In this document: positions 1-64,000 of the stretch, one piece after another
How the letters are laid out: the number at the start of each line of letters is the position of its first letter
How positions within the stretch are numbered: position 1 is the stretch's first letter
From: Aspidapion aeneum
Taxonomy: Eukaryota > Arthropoda > Insecta > Coleoptera > Brentidae
Reading direction: 5' to 3'
Assembly: GCA_963576565.1 (NCBI GenBank)
Contig: OY755045.1
Coordinates: 1,673,477-1,737,476, forward strand
Length of the DNA: 64,000 nt
Position numbers and translations under genes: made by a program
Notes under the pieces: generated by a model
Seen by the model: the letters and a program-made list of their open reading frames with translations, nothing else
What the model was told of the DNA's origin: nothing
The model's database searches: none

Positions 1-59
1 GAATTTTTATGCTTCTAAGCTATGTCAGAACCTAAAAAATAAATAAAAATTTATATGCT

Positions 60-822
60 ACAAAAAATACTCTGCCAATATATGGGCCCCTAAGCTCACA
101 CTACGTACTATAGTTATAGTGCACGTGTGAGCTAATATAACTAAAAACTGAAATATATTTTATTTAACTTCAGACTAAATTACCTTTTGTTTGATACCAC
201 ACAAGCCATGTTTTGACTTAAACTCAAATTTTTGAAATCTACCCCCACCCTTAAAAAAAACAAAAAACTAAAATGTATTTTGTTAAACTCCGGACTCAAT
301 TACCTTTCGTTTGATATCACACACGCCATATTTTCACTTAAACTCTAATTTTTAAAATATACTTCCACCCTTTTTTTAAAATAAATTAAAATATATTTTG
401 TTTAACTGCAGACTCAATTACCTTTCGTTTGATGTTACACACGCCATATTTTCACATAAACTCTAATTTTTGAAATCTACCCCCACCCTTTTATTTGGTT
501 TCTGTTCGGTGGATTTTGTTCATTTTTAAATGGGACCATCTCGACCCAAGACCCAGCCTAGGTACCAAATTTCATTAAAATCGGCCAAGCGGTTTTTGAG
601 TTATGCGCGTTGGTCGTTACAGACATACAGACAGACAGACAGACAGACAGACATACAGACAGACCGACAGACAGACAGACAGACGGCGCAACAAAAAAGT
701 TTCAAAATCATCTGAAACGCAATGATATATAAAAAATTTTGAAATCGGAGCAACTTTTTTTTTCTCGAAAAAATTAGGATCACCATAGGTCACACTACTA
801 TAGTATAGTATATGTGTGAGCT
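60..822 (-). mobile_element. Helitron-associated (HINE/DINE-like) non-autonomous element, copy 1
   Basis: The parts follow in the same order as in the second copy at 58437-59475, in opposite orientation. First comes a hairpin built on AGCTCACACTA (about 94-134), then three diverged tandem repeats of about 118 bp (about 150-500) containing the motif TTACCTTTCGTTTGAT. A core follows (about 530-620) with GGTACCAAATTTCATTAAAA and GTTATGCGCGTTGGTCGTTA, then an ACAG microsatellite, and a second hairpin (787-824) again ending in GTGTGAGCTA. Core plus short-tetranucleotide microsatellite plus tandem repeats plus terminal hairpin is the known layout of HINE/DINE-1/mini-me-type elements. Similarity to copy 2 continues to about base 60, so the true end lies outside the hairpin. 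It has no coding capacity; the short reading frames across it are microsatellite artefacts. Confidence 0.7.
624..686. repeat. ACAG microsatellite inside copy 1
   Basis: Imperfect (ACAG)n tract with single-base variants (ACAT, ACCG). It is far shorter than the corresponding tract of the second copy (58568-58910). Confidence 0.9.
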
Positions 823-1580
823 AAAACAAGATCTTAGGTGAAAACTGTCTAAATTAAAAAATCTACAAATTTTTACAATGACATAATAGTAACATTAGCT
901 GTATTGACTCCAAAAAATTTTTATTATCTCTCGTGATTTACAAAAATTTTAACAAAACGGAATGTCTTTCATCTTTACGTCTTGAAAACAAAGAGGTTCT
1001 ATGTAAAATGTTTATCATTCTTTTTTATGTTTTCATCACTTCTGATTTATCCCGTATATGCAGTCCCTCTGGACTAAAGTTTAAAGAATAAAATAAGTAA
1101 ACTGAAAAATCTAGACTTTTTCCAGTTTGCTTTCCATCATACTCCATCATGATAAGTTTATTTTAAATGAACGTATTGCTAAATATGAACCGTATTTGTA
1201 AACTTTTCATGAGGCTTTCGAAATATTATTTTAAATAGAAACCTACTTAAAATAATTTTATTCAAATTATTAACGAATCAAATGTTATTTTATTCAATAC
1301 TAAAATTATAGTTGCTGTAACTAGGTGGTTAAAATATTAAAATAAACCAGAGTAAACTTTACTTAAACGCCTTTTAATTAAAATCAATTTTAATTATGTA
1401 ACGAAAAGTTTTCTTAAACTCTACATAGACTTAGCTAACTTCTTTCGTAAGATATGCTGAGTAGATAACTAGAAATGTAAAATGACTAAATTATTAAGTA
1501 CCTACTTACTTTTCCTTAAAGCCTATGCAAATAAATTTCTTGAAACTTATCTACTACTAGATACATATTAAATTAATCTG
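823..1580. other. AT-rich stretch, no feature seen
   Basis: No coding, RNA or repeat structure recognised; no long inverted repeats noticed. Confidence 0.5.
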
Positions 1581-1699
1581 CCAATTTTCTTCCGCCCGAC
1601 CCCCGCCGCCGAAACCGCGCAGAATGCAGGCAGACTGAGAAGCAACGCGCTCGACAACAAAACACTGGCAGCCAGCTGTTTGGGGCGGAAGAAAATTGG
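1581..1699. repeat. Short GC-rich inverted-repeat segment
   Basis: Starts with CCAATTTTCTTCCGCC and ends with its exact reverse complement (1684-1699). The 119-bp body is GC-rich compared with the AT-rich surroundings. Probably a very small MITE, but I see no convincing target duplication. Confidence 0.45.
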
Positions 1700-2699
1700 G
1701 AGATGAACTTTCTATTGTATGTGTATGAACAACTAAAAACATTTTATTTATTTATTAAACACACTGTGTTTATAGTATTACAATCTAAGCAATAAGACTA
1801 ATTAGCAATTTTGTTTTAACTTAATTTACTATAAAAGTTAGATTTAAACTTATGGTTCACTCAATAGTTCTTCCTGTTATGCTTCGTCTGTAACTCAGTT
1901 TTCTCACTATTTATAAGGATTAGAGACAAAACCGTCTAATTAACTTCGCAAGAGTGTCACATTGACCAAGCAGTGTTCTGAGAAGTCCCATAAGGACGAA
2001 ACAGTTAACTGTCAACACTTATTAGGTGTCCATTAGATCTTGGATCCCCGTGAGGTTAAGCTTTCAAGCTACCCATGGAAAAATATGAGAGAAACAAAAC
2101 TCCTTTTTACCTGACTAGCCACAAAACTTGTTTGATTTAAAAAAAAAATTGTGTTATTTTAATATTTTAGTTTTTTCAATAATTTTTTATATTTAAATAT
2201 TTTTTAATTTGAAAATTTTAAAATATTTTCAACCGAATTATCAAATTAAATTATAAAATAACAACAAAAAATATTTAAAAAAACAAAGAATTTATGAAAA
2301 CAATTTTTCAAAATAAAATATTGAGTGTGATACGTCATTTTAAAGAAAATTTTCCGCTGATTTCAAAAACATAAAAGAAAAACAGGGTAATTCCATAAGA
2401 AAAATAACAATTTTATGCAAAATCTCAAAAACTAAAACAGAAAGATCAAAGTCGTTTAAATCTGTCAATCCTCCATGAAAAGATCTATAAAAAAGCTTTT
2501 CAAACGAAAACAAAATTTTCATAAATAAAAAAGTTAGAGATACCCTCCCAAAATGCAGGTTTTTACCCGAAACCCAACAGCAACATTGAATTTGAGACAC
2601 GCTGTCCAGATTTATAATTAAAAATGATATATAGGTTGACAAATAAATAAATAGGTAATAAATTTGGAACATAATACAAGGCCAACACAAAAATACAGG
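1700..2699. other. AT-rich stretch with one dispersed repeat
   Basis: Contains a segment at 2073-2137 (with GCCACAAAACTTGTTT) that recurs at 16587-16651. Nothing else recognised. Confidence 0.5.
2073..2137. repeat. 65-bp dispersed repeat, copy 1
   Basis: Closely matches 16587-16651 in the same orientation, sharing GGAAAAATAT, GAGAAACAAAA, CTTTTTACC and AGCCACAAAACTTGTTT. Family not recognised. Confidence 0.6.
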
Positions 2700-3618
2700 T
2701 AGGGTTACCAGATGAAAACTTCTCTAACCAGGACCAGCCGTCAAGAAAATCCGGACAAAATCCGGACGTCAAAATTTTTTCAATGCCACACACAAAAAAA
2801 TCTACATTTTTTTTTAATTGAAACAATAACTAATAAATAACATAATATACCTACTATTTTATAGGTACTTTTCACTGCTTTGTATTTTATTCAACAGCGT
2901 TGAATTTTTAGGCAGAAGTACAAAATCGTAAAATTCTGAGCAGCTCACATTTCTTAAATTGTATGAAGTATTCCTTTTACAGAAGATAAAAGCAGCCTAT
3001 TTCTTTCTTTGGTCCACTGGGTAGAAATACTTGCATTAAAATATTTTGCCCATTTTTCGTGGGTAGGCAGATTGTGGTCATCAGAAGTAAAATTGTATGA
3101 TATGTACTTTTTTAGATTACAAACTTTATCAAAAAAATTGTGTGTGCTTAAGACCACACGGCAGAAGTGTAAACTTCAACAAGGCGAAATTAATAATACC
3201 ACTTTAAGCGGGGTCTTCACATAACGTTTTACCTTACGTCTTGCCTGTCAGTCAAAAGGGTCAAGTATGACAGTTGAAATACTAGCGTAGACACTTTGAT
3301 ACAAAACGATGGTTTTATTGGAAAACAATGCGTGATCCGGTCAGTTCTCTAAGCGATCTTCCGTCTTAAATCTGAACAGGCAAGACGTAAGGTAAACCGT
3401 TATGTAAAGACCCCGCTTAAAGATGAATTCACACTACTAAATTTATCGACGATTATTGTTTAATTACATTTTTTGAAACTAGTTTATTTTGCATTATTTG
3501 ATGTTTATAAAGGCGGTTACTTTAAAATCCGGACGTTTATGAAAAATCCGCCCGGACCCACCCGGACGTAGTAAAAATCCGGAAATGTCCGGATTAATCC
3601 GGACGTCTGGTAACCCTA
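2700..3618. mobile_element. hAT-like non-autonomous element with 8-bp TSD
   Basis: Begins TAGGGTTACCAGATG and ends with the near-exact inverse CGTCTGGTAACCCTA. It is flanked on both sides by AATACAGG (2692-2699 and 3619-3626), a perfect 8-bp target duplication. Eight-base duplications with short TIRs are characteristic of hAT (and P) transposons. The subterminal regions carry repeated TCCGGAC motifs near both ends, a possible transposase-binding arrangement (inference). No transposase remains. A separate TTAA-flanked MITE sits inside at 3208-3416, so this element is older than that insertion. Confidence 0.8.
3208..3416. mobile_element. TTAA-flanked MITE nested in the 2700-3618 element
   Basis: Bounded by TTAA at 3204-3207 and 3417-3420. 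Left end GCGGGGTCTTCACATAACG, right end CGTTATGTAAAGACCCCGC. Inverted similarity continues inward through the motif TACCTTACGTCTTGCCTGT. A TTAA target is the hallmark of piggyBac-type transposition. At 209 bp it has no coding capacity. Confidence 0.75.
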
Positions 3619-3626
3619 AATACAGG

Positions 3627-4447
3627 CCACAACCCTGAAAAAATCAGCTGTTCTCCGGGGGCTGACTTTTACATTGGGTCTTATGGGAGGCTGACGTTTT
3701 TATATGATATTTTCAAAATGGCACTACAGATTTCCGCGAAATTTTAGAGAACTATTCTCAGACACCATACTCATATTCCACCAAACTTTTGTAAGGATGC
3801 AAGATGATTAAACGGTTAAAATCTTCAAGATTTAGCATTCCTTATTTTGAATTCAAATTACCCGCCATGTACCGCATGCCAACTGTTATATTTGACATGT
3901 ATTTGACTTTGTCATCTGTGATTGTCACATTCGCTTCTGCTTTAAGTTTCATTTTAGTGTGAGCTAATGAAGCGGCTTTGAAAAATTAAGGAAAACCATA
4001 CATTTAAAAAAAATTGTTCTGCAGGATATTGTAAAAACAAACTCAAAACCGGCTGATATACTTTAATTATTTAATTAACACATTTGATTACACTTAACAA
4101 CAGGTTGATTCATGCTAATATAATAATTATTAGGCATAAAAATTTAAAATATATTTTAAAATGGTAAAATTAAATAATAAAAAGCCCATTGAAACAATGG
4201 CACTAAAATATTAAATGGAATCTGCAATAAAACTGATTAAATAGCCGGGAAAATTCTGGCAATCTCAGCATGAACATTTTCTAATTAAGCTCTAAAAAGG
4301 TTTATTTTTCGCTCACAGATTACAAATTTTCGAAGATATTGTTCACTTCTTCTTCTTGTTCAAGTGACAAAACAACTCCTGATGGGTTTTATTCTGATTA
4401 ACGAGAGCCCTTATTATTATTAGGATATTTTTTTCTTAATGTTGTAT
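3627..4447. other. No feature seen
   Basis: AT-rich. The short motif TAGTGTGAGCTAA near 3955 resembles the hairpin arm of the helitron-type repeats (60-822) and may be an isolated remnant end. Confidence 0.4.
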
Positions 4448-4580
4448 TGTCATGGGACCACTATGTGTGTACCAAATTTCATCCAAATCGGATAATGGGA
4501 AGTGTGTGTGTCACAAACGCTTCACAAAATTTGATAGATAGTTAGTTAGATAGTTAGATAGTTAGAGAGTTAGACAGAAC
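4448..4580 (+). repeat. HINE-like core fragment with TAGATAGT microsatellite
   Basis: GGGACCACTATGTGTGTACC followed by CAAATTTCATCCAAATCGG resembles the conserved core of the helitron-associated repeats. As in those, a short microsatellite follows directly ((TAGATAGT)-like, 4540-4580). Fragment only; ends not located. Confidence 0.45.
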
Positions 4581-5124
4581 ATCTGAAGCTAAATAAAAGC
4601 TTGTAAAAAATAGAACAAGTGGAGGAATATATATCTGGGACAAATTATTAAATTAAAAAAGTCAATAGTATTAACAGAAGCTCTGCACTGTATATTTTTC
4701 TTTTTTCTAAATGCAATAAACAATTCACCTTCTTTAGGAAAAAAGTTAGTCTATGGTTTATTTCTATAGGAAAATTTTAATTTAGATTCTAAGCTGTCGT
4801 TTAAAAGTGGATTTATTTATTCCTGCGTTTGCAGGATATTCGTTTTATATATTTTACCACCTATTTCACCTTTTATTGTGTTCTCGGGACTTTCTTATTT
4901 TATTTGTATGGTGTTATTTATTTTGTTAAAGATTCTTTGCGATTGTTTTTTTAAAGCAGACTCGGTTATTTAGAAACTTTATTTGTTATACAGGGTGGAA
5001 TATAAATGATGCACAAAAATTTTAAGGTGAAAAAAACAAAAAAAAAGGTTTAATGGTTTATTTCAACAAAATTTCTTGCAAAAACATGTTTTTTCCCAAA
5101 AAATTATGAAAAATTTAGATTAAA
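4581..5124. other. No gene; possible isolated element end
   Basis: At about 4992 the sequence TACAGGGTGGAATATAAATG resembles the end of a TA-flanked element (compare 14435), but no partner end was found before the foldback element begins. Otherwise AT-rich and featureless. Confidence 0.35.
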
Positions 5125-6010
5125 AAAAAGTTGTTTTAAAAAAACGTTTTGGTTAGTTTTAATTAATGATTAGTTCTGAGGGTGCAAATGTAAGTTGGGT
5201 TGAGTTTAGGTTGGCTGGTTCACCACTTACACCACTCATTCGAGAAATACCCAATGTTTGAGATAAGAAATTGAAAAACGTAATTGTAAAGTTTATTGAA
5301 AGGAAATCAGTAAAAACGATGCATATAAAATATCTAAAGTGCACCTACCTTAGTTTTCATCTAGTTGCAGTCGTTTTGGTCGCTAGGAAGATAGGAAAAA
5401 CGGGAAAATTGTAGCACTCACGGCGTTTCTTGTGCTTCTTGTCGGTTTCCCGATTGCGACTCCTCGCGCAGACTCGCGTGTGTCTCGGTGCGGGGATAAA
5501 TTATATGCATATACCCCGCGAAATTTGAAATGAAAAATAATATTAAAATATAAAGGTAGCCAAAAGCTGGCAAATAATTCTTGCACCAACAAGTTCATTA
5601 AGTTTAAATCTTTAGTTTCCAGAATCTTGAAATTCCATAGAGATCTTCAAGACCCAAGTATATTAAATAACAGACTTATTGCGTTATTTTTAAGGATTTA
5701 TATTATTGGCAAAACACAAAATAATCTTTTATCAACGAACACTTGGGATTTTGGGTACAGTTTTAAATAAACAAAGCGATGCAAAACTTTTCCAAAGCTT
5801 TTGTTTCATCGGCATCAACGAGGTGTTTTAGTGCACGTATTGTATTTACTTCTATATTTATTGTATGTATGCATATACAGAGTACGAGTACATCCCAGAA
5901 TGGACTTTATTTTGGAAAAAAGTAAATACCATAAATAATAAGATTAACCTTGCAAATACACTTTTAAAAAGGGTGTCTTAAAAACTTTTTATAGTTGATA
6001 TAAATCACGA

Positions 6011-6400
6011 GAGACGAGACGAGACGAGACGAGACGAGACAAGACAAGACAAGACAAGACAAGACGAGACGAGACGAGACGAGACGAGACGAGACGAGAC
6101 GAGACGAGACGAGACGAGACGAGACGAGACGAGACGAGACGAGACGAGACTAGACGAGACGAGACGAGACGAGACGAGACGAGACGAGACGAGACGAGAC
6201 GAGACGAGACGAGACGAGACGAGACGAGACGAGACGAGACGAGACGAGACGAGACGAGACGAGACGAGACGAGACGAGACGAGACGAGACGAGACGAGAC
6301 GAGACGAGACGAGACGAGACGAGACGAGACGAGACGAGACGAGACGAGACGAGACGAGACGAGACGAGACGAGACGAGACGAGACGAGACGAGACGAGAC
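6011..6400. repeat. GAGAC pentamer satellite, left arm
   Basis: About 78 units of GAGAC, nearly perfect; variants (AAGAC, TAGAC) are concentrated at the outer end. Long Ser/Arg/Leu/Val reading frames on the minus strand are by-products of the repeat having no stop codons, not genes. Confidence 0.95.
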
Positions 6401-6795
6401 AAAGTTTCTCTCGAGCGATAGAAGAGTGCTATGGTCGAGACGAGAGACCCATTTTATCTCGCATAACGAGACGAGATGTGAGAAAATTCTAGGATAGATG
6501 GGCCGGTTTGCGGGCAACTATAAGTCTCTACTTATTCCCCAAATAACTTAGGCAAATTTATCTTTCAACGTCAAAATTGGAGCTTTCTTATAAAAGCAGC
6601 CGACGACATTCTATTCACAACATGCTCAGTGCATTACTAATTAACTAAGTTGTAATTTAACTTGTGTTAAGGAATTATTTTCTATGTGCAAGTTTCGTGA
6701 AGGCCTTTTACTGACTGGCAAAATAACTAAGAAGTTTTGAATGAATTACCAAATTTATTGTACATTTAAAGTGTTCGTGTGAGTTCTTAAAGTCA

Positions 6796-7026
6796 TCAAT
6801 GACGTCGATAAAAATTGACTATTAAGTCTGTATATCTGTGATCTATTCGGCTACTCATTAAAGATGCTCTTATTGCCCAGTGCTCAATGCTATCAAAAAT
6901 TTTTTCGAAGTCTATAATCGAAATATATAATGGAATGTTATAAAAATGGTTAATTATATTTAAAATGGTAGTTTTATAATGAAAATCACGGTCCTCATAC
7001 TTAGCAATAAACGAAGTTTCCTGCAA
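6796..7026 (-). pseudogene. Reverse-transcriptase palm fragment, non-LTR family 1
   Basis: The 76-residue open stretch contains IDFEKIFDSIEHWA, matching the RT motif that holds the first catalytic Asp, and SRIDHRYTDLI, shared with the copies at 12844-13960 and 17000-17752. It lies in the centre of the foldback element and continues neither way as RT. It is a scrap of a non-LTR retrotransposon (RTE/CR1/Jockey-like group; clade not determinable by eye). Confidence 0.7.
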
Positions 7027-7465
7027 AATAGCAGTTTTAAACCTTTTTTTCGATAATAAATTTTAACGCCGGCATAATGCCCGAGAAAGAAATTAGTAGA
7101 GTTTATAAAAACGCATTTTGTGACCCCTTCGATTTTTTATATTTTTCTGAAAAAAGATGCTCTAATATTTTGCCTATTGACTCTAAAAGTACCAGAGTGG
7201 GCCGAAAAGTATAAATGTCAAAAAGAAAAATTCTGCGCGGAGGCCTTGGCCTTATTTATATGTATATGGGCAAGCGAGCAGTCTTATTGAGGCACCCGGG
7301 GTGTGAATCAATATATATTTTATTTAAAAAGTTGTTTTGCTGAAGATAAATTTAAGGAATCGCAACATTTTTTCAAATTTTTTATCTTGGTGTAATCGGT
7401 ATCTATAGAGGAATTAAAAATAAATTTTTATTAAAATCAAAATTTTTAAGTACGTATCTATAATT

Positions 7466-7589
7466 CGTGCTATAAAACGTTAAATTAAAACAGTTTAGTC
7501 GGTTATAGAAAATAGGCTGATAAATGTAACGATGAGGAAGATTGAAAATCACTTTTTCCACACGTCAATTTCACGCTCGCTTTAATGCG
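7466..7589 (+). repeat. 124-bp direct repeat, copy 1
   Basis: Starts CGTGCTATAAAACGTTAAAT and ends CTCGCTTTAATGCG. It matches 9197-9320 over all 124 bases with one difference. The two copies abut the right arm exactly, one on each side. Confidence 0.9.
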
Positions 7590-7759
7590 CGAGACAAGAC
7601 GACACGAGACGAGAGAAGACCTCTCGTCTCGTCTCGTTATGCGAGATAAATTGGGTCTCTCGTCTCGACCATGAGACCCTTCAATCGCTCAAAGAGCCTT
7701 TCTCTCGTTTCGTCTCGACCATGAAACTCTACAATCGCTCAAAAGAGCCTTTCTCTCGT

Positions 7760-8296
7760 TTCGTCTCGTCTCGTCTCGTCTCGTCTCGTCTCGTCTCGTT
7801 TCGTCTCGTCTCGTCTCGTCTCGTCTCGTCTCGTCTCGTCTCGTCTCGTCTCGTCTCGTCTCGTCTCGTCTCGTCTCGTCTCGTCTCGTCTCGTCTCGTC
7901 TCGTCTCGTCTCGTCTCGTCTCGTCTCGTCTTGTCTTGTCTCGTCTCGTCTCGTCTCGTCTCGTCTCGTCTCGTCTCGTCTCGTCTCGTCTCGTCTCGTC
8001 TCGTCTCGTCTCGTCTCGTCTCGTCTCGTCTCGTCTCGTCTCGTCTCGTCTCGTCTCGTCTCGTCTCGTCTCGTCTCGTCTCGTCTCGTCTCGTCTCGTC
8101 TCGTCTCGTCTCGTCTCGTCTCGTCTCGTCTCGTCTCGTCTCGTCTCGTCTCGTCTCGTCTCGTCTCGTCTCGTCTCGTCTCGTCTCGTCTCGTCTCGTC
8201 TCGTCTCGTCTCGTCTCGTCTCGTCTCGTCTCGTCTCGTCTCGTCTCGTCTCGTCTCGTCTCGTCTCGTCTCGTCTCGTCTCGTCTCGTCTCGTTT
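7760..8296. repeat. GTCTC pentamer satellite, right arm
   Basis: Reverse-complement counterpart of the left-arm satellite, longer at about 107 units. One TTGTC TTGTC variant pair lies near 7930. Directly before it, a segment of about 48 bp with ACCATGARACYCTWCAATCG is duplicated in tandem (about 7665-7760). Confidence 0.95.
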
Positions 8297-9196
8297 CTCG
8301 TGTCTCGTGTCTCGTGATTTATATCAACTATAAAAAGTTTTTAAGGCACCCTTTTTAAAAGTGTATTTGCAAGGTTAATCTTATTATTTATGGTATTTAC
8401 TTTTTTCCAAATAAAGTCCATTCTGGGATGTACTCGTACTCTGTATATGCATACATACAATAAATATAGAAGTAAATACAATACGTGTACTAAAACACCT
8501 CGTTGATGCCGATGAAACAAAAGCTCTGGAAAAGTTTTCCATCGCTTTGTTTATTTAAAACTGTACCCAAAATCCCAAGTGTTCGTTGATAAAAGATTAT
8601 TTTGTGTTTTGCCAATAATATAAATCCTTAAAAATAACGCAATAAGTCTGTTATTTAAAATACTTGGATCTTGAAGATCTCTATGGAATTTCAAGATTCT
8701 GGAAACCAAAGATTTAAACTTAATGAACTTGTTGGTGCAAGAATTATTTGCCAGCTTTTGGCTACCTTTATATTTTAATATTATTTTTCATTTCAAATTT
8801 CGCGGGGTATATGCATATAATTTATTCCCGCACCGAGATACACGCGAGTCTGCGCGAGGAGTCGCAATCGGGAAACCGACAAGAAGCACAAGAAACGCCG
8901 TGAGTGCTACAATTTTCCCGTTTTTCCTATCTTCCAAGCGACCAAAACGACTGCAACTAGATGAAAACTAAGGTAGGTGCACTTTAGATATTTTATATGC
9001 ATCGTTTTTACTGATTTCCTTTCAATAAACTTTACAATTACGTTTTTCAATTTCTTATCTCAAAAATTGGGTATTTCTCGAATGAGTGGTGTAAGTGGTG
9101 AACCAGCCAACCTAAACTCAACCCAACTTACGTTTGCACCCTCAGAACTAATTACTAATTAAAACTAACCAAAACGTTTTTTTAAAACAACTTTTT

Positions 9197-9320
9197 CGTG
9201 CTATAAAACGTTAAATTAAAACAGTTTAGTCGGTTATAGAAAATGGGCTGATAAATGTAACGATGAGGAAGATTGAAAATCACTTTTTCCACACGTCAAT
9301 TTCACGCTCGCTTTAATGCG
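9197..9320 (+). repeat. 124-bp direct repeat, copy 2
   Basis: Matches 7466-7589 with one mismatch. It begins at the base after the end of the right arm. Downstream DNA diverges at once (AGCGCAAGTAAGG against CGAGACAAGAC). Confidence 0.9.
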
Positions 9321-11014
9321 AGCGCAAGTAAGGCAAGAACTCATTCGTGCAACTCTCGCGGAAACTCTCTGGAGTGCATCAAACTCCAAAAGGGGTCAAC
9401 TTTTAGGTCTAACCAACTTTGTATCTATCCCCCTTTACCATAGTCGATAAAATTATCTTTAACGGTTTTCACGGCACCAAAAAAGGTAAAGGTAAAAATG
9501 ATTTTTTTTCTAAAAACCCACTGAGATAAAATAAAAATAAAAAACTTATATACAAAAATTTTTAAGGCTAAATAATACATAAGTAACTTAAAACTATATC
9601 TGTAAATGCATTACCGTATTAAATACGTATCAGTATTTAAATACTGTAAAAAGCACAAGATATATTAGAATCCGTTTTCAATTACACATCCACCAAAACA
9701 ATCGAACATCGGTTTAATCATCACTAACTTGTCTAAAAAATTAACATGTAAAATATAGCGGACAGCTGACACTGACTTACACCGTTTTTATTCGACATTC
9801 CCTAGTGACGTTCGGAAGTTTAAATATGGCCACCATTTTTAAACCAAAATATTATATTATTTTTATTTACTTCTAACCACTGTGAGGAAATAATGTCTTT
9901 GTTACAACGAAAAAAGGTGACTTATATCGCAAGGTATTTATGAACAACTTATATAAATATTAAAAACTATTGCATTCACGGCAAAAATAAGTTAAACCTT
10001 CAATCAAAATCTAGACTTGTAGACTGGTGTGCCTGTGTAGCCTTTAACTAATATTATACAACATTTTATTTGTTCAAAATAACTGAAAATAATCTGAAAA
10101 TCCGGGTCACGTGATCTTAATTAAATTTTCTCAATCGAATTGACTCGCCCCCGGTATATGGAGGTGGTGCTTCAGTCAGGGGGCTGACGACTCTTGTCTG
10201 ATTTGGTGTACTGCAGCAAATATAAAATTGATCACTCTTTTATAAATCCTAATAGATCTCGTCTATAAAAATCTAATTAAAACATGTTTTCTGTTCATAT
10301 AAAAGATTTTTTTAAAATTGTCAAACGATTTTTGATTTTCTTTCGTATAATTTAAAAAAAAACAAAAAACTAAACATTTTTGCTACAGTTTTCTATAACA
10401 CAACTGCTACTGAAATGCCAAATATTGTTTTAAAATTTCTGTTGTGTTTTAGCCATTACTTTTTTTTATTTTTTGAATATGATGAATTAGCGAAAAACTG
10501 CAATACGTTTGTTAAAAATGCTTTAAAAAATCACCCCGCAAAATTTTGACGCGTTCCGCTTTCTCGTTTTCGATTTTTATTAGGAAAAAGACTTGGCAAA
10601 AAGATGAGATATCAGTGTTGTCAGATAGTAGTAAGTTTTCGGGCGAAGTCAAGCTATGCTTGACAATTATGCTTGGTTAAGCAACGGGACAATAAGGATT
10701 AAAGTACGAGTTTACTGCCGGGAAGCAGCCTCACACTCTGCAATGACCAATAAGGCTTATGGTCCAGTAAACATAAGTAGATATAGTGACAACAATGTAT
10801 CAAATGTTGAATCTTAAGCTAGATTTTCTGATGTCAAATTCAATATTACGTTAATGTTATGTTACAATTTAGGGTGGTCTTTGAATAGTAAATCATTGTT
10901 TTTTTTTGTCTACTGTGGGCGCACTTCCCTGCCCTTGTATGCACTCGACCCCTTTCTGTATGCAAACTAGATGGAAATCTGGAATTTACAAGTAGTATCC
11001 CGGATAGAGATTAT
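9321..11014. other. No gene seen
   Basis: AT-rich intergenic DNA. No reading frame with recognisable motifs, no tRNA-like box pair and no paired TIRs noticed. Confidence 0.45.
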
Positions 11015-11029
11015 CAGGGGCGGATCCAG
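11015..11029 (+). repeat. Solo hAT-type terminus
   Basis: CAGGGGCGGATCCAG matches the 15-bp ends of the MITEs at 23680-24046 and 25942. No partner end was found nearby, so this is a truncated element end. Confidence 0.5.
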
Positions 11030-11105
11030 CGAAAGCCAGCAGGACTTTATCCAAAATTAAAGTATCTTTTTTCTTTTTACGTCACTTAAAAAAAAGACCG
11101 ATGTA

Positions 11106-12632
11106 CAGCGTGTCTCATTTTCGATGGGATTAAATGGGAAACTCGGTTATTATTAAAGATATCGATTTTCTGATTGCACCTTACCGTGCTCTTTTTTGGA
11201 GCTCTTAAAAATGGTGTAATCACATTTTTGCTATACCCCGTGGTTTCGTTAATACAGGGAGTTTTTGAAAAAATTGCATTTTAATTAATTCCTTGTATCT
11301 CGCTTATTTTGCAAGATATTTTTATTCTGTAAAAACCTTTTTATGGCAACTTTTTTAGAGCAAAATAATGACGTTGTCAATTTTTTAAAATATTGTTTAG
11401 TTTTTGAGATATGGTATTTATCATAAAAAAATTAAATACGGACCTGGATTTTTTTTATTACTACTTTGATTGGTTCCATGCTATTATTACCTTAAAATGA
11501 TAAAACTTTAATATTTTTTTGATTTAAGGTTAAAAAAAACTATTTAATATTTGAAAAAAAAATTATAGTCCGAACCTGGAAATTTCCAACATAATTATAA
11601 ATTAAAAATTGCAAGACACACTAGTTGAACGATTTTTAGTTTATCTGTTTTTAAATAATAATTAAAAGATTTATAAATAAAGTAAACAACGTTAAAAAGT
11701 TACAAAAATAATATCATACTAATTATTTGATGGTAGCACAGCAGGTCGTGAAATTTACAAAACAAAAGCGCGGAATTGACATTGTCATTTGACTTGTCAT
11801 TTTTGTGAATGGCTTACAATTATTTTAAACTGGCTAGAAATCGACCATACCCAGATTTTGAAAAATGTGATATGTTTGACTGCTTCATTCAAGCAACAAA
11901 ATCCCAATATTTAAATGGCAGAAGTATTTTTATGCAAAATGCGTTAAGAAAAATTACTCAAAAATGCCAACCAACAATGTCTTACACATAATGGTAAATT
12001 AGTTATTTTTTATAATTTGTTTTTTTTTGTATTTTTCGTAGACTTTGTTTCAAATAAATCTGTAAATTAACGTAAAACCATTTTAATATGCTAAGTATCA
12101 AAACAGTTAAACTAAAAATTGTTTATCTAGCAATTTTTAATTTATATTTATGTTGAAAATATCCAGGTTCGGACTATTTTTTTTTAAAATATTAAATATT
12201 TTTTTTTACCTTAAAACAAAAATTTTTTAAATTTTTATTATTTTATGATAATACTAGCATGAAACCAATCAAAATAGTAATAAAAAAAATCCAGGTCCGT
12301 ATTTAATTTTTTTATGATAAATACCATATCTCAAAAACTAAACAATATTTTAAAAAGTTGACAACGTCATTATTTTCTTCTAAAAAAGTTGCCATGAAAA
12401 GGTTTTTACAGAATAAAAATATCTCGCAAAATAAGCGAGATACAAGGGATTATTAAAAATACAATTTTTTCAAAAACTCCCTGTATTAGCGAAACTACGG
12501 GGTATAGCAAAAATCTGATTACGCCATTCTTAAGGGCTCAAAATAAGAGCACGGTAAGGTGCAATCAGAAAATCGATATCTTTAATAATAACCGAGTTTC
12601 CCATTTAATCCCATCGAAAATGGGACACGCTG
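11106..12632 (+). mobile_element. Long-TIR element family B, copy 1
   Basis: Termini CAGCGTGTCTCATTTTCGAT and its inverse, each flanked by TA (11104-11105, 12633-12634). The inverted arms run about 530 bp, passing through ACTCGGTTATTATTAAAGAT, CGCTTATTTTGCAAGATATT and the GGTTCGGACT block, and leave a core of about 460 bp. The TA target and CAGNGTGTCCC ends suggest a Tc1/mariner-superfamily non-autonomous element (inference). Further copies lie at 32048-33577 (same orientation) and 48760-50274 (reverse). The core holds a small reading frame at 11809-11991. Confidence 0.8.
11809..11991 (+). CDS. Small reading frame in core of long-TIR element (copy 1)
   Basis: 60 codons starting MAYNYFKLARNRPYPDF, with FDCFIQATKSQYLNG in the middle. 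Copy 2 (32750-32986) keeps it almost unchanged. In copy 3 (49430-49600, minus) the start is lost and a short deletion truncates it, but of the base differences in the central 30 codons most are silent (Tyr TAC/TAT, Phe TTC/TTT, Leu TTA/CTA, Asn AAT/AAC). That suggests the frame was once translated. I do not recognise the family. It could be the first exon of a captured host gene or a relic of the parent transposon's own protein. Confidence 0.35.
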   Translation: MAYNYFKLARNRPYPDFEKCDMFDCFIQATKSQYLNGRSIFMQNALRKITQKCQPTMSYT

Positions 12633-12843
12633 TACACTCGATTTTTTAATGTCTAATTTTCTTTCACATTTATAGAATGCAAAGAGCCCATGCATTGTTT
12701 GACAACACCACATGATTTTAAATAAGCATCATGACATAATAAACAGTTTTCTTTAGCAGATTTAAAAAGCTGTTGAAGTCCCAGAACAGTTTAGGCATTT
12801 TTAAGATTATTTACTTTATTTACTGTAGACTATAGTCCTTGCC

Positions 12844-13960
12844 ATGAAAATCCTAACAGAATGAGCCAACGAATACAAAATTCGACTATATATATTGCGT
12901 TTATAGACTTTGAAAAAGCATTGACCACTGGGCAGTAACAGCATCTTTAATTAATAGCCGAATAGATCACAGATACACAGACTTAATAGCCAATATATAT
13001 AGCGAAGCATTAACATCAATTAAAATTCACGAAGGGACCAAGCCAATCCGCATAAGAAGAGGTGCAGTGTGACACAATATCGCCTAAACTATTTAACCAG
13101 GCCCCAGAAGATGTTTTTAAAAACTTGGAAAGAAATGGGCATCAGAGTACCAGATAAGAAGGAAAAACTGATAAAAATGCTTTAATATAGGCTTGAGTAT
13201 AAAGTGCACTAAAAGTAAAGTCATAACAAACACAGATAAGAATATTAACGATCAGATTAAACCAAGAGAAAGTAGAACAGATAGAGGAATATAAATATAT
13301 ACCTGGGACAAATTAACTAAAAAAAAACCAAACGGCTGAAATCAAGAGACGAGTAAGATTAGCCTGGGCAGCATTCGGTAAATTAAGCTACATATTATAA
13401 ATTAAAAAATATCCTCAGTACCTCAAAACGAAAGTGTGTAACCAATGTATCCTTCCTGTGGTTACCTATGAATCCCAGACCTGGACACTTACAAAATCAA
13501 ACATGGATAAGGTAACAAAAGCCCAAAGATTAATGGAAAGATAAATGTTACATGTAAAGCTAACAGATAGAAAAAGGAATAAATGGATAAGAAATAAAAC
13601 AAAAGTAAGGGATGTAAGAGGAGAAGTAGCAAAATTAAAATGGAAATTTGCCGGTCATAATATCAGACAGAAAGGCGTTCGATGAAACAAGTGTATTATA
13701 ACCTGGAGACCTTTGGAAAATAAAAGAAGTAGGGAAAGACCACAAATGAGATGCGCGGACGATTTGATGATGATGAACATGGCGACAGACAGAGAAGAAT
13801 GGGGGAAGAACTATGTCCAAAGCTGTTTCGAAGAAGGCTATATAGATAGGATAGATGTTAAAAATGTTAAAGCTTTTGTTGTTCTTTTGCTGCCTCCTTT
13901 TGGCCTTGTCCCTCCAAAAATCCTGCACCTGCCACTGCAGATTACACGGGAATTAAAGTG
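12844..13960 (+). pseudogene. Non-LTR retrotransposon family 1 fragment
   Basis: Successive frames give an RT palm piece (SRIDHRYTDLIANIYSEA at about 12955-13010), then GTKPIRIRRGA, and a C-terminal part (13490-13930) with KSNMDKVTKAQR, WIRNKTKVRDVRGEVAKLKW and ATDREEWGK. That second part is the usual C-terminus of RT-only non-LTR elements annotated in insects as endonuclease-reverse transcriptase. It is broken by many stops and internal deletions (the YADD region is missing). Related pieces lie at 6796, 17000, 33900, 48480 and 52590. Confidence 0.75.
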
Positions 13961-14165
13961 AGTGAAATATAGGACATAAAATCTTGGGTTTTATTTCTAT
14001 GAAAATTATTAATAAGTGCTCTCTGACAATTTTGATAAAAGCATGGAGAAAAACGTAAAGAGTATTCTAGAAAACATGTGCCGAAGACTTTTTATAACCT
14101 GTATAAAATTTAATTTAAAAATTTAAGAAATAAAAAGACTGTTTTTGTTATACGCCATTTTTACA

Positions 14166-14310
14166 GTTATTAGAGACTTATTGCAATAAAGCTAGGCTGT
14201 AATAGTGCTAGGAACTATTCTGACAGTCTCACATTAAAAACTGACAGTTAGTCTTTCAAAATTGACATACCAAAGTCGAATTTAAAGCCAAGTCGTTTAT
14301 TTTCGAATAA
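14166..14310. mobile_element. Fragment of TATTGCAATAAAGC MITE family
   Basis: TTATTGCAATAAAGCTAGGC followed by CAGTCTCACATTAAAAACTG and AAATTGACATACCAAAGTCG matches one half of the complete copy at 20556-20831 and of 51653-51907. The second end is missing. Confidence 0.65.
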
Positions 14311-14434
14311 TAAAGGCAGGCAGTATTTATTGAGTGGGCCAAAAAAAACCGGACAAAATTTTTTTTGTTATAACTTTTGAACTATAAAATCGATTTTATT
14401 GGAACAAACTGCACTTGGCAGAGAATATTGCGTA

Positions 14435-15711
14435 CAGGGTGTCCCAAATTGGGCACTTTTACAGGGTTTAAGGTACTTCTAGGGGAGACAGAGAGAAACT
14501 GACCACGCATTGCTGCGAGGCTCAAATTTCAAGAGAAGACTTATAGTGAAAACCGCATTTTGAAATATCGTCTCGTCTTTGAGCTACGGCGGCTTTTTGA
14601 AAAGTCTGCATTTTGGAGGGGGGTCTATAACTTCGTTATTATTGGAAATATTGATTTAGAGTAAATTGCAATTTTATAGATTTTGTCACAAGGAATCACC
14701 CGCTAAATTAAATTTTACCTGTCACTTTTAGTTTTTGAGATATGACATAAAGTTGCTTTTTTTCTTATGGAATGGCCTATATTTTAATCAATTTTCGAAT
14801 TCGCCATTGAATTATTTTCAAAATGATGTATCATGTGTCATAGTTTGATTAAGCGGTTTCGGAGATAATTAGTTTTTTATTTTTGTCTAGTGTGCGTTGA
14901 ATGACGTCATGCGCCATTGACGTGAAAGCCATGCGGTCAAATGCTACCTCAATGCTCCTATAGTTTTGTTGTCTTATACTATGCAAATCAAGTTGGCCTT
15001 GCGTCTTGGCGTTTTGTCATTGTTTTCAATTGTTTAAACAATTTGACATTACGCTTTGATATGAAATTATTTTGCACAAAAGCATTTTAATTTTATTTTG
15101 AAATATGTATCATTTTTGTTACTTTTTATAACAAGGCTTTGAGGGCCGTCAGCTAAATTATAATTTTTCCAAACCAGGCTTACTATATTTTTGACTATGT
15201 AAAATAATAAAAATACTGGAGTGCCTTGACCTGCCTCAGCAGGAAATCATAGCGCACTAGAAATAAGTGAAAAAGCTGAAAATCTCCTAAACCGCTCACT
15301 TAAACAATGACATATGATACATCATTTTGAAAAGAATTCAATGACAAATTCGAAAATTAATTCAAATATAGGCCATTCCATAAGAAAAAATGCAACTTTA
15401 TGTCATATCTCCAAAACTAAAAGTGACAGTTAAAATATAATTTAGCGCGTGAATTCTTCGTGACAAAGTCTATAAAACTGCAATTTACTCTAAATCAAAA
15501 ATCCCACTAAAAACGAAGTTATAGACTCCCTTCAAAAATGCAGACTTTTCAAAAAGTCCTCGTAGCTCAAAGACGAGACCATATTTCAAAATGCGGTTTT
15601 CACTATAAGTCTTCCCTTGAAATTTGAGCCTCGCAATGCGTGGTCAGTTTTTCTCTGTCTCCCCTAGAAGTACCTTAAACCCCCTAAAAGTGCCCAATTT
15701 GGGACACCCTG
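14435..15711. mobile_element. Long-TIR element family C (CAGGGTGTCCC ends)
   Basis: Ends CAGGGTGTCCCAAATTGGGC and its inverse, flanked by TA (14433-14434, 15712-15713). The arms remain inverted copies for about 430 bp, through GTCTCCCCTAGAAGTACCTT, the ATGCGGTTTTCACTATAAG block and GGCCATTCCATAAGAAAAA. The centre (about 14880-15290) is non-palindromic and has no recognisable coding sequence. Architecture and termini resemble family B at 11106, 32048 and 48760, though the internal sequence differs, so the two are probably mobilised by related transposases (inference). Confidence 0.75.
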
Positions 15712-15713
15712 TA

Positions 15714-16999
15714 CTAGACGAATTTATTTCAGCGCCATCCACCCCTCAATGTTCCTAGCGAGTTCCATTATTTTTTTTACTTCCATGGTTTTTGTACATG
15801 TGTGCTTTTGTATACTTTGTATTTGTTTGAGTAATTTTTGCAAATTGTTGATTTGTGCTATTTTTAAAGCTTTTGTTTTAAAACACCATTGTAACCAATA
15901 CTTTTGGCAAACACATTTTTGTATTGGCAAAATTTCGGTCGAAAAAAAAACTGAAACTCAATAAAAACGCGCAAAACCATGTAAGCTTCGAAGAACGAAA
16001 ATCATATATCTATGAGGTAAAATACAGTAAGTACACTCAAGTTGAAAAATAATGTACCAGTAGGACTGGACTTGGAAGAACCTCGTATTTCATTTATAAT
16101 CTCAGATTTTTTTGAGATGTTTTAAACAAGGGTATTGTAGTAGATCTCTTGTGTGTATAAAATAATTATAAAACAGTTTTAAAAACGTTACAAACTTTAA
16201 TGAATACAAAATAAAACACTGTTGCAATTTACACATTGTTACAAGACTTTTCTTATGACCTTTAAAATAAACAAAACACAAAGAAGTAAAATAAAGACTT
16301 TAACTTACCATAATAACAAACTACAAAATGTACTTCAAATAGAAAAATCTTATGTTTCTTTACTGACAATTAGTTTAGAGGTTTTAGTTTAAATTCAACA
16401 AAACTTAGAATGTGACTACCGACTTGTCTCCTCAAAGTTTGGGTTTTTATTAACAATAGGTTGGACCTAAGTAATTCATTATTCCTCTTCATGGAGGAAC
16501 CAAGTCAGTGGCGTTTCTAATGATCCTAAAGTTTACTTTACATTTTAGCTAATGAGCTAAATAAGTAAACCTAAACGAAAACAGAGAAAAACCCACGGAA
16601 AAATATAAGAGAAACAAAAACGCCTTTTTACCCGATTAGCCACAAAACTTGTTTCATCTATTATTATTGTGAATCATACCATTTACACCCTCTACATCAT
16701 ACAATCTTGTAAATATATAATCGAGATTGTGCCCATTGGTTTGTCCATAGCCTGGCAGTAATTTTTCCGGGAAGAACTCTTTTGGCAGCAATCCATGATT
16801 TCGCTTAGCAAAAAGCAAGCATTTCTTTGCCAGACGAAAAGCACCAAACCGAGAGCATAGATAATTTTTCTATTAAAAACAATCGGTTTCTATATCGAAA
16901 TTTAGAGACCAAAGGAGTTTAGGGATATTTGGCAAAAGTCACAACGGGTTTTAAGGAAATCTTAAACAATACAGTCCACAGTACACTGGATAACACAAA
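15714..16999. other. No gene; one dispersed repeat
   Basis: AT-rich. Contains the second copy of a 65-bp repeat at 16587-16651 (see 2073-2137). The overlapping short reading frames near 15724-15964 show no motif. Confidence 0.45.
16587..16651. repeat. 65-bp dispersed repeat, copy 2
   Basis: Same orientation and near-identical to 2073-2137. Confidence 0.6.
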
Positions 17000-17752
17000 A
17001 AATAAAGAGAATAATAAAGAAAATGAAAAATAACAAATCACCTGGAAAAGAGAATAGAAGTTAATACCCTCCATATTCTCCTGAATAAAATACTAAAAGA
17101 AAAAATAATCCCAAACAACTGGAAGGAATCCAAGACCATTATTCTACACAATATTACTACTACTACACCAACATTACTAATAACAACATTTGACGGATAT
17201 CAATCAAAAGAACAAGCAAGCTTCAGAAAAGGTTTCAGTACAGTTGATCACTTATTAACTATGAAAATCCTAATAGAACGAGCCAACGAATACAACATTC
17301 CACCATATATTGTGTTTATAGACTTCGATAAAGCTTTCGATAACATTGAGCACTGGGCAGTAAAAACATCTTTAGTTACTAGCCGAATAGATCATAGATA
17401 TACAGACTTAATAGCTATTATATATAGCAAAGTCACAACATCAATCAAAATCCACAAAGAAACCAAGCCAATCCGCATAAGATGAGGTGTTAGAAGGGTG
17501 ACACAATACCCCTAATCTATTTAACCAGGCTTTAGAAGATGTTTTTAAAAGCTTAGATTGGGAAGAAATAGGCATCAAAGTAAACGGACAATACTTGAAC
17601 CCAGTAATGCTAATGATATTGCTTTAATAATAGACAAGAAAGAAGAACTGATAAAAATGCTGGAAGAACTGGATACAGCCACTAAAAATATAGGCTTAAG
17701 TACGAACTACACTAAAACAAAAATCATAAGAAACACAAATGGGTTTTTCTAA
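17000..17752 (+). pseudogene. Non-LTR retrotransposon family 1, RT fragment
   Basis: Frames in order give a KMKNNKSPGK-type start of the RT domain (near 17020), AERFQYSTVDHLLTMKILIE-like sequence shifted by an indel (17210-17270), then NIPPYIVFIDFDKAFDNIEH (catalytic Asp within FDKAFD), SRIDHRYTDLI and ETKPIRIR (17261-17485). The continuation at 17560-17750 covers the region after the catalytic YADD, which reads NANDIALI here, so the active site is gone. Several frameshifts; inactive. Confidence 0.75.
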
Positions 17753-19687
17753 ATTTTTGGTTGTTCTTGAAAAATGGTAATTGGTTGCATGTAATTGGAT
17801 TGTATATTTAAAACCACTTATTCTTTTGATATCAAAATAAGTGTGTAGTTAGTGTACCCAAAGGCTAACATTTTCCAGCAGCAATGAACTCTCCACAAAA
17901 TGTCTCCATGGAAGTTTACACTATGTGACATGTCACGTGATGTGATCTGTAATTTTTAAAGATAATAGATTTGAATAGTACAAAAAATATTTCGAGATAA
18001 TAAAATTGATTTTGGGGATTATTAAAGTGGACCAAAACTCAAAAATTTTAATTTCCTAATAATATTAGTTGATATCAGTTTTTAATCTTTAAAAAAACAC
18101 AAAATATCCACCTGTAATTAATTTTACTGTCACTGGCGTGATCACATGCAGTCGTATGGATTTATTATTTAAAATAATTCGGTCGAAGGAGCACTTTATG
18201 TTAGTCCACGGTTAGAAAAACGTTAAATGCAATGGACTGTATAAATTTTAATTAATAAAAGCGCGAACCAACATAAATATTGATATGAAATTACGAAATA
18301 ATTAAAACGTCCATAGGTAAAATATTGGTGGCACACAACGGTAATCAGAACAAATGCACTCACCAGTTTTGCAGCCAAATTCTCCGCTTCTAAGGGGCCC
18401 CCGAATGGATCTAATGATGTCACCACGTAGCTGAAAGGTTGAAGTTTCCAGTTCTATGCTTCAGTACACAAAAATCGAGCACCCTCAGGTGTAGATATTT
18501 GAAATAGTTGGAGAACGAAATTAACACGCCATTTTCTCTAGGCGATTGACAAGGATCTCCCTGGTTGTTGGTGCGCATGTCCAAATACGCGGAATGCGCT
18601 TTGTCCTTCATACAGTTGTGTGTTTTTAAAAATATATATAAACAACCGCGAAATTTAGCGGGAGCTAACAACAGGTTTTTTTTAAATCTGCCATCACTTC
18701 TTACTTTACCCATCTAATTTACCTGAACACGGAACATCGCCAAAGGTACAGTTTAAGGATGTAAAGTGAAATGGGTTATATAATTCAGTTTTTCTAAAGT
18801 TTTTGTGATGCTAAAATAGATTTAACGTTTTGGCCGAGATAAGTGTCACACGTATTCCTACAAATATAAGGATTAAATAATAAAATATTTATTTTCAAAA
18901 CTGTTCCTTAAATACAACAAGGAGGCGTTTGACTAACATTGAAATACAGTAATAGTGACAGTTTTGCTTTTTTTGTTATTTAGACATTTAGTTAAATGTC
19001 ACTTGTGTGAACATCACTGGTGTGATCTTTTAAACATTTTTCATTATTATTCAAAAACTGTCCTTACCATTAATGGATTTTGACCAAAATCTAATCACCT
19101 CGTTTTTCCAGTATTGAACTTTATTTAACCTGAAAATTTTTGAACAAGTTTACACACAATTTGTTGCCTCATGGGGGGTTTAACCACTATACCCCTCCCC
19201 CCAGTGCTACGCACCTGTTTTTAGCACAAAGCAAAAGTACTCGAAATAAAAAAAAACTGAGTTAATACTTGCTATCGTGCGCATAAAATGTCAGCGCAAT
19301 ACTAATAGGGGTCGTGTATTTCACGTTAAAAAATTCACCCGTGGCAAAAATGGCCAAACAATTGTCTATTTGCTTCAGCTAAACGGCCGCAAATTACAGG
19401 CGTAAAAACTGCACAATTTAAAGAAGGAATAACGGAAAAAAAATGCAAAAGAAGTTGTTCTGAACTTCACTTCCCAAAAGTTTTGAAATCTTTCTTATTT
19501 TAGTTTTTTTGATCAGTTGCTTTAACGTTAGTTTCGTTATTGTAAGGGCGATGTCTCTAGAAAAATAACGCGTGAAACTTCTGACTTGTGTCTTTTAGCC
19601 CAGTCATATTAGTCTCGGACAAAAAGCTCGGAAAAAAAGCTGGATTTTTGTATAATTATTCCTTAGCGTCTAGGACACATCCCCTCC
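17753..19687. other. No feature seen
   Basis: About 1.9 kb of AT-rich DNA without recognisable coding sequence, paired TIRs or RNA genes. Confidence 0.4.
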
Positions 19688-19954
19688 TTGAGCTTCGCTA
19701 GATATAAGGCCTTAAAAGTCCTAAAAATTAGAATGAGGCAGGCCAAGATCCTTATCGGGGAGGTAAGCGCCTCCAGAGCGAGGTCTTCTTCCACACTCGG
19801 GAAAAAAGATATGAGACTGGCGACAGGGCTCTTGACACGCCTTAATAAACACCTTAGTATTCTGGGAATCGTTGAAGACTCGGAGTGTCGTTGGTGTATG
19901 GAGGACGAAGAATCTCCTTTACATATCCTAACCGAGTGCCCTGCACTCGGTTAG
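19688..19954 (+). pseudogene. C-terminal fragment of an RNase-H-bearing non-LTR retrotransposon
   Basis: 88-residue frame. RLATGLLTRLNKHLSILGI is followed by a Cys/His cluster CRWCMEDEESPLHILTEC (C-x2-C-x8-H-x4-C), which is the region after RNase H in I/Jockey/R1-like retrotransposon polyproteins. Compare the CPACGQEEETSRHLVAEC of the minus-strand copy at 34429-35052. It is truncated upstream and ends in an inverted duplication of ACCGAGTGC (about 19930-19955). Confidence 0.7.
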
Positions 19955-20555
19955 GATAAGAATGTTGTTTTTGGAACGCTTTGTGCTCAGCCCTGGCAAT
20001 GTCAGAAAGTTTCAACCCAAAAAAATCCGCTCCTTTGCTAAGGCGGCGGGTTTTCAAGGCTGACACAATGGATAGTGGGGTACAACGGGCCCAGCAAGGT
20101 GGCCTGGATGGAAGTGGATGGGACTTTTCCCGCCCACATAGCATTCATTCATTCATTCATGCGTCGAGGCGAAACGGAAAATTATAGAATTAGCAAGGTA
20201 GCTAGGCAGTGTTGCCACCTCTACCGATTTTTCGTTAGATCTACCGATTTAGCCTTTTACTTTACGATATACCGAATTACCATAGTTTTCTACCGATTTT
20301 TTTTTCGATATAAACTTGTTTTTTTTTATACGCCTCGTAATCGCGATTCAAAAAAAACACCATAAATAAAATATTCTTTTTATGTAAGATCCTTTGTAGA
20401 ATAAAAATTTTATTTCAAGCCATTGTTTTTAAAAGTGTATTTTTGGCGCCATTTCTTGGATTTTGCGATATACTCAGCTGGCAGCCGCAAGCGGCATTAA
20501 AGATCACGCTATTATAAACCTTGAGGTTTTCTTTTATAATATTATCTACCTAATA

Positions 20556-20831
20556 GGGACCTATTGCAATAAAGCCAGGCACAAATTGTGTCGGGCACTA
20601 TATTGACAGTTTCACATTATAAGAACAGCTGTCTTCTTTCAAAATAAGGCCATTGTGTATTATAAGAGCCAGAATTAATAGTGACGCCAGAATTAATGGA
20701 AAATAAACGACTGGATTTCTAAATTCGACTTTGGTATGTCAATTTTGAAAGATCAACTGTCAGTTTTTAATGCGAAACTGTCAATATAGTGCCCGGCACA
20801 ATTTGTGCTTGGCTTTATTGCAATAGGTCCC
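20556..20831. mobile_element. Palindromic MITE (TATTGCAATAAAGCC family), complete copy
   Basis: Flanked by TA. Left end GGGACCTATTGCAATAAAGC, right end its inverse. The inverted arms continue through GGCACAAATTGTG and the CAGTTTCACATT/AATGCGAAACTG block. Non-coding. Relatives at 14166-14310 and 51653-51907. Confidence 0.8.
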
Positions 20832-20833
20832 TA

Positions 20834-20940
20834 GCCCAACTAACATTTATAGTAGCGGCTACATGTTCTAAAGGCTTTGCTACTTTCTTATAGTAGAAAT
20901 GTGGTGATCCCAACCAAAATTTGTTACTTTTTAGTTCTAA
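20834..20940 (+). repeat. 107-bp repeat shared with the window's right edge
   Basis: From CCCAACTAACATTTATAGTA to TACTTTTTAGTTCTAA this matches 63894-64000 base for base except at the first position. It is the left part of an unidentified repeat whose other end I cannot place. A short inverse of its first bases (TAGTTGGG) occurs near 22910 and might be the far end. Confidence 0.8.
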
Positions 20941-23161
20941 CTACTATTTAGTATCAGGAAATAGTAGATGTTTCGTAAAAACGACCCTCTAAACTACTTC
21001 TTAGGATGTCTTCTCTACCACAATAGGACGTTGCTAAAGTTTTACTTTCTTTTTAGTCGTTATTTCGTAGTCGCCCTGACTTTTATATCCTACATAATTA
21101 CCACTAGAAAGTTAAGCTTCATTGGAGTCCCCCCAAACAAGTGTATCCGACAACTACATTATAACTTTAATTTTTACCACAAAATTTTGTGTCATCATAG
21201 TAACATCTGATGTAACAATGTAGACAAAATAACTTTGTGGATCAACTTTAAAGCCGCAACTACTTTGACTTTTTTTTAATGTCGATCTTTTAAAGTAATC
21301 TCTCCTTCCTGTTTCTACTTTGAAAACGTAGACTTTTTGAAGTCGCATCTTCGTCGCACACATTCTTAACCCTACTTTTTGTGGCTCCTTTTATAATATG
21401 GGAATATTAGGAATAGTTTTGCAAATATTTTTTTAACTACCTTGAGCAGTCCATTTTTTCGAGCTCATTGCTTGACCATTTTGCAAAACAATCAAAATGC
21501 AAAATATTGATCCAAAGTATCGAGTACCGCACCCGGATTTTAAGAATTCCCTGGTCCATGCTTAATCTCCATCCTTAATCTTTTACGCTACTTGTTGCTG
21601 TTCTATTCACTGTCTTTACGGTCGTTCGTAGTTTGTGCTGTGGCACCACCCTATCGCCATCGTAACCCTCTTGTGCGGACCAAACCGAATTCGTTTATCT
21701 AGGCATCTTGTGCTGACGTGTCGTGTCTCACTGTGATTCATTTTATGTGTTGAGCTTGGGTCAATAATTCTTTTTGGTTTTCTTCAAATTTGTGCTGTTG
21801 TTAAAGCTTGGTTTGAAGTGAATAAACTTAAATTTGTGCTGTGTTACATTTAAAAAACTCTTTTTATTGGCACTTCATTTATTGTTCTAATGGAATTTAA
21901 TTTATCTTGTTTTTGTTTTAAAACCTACCACAAATTCACGCTCGTACATAACCTATAAGCAGTGGTGTTGTTGTTGACAGAAACGGCAAATGACAAGTGG
22001 CGACACCCCAATAACTTGAGGGTAGTAGTTATACTTATCGCGTGGTTCCTATCACTCTGTAGACGTTTTCTAGTGGCGAAAGCTAGTTAATAATACGTTT
22101 CTGCAACGAAGGAGTAGAAATTCGAGTGTGTTATCTAGAACTAAAAAGGAATGCCGACATAAAAGTCGTAAGTGACACGTTACCGTAACTTAGGCTCACT
22201 TTCAAGTAACCCTTTCGACTATCAGGGAATATAGTTTGGGACGCCATGTTTTTATTTAAGAAAGAAAATTTAATATTTTTGTTGTCGTTTTATGAGCTCA
22301 TATTAAAGAGCTATACTATTTTAGAAACAAATTAGTTGAAGCTTACCAAAAATGCTCTTCTTAAGCACCATTTGTTGGAGTTAACTGTCGATTATGAAAA
22401 CATAACCTCCAAAATCACAACACAAAAATTCCATCAGCTACCAGAAAACGGCTTAATTTTACGGGCGCACCGGTTTTTTGCAATATATATATCATGCATG
22501 TTATACAAAAAACTTTGCGTCGCACTCGAATTTTGATCCTCTGCTTGTAAATTCTCACACTTTTGGATAACATAGTACATATTATAACCATAACCAAACA
22601 AAAAAACTAAGCGAGTCTGTTTACTGTTGTGTCCACCATATTGTGTAACAATTCTACCAAAAAGAAACGATTATATTATTTGCAACTACATCGCAACGTT
22701 TATGCCATTACGGAAAAAAAACAGCCTCTACGACGTAGTAGATACCTGGCTACGACGTAGTAGTGTAGTTGTTACTACAGTGACTTTAAACACTTGGCCA
22801 AGTAGTTATAACCAGAAATTGGTTCCCCACTTAGGGAATTATAACGTCGCTGTATGGTATACTGAGACGTAGCGGGAGTACGTTGCGGTTACTTTTAAGA
22901 AACTCTTTCTAGTTGGGGTTTCGTCGTTACAACTTTAAATGTTTGTTGGGAGTATGTACCTAATTTTTTTATTTAATTCTTAATTTTGGTATTTTGCCGG
23001 TAAAAACAAATCGTAGAAATATAATTTACCTACTAAATCAATCCAAACTATCGATAGTTCTCCAGCACTGCTTGCTGAGATGATTAAAAAATCTACCGAA
23101 ATCTACCGATTTTTCTCGAAGCCTTCTACCGAAGACCTCAGGGTCGAGGGCGGCAACACTG

Positions 23162-23679
23162 TAGCTAGGGCACTGTGTTCCACGTTGTTTTTTATGAGTT
23201 GTTTTTTATGAGAACAATTTATACGTAAAATTGAATATACTTCAAACATTTTAAAGCCATTGTCTGGATGTCTGGGATTCGTTAGGAACCACCCACGAAG
23301 CTTACTTTTCAATAACTTTCTGAAATTCAATTTTACTAAAAAATTTACGGAGAGTTTTTTTGCCAACAAAAGTGAGGAAAGTGTTGGGAGAAAAAAGCCG
23401 GAAAATTCAGTAAAATGGGCGATTGGCGACGCAGTGGCTGTCTCCCAATTTCCCGCCACTACAGTTAGATTTTCCCGAATTTGCGACCTTCGTTGCTGCC
23501 TGATTGTGAAGGAAATGTTGGACAAAAAAAAACCTATCAATTTATTCTTTTTTGTTAAAAGTCGAGATGTTTTTTATATCTAAACCTTATGCTTCTTTGT
23601 TGGAAAATTAAACTGAAAATAAAGCTATTATTAAGTCAATACCAAATACGTTAGAGTATAAATATGGGGCATAACCATG
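23162..23679. other. No recognised feature
   Basis: An open frame at 23260-23583 (107 residues) and its minus-strand counterpart show no motif; treated as chance. Confidence 0.4.
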
Positions 23680-24046
23680 CAAGGGCGGATCCAGTGGTGC
23701 TCCTCGGGGGAGGGGGGGCACTTTAGGTGACATTCTCTGTTGGTAAAAAACGGTACTAGTGCCCCCCCCCCTGGATCCGCCCTGTTTCTTTTAATATCTG
23801 ATTTATGTATTATTTTCTATACCAGGCGAAACATTTTCCAAGTTTAGGCTACAACTTCAGGATAATTTATTAATGAAAGTGGTTGTAATTTCGATGATAA
23901 TAACAATAGACACTTTCATGCGCTGCTGCAAGCAAAAATTTTTAATTTTTATTAGCAAAAACCTTATTTTTTACTAATTTTTTGCATATTTAAAAAATTC
24001 TCGGGGGGGGCAACTGCCCCTAGTGCCCCCCCTGGATCCGCCACTG
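23680..24046. mobile_element. hAT-like MITE with GGCGGATCCAG ends
   Basis: Left end CAAGGGCGGATCCAG, right end the inverse of CAGTGGCGGATCCAG. Flanks TAACCATG (23672-23679) and TACCCATG (24047-24054) form an 8-bp duplication with one mismatch. A third inverted end (CTGGATCCGCCCTG, about 23772-23785) lies inside, so the copy is composite or partly duplicated. G- and C-homopolymer runs sit next to each end. Relatives at 25942-26184 and 11015. Confidence 0.7.
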
Positions 24047-24059
24047 TACCCATGCATTC

Positions 24060-24860
24060 TCACATGCGATGCTTGAAGCCAGGACCCCTATTTAATTCTA
24101 TATATATTTATCGGTTTCACAACGTTTTACGTCTTCCGATAACCAATCTCCACTCGTTTCTGTTTGCCCATAATTCATCATCTAGGCCTCTTATTCTTAT
24201 TTCACTGTCTATTCCTTCTCTGCAGCTTCACCTTGGCCGTCCTCGTTTTCTTCGGCAAGTTGGTTTCCATTGTAGTATTTGTTTAGGTAGTCTTTTATCA
24301 TTCATTCTTTGTACATGTCCGTACCACACTAGTTGTTTTGTTCTTATATGATCCACTAAAGTACGTTCACCCACTGTCATAATTTCTCTTATTCTTTGAT
24401 TTGTAACTCTTTCTCTTTTTGATTTCCCTGCTGCTCTTCTCCAATAGTCCATCTCCGTAGCGGAAAGCATTTTTTCTGTTCTATCCTTGATTGGCCATAC
24501 TTCTGAACCGTGTGTAATAATACTTTTTACAATGGTGTTATGTATAAGCTTTTTGTTATGTTTTGATATACTTTGGTCCCAAATTATTCCATTTAATAAA
24601 GTTATTGCTTTTCTTCCTTGTACATTTCGATCTTTTATAGCTTTGTCTGGTGTTCCGTCAGCTGCAATTTTTAGACCTAAGTATTTATACTCATCACAGG
24701 ACTGAATTCGCTGCCCGGTATTTAAGATTAGATCCTGTTTCATTCCACCGATACACATATACTCTGTCTTATTGAGATTAACCTCTAGTCCCCACTTATT
24801 GTACTCTTCTATTAGTTTTCGTGTCATATATTCGAGGTCGTCATAAAGTCTATTTAATTC
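24060..24860 (-). pseudogene. Non-LTR retrotransposon RT C-terminal region (family 3)
   Basis: The minus-strand frame 24827-24228 gives 199 residues: MTRKLIEEYNKWGLEVNLNK (end of the palm, preceded by DDLEY in the extension to 24850), KTEYMCIGG, YKYLGLKI (RT thumb motif), then a C-terminal part with WPIKDRTEKML, DYWRRAAGKSKRERV, QLVWYGHVQRMND and a basic RRKRGRPR end. This is the typical C-terminal half of insect endonuclease-reverse transcriptases. The 5' half, including the catalytic YADD, is absent, so it is a 5'-truncated copy. The likely 3' UTR runs to about 24060. Confidence 0.8.
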
Positions 24861-25941
24861 TTAATATTCCTTTTTCAGGTAGACATGATTTCGGTTTGTG
24901 CGCATGCGTCAGTTTTGGTGGTTTTGGATCACACTCCGTTACGTCACTATATTATTTGACAATTGTCAAATGTTTAGGGTTATGTCTATTAATTTTTTCT
25001 AAAAACTAGTTGTTTGGGTGAAAATTTATCAAATTGTGGATTAAAATTGTAGTTTTTCTAAAACTAATTGTGCAGATTTACTGTGGACACCATGGGGTGG
25101 CGACAGCTAAAAAGAAAGGGCGCCCATCAAAAATCTTGCGATCCAAAAAAAAAAACCAAAAAAACAGGTCATCATATCATGTCTTTAGTTTTCTTTGCCG
25201 GCTTTGCTACTTAATACAGCTTAGGGCGCTTCGGGCACGCGTAGGGTGCCAGTAACCTCGGGGCGGGCGCTACGCCACAGTTATGTTCAATTTAGCATTT
25301 CCAAACTAGTAAGAAATCATTTTGAAATTTGTATTGGAGAAATTGGCTTTACTTTTATCTCAATTCTTTTTCCGGAATGCCATTTTCGCGTACTTGGCTT
25401 TTTTTCAATGAAATGGTTTTGTTATCATACAGTTTTTCGGTTATTTTTTCATTGCGTTTTATAATTATTCTATATAATTGCTGCAGTGGCATATAGAGGC
25501 ACAATTACTAGAATAATTTAACCACAAATGAGTATTTTAACAACCTTCCAAAACAGATCATTTAAATTCATTTTTGGGTTAGTAGTTTAACGTCATTGGC
25601 AATAAATTATTATTTTCAAAATATAAGGTGGATCAAAAAACCGTAATTTTTTTTTTCGGCTGTACTTTTTTTAGGCTCTGTTTGACTTTTGTGAGTTTGG
25701 CTCACGGGCACTATACTTCACGTTTGTAGTATTTTTGGCTCACGCTCCGTTGACTCGACAGAAAACGTTGCGAAGGCGGATAAAATGCAATATGCACTGA
25801 CGCGACCTGAGCGACAAATTATGTCACGGTCGTGAGTACTGTTTTTTATTTCATCTGTCCGCCTTTTATTTTTACTCTGGTAATTTATTTTGTATTTCTA
25901 GATGTCGCCACTTATGTGAAAGCATACGGTATCGGAGGCAT
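24861..25941. other. No feature seen
   Basis: AT-rich with a GC-richer patch (25230-25275). No motif recognised. Confidence 0.4.
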
Positions 25942-26184
25942 CAAGGGCGGATCCAGAGGTGCTTCTCGGGGGGGGGGGGGCACTTTAGGTGAAATTCTCT
26001 GTTGGTAAAAAACGGTATATATTTTTTTAAGCAACATTTTATTAAATTAGTCAGAACTAAAAAGTACAATATTTAGTTTGAATTTTTGTTAGCAAAAACC
26101 TTACTTTTTCCTCATTTATTGTATATTCAAAAAATTCTCGGGGGGGGGGCAAGTGCCCTCCCAAAACTGTAGCAGACGCCACTG
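25942..26184. mobile_element. hAT-like MITE, diverged copy
   Basis: Left end CAAGGGCGGATCCAG, the G-run and GGCACTTTAGGTGAAATTC match 23680-23770. The right end is diverged (AGCAGACGCCACTG). Flanking bases do not form a clear 8-bp duplication. Confidence 0.55.
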
Positions 26185-28097
26185 GTTTTCATGTAGAAGT
26201 CAATACATCTTTACTTATGAAACTAGCACGATTTTTGCATTGTATCAAAAACAATAATTGTTGAAATTTTAAGTTGGGTACTTTGTTTCAGTTTTTATCA
26301 TTCTAGGAGAAGTCCTAGGACAGTCAAATCCAGATTCAAGCACGGATCTGGGGAGCGGGATATAATTTGTTTTTTATAAAATTTTCCTGCTTTCCATAAT
26401 TATACTAGGAAAAAGCGAGGGGTGGCTCGGTATTTTCTTTTGGTGTACAGGTTAGGGGAAATACCAGGAAAAACTTGGAAAGTACTGGGAAATATATTAG
26501 GAAATACCGGGAAGTGCTTGGGAAATACTAGGAAATACCATTTAAATTTAAATAAATACTGGGAAATACCTCAGGAAATACCGTGAGTATATTTCCTTTT
26601 GGTGTACAAACATCGGCGATCGAGCCACCCCTCGGGAAAAAGTGCATATTTTTTTTCTAGGGGGGGTAATTACCCCGTTAATCCTCCCCTCAAATCCGCG
26701 CTTGTCCACATTCTATGATTAATCGGGACTATGTAATTGCAATACGTAATAAATTTGTAATGTTGCCGCGCTAGTATTAATAATAAATTGCAGCATATGC
26801 AGGTCCGTAACTTACCCAAAACAAGGCCATAAGTACAAATTAAAAATAAATGAATCCATGACGGATCTGGCACCTTCTTAGCTAGCCTATTATCACACTT
26901 CAAGTGAAGCCATGATATAGTCCTTGCAATACCCCAAGTCCCTTTGCTATCCTTTCTTATATTTCTGATATAAAGAAGGCAGAAAATAGCATCGAAAATC
27001 ATTGTTGGCCCCAGATTGCAGTTGGCAGTTGCAAGCCTGTCTGTCTATCAGAGTTTAAATTGACAATGAAAGTAAACTTTCAAAACAAAAAATTTAGTAG
27101 TAAAAATATTTTGTAAAGTAAATATTTAGAATTATTAACATAGTCTCAGAAAAATAGTCGCGCTTGCACGCTTTTTTCGATCTTCAGTCCCATCCGTACT
27201 TACTACAGCAAAATTCAAGAAACACAGTAATTGGTAATGACAAAAAGTACGAAGACTTTCGGATGCCCTTCAAAACAACGCCTTTAAAAAACTAATTCAA
27301 AAAGTTTTTAAAAAAGATAAAACGCATTATTGACAAACTAATTTTGGAAGACTAAGAAAATGAAACAGCTAGTTGATGTCGTTCCTCTCGTCATAACTGA
27401 CGATGGCAATTCATGAGATGATTTTTTTTGGACGATGAGAATAAATTATTTTTGCGTACCTAGTTCGTTTTTTAGTTAGATTTTAGATTTTCGGTTTTTT
27501 GGTTTTATTTTATTTTAAGAAAATAGGTTTACAAAACCATACAAATAAAGCTTAATATAATTATTTTCATGTTTTGATTTGAACTTAAGTCTATGAGCTG
27601 TTTTACTGCAACATTTTAAATTTAGTAATTAGTAATAGCATCAATATAGCTATTTTTTTCAGAGTCTGTATGTCTTAATACTGTTTTTATTGAAATTTCC
27701 AAAGCCTTTGCAGTTAAATCAGTATGGAACTTTTTTATACTTTTTAAAAGATCCATGTGTCGATAATAAAAAATATGAGACTTTCGTATGAACATCTGTT
27801 TTCTTAAAAATCATAATAAAAGTCTGTTTTAATTTACCCTAAACAAATATAAATGCTTCTTATATACTTATTATAACAAAGAAATGAGTATGTACTACAT
27901 TAATATGAGTCGAGCTAAAGTTTATTTGTGGAAACTACAAATAATATTAATTTAAATTTTATTAAGTCTTTATGCTTAGGTAATCATATTAAAAACTATA
28001 ATATAAATAGGGCCTAATCCTATTGAATCATAATTTTTATCAAAACAAATTGCAAAGCTTAGCATAACTCCAGCTCGAAATACATTGTAGAAAATAA
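26185..28097. other. No gene; a degenerate GGGAAATAC repeat
   Basis: Between about 26450 and 26590 GGGAAATAC/AGGAAATACC recurs irregularly about ten times, enclosed by the inverse words GAGGGGTGGCTCG (26418) and CGAGCCACCCCTC (26620). This may be a small element. The rest is AT-rich and empty. Confidence 0.45.
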
Positions 28098-28547
28098 GGT
28101 TCTACTACGTTATACCTCGCTCGTCAAAACGCCCTATATAACGATTTTTTTGTATGAAAATGATTCTTTGGACTATTTTTAGTCGATTTGGATACGGGAA
28201 ATTAAAAAAAAAAGTATGGTTTTTTTTTAAATAATTTTTTAAAAAACGTTACATAGTGATTTTCTTTGACTTGTTTTAGTTGAAAAAAATCAATTTCTAT
28301 CACTGCATCGTCAAATTTTCGGCATCAATTTATAAATTAGCGTAGGATTGATAATTTAACAATTTTAAATTAATTACATACTTAGTTTTTCGTGTTTTTT
28401 CTCGGTTTTTTCACATAATTTTGAAAATTTGTACAGTTGACCTTCCCACAGATTTTTTGACACATTGATAGAAAGTTTTTGCTTGGCCGACACTTTCCAG
28501 GTCATTCGGCCATTTCAAATTTCCCAATTGAATTTGCTTACGCTGAC

Positions 28548-28682
28548 TTACCCTCAGATGCACCGTAAGCACTAAAGCGTGATCATGGATTTAATCGCAA
28601 TTAAGTCCTTGTTGCTCACATACAAAACAACAAAGATGGAGAATGGATTAGCAAAGCCTTGTTACAGTGCATCTGAGGGTTA
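28548..28682. repeat. Nested inverted-repeat unit (possible MITE)
   Basis: TTACCCTCAGATGCAC at the left, GTGCATCTGAGGGTTAA at the right, with about 100 bp of non-coding DNA between. Confidence 0.6.
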
Positions 28683-28754
28683 AAGGCCCAAATTATAGGA
28701 AACTATTTAGTTAGAACTATTCAACAAGAATCGGCGCAGCCGATTCTTGCTGAT

Positions 28755-28895
28755 TGCTTGTGCGGTTCGGTTCGGTTCGGTTCCGCTCACTCCGGTTCGG
28801 TTCGGTTTGGTTCGGTTCCGTTCGTTTTGGTTTAGTTCGGTTCGGTTTGGTTCAGTTTGCTTCAGTTAAGTTCCGTTCGGTTTGGTTTTAGGTTA
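28755..28895. repeat. Degenerate TTCGG pentamer array
   Basis: GGTTCGGTTCGGTTCGGTTC at the start, decaying into TTTGG, TTCAG, TTCCG and TTTAG variants. It is placed between two palindromes. Confidence 0.8.
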
Positions 28896-28905
28896 GGTTT
28901 GTTGG

Positions 28906-28964
28906 GTCTTAAAGTAATTCAGCAGGAGTCGGCGCGGCCGACTCCTGCTGAATTACTTTAAGAC
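28906..28964. repeat. 59-bp perfect palindrome
   Basis: Two 28-base arms, perfect reverse complements, around a 3-base centre; the arm ends with CAGCAGGAGTCGGC next to the centre. A related 25-bp palindrome with arm CAAGAATCGGC lies at 28725-28749. A cruciform-capable structure. Confidence 0.85.
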
Positions 28965-29494
28965 ACAGCCAACCTAATCTAAGATCGACCCGACCCAACC
29001 GAACTGCTGAATTTCTGTAAATCATCATTATCATAATTGTTTCTGCATCATTTTTTTCATTATAAATGCTCAATAGACGATTTTAGACGATTTTACGGAG
29101 TCAAAAATGCGCGACAAATTAAAATGTTGAACGTTAGATTTCAAAAATATGGTGTAACCATTTTTCTATGCGTAAATACATTTCTTAAAAACTTTTTATC
29201 GCCTCTTGCCAGACAGTTGGTCACCTTATTTTTAGCTAAATTACCATTTATTTAAAGCTCCGTCGATTGTGAGCCGTCCCTCTCTTTCTCGAAATTACAA
29301 ACGTCAAATAAATTATTTCTATAGCAATTTGTATGAGTTTTTACTAATTTTTTAATTTTGAAATTTCTAGAAAAAATGCGAAAAATCCGCATTTTTTTTT
29401 CTTGAAAACAGTATAAAACGACCTCAACTTATCATTAAAAAAAGAAACACCCATTTTCAACCATCGAGGTATAACGTAGTAGACCCGAAAATAA

Positions 29495-30506
29495 CATTTG
29501 TCAAAAAATTAAATAATTATTTTATCGTTTGTTCATGGTTTGTAGCTCTACGGTCAGTCGCACTGAAAATCTTCCAGAAACTTTGGCGGCAGGGAACCCA
29601 AATTGTTCATAAATTTTTCACTACATAAAATCATATTGGGACAGAAACTTTTCTCAAAAAACTATTCCAAATCAGAATTTAAATAAAAAATAAGCAATAA
29701 TCATTCAAAGTCAAAAATTTCAAAACAATTTGCAGTTTAAACACCGATCCACCACCCTTATTATAAAGGGTGGTGACCGATTATATTAACCTTAAGGTAA
29801 CTAATACTTCGTTTTACAGCATCCATTATCAGTTACCTTAGGAACTTGTGGTTTAAAACTGAATTAAGAATACACGTGCCTTTTGTTACCAGAATTACGG
29901 GGTGATTGAACAAAAGGACTAGCCTTATTGCAAAGACTATAATATATTAGCCTTGAAAACAGTTTTTTGTAAATATCTCAGAAACTAAGGCAACTACGAA
30001 GTTTTTGTTTGTATCACGAATTATTGAGCAAAATATAGTCTACTATATTTCCAAAACAGTTTATTGATAAGATGCTCCGTTAAAAGTTAGTGTTTTTTTT
30101 TAATTTTTAATTGTCAAAAAACTGTCATTAGCATTAATGGATTTTGACAATAAATCTAATCTGCTCGTAGGAGTGTCGAACACTATTTTACCTCAAAATT
30201 TTGTGAAAGCTGATTCAGCGGTTTAGGAGCTATAAAACAATTTTGACGTTATCTCAAAAAAAAAATTCGTCAAAAATAATACCTCTTCTAGCCATTGCTA
30301 CGCGGGCTAGGAAAGTAAAAAAAATGTATAACACAAGGAAGATAGAGTGCACTTTTAAAAATATATCATATATCAAATAGAGATAACGCTTGTTTCAAAT
30401 TGAAAAAATTATTTGTTTTGATTTAAGAAAATAAATAGCTTTTGTTTTAAATTTCTTATTGGATTTTTTTTCTTGGATCAGGAAATATAGTTTTTATTTA
30501 AGAAAA
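29495..30506. other. No gene; one small hairpin
   Basis: CACCACCCTT and its inverse around a 6-base loop at 29750-29775, followed by a CCTTAAGG palindrome. Otherwise nothing recognised. Confidence 0.45.
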
Positions 30507-31800
30507 TTCTACTATGTCGATTCTTAGAACGTTCTTCTACGTTGTCCGGCGCCTATTCTCCACCTTCTTCGATCCTGACAGTCTTTTTCTCTTTTGTCAG
30601 GCTTTTTAACTTATTAATTAGGTTTATTATTAGAGTTTAGGACGTCCTGTTTTTCTGCGCCCTATTGGTTTCCATTCTAGAACCTGCTTTGGTAATCTTT
30701 CATCGTTCATCCGTTGTGCATGGCCGTACGATATCAGTTGTCTTTTAGTACTGCCATCCGTTATGCTTCCCTCGATTCCCATTCTTTCTTTTATGGTTTC
30801 ATTTCTTATAAGATCTGTTTTTCTTTTATTTTTCTGTTATGCGGCAAGACATCCAATAACTATTTTTGCTTTTACTATTCTCTTTTCCAGTTTTTAACAG
30901 TCTGTTTCTGTCTTATCAGATGTGACACCCAAGTAAACATACTCATTGCATGGAGATATTGTTTGTCCAACGACTAGTTCTAACTCACTTAATTCGTTTA
31001 CTACATAAGTACTGTATATTGTCCATGTTTACTGTTAACCTCCACTTTTGGTATTCTTCCGTTAACTTTCTCATCATGACTTCTTTATCATTAGCTAAAA
31101 TTACTTGGTCTTTAGCAAACTGTAGTGTGTATATGGTAAATCGGTCGTTAAATTATATTCCCATGCCGTGTACCTTACATTTTCAATTTTTTAGAGCTAG
31201 TGCTATATACTTTTTAAAAAGAGTTGGAGAGATACATCCCTATCTTAAGCCTCTCTTTACCAGGAATTCTGTTAAAAGTCGATTTCAAATTTTAATTTTA
31301 GATCTTGACCCTTTATAGTTCTTTTATCGTTTTTATGTATGTATGATTGATACTAGTTTTCTCCAACACTGTCCCTTCTATTTCTACTGGAACTCATATG
31401 CTTTTTGTAAATTCACAAAGGTAACATGAGTCTCTATATTTCTGGCACTCCTTTTCTCAATTACTTGTTTGAGACAAAAAACATTTCCACTACAAGATCG
31501 GCCTGCCCGAAACCCACTTTGCTCTTCTTCTTCTTGTTTATGAAAATCATTCTCTATTAGATCTCTAAGAATCCTACCCTACAATCTACTTAGAGTACTG
31601 GTTACTGAAATTCCTTTGTAGTTGTTGCAGTCCAGCTTGTTTCTTGTCTCCTTTTTTATGTATTGAGGATATGAATGCAATTCTCCAATCATCAGGCACT
31701 CATGTGCGTTTATGCATTAATTCATAATAGATGTGAGTTTTTCTAGAAATTTCTCTGAGCCATTTTTGAGTATTTGAGCGTATATTTCCCCAGGTCTGCT
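30507..31800 (-). pseudogene. Non-LTR retrotransposon family 2, minus-strand copy
   Basis: This is the reverse complement of the copy at 61990-63215 over most of its length. It shares the 3' end (ACGTTCTAAGAATCGACATA-like), TCTCCACCTTCTTCGATCCTG, the Met-Cys-region CGTACGATATCAGTTG and the RT segment with the FADD-type catalytic motif (31090-31140, read as FAKDQ here, so the catalytic motif is mutated). Upstream parts encode the palm motif with VPVE-like sequence and end near GACCTGGGGAAATATACG. Many stops. In insects this is the kind of sequence annotated as endonuclease-reverse transcriptase. Confidence 0.7.
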
Positions 31801-32047
31801 AGCTCTTACAATTTGAGCTTTATTGAGAAAATAATGGTTTTTATATAAAAACGAGAAGGAAATCCTTGCTTTTTTTAAGTGGTTTGTAACATGCTGAAAT
31901 TTCGTACATAGTACATTATTTTGTTAGGAATTCCTTTGAAGAATTATCGCAGAAGAAAAGTTTGGGCGTCTTGTTACTTTTTACTCAAAAAACAGACCGG
32001 TATACTGTGGACTTTTAGATATTAAGGCAGTTTGAATTAGGAATTTA

Positions 32048-33577
32048 CAGCGTGTCCCATTTTCGATGGGATTAAATGGGAAACTCGGTTATTATTAGAG
32101 ATATCGATTTTCTGATTGCACCTTACCGTGCTCTTTTTTGGAGCCCTTTAAAATGGTGTAATCAGATATTTGCTATACCCCGTGGTTTCGCTAATACAGG
32201 GAGTTTTTGAAAAAATTGCATTTTAATTAATTCCTTGTATCTCGCTTATTTTGCAAGATATTTTTATTCTGTAAAAACCTTTCTATGGCAACTTTTTTAG
32301 AGCAAAATAATGACGTAGTCAATTTTTTAAAATATTGTTTAATTTTTGACATATGGTATTTATCATAAAAAAATTAAATACGGACCTGGATTTTTTTTAT
32401 TACTACTTTCATTGGTTCCATGCTATTATTACCCTAAAATGATAAAACTTTAATATTTTTTTGATTTAAGGTTAAAAACAACTATTTAACATTTGAAAAA
32501 AAAATATAGTCCGAACCTGGAAATTTCCAACGTAATTATAAATTAAAATTTGCAAGACACACTAGTTGAACGATTTTTAGTTTATCTGTTTTGAAATGAT
32601 AATTAAAAGATTTATAAATAAAGTAAAAAACGTTAAAAAATTACAAAAATAATATCATACTAATTATTTGATGGTAGCACAGCAGGTCGTGAAGTTTACA
32701 AAACAAAAGCGTGGAATTGACATTGTCATTTTACTTATCATTTTTGTGAATGGCTTACAATTATTTTAAACTGACTAGAAATCGACCATATCCAGATTTT
32801 GAAAAATGTGATAGGTTTGACTGCTTCATTCAAGCAACAAAATCCCAATATTTAAATGGCAGAAATATTTTTATGCAAAATGCGTTAAGAAAAATTACTC
32901 AAAAATGCCAACAATGTCTTACATATAATGGTAATCAGAAAAATGAGTTATTTTTTGTAATTTGTTTTTTTTTGTATTTTTCGTAGATTTTGTTTCAAAT
33001 AAATCTGTAAATTAACGTAAAACCATTTTAATATGCTAAGTATCAAAACAGTTCAACTAAAAATTGTTTAAATAGCAATTTTTAATTTATATTTATGTTG
33101 GAAATTTCCAGGTTCGGACTAATTTTTTTTTAAATATTAAATATTTTTTTTTACGTTAAAACAAAAAATTTTAAAATTTTTATTATTTTATGATAATACT
33201 AGCATGATACCAATCAAAATAGTAATAAAAAAAATCCAGGTCCGTATTTAATTTTTTTATGATAAATACCATATCTCAAAAACTAAACAATATTTTAAAA
33301 AGTTGACAACGTCATTATTTTCTTCTAAAAAAGTTGCCATGAAAAGGTTTTTACAGAATAAAAATATCTCGCAAAATAAGCGAGATACAAGGGATTATTA
33401 AAAATACAATTTTTTCAAAAACTCCCTGTATTAGCGAAACTACGGGGTATAGCAAAAATCTGATTACGCCATTTTTAAGGGCTCAAAAAAAGAGCACGGT
33501 AAGGTGCAATCAGAAAATCAATGTCTTTAATAATAACCGAGTTTCCCATTTAATCCCATCGAAAATGGGACACGCTG
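32048..33577 (+). mobile_element. Long-TIR element family B, copy 2
   Basis: Same termini, arms and core as 11106-12632 with a few percent differences. TA flanks at 32046-32047 and 33578-33579. Lengths of 1527 and 1530 bp show these are full-length insertions rather than deletion products. Confidence 0.8.
32750..32986 (+). CDS. Small reading frame in core of long-TIR element (copy 2)
   Basis: Starts MAYNYFKLTRNRPYPDF and runs 78 codons because the stop of copy 1 is absent. It adds a CQQCLTYNGN segment containing a C-x2-C pair followed by a possible splice donor (GGTAATC). There are four amino-acid differences at most from copy 1 over the first 50 residues. Family not recognised; expression unproven. 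Confidence 0.35.
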   Translation: MAYNYFKLTRNRPYPDFEKCDRFDCFIQATKSQYLNGRNIFMQNALRKITQKCQQCLTYNGNQKNELFFVICFFLYFS

Positions 33578-33579
33578 TA

Positions 33580-33899
33580 CTCCATATTTTTGGGACCGAA
33601 CCGACCCCACCAATTTGCATGATTTTTTTCATGGTATAGGGTCTTTTTTTCTTGGGACCTGTTATAAATGTTATGCGTATTGAGCGTGTGAGTGTTACAA
33701 TATTTAGGGGTTAATAAATACCAAATATAATTTATTTATTAAAATTCATGTGAAGTTTGATTATCATCATAATTATTGCATTTTATTAAACGACAAAATT
33801 TATACCTTTAACAATCGTTTCAAATTTGTTAAATTTCATGAATTTATTCATATAAATGGCATTTAAATTTATGTTACATTTATCATTTATGCAGATCTA
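33580..33899. other. No feature seen
   Basis: AT-rich spacer between the long-TIR element and the next retrotransposon piece. Confidence 0.4.
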
Positions 33900-34355
33900 G
33901 TTTTAATTATTACACATCTTTGTATTTTCTTTGATTCTACTTTATATAGATAACCAATAGTTCGAATCTTTTTAAGCCTTTTTGTATCCATCTTTGGACA
34001 TAGGTCTTCCTCAATATCTTCCACTCTTCTCTGTCTGTCGCCGTGTTCATCCATCTGTTCCCGCATGTTTTTTCAAATCGTCCTCCCATTTTGGGTCTTC
34101 CCCTACTTCTTTTATTTTGCCAAGGTCTCCAGTTTACCATAAATTTGTTCCATTGATCGCCTTTCTGTCTGATTATACCCGGCAAATATTCATTTTAATT
34201 TTGCTACTTGTCCTCTGACATCCCTTACTTTCGTTTTATTCCTTATCCATTCATTCCTTTCTCTATCTGATAGCTTTACATGTAATATTTGTCTTTCCAT
34301 TGATCTTTGGGCTTTTGTTACCTTATCCATGTTTGATTTTGTAGTAGTAGTAGTA
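33900..34355 (-). pseudogene. Non-LTR family 1 C-terminus, minus strand
   Basis: Reads SNMDKVTKAQRSMERQILHV, LSDRERNEWIRNKTKVRDVR, GQVAKLK, then after a stop a frame with QNKRSRGRPKMG, TATDREEWKILRKTYVQRW and IRTIGYLYK. This parallels 13490-13960. Its 5' side is interrupted at the bases AAAATCAAACATGG by the 3' end of another retrotransposon (34356-35503). Confidence 0.75.
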
Positions 34356-35503
34356 ATGGGGGGGTTGACCCGTAGGTCTGACAAGTAGGCCAGAGTAAGC
34401 CCTTTTTGCCATGCCCCATCTCTGTCCCTTAACCCACTCTCTGCACTTCCCTTTGATGGTCGGGTAACTCATTGGGCCTTCCTGTTCTCTTTACAAAGTC
34501 CAGTAAGTCTGCCCATTTGAGTATGTGCAGTTCTTCCTCGCTCAGAGTTGGCGCTCCGAGTGCCTGTTGTCTCATCCTTGCATAGGCCTCGCATTCTGCC
34601 ACGAGGTGTCTTGATGTCTCTTCTTCCTGTCCACAGGCTGGACAGGTAGGGTCATTCTCGACTCCTATACGTGTCATGTGCCTCCACAACCGGTTATGTC
34701 CGGTTAGAGTACCTATCAGCAGTCCGAGGTCTTTTCGTGTCCGTCCCAGCATCCATCTAATTCTGGTCGCTTTTGGACGGTCTACGAATTCTCTGGTCTG
34801 TCTGCAACCCGTTCCTGTTTCCCAGGAGTTTAATAGCGCGTCCTGGGCCCATTTGTTGAGTCCACTTTGCACTTGTCTTTTTGTCACGCCCAGAAGTGGC
34901 TCCGGTCCTACATAGGCGGTTCCTGCCCCGACTCGTGCGAGCTCGTCCGCCTTCTCGTTGCCTGGTACCCCCGTATGTCCCGGAACCCAAACCAGCGTCA
35001 CCCGTTTGCCATCGCTTAGGGTCTCCAGCGCCTCTGCGCATTCTTCCACCAAGCCGTCAGCAATCTTGGGTGCATTTAGCGCCTTCAGGGTGGCTTGACT
35101 GTCAGAGCATATATATATATATATATATAAGCTCCTCTTAGCTGTTCCGAACCTCTTCTAGGGTTGCCGCCATTATTATGGCGTAAACTTCTGCTTGAAA
35201 AACAGTAGCCTGCTCACCGAGCGAGTAGCTCTTCTGAACTTCTAGTTTTTCCACTTATACTCCCGCTCCTGTGGTTTGCCTCTCTGATAGTTTGGATCCA
35301 TCAGTGTAGCAAACTAAAGCGCCCTCCTCAAACATCATTTCGTCTCTTCTTCGCCACGCTTCCCTGTCTGAGATGTGGATTTTGTACCTCGTCTCGAGCC
35401 TCCAAGGTGCGTGTGCTCTGCTGACCGTCATTGACGTGAGGGGGATTTCTCTAATTGTCAGCTCTTCTATAGCTAGATTTTGATTTTGTAAGTGTTCAAC
35501 CAA
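34356..35503 (-). pseudogene. RNase H and C-terminal region of an I/Jockey/R1-like non-LTR retrotransposon
   Basis: Read on the minus strand, the four acidic RNase H residues all appear in order: Asp in VCYTDGSKLSE (about 35290), Glu in VFQAEVYAIIMAA (about 35200), Asp in DSQATLKAL (about 35090) and Asp in PGNEKADELA (about 34965). WVPGHTGVPGN is also present. A Cys/His cluster CPACGQEEETSRHLVAEC follows (about 34640). The frame is broken by a TA microsatellite (35108-35130) lying within the domain and by stops, so it is inactive. The 3' end is a short TAC-repeat tail (about 34345-34358) that joins directly to family 1 sequence. 5'-truncated: no RT or endonuclease upstream. Confidence 0.85.
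35108..35130. repeat. TA microsatellite inside the RNase H fragment
   Basis: About eleven TA units interrupting the coding sequence between two RNase H motifs. Confidence 0.95.
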
Positions 35504-36333
35504 TGACTACATAACCAAAATTATAGTAAAGGTAAAATAGAGTGCCCTTATAATAATATAAAATATCGAGAAAATTACCTATTTTATTCCAAAGAAAATA
35601 CGTTTTCTGGATTTTATATAATATATTTTTTTCTATGTAAACTAGCGGATGTTGGCGTCCGTTAAATTTTCCTTGGGTTCGAAACAACCTAAACCCGAAT
35701 AACGAAAAGCAAAGCCTAGAAAGGGATGACGTAAATTCTGTATAAATATTGGCATTAGCTGCCTAGCTTGTTTAAAGTTGGAAAAATTGGCTTTGGCGTC
35801 AAAATCGCAGGTAGCTTTAGAATAATTGGGGTAAAAAATGGCTAAACCTTACCCTGCAAGATATCCATATATTCCAGAAAAGCTTATTTTTTGTTTATGA
35901 GATACGTTTGCATAGCCATTTCTAAATACCCTGTATGTATGACATATTTTTACAAGTATGTCGAATTCCAATTTTAATTTTGGACTTTGACACTTTGCTC
36001 TTCTTCTTCTTCTTGGTCATGAAAATCATTCTCGATTAGGTCTCTAAGAATCGAAACAAGTAATATTGTCAATATTTTTATATATTTCTTTGCTTATATC
36101 ATTTCAAAGATAATGACGATAACAGAAATATTGACAATATTATTGGTCATGTGAAGGTGGCCTTATATTATTACCAACTCCGTATAAACTTCCACTGCTG
36201 ACACTTTTTGAATTACTATTAGTCAAGTCAGTCAAACATTAAACTAAACGTCAAAAAATTTCAAAAAAAAAAAACATACCTGAACATCAAAACATTTTTT
36301 TTCCAAAATCAGAGAGTCGTTCTAATTCAAGTT
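35504..36333. other. Upstream region of the host gene; retrotransposon scrap
   Basis: 35993-36060 (CTTCTTCTTCTTGGTCATGA and GATTAGGTCTCTAAGAATC) matches 31520-31590, a scrap of non-LTR family 2 in minus orientation. A direct repeat of an AATATTGTCAATATTTTTAT-like word lies around 36065 and 36130. The host gene's promoter should lie at about 36150-36330, but I see no clear TATA box. Confidence 0.45.
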
Positions 36334-38586
36334 ATGTCTGTTGGATATCCACTACCAGAAGACATATGTCCTGATAACGAGTACGAAGCGTGGTATCACG
36401 CCATCAATTCATTAGTAAATTTTGTGACATCTATGACACAATTGGCTGTGTGCTACAGTAACCGATTGCAGCAAAGCAATGAATACATCTCGCAGGGATC
36501 TCTTGTAGAACATTCTGATCAAGAAAAACTTAAAAATGGTAATTAACTAATAATCAAGACTCTTTAAATAAATCTCTTTAATATTTAATATAAAAAGGTA
36601 TAATCCCATTGATAAGCTCAGAATTACTGTTGCAGACCCACATCGGCGCAGATCTAACTCTTTCTTCTCTAGGGAACAAAGGGATAGAGATGTGACGACA
36701 GTAATCTGAAACAGTAATACCGAGATTATTTTCAATATGTTTCTTAATTCATTTTAGAACCATTTGAAACGTCAGAACAAATAAAAATAATTTCCAAAAT
36801 TAACAAGCTTCTTGAAGACATGCCTCTTGCTGAATTTGCCATAGAATCACCTCATGGAGAACCTAGTCAGAAACCTCGAATATTCAGTTTAATAGATACC
36901 TCGGAATTTGGGGATGTCAAATTAAAAAATGGTGAAAAAAGGACTGTTGTCCCTTTGGTAAAAAATAAAACTGAAAATGAAGCTATTAGCAAGCCAGTTC
37001 CCATCACACCTGACCTAACAATAACATTTCAAAACAACTATGACTTAAATAAACATAGTTTTATAACCAATCAAATACCACAAACAGAATCGAATGGAAC
37101 ATATTTTTCACAGTACTCTACTGATTCAAATCAAACTATAGATTCACTAAACTTACAAGAGAATTACGAAGCCATAGAAATCAAGACTAAAAGTAATTTT
37201 ATTGATTCTTTAAACAAAAACGACCAACTAAAAGAGACATGTGAAAGTTCTATGAAAAGAATACCAGTTGAATTAGAATTAAATAATAATAAAGAGGACA
37301 CAAAAATGCTAAAAAATCTCTCAGAAGAAATAGAGCAGGTTTGTTTGGATCTCGATAACAGCGAGTCTCAAAATAGCTGTACTAGTAAGAAGAGTGAAGA
37401 TTCAATAGAGGAAAAACTTAAAAAATTGCAGGTATTGGAACAAGAAATCAATGAGTTAAGTCAAATTACTTCGAATAGTTCTAAAAACAATATTAATTAT
37501 AAAAGTAATAATTCTGATATTATGGAAACAAAACTATTAGTACCAGATTTCGCAATGAACCCAACACCTAAAAGAAATAACAACGTTGATGATTTTACTA
37601 AAAATAAAACAGGTGCTTCCTATAAGGACATTAAAAACCGAACACAAGAATTTAATAAAATTCAACAAAAGCCTTTGGATACTAATGTTGAATCGAATAG
37701 TACTAAAAAAATAACTTTTGAATCGCTAAATAAAAATAATTTAGAAAAGAAACAAACTACCAAAGATATACAGAAAATAGAAGATAAAGTGATCGTTAAA
37801 AATATTGACCCACATCTCAAGAAAAATGTACCAAAAACTACGTCTGAACTGGTTAAAACTAATAAAAAAGAACTAATAACTCAGAACTCGAAGAAGGCTC
37901 AAAGTAATTTAGTTCCTCAAGGATTAGTAAATCAAGATAATGTAAAAAAGAGAACCACCAAAGAGGGACAGAAAATAGCAGATAAATTAGCTGCTAAAAC
38001 CAGTAACTTATATTCCAAGAAAACTGTACCAAAAACCATGTCTGAACCCTCTAAAATTCAAAAAGTCTATCAAAACTCAAGGGAGAGTCAAAGTAAAAAA
38101 GTTTGCCAAATGCGGGCAAATGAGAAACGAGAGCTACAAAAGGGCAAGCTACTATCTGGTACCACTTTAAATACTCTTTATATAAAGGTAAATAGAGGTA
38201 ATACAGATGATTTAAATACTCGAATACCTATAAGAGCAGCAAATCAAAATGCGTGTCAGCGACTATCAGCGTCTGTAGGCCAAGTGGAGACAAGTAAAGC
38301 TGGTTGTAGCATTAATAAAAATATTTTAAGTGGACCTGAAACTCCTAATGTAGGTAAACCTTTAATTGATCAAAAAGTAAGTCACAGAGCACCAAAAAAA
38401 CTATCCTTGCTCACAGATACCACTATGAAGTTAACTAAAGAATTCACCGAAAGGAATTTATTAAAAACTGATCATAAGGATAAAAGCAAATCTACAAGAC
38501 GTATTGATATGATCAAGGTTGCTGCAGCTGAAAATATAAAAAAAGCGGAAAGTTTACTGGAAGCAAAATCAAGAATATTAAAGTAA
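36334..38586 (+). CDS. Uncharacterised two-exon host-type gene, 677-residue Lys/Asn/Ser-rich protein
   Basis: Exon 1 is 36334-36538 and exon 2 is 36758-38586. The intron (219 bp) starts GTAATT and ends TTCATTTTAG, and splicing keeps one frame (K-N-E-P-F-E across the junction). Met at 36334 is the first ATG of exon 1 and opens a compact, probably helical N-terminus (EAWYHAINSLVNFVTSMTQL). The rest is polar, rich in Lys, Asn, Ser and Thr and likely disordered, with one heptad-like stretch (EEKLKKLQVLEQEINELSQ, residues about 285-305). A 66-residue imperfect tandem repeat follows: TTKDIQKIEDK with KKNVPKTTSE, then TTKEGQKIADK with KKTVPKTMSE. The C-terminus is a basic helix (IDMIKVAAAENIKKAESLLE). 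No enzyme motif. A role as a cytoskeletal or chromosome-binding scaffold is possible from composition only. This is the only long frame here with normal coding character and a clean intron. Confidence 0.8.
36539..36757 (+). other. Intron of the host gene
   Basis: GT at 36539 and AG at 36757, phase 1, with a pyrimidine-rich tract before the acceptor. Joining 36538 to 36758 removes the in-frame stop at 36544. Confidence 0.8.
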
Positions 38587-38627
38587 TAAAAATCATATTG
38601 TGTCTGAAACTGTAATATTAATATTAA

Positions 38628-38633
38628 AATAAA
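38628..38633 (+). terminator. Poly(A) signal of the host gene
   Basis: AATAAA 42 bases after the stop codon, followed by an A run. Another AATAAA overlaps the region just after the stop (38585-38590). Confidence 0.6.
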
Positions 38634-39370
38634 AAAAAATTGGTCTATTATTTTGATTTTAAATTGTTGTCAAAGTTTATTGTCTACGTTTTATTTGCTT
38701 GTGTAGAGCAGGCAGGCAAAAGTAAATCAGTTTTTTGTATCCAGAAAATTGTTTGGAATAAAATTCGGTAAGCTTTTATAATTGATAACTGATAAAATAT
38801 TTAATTGCTTAACATGAACAGTGTTAAAACCGCTCTAGTTATCTCTTTTTAAAGAAACATATATTGCTCTGCTGGCTTTAGAAGAGCTCCAGACTTTAGA
38901 AATAAAATAGGGATGATAAAAAACTAATCTACAAGGTTTTGAGATTTAATTGCTCTATATTTAATGTCTCAGTATCAACCTGGGTAACATTTTGATTTAA
39001 AAAAATGATTGCTGCTCTACTAGCTTTAGTCGAGCAATAGAGACAGAAAATACGAGAAAGATACACATTAGTCGTAAACAACGGGATAAAATATTTAATT
39101 GTTAAACATTTACAGTGTTAAAACCGCTTTAGGTACTCCTCTAAAAAATACATACAAGGTGGGACAATTACATTTTAAGAATGGCCCCCGTACTAACAGG
39201 TTTTATATCTCCACGCCTCGGGCGGTTAGAGTTATTCACCTTGATGTGCGTTCTACTACCGCGCGTAATCTTCTCGCCTTCCCTCTACTAGTTTGGCTTA
39301 CGCAGTGGTTTGAAGCGGATCGTGCATAGCTCATTTGCCGGAATTATGACAAACCAAAAAATTGAGCAAC
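38634..39370. other. Partly duplicated AT-rich spacer
   Basis: GATAAAATATTTAATTG, then ACAGTGTTAAAACCGCT, occurs at about 38791-38836 and again at 39086-39130. TTGCTCTATATTTAA at 38950 recurs at 42920. So pieces of one sequence are repeated around the mariner remnant and probably represent element ends or a tandem duplication. Confidence 0.4.
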
Positions 39371-39715
39371 CTATTAATTTAAAGTAAAACTCAAAAAAAC
39401 GGCTACTGAATGCTTTCGAATGCTAAATGATGTCTACGGAGAGCAGTGTATGTCTCTTGCAATGATTTTTATGTGGCATAAAAGCTCTTTCGAGGGTCGT
39501 GAAGAAGTTAAAGATGATGAACGAGAAGGGCGCTAAAGCACATCCAAAACAGCGATACATATAGGGGTGTTTTTCTTATTGAATGGGCGCGTGAAGGTCA
39601 AACAGTTAACCAACATTTATATTTGGAAGTATTGATGTAGCTAAGGGAACGTCCAAGGAAAAAACGTCCAGATTTGTGGAAGAACATCGCGTGCCTAGGA
39701 AACTCATGGGAAATT
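39371..39715 (+). pseudogene. Mariner transposase, N-terminal part
   Basis: TECFRMLNDVYGEQCMSLAM and FMWHKSSFEGREEVKDDER (39405-39535) match the mariner helix-turn-helix region. After a stop, VFLIEWAREGQTVNQHLYLE and LRERPRKKRPDLWKN (39580-39690) match the segment that precedes the second catalytic Asp. The block between them (roughly residues 60-180 of a normal 345-residue protein) is deleted. The frame stops just after the Asn-Ser-Trp position, where foreign DNA begins. Confidence 0.8.
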
Positions 39716-40807
39716 GACAGGTCGTTCGTTTTAGTTTTCACTAAGGTGAAAAGATGGCGCCGTAGTCGCGTTTTTTAATTCTATTTTACTTATAATTATC
39801 AGTGGTTGGTAATTTGGGATTTTCCGTCCCCCTTTTTTATTCAGGTAGAAAGTGTTTACCTTTTCTGTTGCATCGCATTCTTTGGTCACTTTCATTCTAT
39901 TTTTTCGTTTGGCAAGTTGTTAAATCTGTGGCGTTGCGTTCAATTGCGTTTTAAGTTTTTTAGTGAAATTTGTGATTTTTTAACTTTTTAAACAATGGGA
40001 TTTTATTGTTGTGTTGCTGGGTGTAGTGTCGATAATTCAAGCGGATATGCGATGCGCACTTTTCCGAAAGATTCAAAGGTAAGTTGTCTTCTTATTTTCA
40101 TGTTTGAGGTTAGATTTTTTTATTTAATTAAATATCCTTTAACTTTTTGCTGTTTATACCAGCGTACAGTGTTTTCCCTGTATACAGTTTGTAATATACC
40201 TTTGTCTTCATTCAACCTCACAATTTAAGTACTTACATTTATTTTTTCAAGCGAATTTAAAGGTGGATTTATAGTTCTGTAAAGTAATGAGTAATGCCTA
40301 ATTTACTCGTCTTTTAAGCTTAAATTCAGTCTTCTATTTTATTTGTCTATGTATTTATTTTGATAAGGAGTAAAAAGAGACATACAAAATTAACAGTAAA
40401 TTTGTGAGATGGGTAAATATGGCATAACACATAAAAAAAGTAAGACACAAGTATATCCTAAAAACCCTAATTCTAAAACCCTGTACCCAAGTGACAAATT
40501 AACCATTTTAATTCTTACAGCCATCTTTGCAGAAGTATGAATCCAGCTTAAAAGAGATTTCTCAATTTTTACAGTTTTTAGTAATTTATTTACAGACATT
40601 TGTTTATTGTACCCCTAACTGAAAAAAAGACAATTACCAAAAAGTTCAAGCACCTGGAGGGGGACCTTGGGGACTGGGCCCCCAAGCCTAAGATTTTGTT
40701 TAGATATTTTCCACATATTTAGTGAATAAAAATATGATTATGAACCCCCCCCAAAACCTCGCCCCCTAAGACCTTCCTATTCATACTCGTACTTTTAAAG
40801 TCTTAAA

Positions 40808-42005
40808 CATTGGCGTAGCTAGGGGGGGGGGCAGGGGGGCCTGGCCCCCCTGAAGTCCCTCAGGCCCCCCTAAGATATTTTAGGCTTCCTCTACCGACTA
40901 CTAGTAAAAGAACATGACACTGAAAATACATACTTTTCTATTATTATTCGGGAAATATTCAAATAAAATAGGTGCATTAAAATTTAAAATCATTCAGATA
41001 ATGTTTACATTTCAGGAAAAAGCCCTTGTCTTGCGGAATTAGGCTTTTTCTCTTTAAATTATCGGTAACTTTTCTGCACTTATGCAATTTCCCGAAATTA
41101 TTTTTTAAATTTAAACATAATTATGCATATTGAATATTTCATACATATTGGCGACATCTTGTAAAATATTATAGAAGTGTAAGTTAAATTTCGTATTTAA
41201 TAAAGACAGCGACCTTTGCCCCTCTGTTTCCGAAATCGGGTTGTAGATGTCGTAAGGTTATAAAAGACCTTTTTAAACTGTTTTTCTAAATTAAATATAA
41301 TTATCTTTTTAGTTTTTTTGACGTTAGCGTTTAGTGTCTTATGAAAATTTTCCGATTTTGGTGACAATTTCATAACCATTTTCATATTAAGTTTTCCCAC
41401 GTCGTTAAATGGAATAATTTCGACGAGCAATACCGGGAAATTTTTAATATTAATACTTCTACTCTAAGAGCAGAAATGACCGTTTTAAAGAATTGTATTT
41501 TTCGGTTAAATCAAACTGTTGGTCATGATTCTGTCAAACAACATAAAGCAGAAAACACCTATCCAGACCTCTACCAACTTTTTAAAGTTGCGAGTATTCT
41601 TCCAATTTCAAGTGCAATTTGCGAGAGGTCTTTTTCTGCCATGAGGAGAGTTTTTAATTGGCTTAGAACAACTATGACTCAAGAGAGACACTTAGGTTTG
41701 TCATTGTTATTCATAGAAAAAGATGTTGAGGTCGACTTAGACAGTGTGGTAGACGCTTTCAGTCAGCGACGTAGAAAACTTTCTTTGTAGAATTGCTGAA
41801 TCACATACTTCCTGTGTATACATATAAATAAGTTGGTAAATGTATTATTAAATTTGTTATATTAAAATATTAGAACATTTAATGCGCGTATTTTTTTTTA
41901 TTTATTGCACACTTTGCACGACTCTTTAAAACCTATGTTTGCTTTTTGTTCAAGATAGACCCGGGCCACGGCCCCCCCTGAAAAGCAAGGCTAGCTACGC
42001 CAATG
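40808..42005 (+). mobile_element. hAT element in the THAP intron, 15-bp TIR and 8-bp TSD
   Basis: CATTGGCGTAGCTAG at the left and its perfect inverse at the right, flanked by GTCTTAAA on both sides (40800-40807, 42006-42013). G/C runs lie just inside each end. At 1198 bp it retains only the transposase C-terminus, so it is an internally deleted derivative. Confidence 0.9.
41410..41790 (+). pseudogene. hAT transposase C-terminal dimerisation domain
   Basis: Open from at least WNNFDEQYREIFNINTST to the stop at 41788. LYQLFKVASILPISSAICER and SFSAMRRVFNWLRTTMTQER match the conserved hAT dimerisation block, of the type found in ZMYM1-like/zinc-finger hAT proteins. The BED finger and the catalytic core are missing. 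Confidence 0.9.
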
Positions 42006-42659
42006 GTCTTAAATCATAATACCTAGCTCTTACAGCTAGTTTAAAAAAAAAGTATGACAGAGAGATCAGTAAATATGATTATGAGCCCCGAACCCCCTTA
42101 CAATACTTACAAAGTAGCCAGTTTTTGCTGTGTAAATTTACAAACAGTAATATATGTATATTTTTTTTTCTCTTTCAGTTATTCAAGCTCTGGATACAGA
42201 AAATAGGCCGAAGAGATCTTCTAGCCCTCGAAACAGCAAAAGTTTTTAAGAAAAATGAGACAAGTAAGAAAGTCATAATAAAGTTTTACTGCTTTCAAAT
42301 TTTTATAAAAGATTATGTATAGAATTAAAAAAAGTTTTCTCATGTAATAAATATAAAAATTAGTTACAGAAAATTACATTATTTTATTTTAAACTGTTTT
42401 TTTTTTAAATAAATTTATTGCACTCAAAATCATTTTTAATCAGTTTTTATCTTATAAAGACATTGTATGTCTTTATAAGGTATTAACGGATTAAAAATTG
42501 TATAAAAACTTTAAAAATAAAGGAAATTTCTTATAAAAGGCGATTCAAATTTCCCGCCTCGCCTTTTAGTTCGTCACTAAGCTCTGCAGTGGGCGCCACA
42601 GAGCTAACGACCTGTCAAACAGCCGGAGTTGCCTATCTAATAATAACTCACTGAACCGC

Positions 42660-42918
42660 GCCGCAAATCCTTTATCTATGGATGCACCGGCCCAGAATGC
42701 CCTATCCATTAAGCAGTTTTTTAGCTAATAAGAAGATCCCCGTCGTTAACCACTCACCATATTCACCAGACTTGGCCTCTTGCGACTTCTACCTGTTTCC
42801 GAAAGTGAAGAAATCGTTAAAAGGAACCCGTTTTATAATATTAGAAATTGTCAAGGTAAAAACGGCAAGACTTCTTAACTGCCTCCCTTCAGATGATTTC
42901 CAAAATTGCTTCTTCTAG
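42660..42918 (+). pseudogene. Mariner transposase, C-terminal part
   Basis: Begins MDAPAQNALSIKQFF (remnant of the conserved DNAPAH motif with the second catalytic Asp), then NKKIPVVNHSPYSPDLASCD with the third Asp, and FYLFPKVKKSLKGTRF. One frame change lies near 42725. It resumes almost exactly where 39371-39715 stopped, allowing for the 2.9-kb insertion. Confidence 0.85.
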
Positions 42919-43226
42919 TTGCTCTATATTTAACGTGTTAGTATATTTTGATTTAAAAAAAATATATTATCTTCCAAAAATTTAAACTGGTCTAAATATT
43001 CGATCAGACATTATTACATGAAATAAAAGGTTTGAGTGAGACTCAATGATTTTAATTTTAAATTTCACACAGAGAGCAGAAGGTTTAAAAAGAATTTTCT
43101 TTTCGAATTTTCCGCTCAGTAATACCGTAATAAATCGAATTGTAAAGCTATAGAATTTTAAATTTTCTATACGAACTTACGTTAAAACCGATTAACTCTA
43201 AGCAACACTTCAGAACCTGGTCGTAT
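42919..43226. other. AT-rich spacer, no gene
   Basis: TTGCTCTATATTTAACG at 42920 resembles 38950, so the mariner end or its flank may lie here. Confidence 0.4.
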
Positions 43227-43505
43227 TTGGGGGTAGAATCAATTATTATCTTTTTAATAGGTACTGAATTCTTGGTAACAAAAGGCTTAAGACAGGGATG
43301 TTGTATCTCTCCAACTCTTTTTAAAATATATATCGCAGTAGCTCTAAAAAACTGGAAACGTAAAGTGCACGGCATGGGAATACAACTTAACGACCGATTT
43401 ACCATATACACGCTACAGTTTGCTGACGACCAAGTAATTGTAGCTAATGATAAAGAAGACATGGAGTATATGATGAGAAAGTTAATGGAAGAATACCAAA
43501 AGTGA
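43227..43505 (+). pseudogene. Non-LTR family 2 RT fragment with FADD motif
   Basis: 92 residues. TKGLRQGCCISPTLFKIYIA is RT motif 4 (LRQGCxxSPxLF), and YTLQFADDQVIVANDKED contains the catalytic FADD box. Open throughout but truncated on both sides. Closely matches 62406-62540. Confidence 0.85.
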
Positions 43506-44689
43506 AGAGTCTTATTTTTCCTAATACCATTTGTCGAGCATAGGGGTATTCATCATGCTAGCGCCATCTCTGCCGTCCTTAAGCTAGAATGCCGTTAACT
43601 ACCTAAAAAAATTTTCTAGTTTTGATCAAAAAACCCGGAAAATAATAAACAAACAATGCTCCTTGATAACTAGAAGTTATTAGTTTCTTGAAAACCACAA
43701 AAGCTAGAGAAGATTTGCTTATAAAATTTTATGTAGAATAATGTTGTGATTAAGACGGCACCAAAACATAAAAATTGTCCAAATGTTGGTTAACGGCATT
43801 ATAGCTTATGCACGGCAGATCTACGCTCTTAACACGGGATCATCCGCTTAACGATTACTTCCGAACCGCGGCCTTGTATTGATCATCAACTTTGCCTACT
43901 TCGTCGATGTCCATACTCCGCCCAAGACAGACTTTACCCTTACTTCTGGTGAATCTGTATTCACAAACCGATAGTAGGTAGGGATGGGCGGAACAACGTT
44001 TTTTTAGGAACAGGTACAAACTGTTCCGGTTCCAGAAAATCGGAAGTTTGAGTACTTATACAGTACATTTAGTTTTTCTCACACTTTATTAAGTTTTATA
44101 TCCATTGTCCACTTATAGTGGTAAAAACCACTCTGTCCAGAAGAACGACAATCGAATCACGTATGTTTTAATTTAAAATGTAGGGCAGGGTGGGATGAGA
44201 TTGTACGCAGAGAGTCTCGTTATAAATTGAGGGGGCAGAAATTTAAATTGCATGGAAAAGGAGATAAAAAATTAAAAGTGCTCGGATTAGCATTAGTATC
44301 AGACTTATCATGGCCCCATAGAGCAACCTCAAAAATCCCACAGAATTTTAAACAGTCTATTAACCTCCTAAGTATATGTCTATTTTTTGACACATTTTCA
44401 TTATGTTCGGTAATGTTTTGTCTATAGGCACTATTCAATTGGCACCTAATATCAGTCTTGCCTAGTTATTTAATAAAGCAAAAAAAAGCATTTCGTTTTT
44501 CACAACCGCACAACCAGTTTTCAGCATCGTATAATTTTTTATTAGTTGCACTAAAATTTTGATTAATTTTAAGGATATTTAGGTCCGGTCTATGTGGCCC
44601 TAAAGATTTTATTTTTAATCGAAGTTCATATGTCAACGTATTTAAATTTGCACAGTTAATTATGTAATCGACGGTTTTTATTTTCATTT
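43506..44689. other. No recognised feature
   Basis: No coding motif, no paired TIRs noticed. Confidence 0.4.
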
Positions 44690-44835
44690 TGAAAACAAAC
44701 AAAAACAAACAATGGACACGCGACCGGCAAGGCATTTTTTTTAACTACTACGTCTTCACTAAGGAGTAGAACCGGCAGCACGTAGGAAGGGCAACGAACG
44801 TTTTCGCACGATGAATATGGCCAACGTCAACAAAA
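44690..44835 (-). repeat. Dispersed repeat, copy 1
   Basis: The reverse complement matches 63735-63890, with CATCGTGCG, AACGTTCGTTGCCCTT, TTAGTGAAGACGTA and TTGCCGGTCGCGTGTC in the same order. Unknown family. Confidence 0.65.
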
Positions 44836-47800
44836 ACAAACATTCCTCCTCTCCGTCTCTCAAATGTTTAGAAAGATAAACAAAATAAAAACATTGTGTT
44901 TTTTCTTCTTTTTTTTTGTAAATTAGAGGAAAAACATTTAAAATATATTTTTTTAAATCTAAAGTTAATGAATTTTAAACGCAGTTTTCATTGCAAAATA
45001 CATATAATTTAACTGCACTTTTTAAAATTAAAATTGAGTTCATTTTTGAATAAAAATTTCCTGATTTCTATCTCGATTGAAGTATCAAATCAGGATTTCC
45101 TTGTTCTCCACACCATCCCACTGGATAAGATTTGCATTACCAATTTTATTAACGAGTTTTACATTTTTCTTTAAAATACGTGTCCCATACCCTTTTAACC
45201 TACTCTAAAAAGTAAATGTCTTTACACACTAAACCCCTTTTCTTTTTCCTTTTTCTTTTTTCAATTTTTTGCCATTGTCCTCTCCGGTAAACCCTTTAGT
45301 ATCAGTTGGAAAATTTAGGTGAAAGAATCAGAGAATCGTAGCAAAAAATGGAAAAAAAAGTTTAAGAAAAATAAGAGAGTATATTATGTTTATACATACA
45401 CAAAACAAAGTACTTATATTTGAACATAAATGGTATTTTTGCCATTTATATGTTTTTAAATGTTTTTAATTAAATATTGTTTTCTACATCAAAAAGCATT
45501 AATTACAATCAAGACTAAATTAAGAATAAGTAAAATTTATGGCAACACCGGCGACTTGTTTTTAGGAATGATTTTCAGAATCGCTGTAATTTAATAAAAG
45601 TCGTATTCGGCTAATCTGTTTTTTGAGCCACACACACAACATCAAAAAAATTCATATTTTGTAACTGAAAACAAATTTTAAAAAATGTTTTCAATTTTTA
45701 AAAAACACCCTGTGGAAATGCAATAGTATAATTTGTAAAACAAAAATAGATTTTTTGAGAACCATCACATCATTTTACTAATTTGTACCTCGTCGTGTAG
45801 GGGAAAAGTAGTGGTTTTCTATAAATTAAAATAAAAACATAAACAATTTTAGATAATAAGAATAAACACGCCAATTTTAAGCATCAAGTATGATTCTGTC
45901 CGTTGTCTTAAATTTTAAGATGGCGATAAATTTTCATCATGATCTTTAAAAAATCGGTTTAGTAGTAATGAATTTAATAAAGAAATAAATGCAGAGAGGA
46001 TTGGTAATGGAATCGTATAATATGCAAAACAATGGTTGAAACAAAACCATTTTTTTTTAGAATCACTGAACCGATTTTGCTGACTCATACTTTATTGTGC
46101 GAGGCAGGAATGCAGCTTTTTTTCTGATTTAAAAAATATTTAAAACATGTTCGCAACACAAGAATAAACTAGCATTTTTGAAGGGTACATTTTAATTTCG
46201 TTCGCCATCTTGGATTTTGAGATGGCGGACAAAAAAATATATCTAGTCAAAACTCTGATTTTTTTATCTGGCAGGTGCAGCTGGTCCCATTGAAAAAGTT
46301 TGTATATTTTAAAAGTTATATTAAAAAAAAAATTGTCCGGTTTTTTTTGGCACACCTGGTATGTTTTCAATAACGTACATAATTTTTTTATGTACCTTAA
46401 TGTATTTTTTAATATGGTTTTTTTTCTATTTTTAGGAGAAAATAAATATATAAAATTTAAGTGGTCTAAAGGCAAAAAAAAACTGCCATTGCGAATTTTC
46501 CGCTAGACTTATAAACGATAAAAACGGACTCTCTTCTAGGAAAAATCCAAGAAAATACGAGCATAAAAATAACAAATAGAATAATAAAATAGAGATAGAT
46601 TTCGAGAATCGAGGCTTGGTTTAAGTAAAAGCAATGATTTCAAAAGAACTTTTTTATTCTACTATTCACAATGGAATATTTTTTTAAACCATAAAACTTT
46701 TACACAGGGATAAAAAGTGTATTTTTATAACTAGATGAAGGGTTTAAAACAAAACCCAGTCAGGTAAAGGATGGAAACAGTTTGGGATAGGCCAGGCAGC
46801 AAACAAGAAAATTTTCGGTAGGCCCCTCTTCTTAAAAACCGCAGCCAACGATAAAGACCGGCCATGGCGCGTTATAAGCAAGTCGGCGGTCACGTGATCT
46901 TAGGAGTCCCAGGATTCTTATTGTATTGCTTAATATATTATAGGTTTTTACACAATTTAAATAAATTAACAAAAAAATTTTGTTCTTTTATAGGCAAAAA
47001 TTGAAAAAAATATTTTGCTGATATATATGTGTTTATTATGGATAAAAGAACTGAATCTATAAAATAAAAATACGAAATTTGCACTCTAATATCTTCAGGT
47101 ACATATATTAGGTACCTAATATCGTTAGTAACTTTAAATCTATACAAGTCTTTCAAAATTGGACATATCAAACCTAAGCTTTTAGTTTTTTAATTTTTCT
47201 TTGACTGTCATCGTCTTTGAGTTCTTATTCAAAGATTTATTAGCAGACACTAAATCATTGTGCTTTTTAATAAAACTATTAAAAAAAACTTTACATGCCC
47301 TTAAACTAATTTTTTAAAGCTTTGACAATAGTTTTTCTCCACAAAAACACTCGCTAGAGTTATCTGAAGAAAAATTTTCAATATAAAACATTTGACAATA
47401 ATTGATTAAAAAGAAACAAGTGATTTTGTGAATAAGTGAGATGGTTTTCACATTCAATGAACTGAATGTAGTGGTCGTCAAAAATTTTTTGAAAAATTAC
47501 CCAGCACAAAGTTTAATATATATTTCATTAAAGTGTAAGTTAACTACCAACTCATGTTTTTTAAAAGCTGTATCTTACTTTTTCAATATTTCACATTACC
47601 AGAAAAATTACTATCTGTTAACAATATTTTACAAATCAGTTTTTTAATATTGCGAGGGTGCGGAAGACATATTACCTTAGAATTGTAAATTGACGTGTAT
47701 GCACTGGATGACTGGATAAACAAAGATGAAGAGACGTAATTGTTCAATAAGAAATGACAACTGAACACATTTTTCACTCTCACTATTGAAAATGTTACTA

Positions 47801-47985
47801 AGGATGTCTATTACTTGATCAATCTTATCCAAGATCTTATCTTTTACCACTTCTTTCCCGTTTGCAACATATTAGGTTTCAGTTTTATAGTTGGACCGAC
47901 AAGGCACAACACTAATTACACGCTCGCGGCATTGTTTATCTTATAGGTATGTTCTTTATAATTTACTCATTAGCCATTAATTATT
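44836..47985. other. Long AT-rich stretch without recognised genes
   Basis: About 3.1 kb with many A/T runs. Reading frames are short and without motif. One at 47441 ends near a good donor (GTAAGT at 47535) and could be a lone exon, but nothing supports it further. Confidence 0.4.
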
Positions 47986-47989
47986 TTAA

Positions 47990-48214
47990 CGCAGCCCACT
48001 ACAGTCTTTTTCGTGAGCTGCGTTATTTTAATAACTTTGATAAAATTCACATAAAATTCGTGCCCGAATTAAAAAAAATCGACGTAAACAAACATACCAA
48101 AAATGAACACACACATGTTTTATAATGACAGCGGGCCGTGAGGCGTTTTTTTTGTGAGACTCCTACGGTCACGTGATATTTCCGCGCCCGGGCCGGTCTT
48201 TCTCGTGGGCTGCG
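47990..48214. mobile_element. TTAA-flanked MITE
   Basis: Bounded by TTAA at 47986-47989 and 48215-48218, with ends CGCAGCCCAC and GTGGGCTGCG. A second partial inverse (GTGAGCTGCGTTA) lies close to the left end. piggyBac-like target; sequence unrelated to the MITE at 3208. Confidence 0.65.
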
Positions 48215-48218
48215 TTAA

Positions 48219-48479
48219 AAACCCCGTTGGCCCCCTTAACAACTGCAATGGGTAACTTGCAAACTGCAATAATATATTTTGAGGCATTGAGGCGCATGTG
48301 TGGTTTAATCTTTTCTTAATCATCACATTTTTTTCAGTCAGTTTTCAAATTTCTGTGGATTAAAGAGAGCAAACTTTGTTGTGGTTGTAGTTTTTTCCGA
48401 GAAAATTTTTTTATCAAAAAAATATGGGCTTTTTAAGGCCTCTGAGGTTAAGAGGTTCGTTTCGGTTTTAGTGTTTCTT
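48219..48479. other. Short spacer, nothing recognised
   Basis: No motif. Confidence 0.4.
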
Positions 48480-48759
48480 TGGGGTCTTCTTCTCTTTTTT
48501 TTTATTTTCCCAAGGTCTCCAGTTTACAATAAATGTCTTCCATCGATCGTCTATCTGTCTGATATTATGACTGGCAAATTTCCATTTTAATTATGTTACT
48601 TCTCCTCTGACATCCTTTATTTTGGTTTTGTTTCTTATCCATTCATTGCATTTCCTGTCTGTTAGCTTTACATGTAACATTTGTCTTTCCATTGATCTTT
48701 GGGCTTTTGTTGCTTTATACATGTTTGATTTTCTTAGTGTCCACGTCTGCGATCCCTAG
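48480..48759 (-). pseudogene. Non-LTR family 1 C-terminal scrap
   Basis: The reverse complement corresponds to 13455-13735 (motif order: TWTLRKSNMYKATKAQRSME, then the NEWIRNKTK-like block, then the AKFPF region). At 48760 it passes directly into the long-TIR element without that element's terminal bases. Confidence 0.7.
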
Positions 48760-50274
48760 GGGAAACTCGGTTATTATTAAAGATATTGATTTTCTGATTG
48801 CACTTACCGTGCTCTTTTTTCAAGACCTTAAAAATGGTGTATTCAGATTTTTGCTATACCCCGTAGTTTCGCTAATACAGGGAGTTTTTGAAAAAATTGC
48901 ATTTTTAATAATTCCTTGTGTCTCGTTTATCTTGCAAGATATTTTTATTTTGTAAAAACTTTTATGTGGCAACTTTTTTAGAAGAAAATAATGACGTTGT
49001 CAATTTTTTAAAATATTATTTAGTTTTTGAGATATGGAATTTATCATAAAAAAATTAAATACGGACCTGGATTTTTTAAAATATTATTTTGATTGGTTTT
49101 ATCCTATTATTATCACAATATAATAAAAAATTAATATTTTTTTGTATTAAGGTAAAAAAATACTTAATATTTAAAAAAATAATTTTAGTCCGAACCTGGA
49201 AATTTCCAACATAAATATAAATTAAAAATTGCTAGTTGAACGATTTTTAGTTTAAATGTTTTGAAACTTAGCAAATTAAAATGGTTTTACTTTAATTTAA
49301 AGATTTATATGAAACAAAGTCTACGACAAAAACAAAAAAAATAATGAATTACAAAAGTTAATAACTAATTTTATTTAGTGATATAAATGTTTAAACTGAT
49401 TGCGATTCTGTGTAAGACATTGTTGGTATTTTTAAGTAATTTTTCTTAGCGCATAAAAATATTTCTGCCGTTTAGATATTGGGATTTTGTTGCTTGAATA
49501 AAGCAGTCAAACATATCACATTTTTCAAAATCTGGATATGGTCGATTTCTAGCTACTTTAGAATAATTTTGAGTGAATTATTTACAAAAATGACAAGTCA
49601 ATTCCACGCTTTTGTTTTTCCATGTTAAAGTAAATTTTATGAGTTGCTGTGCTATCAAATAATTACTATTATATTTTTGTAACTTCTTAACATTTTTAAC
49701 TTTATTTATTAATATTTCAATTAACGTTTCAAAACAGATAAACTAAAAATCGTTCAACTAGTTGGCTTAAAATTTTTTATTTATATTTACGTTGGAAATT
49801 TCCAGGCTCGGACTAAAATTTTTTTAGAAATATTAAATATTTTTTTTAAACCTTCAGTTAAAAAAAATATTAAAGTTTTATCATTTTAAGATAATAACAA
49901 CATGAAATCAATCAAAATATTAATAAAAAAAATCCAGGTCCGTATTTAATTTTTTTATGATAAATACCATATCTCAAAAACTAAACAATATTTAAAAAAG
50001 TTGACAACGTCATTATTTTGCTCTAAAAAAGTTGCCATGTAAAGGTTTTTACAGAATAAAAATATTTTGGAAAATAAGCGAAATACAAGGATTTATTAAA
50101 AATGCAATTTTTTCAAAAATTAACTGTATTAGCGAAACCACGGGGTATAGCAAAAATCTGATACACCATTTTTACCGGCTCAAAAAAAGAGCACGGTAAG
50201 GTGCAATCAGAAAATCGATATCTTTAATAATAACCGAGTTTACCATTTGATCCCATCGAAAATGGGACACGCTG
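48760..50274 (-). mobile_element. Long-TIR element family B, copy 3 (reverse, left end lost)
   Basis: The right end is intact (GGGACACGCTG inverse of the family terminus, then AA instead of TA). At the left about 40 terminal bases are missing. Core orientation is opposite to copies 1 and 2. More diverged and with indels, so older. Confidence 0.8.
49430..49600 (-). pseudogene. Decayed small reading frame in copy 3
   Basis: The minus strand retains RPYPDFEKCDMFDCFIQATK and SQYLNGRNIFM, then a deletion brings in a stop. The start codon is replaced. Confidence 0.5.
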
Positions 50275-51182
50275 AACAGGACGAATACATTGGTTATATA
50301 CTTTTGTTTTAGGGCACTTAGGATATTTTTTATTTTTTAATATGTAGCTTACTTTACCACTGAGCTCTTTCCCCACGGTCTTAGAAAGAAATCATAGTCT
50401 ATGGTTAGGATGAAGAATAACTAAATAAGAGTAGTAAGGTAAACATTTTACGTCAATTTTGTGGAGATCGAGACTTGGCCACGGAGGGATAGGAGTCACT
50501 GCAGCTTTTTCAGGAGATGTTCCAAATAAGAATGAACCATATCCATGTGATCTATATCGGAGAAAGTCAAAATCACATAATGTTATTTATGGCCCAGTGA
50601 AATTATTAAACCATCAAAATAATTTAATACCGGTAGGAGTATTTTCCATAAACGTAATATTCCAATACTCCCTGTTACCGATTTACACAATGGTTGGCGT
50701 TTGATGCAAACATTCAGAAATAAAGGTACGAAAAATGCACAGATACCAAATTTACATAGATAGAGTTTTTGTCAACTGTACGCCGATGATTTGACGTAAC
50801 GAACACAAGAATAAAATATTATTCATGCGTAAAATTATAACCAATCAGGACATTTTATATTAAGGACCGCAAAAAGGATAGTCTTATTTATACCCATTGA
50901 TATTGCTATTTCAAATATGTTTGAATTCTGCATCGTAAGGTACCGTAGGTATTGCAATAATACGTACTTTATGGAAATAATATGCATATGTCTTTGAAAG
51001 CAACCAATCAGGTCTTTTTTGCTTAAAGACTCCAAGACCCTTATATTTGCATCGTGAATGGGCAGTTACCGTGGGTATTGGAATATTTTCCCTCGCAGAA
51101 GTTGTTTCTGATGTTTTCGCACAGCTTATAAATGCTCTAGGTCAACCTATCGCCTACATCTAGCTGAGAATGGCTCAATAGC
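50275..51182. other. No gene recognised
   Basis: An open frame at 50459-50704 (81 residues) has no known motif. Between 50850 and 51080 the words CCAATCAGG and TACCGTRGGTATTG each occur twice, so a small duplicated repeat is present. Confidence 0.4.
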
Positions 51183-51527
51183 TGGCCATACACACAGAGG
51201 TTGATCCGTCGGTTTGGAACGGCACAGATAAGTCGGACCGTTTTGTCCGTAACGGTTTAAAACTGCTGCAGTCCACTAACACGAAAAAAAATCTTTCGAA
51301 TCGATCCTTCATATCGGTCTGTGGCAGACATAACCGCGCGTTAGTGGGCTAAAACTCAAGATTTATCTGCCGGTTTAACCAAAACTGTGGAATTTCGTTA
51401 AGTCGAAAGTTTTATGCGGCACGGTATTTTAAGCATAGCGTATGTAAATTGTTTAGTGCTAAATATAAGCAGGCTTTGTGTATGAGAATGATTATTAATA
51501 TGAAAATAATGCATAGTGGTGTAAAAG

Positions 51528-51996
51528 AGAGACGTTCCAAGTGGGTTAAAACTTATTTGCTTAAGAGGAAACTATTTAGCCATGACCTTCTATTAAAATA
51601 GTTACGAGAAAATGATCCAGACGATTTTAAAAATTATTTAAGAATGGATATCAGAGAATTATTGAAATACAGCCAGGCTATAATTGTGCCAGGCACTATT
51701 TTGACACATTCACATTAAAAACTGACAGTTGATCCTTCAAAATTGACATATCAAAGTCAAATTTAAAACATTCGTCGTTTATATTTATTCCGGTTCATAT
51801 AGCAAACAAAGGCCGTGTGTTAAAAGATCACAGCTGATATTACAATGTAAAGGTGTCAAAATTGTACCTGGCACCATTATAGCCTGGCTTTATTTCAATA
51901 ATTCTCTATTAACACGTATGATTTTTTATTAAATTTGGTAAGAGAGGATCTTACGAAACAAGATATCCAAATGAGAAAAGCCGTTGGCCTGAACAG
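51528..51996 (+). pseudogene. Harbinger transposase N-terminal fragment
   Basis: RRSKWVKTYLLKRKLFSHDL, a stop, then LRENDPDDFKNYLRMDIREL (to 51665). After the nested MITE it continues YDFLLNLVREDLTKQDIQMR KAVG (51915-51990). This matches the region before the DDE domain in HARBI1-type transposases (RRWW..., FRNFLRM, LVxxxIxKQDTxMR). The catalytic domain is absent. Confidence 0.8.
51653..51907. mobile_element. Palindromic MITE inside the Harbinger transposase
   Basis: AGAGAATTATTGAAATACAGC at the left and its near inverse GGCTTTATTTCAATAATTCTCT at the right; the internal CACATTAAAAACTGACAGTT matches 14166-14310 and 20556-20831. It splits a codon run that continues on both sides. Confidence 0.75.
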
Positions 51997-52198
51997 CGAT
52001 TAAACCGACAAAGAAGTCTGCGCCGGTTAAAATATCTGTGAGCGCGGAACCCACAAGTTTCGCCCACCGGTCTGAACTCACAGATAAATCTGTGCCGGCT
52101 ATAACTGGCGCGTGAAATGTCCACTAATTGAAAGACAAATCCGCCAGTTTAAACCGCGCCGTTCCAAACCGGCGGATCAACCTCTGTGTGTATGGCCA

Positions 52199-52589
52199 CC
52201 TAATAAGCTCGAAACCGGTCGTGAATTGACATGGATCACTGTACCTGCATCCTGTCAGGATCTGTTCCACAAAAGGAATATTATCGTGAATATCTATGTG
52301 ATCGACGAACGTTGGAAAAAATAAAAACCACAGAGTTTTAGCCCTATGTAAGCTTATTTTATTTTACCATTTTTGGAGAAAAGGATAATTAAATTGCCCA
52401 TCTCTACTCTAAATTGGGTTACGACGACGCTCGGACGATATTTTAACAAGTAAAAAAAGTAGAGTCACGTAAAATACGCCTCCGACTTTATCAAGAATAT
52501 AAGAAAGGTCGGAAACTTCCGTCGCAAAAAAAATGCTAAATAAATAGATTGCCTGAGAAGAAAAATTTGGTCTTTGGACCAGTGCAGTG
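52199..52589. other. No feature recognised
   Basis: Short unassigned stretch between the Harbinger element and a retrotransposon scrap. Confidence 0.4.
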
Positions 52590-52735
52590 TAACCAGAAAA
52601 TGACTATAAAGCAACAACATCAATATAAATCCACGAAGGAAACAAGCCAATCCGCATAAGAAGAGGTGCCAGCCAAGGTGACACAATAATTTCTAAACTA
52701 TTTAACCAGGTCCTAGAAGATGACAATAGTTACAT
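52590..52735 (+). pseudogene. Non-LTR family 1 RT scrap
   Basis: CATCAATATAAATCCACGAA, CCAAGCCAATCCGCATAAGA-like sequence and GGTGACACAATAATTTCTAA match 17440-17545 and 13010-13110 (protein IHEGNKPIRIRRGASQGDTI; RT motif 4 region). Confidence 0.7.
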
Positions 52736-52784
52736 AAATCATTTAATTACTCCTAAATATCTTCATTTTTAACAAAACAAAAAT

Positions 52785-52950
52785 CGGGCGGAAATGTAAC
52801 TTTTCAGCACTAGTGCGGAAAATTTACTTTTTCTACGACCGTGCATATATACCCACTTTCCCGCACGCATTTTAGTTATGAAAGCATCACTTTCCCGCCC
52901 TAGTGCGGGAAAATCACTTTCCCGCACTAGTGCGGGAAAGTAAAACTATG
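52785..52950. repeat. Palindrome cluster at the 5' side of YR element A
   Basis: CTTTCCCGCAC and its inverse GTGCGGGAAAG alternate. 52916-52941 is a perfect 26-bp palindrome with 13-base arm ACTTTCCCGCACT. 52889-52914 is a second, one base off. Three further half-sites lie upstream (52795-52870). Alternating inverted 11-13-bp arms are what tyrosine recombinases bind, so these may be recombination or transposition end sites (inference). Confidence 0.8.
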
Positions 52951-53283
52951 CCAATTTTGGAGTTATTCTATAGGTTTATACCTCAAAAGTCGTAACTATC
53001 GACTTGGTACAGTGTAGGGAATTTAGCAGATAGGCAATCTGATGAATTATAGCTCATTTCAAGTTTTTTATTCAATTTAAAAAAAAAACAGAATAATGGA
53101 TTTTTTTAAATATTTCTGCATACCCCCCGTATAGTCATGTCATACAACAACTATCAAGCCAAGCTGTGACAGGTGCTTGGTCCAGTTTGCTATGGCAACC
53201 AAGTTATGTTATTGTTACTTAAACGTCAAAGCTAGTCAAAGAGCGTCTCTGAAGTGACAGAACTGCCTTTTATTTTGAATAAA

Positions 53284-54393
53284 ATGGATTTTTCAATGGA
53301 CTGTTCTGAAGATGAACTTCCGGAGTGCATTTTGCAGGCTGCTGAAGATGTGAATGGTGAGCTGCTACCGGCCAAATCGAGACAAAGGTACGAAAAACAG
53401 TACAATCATTTCGTGACATGGTGTAAGGAGAAAGGGGTGAGAATCTACAAAGAAGAAGTCTTCTTGGCATACTTCCTAGACCTGAGCAAGGTCTTGAAAT
53501 CGAATACCTTATGGTCACGCTATTCCATGGTGAAAAGCTTGGTTAAAATTAAGCAAAATCTGGACATAAGCAGATTCCACAAGCTAACATCGTTTCTTAA
53601 ACAAAAAAATGTTGGTTTTCGAGCACAGAAGGCGCAAGTTTTCACCAAAGATGATATATCGCGGTTTATGTTAGCTCCTGATGAGATTTATTTGATGATT
53701 AAAGTGAGTACCATTTTTGCTTTGGCTGGTGCTCTCCGCAGGGCGGAGCTTTTAAATATCACTCTGGATGACACACAGGATAAAGGAAGTCTGATCGTTG
53801 TTAAGATCTCCGACACTAAAAATCATTCCTCAAGATCCTTCGTTTTATCCGAAGAAATAAATAATGGATCTCTTTTGATGCTGTATAGAAAGTACGCAAA
53901 TTTGAGACCTCCTACTACTCCGCACCGCCGGTTTTTCATTTATTATAAAAAAGGAAAATGTTCCAATCAGTGTGTAGGAGTGAACACTTTTGGAAAGATG
54001 CCATCAGAGATCGCTGCATATTTGCGCCTACCTAACCCAGAACGTTATACCGGCCATAGCTTCAGACGTTCTTCAGCAACATTCCTAGCAGATTCAGGTG
54101 AAGGCATAACAAACATAAAACGCCTTGGTGGGTGGAAGTCCACTGCTGTCGCTGAGGGGTATTTGGAAGATTCCGAGAAACAGAAAGAGAACATCTCGAG
54201 TCAGATTCTTTCATCTACCTATGACCTGCAATCGTTACCAGCACCGTCATCGTCAACTGTAAGTGACCTGCAACTGCTGCCGTCAACGTCCACTGGAAGA
54301 GCCCTGCAGACCCAGACGCCATCTTTGCGCACTTTCGATTCTACAAGATGCGAGAATTACCACCATCGAACTCCACTACACCGGCAATTCTGA
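53284..54393 (+). CDS. Tyrosine recombinase of a Crypton-like transposon (element A)
   Basis: 369 residues from the Met of MDFSMDCSEDELPECIL. A Met ten codons earlier is also open, but the paralogue at 55581 starts at the equivalent MDF. The N-terminal half (SRQRYEKQYNHFVTWCKEKG to KQKNVGFRAQKA) fits a core-binding SAM-like domain. The catalytic domain has Arg152 (GALRRAELL), Lys179 in the hairpin (SDTKNHSSRSF), His258 and Arg261 (GHSFRRSSAT), Trp284 (LGGWKST) and the nucleophile Tyr293 (AEGYLEDS), nine residues after the Trp as in known YR enzymes. It should cut and rejoin DNA strands through a 3'-phosphotyrosine. The last ~50 residues are Ser/Thr/Pro-rich. A conserved tail (LQTATNCVFNI) follows in another frame at 54370-54450, so the 3' end has a frameshift. 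No RT or RNase H nearby, so not DIRS-like. Confidence 0.85.
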   Translation: MDFSMDCSEDELPECILQAAEDVNGELLPAKSRQRYEKQYNHFVTWCKEKGVRIYKEEVFLAYFLDLSKVLKSNTLWSRYSMVKSLVKIKQNLDISRFHKLTSFLKQKNVGFRAQKAQVFTKDDISRFMLAPDEIYLMIKVSTIFALAGALRRAELLNITLDDTQDKGSLIVVKISDTKNHSSRSFVLSEEINNGSLLMLYRKYANLRPPTTPHRRFFIYYKKGKCSNQCVGVNTFGKMPSEIAAYLRLPNPERYTGHSFRRSSATFLADSGEGITNIKRLGGWKSTAVAEGYLEDSEKQKENISSQILSSTYDLQSLPAPSSSTVSDLQLLPSTSTGRALQTQTPSLRTFDSTRCENYHHRTPLHRQF

Positions 54394-54525
54394 ATAATCT
54401 TCAAACTGCAACAAATTGTGTTTTCAATATCACTATTACCAATAATAATAATTAGTATTTTATTTATGTTCAAATAAATTTTTCAAAAGTAAATTTGTGG
54501 TATTGTAACATCGGTCGAAGAAAAA

Positions 54526-55266
54526 ATAATGTTCCTAACTCATGCGGAAAGTGTCTTTCCCACCCTCGACTGCTTGCCCGAACTCCGCTCCGCATCGTTC
54601 GGGTCAACTGCAGTCGCGTGCGGGAAAGTATCACTTTCCACACTTGTTAGGAAAATAACTATTTCCGCACGATTTTTTTACTTTTCCAATCGATTTTTTG
54701 TGCCCGGAAAAATAATGAAACGGGTTTTTTTTTATCATGATATATTAATAAGAAATTTTATGTAAAGAACATTTAATTAACAATAACGAAAAAGTTAACG
54801 ATGGTAAATATTGAAATTGAAAGTGCACTTTGTGTGTGTTGCATGCTGCAATATAGCAGATGCCGCAACATCTTGAAGAACGTCGTTTCTTATTTGAATC
54901 TGATTGGTTGGTGTTTGCCCACTACAGAAATGCCTTGATCAGTTTGCTGCTGAGAATTACTATTGGTCTGTACAGGCTGTAATACATTACAGGATTCTTC
55001 CTTCGGTGCTTCTGGTGGCATCGGTACAGCAGCACTTCTTGAAAATGAAACTTGTGTGTAGGAAGACGAGTTTTCATTTAGAAACGATTGTGAATAGGAA
55101 AATACATCTTTCCAAATGAAAAATCGTGCGGAAATAGTTATTTACCTAACAAGTGCGGAAAGTGACCCTTCTCCGCACGAACGGCAGTTACACGAACGAC
55201 GCGAAGCGGAGTTCGGAAAGGCCGTTAAGGGCGGAAAAGACACTTTCCGCGCGTGTTAGGTACAAT
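54526..55266 (-). mobile_element. YR element C, internally deleted with inverted terminal blocks
   Basis: The terminal blocks 54526-54685 and 55112-55266 are inverted copies of about 150 bp. Each block itself begins CCTAAC and ends GTTAGG around GTGCGGAAAGTG and its inverse, so palindromes are nested. Between them the minus strand reads the tail of a YR protein (about 55110-54797), ending LQHATHTKCTFNFNIYHR, which matches the ends of A (LQTATNCVFNI) and B (LQNATHCTFNFHI). The catalytic region is gone, making this a MITE-like derivative. Confidence 0.65.
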
Positions 55267-55267
55267 A

Positions 55268-56995
55268 TTTTTCCTACTTGCGTAAAAAACTTCTTCCGAC
55301 ATAATGTATTTTGTATTTTTTTTGACAAATTATGTTTTCGTTTTAGTTTTAAAATTCAAGTTCATTACTATAATTATTTTATTTTTATTTGCTTTCATAA
55401 AATCACCAAAAAAGGTAGCGGCGTAAAAAAAAAATTTACGCACGCCGTGCGCAAAAAATTTTTTTACGCACGCTACCTTTTTTAAAAATTTTGTAAAATA
55501 ATTCCAAATTGATATTACAAACATTGCAGCAAGTGTCATTTCAGCGTTATTTTCGGTTTATCTACAAAGTTTTCTTTGAAATGGATTTCGACGACAGCGA
55601 TATTGAACTTCCAGACAGTATTTTGAATGACGCAGCATCGGCGAGGGAGGAATTAGTTCCAGAAAAGTCCCGCTCGAGATACGAAAAAGAGTACCACGCT
55701 TTTGAAGATTGGTTAAAAGCAAAGAACACTTCATCGCTACAAGAAGAGGTATTTTTGGCCTATTTGTCAAAGAGTTTCGTGCCTAGCACGTTATGGTCAA
55801 AATTTTCAATGCTTAAAATGTGTATAAGACTACGAAAAAATATAGATATTGGGCGATATTATAACTTAATATCATTTATTAAACGAAAAAATGTCGGTTT
55901 TAAACCAAAAAAGTCTCAAGTACTGCAAAAAAATGAGACCGATAAATTTTTGAAAGACGCTCCCGATGAGAATGAATGAACAAGGTGGCCACAATATTCG
56001 GCACTGCAGGAGCCTGCCGAAGAGCGGAGTTAGCGAATTTACAAGTATCCGACATCAAAGAGAAAGGCTACATCCTGGTGGTAACAATTTCAAACACTAA
56101 GAACCATACTTCAAGGAGTTTTGTGGTCTGCGATCCCAACAAAGACGATATAAGCTATATCAACATCTACAAAAAATACAAAAATTTGCGACCACCTGAC
56201 ACACCGCACCAACGGTTCTTTGTTTCCTACCATACCGGTAAATGCTCGAAGCAAGTGGTTGGTATAAACACATTTGGCAAGATCCCCGGTAACATCGCCG
56301 GGTTTCTTAAGCTGCCAAATCCGGAAACTTATACGGGCCATTGTTTCCGACGATTTTCTGCCACAATGTTGGCCAATGCCGGAGCAAATATAACCAATTT
56401 GAAGCGACATGGTGGGTGGAAGAGTGCGTCAGTAGCCGAATCCTATGTGGAAGAATCCGAGGAAAACAAGAAAAAAATTGCAACGCAAATTTTGCAGAAA
56501 AAAAGTGACACAAATCAGGAGACAGGAGAACGCCAACCATCCACCTCAGTACTACCCTCCACCTCAGAACTACCATCCACCATAGCACTTCGATCCACAT
56601 CAGTGCAAAGAAGCACGAATGCAGAAGCAACGACAGTGTTTCCATCAATGACGACGACTAATACATCGATACAATCTAAAAACCTAACAAAAGTGGCGGC
56701 GTCAGCATTAACATTACAAAATGCGACGCATTGCACGTTTAATTTTCACATTATGCGTTAAACTTTTTTAATTTTTCGAGTAGTTTTTAGTTTTTTTTTC
56801 ACTGTTTCCGTTACAAATAAAAATATAAAACAAAAAAAGTCTAAATTTACTTTAATATGCAAAGCGTGCGTAAAAGTATTTTTTACGCACGGCGTGCGGA
56901 AAGTTCAACTTTCCGCACGCAAATGCGTGCGTAAAAGTGCACTTTTACGCACGCAAGTAGGAAAAGTTACTTTTCCGAACGCTTGTAGGTAAAGG
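55268..56995 (+). mobile_element. YR element B with palindromic ends
   Basis: Left end near CCTACTTGCGTAAAA (55276), right end the inverse region ending TTGTAGG (56988-56994). A large palindrome with TTTACGCACGC arms lies at about 55409-55483, before the gene. After it lie 56892-56920 (29 bp, arm GCGTGCGGAAAGTT) and 56925-56954 (30 bp, arm GCGTGCGTAAAAGTG), both perfect. The arms differ from those of A (GTGCGGGAAAG), so each recombinase may have its own site (inference). Confidence 0.65.
55581..56761 (+). pseudogene. Tyrosine recombinase of element B, frameshifted
   Basis: Starts MDFDDSDIELPDSILNDAAS and is about 45% identical to A by eye. It runs in frame to DAPDENE (stop 55977-55979). The catalytic part resumes in another frame at MNKVATIFGTAGACRRAE (55976). 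Against A, five bases stand where nine are expected, so one small deletion explains the break. The second part keeps Arg (ACRRAEL), Lys (SNTKNHTSRSF), HxxR (GHCFRRFSAT), Trp (HGGWKSA) and Tyr (AESYVEES), followed by a Thr/Ser-rich tail with repeated LPSTS-type units and the conserved ending LQNATHCTFNFHIMR. All catalytic residues remain, so inactivation is recent. Confidence 0.8.
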
Positions 56996-57359
56996 ATTTT
57001 TCATTTCTGATTGCATAACCTTTTTCATTGCTAAGATTAGTCGCAAGGCAAAATTTACTATGCCAGAGTGTTGTAACAGGGGTAAATCAAGTAGGAGTGG
57101 TCCGCAGATAACGAAAGGACGTTATAGGGGTTACAGACAGATGAACAGCGTAATAAATGCTTGCGTCCATTGCGACCCAAATTTTACGAGCTTTGGTTAG
57201 TAAAGTCACTGAGATTTAGTGGGTCACTGGGACTTTGAGGGAAGATGTTGCTTTTTAAACATACAGGATGTTTTACAATGGTTATTTTAAAACCGGAGGG
57301 GTTGCCATAAGGATATTCATCGATATACCTGGATTCAGCCAACAAGAAATCTTAACTCA
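56996..57359. other. No gene recognised
   Basis: A 46-codon Cys-containing frame at 57061 (MPECCNRGKSS...) has no recognised family. Confidence 0.35.
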
Positions 57360-58160
57360 ATCATTGATTATGCTATAGGTGGACCAAACTCGCAATTAAA
57401 GTGGTATGATGTGCGAACACTTCGTGGTGTTACCTGTGGATCTGACCACCATCTGATAAAGGCAAAAATATTATTCCCTTTAAGAAAAACAAATAAGGAC
57501 GAAGGTATTAGAGAAAATGAAAACCTAGAATGTATCGAAGACAATCAAAAATACAACTTTAGAAGTCTAGAAATCGAAAGTACTCAAAGATTGTATCAGA
57601 ACCCATTAGATGAAAAATTAATAAACACAGAACACTCATTTGAAGAGATATATATACAAACATAATAAAAAGCTTAAAGGAAGCAAGTAACGAAGCTGTT
57701 GGATACCAAGACAATAGAAATAACAGGAAGATGTGGTTGACGGAGAAAATACAGGAAATAGTCAAAGAGGAAAAACGCACATACTTTAAATGTCTCAGTA
57801 CTAAAGAGCCAAGAGACCTAGAAATCTACAGGGAAACCAGAAGATAGCTAAGAAATTTGATACGCACAGAAAAAAATTAAATGTTCGAGCGCAAATGCCA
57901 CGATTTAAATACACACGTAGGAGGTAGGCAGAGTTGTGAAGTATGGAAATTCATTTCTACAGTAAAAAACCCAACAAAAGAAAAAATAAACATCCAGATC
58001 ATCAAACCAGAACAATGGACAGAACACTACAAGGGACTGCTGCAGGAGACGAGACCCGAATATCTAGCAGCCTCTCCGAGGAGAGACATAGAAGTACAGT
58101 CGTGGACTTAATAAATCGCCGCTGCCGTTTTCAGAAGAGCTTGGATAAGAATCCCAATAC
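57360..58160 (+). pseudogene. Non-LTR retrotransposon endonuclease end and RT linker
   Basis: DVRTLRGVTCGSDHHLIKAK (57405-57470) is the last motif of the APE-type endonuclease, with the catalytic SDHH. A linker follows (KYNFRSLEI, then after a frame change MWLTEKIQEIVKEEKRTYFK) and the pre-RT segment (VWKFISTVKNPTKEKINIQI, WTEHYKGLLQETRPE) to about 58110. RT itself is missing. Several stops. Confidence 0.75.
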
Positions 58161-58239
58161 CGGCCGGATTTCGTGGCGCGTCGTTCAACACATATAATTT
58201 ATTCGCATTCTTGGATTAAATTCAATCATGAAAAATTTC

Positions 58240-58360
58240 TCTTCGATCTGTATTCCGTTTAAATGTTCGGTTAAAAAAATACACATAATTGCGGAAAAAA
58301 TTAGCTTTGGTCTGTAGTCCGTTTGAATGTTCGGCTAAAAAAATACACATAATAGTGATT
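58240..58360. repeat. Tandem duplication next to the helitron-type copy
   Basis: A unit of about 63 bp with CCGTTTRAATGTTCGGYTAA and AAAAATACACATAAT occurs at 58248-58292 and 58311-58356. Confidence 0.7.
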
Positions 58361-58436
58361 TTTCAGGATTTTAATTTATTTTTATGTTTTTTATTACATA
58401 CTTACATAGAGAAACACAAATGCAACATGTTTGTAT

Positions 58437-59475
<1,039 letters not shown>

Positions 59476-60385
59476 TTTTGAAAGTGTAAAGCTAAAAAAA
59501 AATAAATACAAGCAAAAATTGGTTATTTGACTAAGGGCGATTCGAAAACAGCTGTGATGACGGCCTATACTTTAAGATTTGAATTGTTGTAAATGTGTAA
59601 CTACCCCGACTTCTGGACGCGCAAGAACACTATTTTTGGGGGTGGCTAAATAGTCCAGTCATTATAGAATTTTAGCTTGCAAAAATAAACTTGAGTTTTC
59701 GACCTTGGGGGAGGCCGGCTCCCCCCACGATCTTGGATTTAGTGTGCATAAAAAGGGTATTTTTAAAATTACTTGGTTACTGTACGTTTTAGAAAAAAAG
59801 TTTTAAACAAAAGTTGAAGACAAAAAATTTCCTACAAAAACACTTTTGCATGTTTATTTGTCAGACGAATGGTTTTTGAGTTATGGCTAAATATTTCGCC
59901 GCAATTTTGGATTTTGACCAATTTTGATTTTTAATGGCCTATAACTTCAAAACTGCTTATTTTTGAGAAAATCTGTAATAACATAAAATAAAGAACAACT
60001 AATAGCCTTAAAATGAGATCACTAACTTCTCTGATTTCTCTGAATAGTACTTTTGCTGAGATACTAACCGTGAAGTATTAGCAGTACACCCGTTTCCTAT
60101 GTGTTGTTCCATGATTTCCATAGTATATGCAAAATAAACCGAAATTATTCAGTTTTATGTCATTTTCTCAAAAGCTAAGCATTTTACAGAAATTGTTTAA
60201 TTAACTTTATTGTAGAAAATTAAATTATCTTTTAAACGATGTATAACCTAAGTGGGCCAAACCCACGGTTACCTTGCCCATGGGCACACTCCAAGTCAAC
60301 CCCACGCTATATCAGCCTTAAAAACAGTTTTTTATAAATACATTACAATACAAAGTTACAGTGTCGAACACCGAAATGATACACG
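59476..60385. other. No feature recognised
   Basis: AT-rich with no motif. Base composition shifts to pure A/G/T at the satellite's edge. Confidence 0.4.
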
Positions 60386-61925
60386 AAATGAAAAATGAAA
60401 AATAAAAACTGGAAAATGAAAAATGAAAGATGAAAAATGAAAAATGAAAAATGAAAAATGAAAAATGAAAAATGAAAAATGAAAAATGAAAAATGAAAAA
60501 TGAAAAATGAAAAATGAAAAATGAAAAATGAAAAATGAAAAATGAAAAATGAAAAATGAAAAATGAAAAATGAAAAATGAAAAATGAAAAATGAAAAATG
60601 AAAAATGAAAAATGAAAAATGAAAAATGAAAAATGAAAAATGAAAAATGAAAAATGAAAAATGAAAAATGAAAAATGAAAAATGAAAAATGAAAAATGAA
60701 AAATGAAAAATGAAAAATGAAAAATGAAAAATGAAAAATGAAAAATGAAAAATGAAAAATGAAAAATGAAAAATGAAAAATGAAAAATGAAAAATGAAAA
60801 ATGAAAAATGAAAAATGAAAAATGAAAAATGAAAAATGAAAAATGAAAAATGAAAAATGAAAAATGAAAAATGAAAAATGAAAAATGAAAAATGAAAAAT
60901 GAAAAATGAAAAATGAAAAATGAAAAATGAAAAATGAAAAATGAAAAATGAAAAATGAAAAATGAAAAATGAAAAATGAAAAATGAAAAATGAAAAATGA
61001 AAAATGAAAAATGAAAAATGAAAAATGAAAAATGAAAAATGAAAAATGAAAAATGAAAAATGAAAAATGAAAAATGAAAAATGAAAAATGAAAAATGAAA
61101 AATGAAAAATGAAAAATGAAAAATGAAAAATGAAAAATGAAAAATGAAAAATGAAAAATGAAAAATGAAAAATGAAAAATGAAAAATGAAAAATGAAAAA
61201 TGAAAAATGAAAAATGAAAAATGAAAAATGAAAAATGAAAAATGAAAAATGAAAAATGAAAAATGAAAAATGAAAAATGAAAAATGAAAAATGAAAAATG
61301 AAAAATGAAAAATGAAAAATGAAAATTGAAAATTGAAAAATGAAAAATGAAAAATGAAAAATGAAAAATGAAAAATGAAAAATGAAAAATGAAAAATGAA
61401 AAATGAAAAATGAAAAATGAAAAATGAAAAATGAAAAATGAAAAATGAAAAATGAAAAATGAAAAATGAAAAATTAAAAAGGAAAAATGAAAAATGAAAA
61501 ATGAAAAATGAAAAATGAAAAATGAAAAATGAAAAATGAAAAATGAAAAATGAAAAATGAAAAATGAAAAATGAAAAATGAAAAATGAAAAATGAAAAAT
61601 GAAAAATGAAAAATGAAAAATGAAAAATGAAAAATGAAAAATGAAAAATGAAAAATGAAAAATGAAAAATGAAAAATGAAAAATGAAAAATGAAAAATGA
61701 AAAATGAAAAATTAAAAATTAAAAATTAAAAATTAAAAATTAAAAATTAAAAATTAAAAATTAAAAATTAAAAATTAAAAATTAAAAATTAAAAATTAAA
61801 AATTAAAAATGAAAAATGAAAAATGAAAAATGAAAAATGAAAAATGAAAAATGAAAAATGAAAAATGAAAAATGAAAAATGAAAAATGGAACATGGAACA
61901 TGGAACATGGAACATGGAACATGGA
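60386..61925. repeat. GAAAAAT heptamer satellite, about 1.54 kb
   Basis: About 215 head-to-tail units of GAAAAAT, almost perfect. A homogeneous block of about 15 TAAAAAT units occupies 61710-61808. The right end changes to GGAACAT units (61888-61925). Rare variants (ATTGAAAATTG near 61325, TTAAAAAGG near 61475) are isolated. No coding capacity, since every frame meets TGA. Confidence 0.97.
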
Positions 61926-61989
61926 AAATGGAATAATGAAAATAGGAAACAAGCTGTATTTGCAACAACTACAGATGAATTTCAGTAAC

Positions 61990-63215
61990 CAGTACTCTAA
62001 GTAGATTGTACGGTAGGATTCTTGGACATCTAATGGAGAATAATTTTCATGAACAAGAAGAAGAAGAAGAGCAAAGTGAGTTTCGTGCAGGCAGATCTTG
62101 TAATGAGAAAGTTTTTGTCTTAAACAAGTAATTGAGAAAAGGAGCGCCAGAAATATAGAGACTCATGTTACCTTTGTGGACCTACAAAAAGCATATGATT
62201 CCGTTCCAGTAGAAAAATTATGGACAGTGTTAGAACAAACTAAATAAAAGCGATAAAAGAACTATAAAAAGGGTCAAAATCTAAAATTAAAATTGGAAAT
62301 CGTCTTTCAAAAGAATTCCTGGTAACAGAAGGCTAAAGACAGGGATGTTTTATCCCTCCAACTCTTTCTAAAATATATATTGCTATAAAAAACTGGAAAC
62401 GTAAAGTGCACGGCATGGAAATACAACTTAACGATCAAATTACCATATACACACTGCAGTTTGCTGACGACCAAGTAATTGTAGCTAATGATAAAGAAGA
62501 CATGGAGTATATGATGAGACAGTTAACGGAAGAATACCAAAAAGTGGCGATTAACAGTGAACGTGGACAAGACACAGTACGTATATATTGGAAATGAATC
62601 CAGTGAGTTAGAACTAGACAATGGACAAACAATATCTCCATGCAATGAGTATGTATGCTTGGGTGTCACATTTGATAAGACAGGAACAGATTGTAAAGAA
62701 CTGGAAAAAAGAATAGTGAAAGCAAAAAAGGTTATTGGATGTCTTAACAGTATTTTATGGAGCCGAGAGATAAAAAAGAATGTAAAATTTAACATATATG
62801 AAACAATGGTGAAAAGCAAGCTGTTGTATGGAATAGAGACCTGTCGCATAACAGAAAAATACAAAACAAAAATGGAAAGTATCGAAATGGATGCAATAAG
62901 ATCAATGAGACTAGAATAGATCACATAAGGAATGAGATCATAAAAGAAAGAATGGGAATCGAGGGAAGCATAACGGATGACATCAATAAAAGGCAACTGA
63001 TATGGTACGGCCATGTACAACGGATGAACGACGAAAGATTACCAAAGTTGGTCCTAAAATGGCAACTAAGAAGGCGTCTTAAACTAGAATGGCAGCAGTA
63101 AATCCAAAGATCAATGAGCCGCAAAAACCTGACAGAACATGATTGTCAGGATCGAAGGAGGTGGAGAATAGGCGTCGGACGTAGAAAAACGTTCTAAACC
63201 GACATAGTAGTATTA
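61990..63215 (+). pseudogene. Non-LTR retrotransposon family 2, plus-strand copy
   Basis: RT pieces in order: RILGHLMENNFHEQEEEEQS and FRAGRSCNEKVF (62010-62115), a shifted FVDLQKAYDSVPVEKLW-type palm segment with the first Asp (62170-62225), LQFADDQVIVANDKEDMEYM (62455-62515, FADD box), NVDKTQYVYIGNESSELELD and NEYVCLGVTFDKTG (62557-62690), ILWSREIKKNVKFNIYETMV and a C-terminal part to 62919. After a frame change, IWYGHVQRMNDERLPKLVLK (63000-63060). The 3' end near 63213 matches 30507. At least four frame breaks; inactive. Confidence 0.8.
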
Positions 63216-63734
63216 GTCTTTGAAAAAAGCGTGCGCTTAGTAGTTTCATTTTCAAATGGATCCTCTGAATTTGCCTACTGCATACAAATTAAAAATTTTC
63301 ATTTGTTTAAAAACTGCGGGATGCCCCGCTTTACTTTACTCTATAATTCAATAAAGCATGAGCTAATATTTGCCTGCGGAGTTCGTGAGTTTCTTGGTAA
63401 ACTCCACGAAACGCAAAGACTATGTGCGATATATTATTGTGGACATTGCAAACTAGAGTATCTACCCCAGACATGAATTTTTTTTTTTATAGGTTAATGA
63501 AATAAAAGGCATATTGTGAGGAAATGGTCAAAAGACTTGATAAAAACAGGTTTGCGAATAGTTCCCTTACGACATGATTGTCTAGTTATTTTTATAATCT
63601 GCGGTTAACATCAAGCGATTAATGGGGTCAACTTTTTTAGCGTAAAAAATTACAAGCCGACAGCGCCGCGCGGGCAAGGTTTCAATTTTACCCGTTTTTC
63701 AGCGTTGTATGGGTTGGGAAGAATGTTTGGTTTA
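63216..63734. other. No recognised feature
   Basis: An 81-residue open frame (63231-63476) has no known motif. Confidence 0.35.
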
Positions 63735-63890
63735 GTTGACGTCGGCCATCATCATCGTGCGTAAACGTTCGTTGCCCTTTCTAGTGTTGCCGGTTCTATC
63801 CTTAGTGAAGACGTATGAATTTGTTTTGATTTGGGTTTTGTCAGTAGTAAAAAGCTTGCCGGTCGCGTGTCATAGATTGTTTTCGTTATC
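63735..63890 (+). repeat. Dispersed repeat, copy 2
   Basis: Matches the reverse complement of 44690-44835; both copies end in TTGCCGGTCGCGTGTC and a T-rich tail. The next repeat (63894) starts immediately after. Confidence 0.65.
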
Positions 63891-63893
63891 GTT

Positions 63894-64000
63894 TCCCAAC
63901 TAACATTTATAGTAGCGGCTACATGTTCTAAAGGCTTTGCTACTTTCTTATAGTAGAAATGTGGTGATCCCAACCAAAATTTGTTACTTTTTAGTTCTAA
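63894..64000 (+). repeat. 107-bp repeat cut by the window edge
   Basis: Same as 20834-20940 apart from the first base. It runs off the window, so the element continues to the right. Confidence 0.85.

Follow-up and report, generated by a model that had tools for sequence, protein, structure and literature searches.

Polar junctions beside a conserved folded end suggest single-strand exchange in insect Crypton-like transposons

The window analysed, a stretch of 64,000 nucleotides from the beetle Aspidapion aeneum, contains two distinct Crypton-like (tyrosine recombinase, YR) transposons, each with both ends kept, and their junctions are polar: the 6 bp of the target remain beside one end, here called the V-end, and the element's own spacer remains beside the other, the S-end. 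As read from the sequences, this strict asymmetry beside a conserved folded end points to the exchange of a single DNA strand. A probability of about 60% is given to the reading that insect-type Cryptons exchange one strand only, in excision as well as in integration, like integron cassettes and with a circle as intermediate.

Element 1 (family 1) occupies positions 52829..54661 of the plus strand, with the V-end, TTTTCTACGACC..., on the left and the S-end, ...GTTAGGAAAA-TAACTA, on the right. Its termini are TTTTCTACG at 52829 and TAACTA at 54661, a delimitation based on the 59 of 70 fetched loci in which both ends could be located (window copy counted) and on the tandem junction of locus L099. 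Element 2 (family 2; 55135..56965, plus strand) has the S-end on the left and the V-end on the right, which relative to the gene is the reverse of family 1, its termini being TAGTTA at 55135 and GTAGGAAAA at 56965. The insertion sites of both were palindromes of an older, reduced YR element, whose middle part (54662..55134, unstranded) comprises a recombinase relic with palindromic flanks and whose other remnants were placed by eye at about 52785-52822 and 56972-56993. In fact, the third reduced recombinase copy of the preliminary description comes down to this relic, a 42-residue C-terminal match between the two insertions (54929-54807, minus strand; tblastn E=0.002). The pair of 150-bp inverted blocks which had also been listed is present (54519-54677 and 55119-55275, 80-90% complementary), but the blocks do not bound one element, being the right end of element 1 facing the left end of element 2. 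Elements of these YR families measure 1.8-2.5 kb.

The two recombinase genes noticed at the outset were confirmed. Recombinase 1 (53284..54393, plus strand) is an open frame of 369 residues carrying Pfam PF00589 (E=4e-12), and R152, K179, H258, R261, W284 and Y293, which we take to be its catalytic positions, are invariant across 48 aligned proteins. It had been considered intact in all five catalytic positions, and the catalytic residues are indeed kept; its C-terminus is unlike the common form, since most other copies, with longer frames of about 409 residues, align with it only as far as residue 358. Recombinase 2 (55581..56761, plus strand) is frameshifted in the window copy, where it is spread over two overlapping frames, and its family shows an open frame of about 435 residues in many of 147 genome matches. 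Each 1.8-kb element has a single long gene bearing PF00589, no further open frame in elements 1 and 2 exceeding 113 residues and no reverse transcriptase being recognised within them. The same genome also holds a separate element (L112/L113), which its RNase H-like and YR frames mark as DIRS-like.

A genome search with the recombinase 1 protein scored 111 places at a protein identity of at least 96%, the window included, from 3,921 first-look candidates, and the 59 family-1 copies differ from the majority by a median of about 0.4%. The earlier notion of Crypton-like elements, multicopy DNA transposons with a YR, is thus borne out, and the alternative named as its refutation, single-copy host genes lying among palindromes of unrelated MITEs, is discarded, since the genes are multicopy and the palindromes are part of the elements. 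Over the catalytic domain, the recombinase of a third family shares only 44% identity with recombinase 1. The structure model of recombinase 1 (pLDDT 87.5) found its best PDB matches in Cre, with the integron integrase 2a3v at rank 33 and Tn1549 Int at rank 44. As regards sequence databases, the very best matches to the YR protein are 74-84% identical, and the named relatives are mostly insect YR proteins, the best of them from longhorn beetles (Exocentrus, Anoplophora, Molorchus) and further insects. Placed through these named relatives and the published description, the protein fits the insect Crypton group (CryptonI); the distinct lineage previously proposed as a possibility is not supported.

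The profile of 55 copies showed a target of the form AAAA-N6-TTTT, that is, a dyad of A and T arms around a spacer of about 6 nt, the T-arm being roughly TTYYNT; the copies are dispersed, each with the recombinase gene inside it. At the V junction of element 1 (52819..52828, plus strand) the target A-arm AAAA (52819-52822) is followed by the target-derived spacer TTTACT (52823-52828), and the corresponding spacer of element 2 is GTTACT (56966..56971, plus strand). The constant S spacer is TAACTA in families 1 and 2 and TACCTA in family 3; it lies at 54656..54661 (plus strand) in element 1, with the target T-arm TTTCC next to it, and at 55135..55140 in element 2, where TAACTA is read on the minus strand. 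A V-junction pattern (AAAA and TTTTC arms, with the following V-end bases fixed) retrieved 119 junctions (control 0), with 68 different spacers in 100 among the matches listed, TAACTA appearing once, in the tandem pair. On the S side, 53 of 59 family-1 loci have exactly TAACTA and two have TAACCG or TATTTT. A genome-wide pattern free of the spacer retrieved 527 S junctions (control 0); among the matches listed, all on contig C1, the spacer was exactly TARCTA in 68 of 100, within one mismatch in 86 and different at three or more positions in six. Such off-consensus spacers may stem either from decay or from occasional exchange of the other strand.

The same polarity was read in the other families. 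Nine of ten left junctions of family 2 were readable and every one was TAGTTA, in agreement with the window copy; this count comes from direct junction reading, the separate family-2 junction pattern having presupposed TAGTTA. The seven readable of its ten right junctions, together with the window copy, gave eight different spacers. All eight readable junctions of nine on the S side of family 3 were TACCTA, and its V spacers (five different in seven readable) are mostly T, so that polarity is weakly tested on that side. Since the S-end of family 2 is upstream of the gene, polarity tracks the type of end and not the direction of the gene. Four empty sites were compared, with zero bases gained or lost at the crossover. 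Three of these are of equal length over 25-37 nt (L048, exact in the window; L068, one mismatch in L090; L033, two mismatches in L062), and that of L020 is continuous through the crossover, with 19 nt identical in four of seven paralogues and indels further upstream; the comparisons for L019 and L009 were too diverged for exactness. Moreover, the head-to-tail pair at L099 has the junction GGAAAA-TAACTA-TTTTCTACG, which matches the circle prediction and which insertion into an existing S junction yields as well.

The S-end consists of an imperfect hairpin, mostly of 118-120 nt, plus the constant 6-nt spacer. In element 1 it spans 54532..54653 (plus strand), with the base TTCCTAAC ... GTTAGGAA defined on family-1 copies and the window copy folding alike, and in element 2 it spans 55143..55262 (minus strand), with the base ACCTAAC ... 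GTTAGGT. The crossover sits after TAACTA, 8 nt beyond the consensus base stem. The fold is common to the three YR families: in 15 sequences, 98.0% of the cells are paired against 34-47% with slid partners, a control which is flattered because the structure was derived from the very alignment tested, and none of 500 shuffles reached the same level on all five measures. Changes on both sides were seen in 13 of 38 pairs, although this covariation rests on few independent changes, since nine of the 13 are limited to a single family-3 row and four separate family 1 from family 2; such compensatory changes can also be explained by template-switch correction of palindromes or by dyad binding on double-stranded DNA. 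The changes on one side only, five G.T against four A.C cells, indicate no preference for single-strand folding. A different fold span (13-124 nt) was obtained in 15 of 58 distinct S-end candidates, which include truncated copies and chance pattern matches.

The V-end begins with TTTTC, has no spacer of its own and contains internal palindromes. In element 1 (52829..52960, plus strand) these include the perfect 26-bp palindrome 52916-52941, and in element 2 (56863..56965, plus strand) three palindromes able to form hairpins are accompanied by the arm CGCAAGTAGGAAAA (56952-56965). Among the palindromes first reported, that at 56925-56954 is likewise perfect and that at 55409-55483 is present, inside element 2 and upstream of its gene (unstranded), with a centre that differs in length among copies, while 56892-56920 is only near-perfect. 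Their supposed role as element borders does not hold, the true termini lying elsewhere and 52916-52941 being some 90-110 bp inside element 1. In the copies read, palindromes occur near both ends. Windows of 120 nt at the ends fold beyond shuffled sequence, with z values of -8.5 (first 120 nt) and -6.1 in the family-1 copy L011, -5.8 and -11.6 (last 120 nt) in element 2 of the window, and -3.4 and -8.0 in the family-3 copy L003, whereas interior windows free of end arrays give about -3.8 to +2.0, the one exception, -5.5, falling on the palindrome inside element 2.

According to the mechanism proposed, the element would leave as a circle whose junction is made up of the S-arm GGAAAA, the spacer TAACTA and the V-arm TTTTC, and this circle would recombine with chromosomal AAAA-N6-TTTT sites. 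A single strand would be cut and exchanged, always the one cut at the border between V-arm and spacer, and the intermediate would be resolved through replication or repair, without a second exchange across the unmatched spacers. Excision, too, would have to involve one strand for the S spacer to be passed on. The base stem of the S-end includes part of the S half-site, and this end may set the polarity by folding, either in single-stranded form or by cruciform extrusion, resembling a folded attC. A broader proposal, to which we give somewhat less than even odds, regards animal Cryptons as the eukaryotic counterpart of integron cassettes, with a folded single-stranded or extruded end, one-strand exchange and head-to-tail pile-up of elements and small non-autonomous units at S junctions.

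Ordinary double-strand YR recombination, with two exchanges 6 bp apart and heteroduplex junctions later resolved one way by repair or selection, is an unlikely source of this polarity, even though the target, a dyad around a 6-nt spacer, has the form of the classical YR site and the recombinase fold is closest to Cre. The available parts of the Tn916/Tn1549 literature also describe A/T arms, crossovers of 5-7 nt and tolerance of varied crossover sequences (PMC5871717, PMC11838328). Nevertheless, under random resolution about half of the loci would have the target's spacer at their S-end, against the 53 of 59 with exactly TAACTA and the 86 of 100 S junctions, among the matches listed, within one mismatch of TARCTA. 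Selection against the other junction form had little time to act, since the 59 copies lie only about 0.4% (median) from the majority. Besides, in systems of the Cre or Flp kind the second exchange is blocked when the spacers do not match. Copy-out of a double-stranded circle with a strand bias, the model put forward for bacterial SE elements and Tn554, with hairpins serving for accessory binding, cruciform bending or regulation, appears improbable too: SEs likewise keep the 6 bp of the target at one junction and those of the circle at the opposite one, reports describe their circles as double-stranded, and the word "hairpin" is absent from the main texts of the two papers (PMC9345347, PMC10214605), but the 6 bp of the donor's left flank enter the SE circle, so that the attR spacer changes with each move, whereas here the S spacer is inherited unchanged.

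The preliminary description had viewed the ends as arrays of inverted recombinase-binding arms behaving like terminal inverted repeats, which we now consider quite improbable. It is true that motifs of the GTGCGGAAA type occur in inverted pairs near both ends and are preferred for insertion (10 of 59 sites against 5 of 443 flanking windows), but the two ends of any one element are unlike, the long crossover-abutting hairpin and the fixed spacer being found at the S-end only, the crossover arms GGAAAA and TTTTC lie outside the palindromes, and the V-end palindromes look unlike among the three families. Less probable still is that the end structures work as RNA, as a terminator or regulatory transcript hairpin, the polar spacers having an unrelated cause. 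The S hairpin is downstream of the gene in families 1 and 3 and would form in RNA too, yet in family 2 the homologous structure, oppositely oriented, is upstream of the gene and still adjoins the fixed spacer; furthermore, the Rfam scan of 52500-57200 returned no family at gathering score, and its three miRNA matches below threshold (E 0.002-0.009) coincide with the palindromes at 52886-52945 and 55388-55500, off the S-ends.

Since Kojima & Jurka 2011, no definition of the recombination site of animal Cryptons was recognised in literature searches that covered listings and, for a few papers, abstracts or passages, subscription papers apart. Many young copies have now yielded the crossover, the target form, empty sites and a strict polarity; with the covarying folded end described as well, a simple assay could test the mechanism. 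Polar junctions together with a folded end could account for how animal Crypton transposons move. If one-strand exchange is true, this would be, to our knowledge, the first eukaryotic transposon in which a tyrosine recombinase works in this way, and perhaps a tool for DNA insertion requiring only short A/T targets.

As for known systems, DIRS and Ngaro are YR retrotransposons with reverse transcriptase; the YR enzyme is common to them and to the present elements, in which no reverse transcriptase was recognised. The likeness to CryptonI lies in the YR as the only recognised gene, the insect relatives and the lack of terminal repeats, direct or inverted, and of target-site duplication. In the available text of Kojima & Jurka 2011 (PMC3212892), animal Cryptons are described as lacking terminal repeats, CryptonI as having a single YR gene and occurring in insects, also with non-autonomous derivatives, and no recombination site is given for animal Cryptons. 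Set beside that description, the elements differ in the site, fixed spacer, polarity and S-end fold described here. Tn916/Tn1549 share T-run and A-run arms about 6 nt apart and dispersed AT-rich targets, and move via a circular intermediate with a variable, heteroduplex junction, according to the parts available (PMC5871717, PMC11838328); their variable coupling sequence may be at either end, whereas here the V-end is variable and the S-end fixed. SE elements and Tn554 are, in the texts available, YR elements whose exchange is strand-biased and whose 6-bp spacer is assigned by rule to one side (PMC9345347, PMC10214605), but the donor's flanking 6 bp travel with the SE, while the present elements keep their own S spacer, and SEs have four core genes against one long recognised gene in 1.83 kb.

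With integrons the likeness begins at the recombination site, where a foldable imperfect hairpin, by which attC is judged, is predicted here from sequence. The R boxes of attC follow the consensus RYYYAAC...GTTRRRY, which the family 2 base stem ACCTAAC...GTTAGGT fits; family 3 is without the GTT box, and the crossover lies 8 nt beyond the base stem, whereas that of attC is inside the R' box (G/TT). Each element here carries its own recombinase and uses dispersed A/T targets, unlike the integron, whose integrase is encoded in a separate platform beside attI. In both, a long imperfect hairpin stands at one end, with a base stem followed by an internal loop, attC hairpins measuring 57-142 nt and including AAC and GTT in their boxes in the part of the source available (PMC2727003), against mostly 118-120 nt here. 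The same part describes a double-stranded partner site and head-to-tail accretion, which are further likenesses, and a one-strand exchange of the kind that would explain the polar junctions here (PMC2727003).

The recombinase gene of the left-hand element of the window (element 1, family 1), at 53284-54393, encodes a protein with a Phage_integrase match (E=4e-12), in which R152, K179, H258, R261, W284 and Y293 were invariant among 48 aligned proteins. Its structural model (pLDDT 87.5) had Cre as the top match, with the integron integrase 2a3v and Tn1549 Int further down the list. In the 1.286 Gb of genome searched, where the window corresponds to C8:1673477-1737476, 3,921 first-look candidates yielded 111 scored places at a minimum of 96% identity. 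From the top of this list 70 places, the window's own included, were fetched, three places within that stretch (on contigs C16 and C115, and C5:1353529) being skipped. Both ends were recognised in 59 of the 70 loci, the 11 without a recognisable pair being L027, L037, L042, L047, L049, L057, L060, L066, L070, L071 and L074. The 59 copies diverged from their majority by a median of 0.38% (range 0.16-1.06%), a closeness which indicates a young family, and the median length was 1,846 bp. Outside this genome, the nearest relatives are unnamed proteins, 74-84% identical, and the nearest named ones belong to longhorn beetles (Exocentrus, Anoplophora, Molorchus) and other insects, so that a beetle host is probable; relatives sought in genome_contigs and viral_contigs gave 29 and 12 pattern matches, respectively, none of them confirmed.

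Two further families share the genome. The family 2 protein, from element 2 of the window, is 51% identical to that of family 1, while family 3 (loci L001-L008 and L115) is Crypton-like, present in high copy and about 2.5 kb long. Its catalytic domain is 44% identical to recombinase 1, and its gene is split between one frame of 168 aa and another of 241 aa, an arrangement that suggests an intron. DIRS membership was rejected, a 337-aa recombinase match with a longer frame, of which two copies were fetched, being located in a separate DIRS-like element. These copies, L112 and L113, on contigs C7 and C6, were recognised as a DIRS-like retrotransposon by an RNase H-like frame together with the 337-aa recombinase, and are 99% identical across 2,276 bp. 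A further candidate family at C69:9904 was dropped, since its integrase is of bacterial type in appearance and lies on a 33.5-kb contig; the phage integrase contig fetched as L114 (C69:8800-11400) is probably bacterial contamination.

The ends were defined from the copies. One of them, here called the S-end, carries a fixed 6-nt spacer, and the other, the V-end, adjoins six variable, target-derived nucleotides. Family 1 starts with the V-end TTTTCTACGACC and finishes with the S-end CTTGTTAGGAAAA-TAACTA (52829 to 54661 in the window); family 2 starts with TAGTTA-TTTACCTAAC, the reverse complement of the end type on the right of family 1, and finishes with the V-end CGCAAGTAGGAAAA (55135 to 56965). 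Family 3 follows the same plan, with the S spacer TACCTA and the V-end TTTTCAACCG. The preliminary description had placed the element borders at palindromes, a proposal that had to be abandoned, as the copy-defined ends are located elsewhere. The 150-bp inverted blocks that it reported do exist, but constitute one end each of two elements, standing face to face across leftover host sequence, and what was counted as a third reduced copy amounts only to a 42-residue recombinase relic on the minus strand of that host sequence (E=0.002). In the internal palindrome of family 2 (55409-55483 in the window; also L079, L083, L085 and L089), the length of the centre varies among similar copies, as expected of an unstable palindrome. 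To the right of element 2, degraded reading frames at 57380-58000, with an SDHHLI motif, are presumably LINE-like, and a TGTC-type microsatellite of about 350 bp (58567-58911) was noticed via translated frames.

The insertions are polar. The S spacer of the 59 family-1 loci was exactly TAACTA in 53, the remainder being TACCTA (2) and TAATTA, GAACTA, TAACCG and TATTTT (1 each); the spacer counted for L030 belongs to the small unit behind it, L030's own being also TAACTA. On the V side, the same 59 loci carried 38 different hexamers. The base profile of 55 of these loci (L030, L054, L063 and L072 left out) showed AAAA, six weakly conserved bases except for a final T, and TTTTC on the V side, and TT, pyrimidines and T at the sixth place on the S side. 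In order to avoid a bias from the choice of copies, the genome was also searched with the hexamer left free. The S-side pattern was found at 527 places (control 0), and among the 100 matches listed, all on contig C1, the hexamer was TAACTA in 48 and TAGCTA in 20, within one mismatch of TARCTA in 86, and at three or more mismatches from TARCTA in 6. The self-complementary TAGCTA marks a second S-end group. The V-side pattern, requiring the AAAA and TTTTC arms, occurred at 119 places (control 0), with 68 different hexamers among the 100 matches listed and TAACTA in one only, a tandem pair on contig C4. In family 2, junctions were fetched for 10 of 147 rows, one left and three right junctions being unreadable; TAGTTA, read by eye, stood at the left in all 9 readable cases, and the 7 readable right junctions plus the window copy gave 8 different hexamers, in a right-junction search which presupposed TAGTTA at the left. 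In family 3, the S spacer was TACCTA in all readable loci (8 of 9), and 5 different V spacers were found among 7 readable; being T-rich, these make the V side of this family a weak test of polarity.

Empty sites, predicted as the left flank through the hexamer joined to the right flank, were consistent with this arrangement. The site of L048 was found exactly in the window's minus strand, and with 1 mismatch elsewhere in the window and in L023; that of L068 appeared with 1 mismatch in L090, and that of L033 with 2 in L062 and 4 in L007. The joined flanks of L020 match members of a repeat family continuously, the 19 nt that span the crossover being identical in 4 of 7 fetched paralogues, with small changes in the other 3 and indels farther upstream. 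In these comparisons the crossover shows neither duplication nor loss of any base, and the hexamer of the target remains on the V side. For L019 and L009 the matches were diverged and inexact, and a search of the fetched sequence found no empty sites of family 2. The L048 copy sits within an array of a tandem repeat of about 115-120 bp; related units with this spacing also occur near both sides of the window, at 115-541 and 58987-59408, in mutually opposite orientation.

At the sequence level, the comparison of copies establishes the ends, the target form and the polarity of these elements. Two exchanges 6 bp apart with unmatched spacers would leave both junctions heteroduplex at first. If these were then resolved at random, about half of the copies would carry the reverse arrangement, which they do not. 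We infer, instead, a one-strand exchange, confined to the strand that is cut where the V-arm borders the spacer, the integration product being [target A-arm + target hexamer]-V ... S-[TAACTA]-[target T-arm]. Excision via the same strand would yield a circle carrying TAACTA and a restored empty site, and the unchanged inheritance of the S spacer would require that the same strand be used in integration and excision.

The junction of the tandem family-1 pair reads GGAAAA-TAACTA-TTTTCTACG, and a genome search for S-ends with a family-1 V-end close behind them gave 4 places (control 0), in 3 of which exactly four bases separate TAACTA from CTACGACC. Such junction sequences suggest a circular intermediate. 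Moreover, another element of the superfamily directly follows the S spacer in 5 of the 59 loci, identified by a known V-end match at L040, L056 and L062 and by reading at L024 and L030, where small units, one of about 295 bp and the other of about 409 bp, each have their own S-end. A superfamily palindrome or end motif lay within 40 bp of the insertion site in 10 of 59 cases, against 5 of 443 flanking windows. At L065, a family-1 copy has entered the V junction of a family-2-type end, with the two V-ends facing each other; junctions already present, of the form AAAA-N6-TTTT, seem to make good targets.

The S-end itself is predicted to fold. Windows at the ends gave better folds than shuffled sequence did. 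Among 58 distinct S-end candidates, 37 (from families 1 and 3) had an outermost pair with a span of 118 nt and a gap of 10 nt, and in 6 (from family 2) this span was 120 nt; the 15 remaining candidates, at 13-124 nt, included truncated copies and chance pattern matches. In an alignment of 15 sequences from the three families and two small units, the structure comprised 38 pairs, 13 with changes on both sides; 98.0% of the cells were paired, compared with 34-47% when partners were slid by 1-3 columns, and none of 500 shuffles scored as high on any of five pairing measures. These figures come from related rows and from a structure derived from the same alignment, and of the 13 double changes, 9 are confined to a single family-3 row, the other 4 separating family 1 from family 2. 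Template-switch correction of palindromes could, in fact, maintain such pairing without selection. The base stem of the putative S-end fold (ACCTAAC...GTTAGGT in family 2) includes part of the S half-site and stops two bases before the spacer. In family 2 the structure precedes the gene, whereas in families 1 and 3 it lies downstream, so that it is tied to the junction and not to the transcript. Changes on one side revealed no strand preference (5 G.T against 4 A.C cells). No Rfam family reached the gathering score at the S-ends, and three weak miRNA matches from that search were located on other palindromes.

As regards known systems, the elements show the Crypton features tested here, and their assignment is based on those features. 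Kojima & Jurka reported no terminal repeats on comparing 50 copies of a Rhodnius CryptonI and its derivative (PMC3212892), and a search of the literature outside subscription papers, partly in excerpt, found no recombination site or one-strand exchange recognised for animal Cryptons. Among bacterial tyrosine recombinase systems, exchange of the bottom strand only, at a folded attC, is described for integrons (PMC2727003), and heteroduplex spacers for Tn1549 circles (PMC5871717). Strand-biased exchange is likewise described for SE elements, in which the spacer changes at every move (PMC9345347, PMC10214605), whereas the S spacer of the elements studied here is constant.
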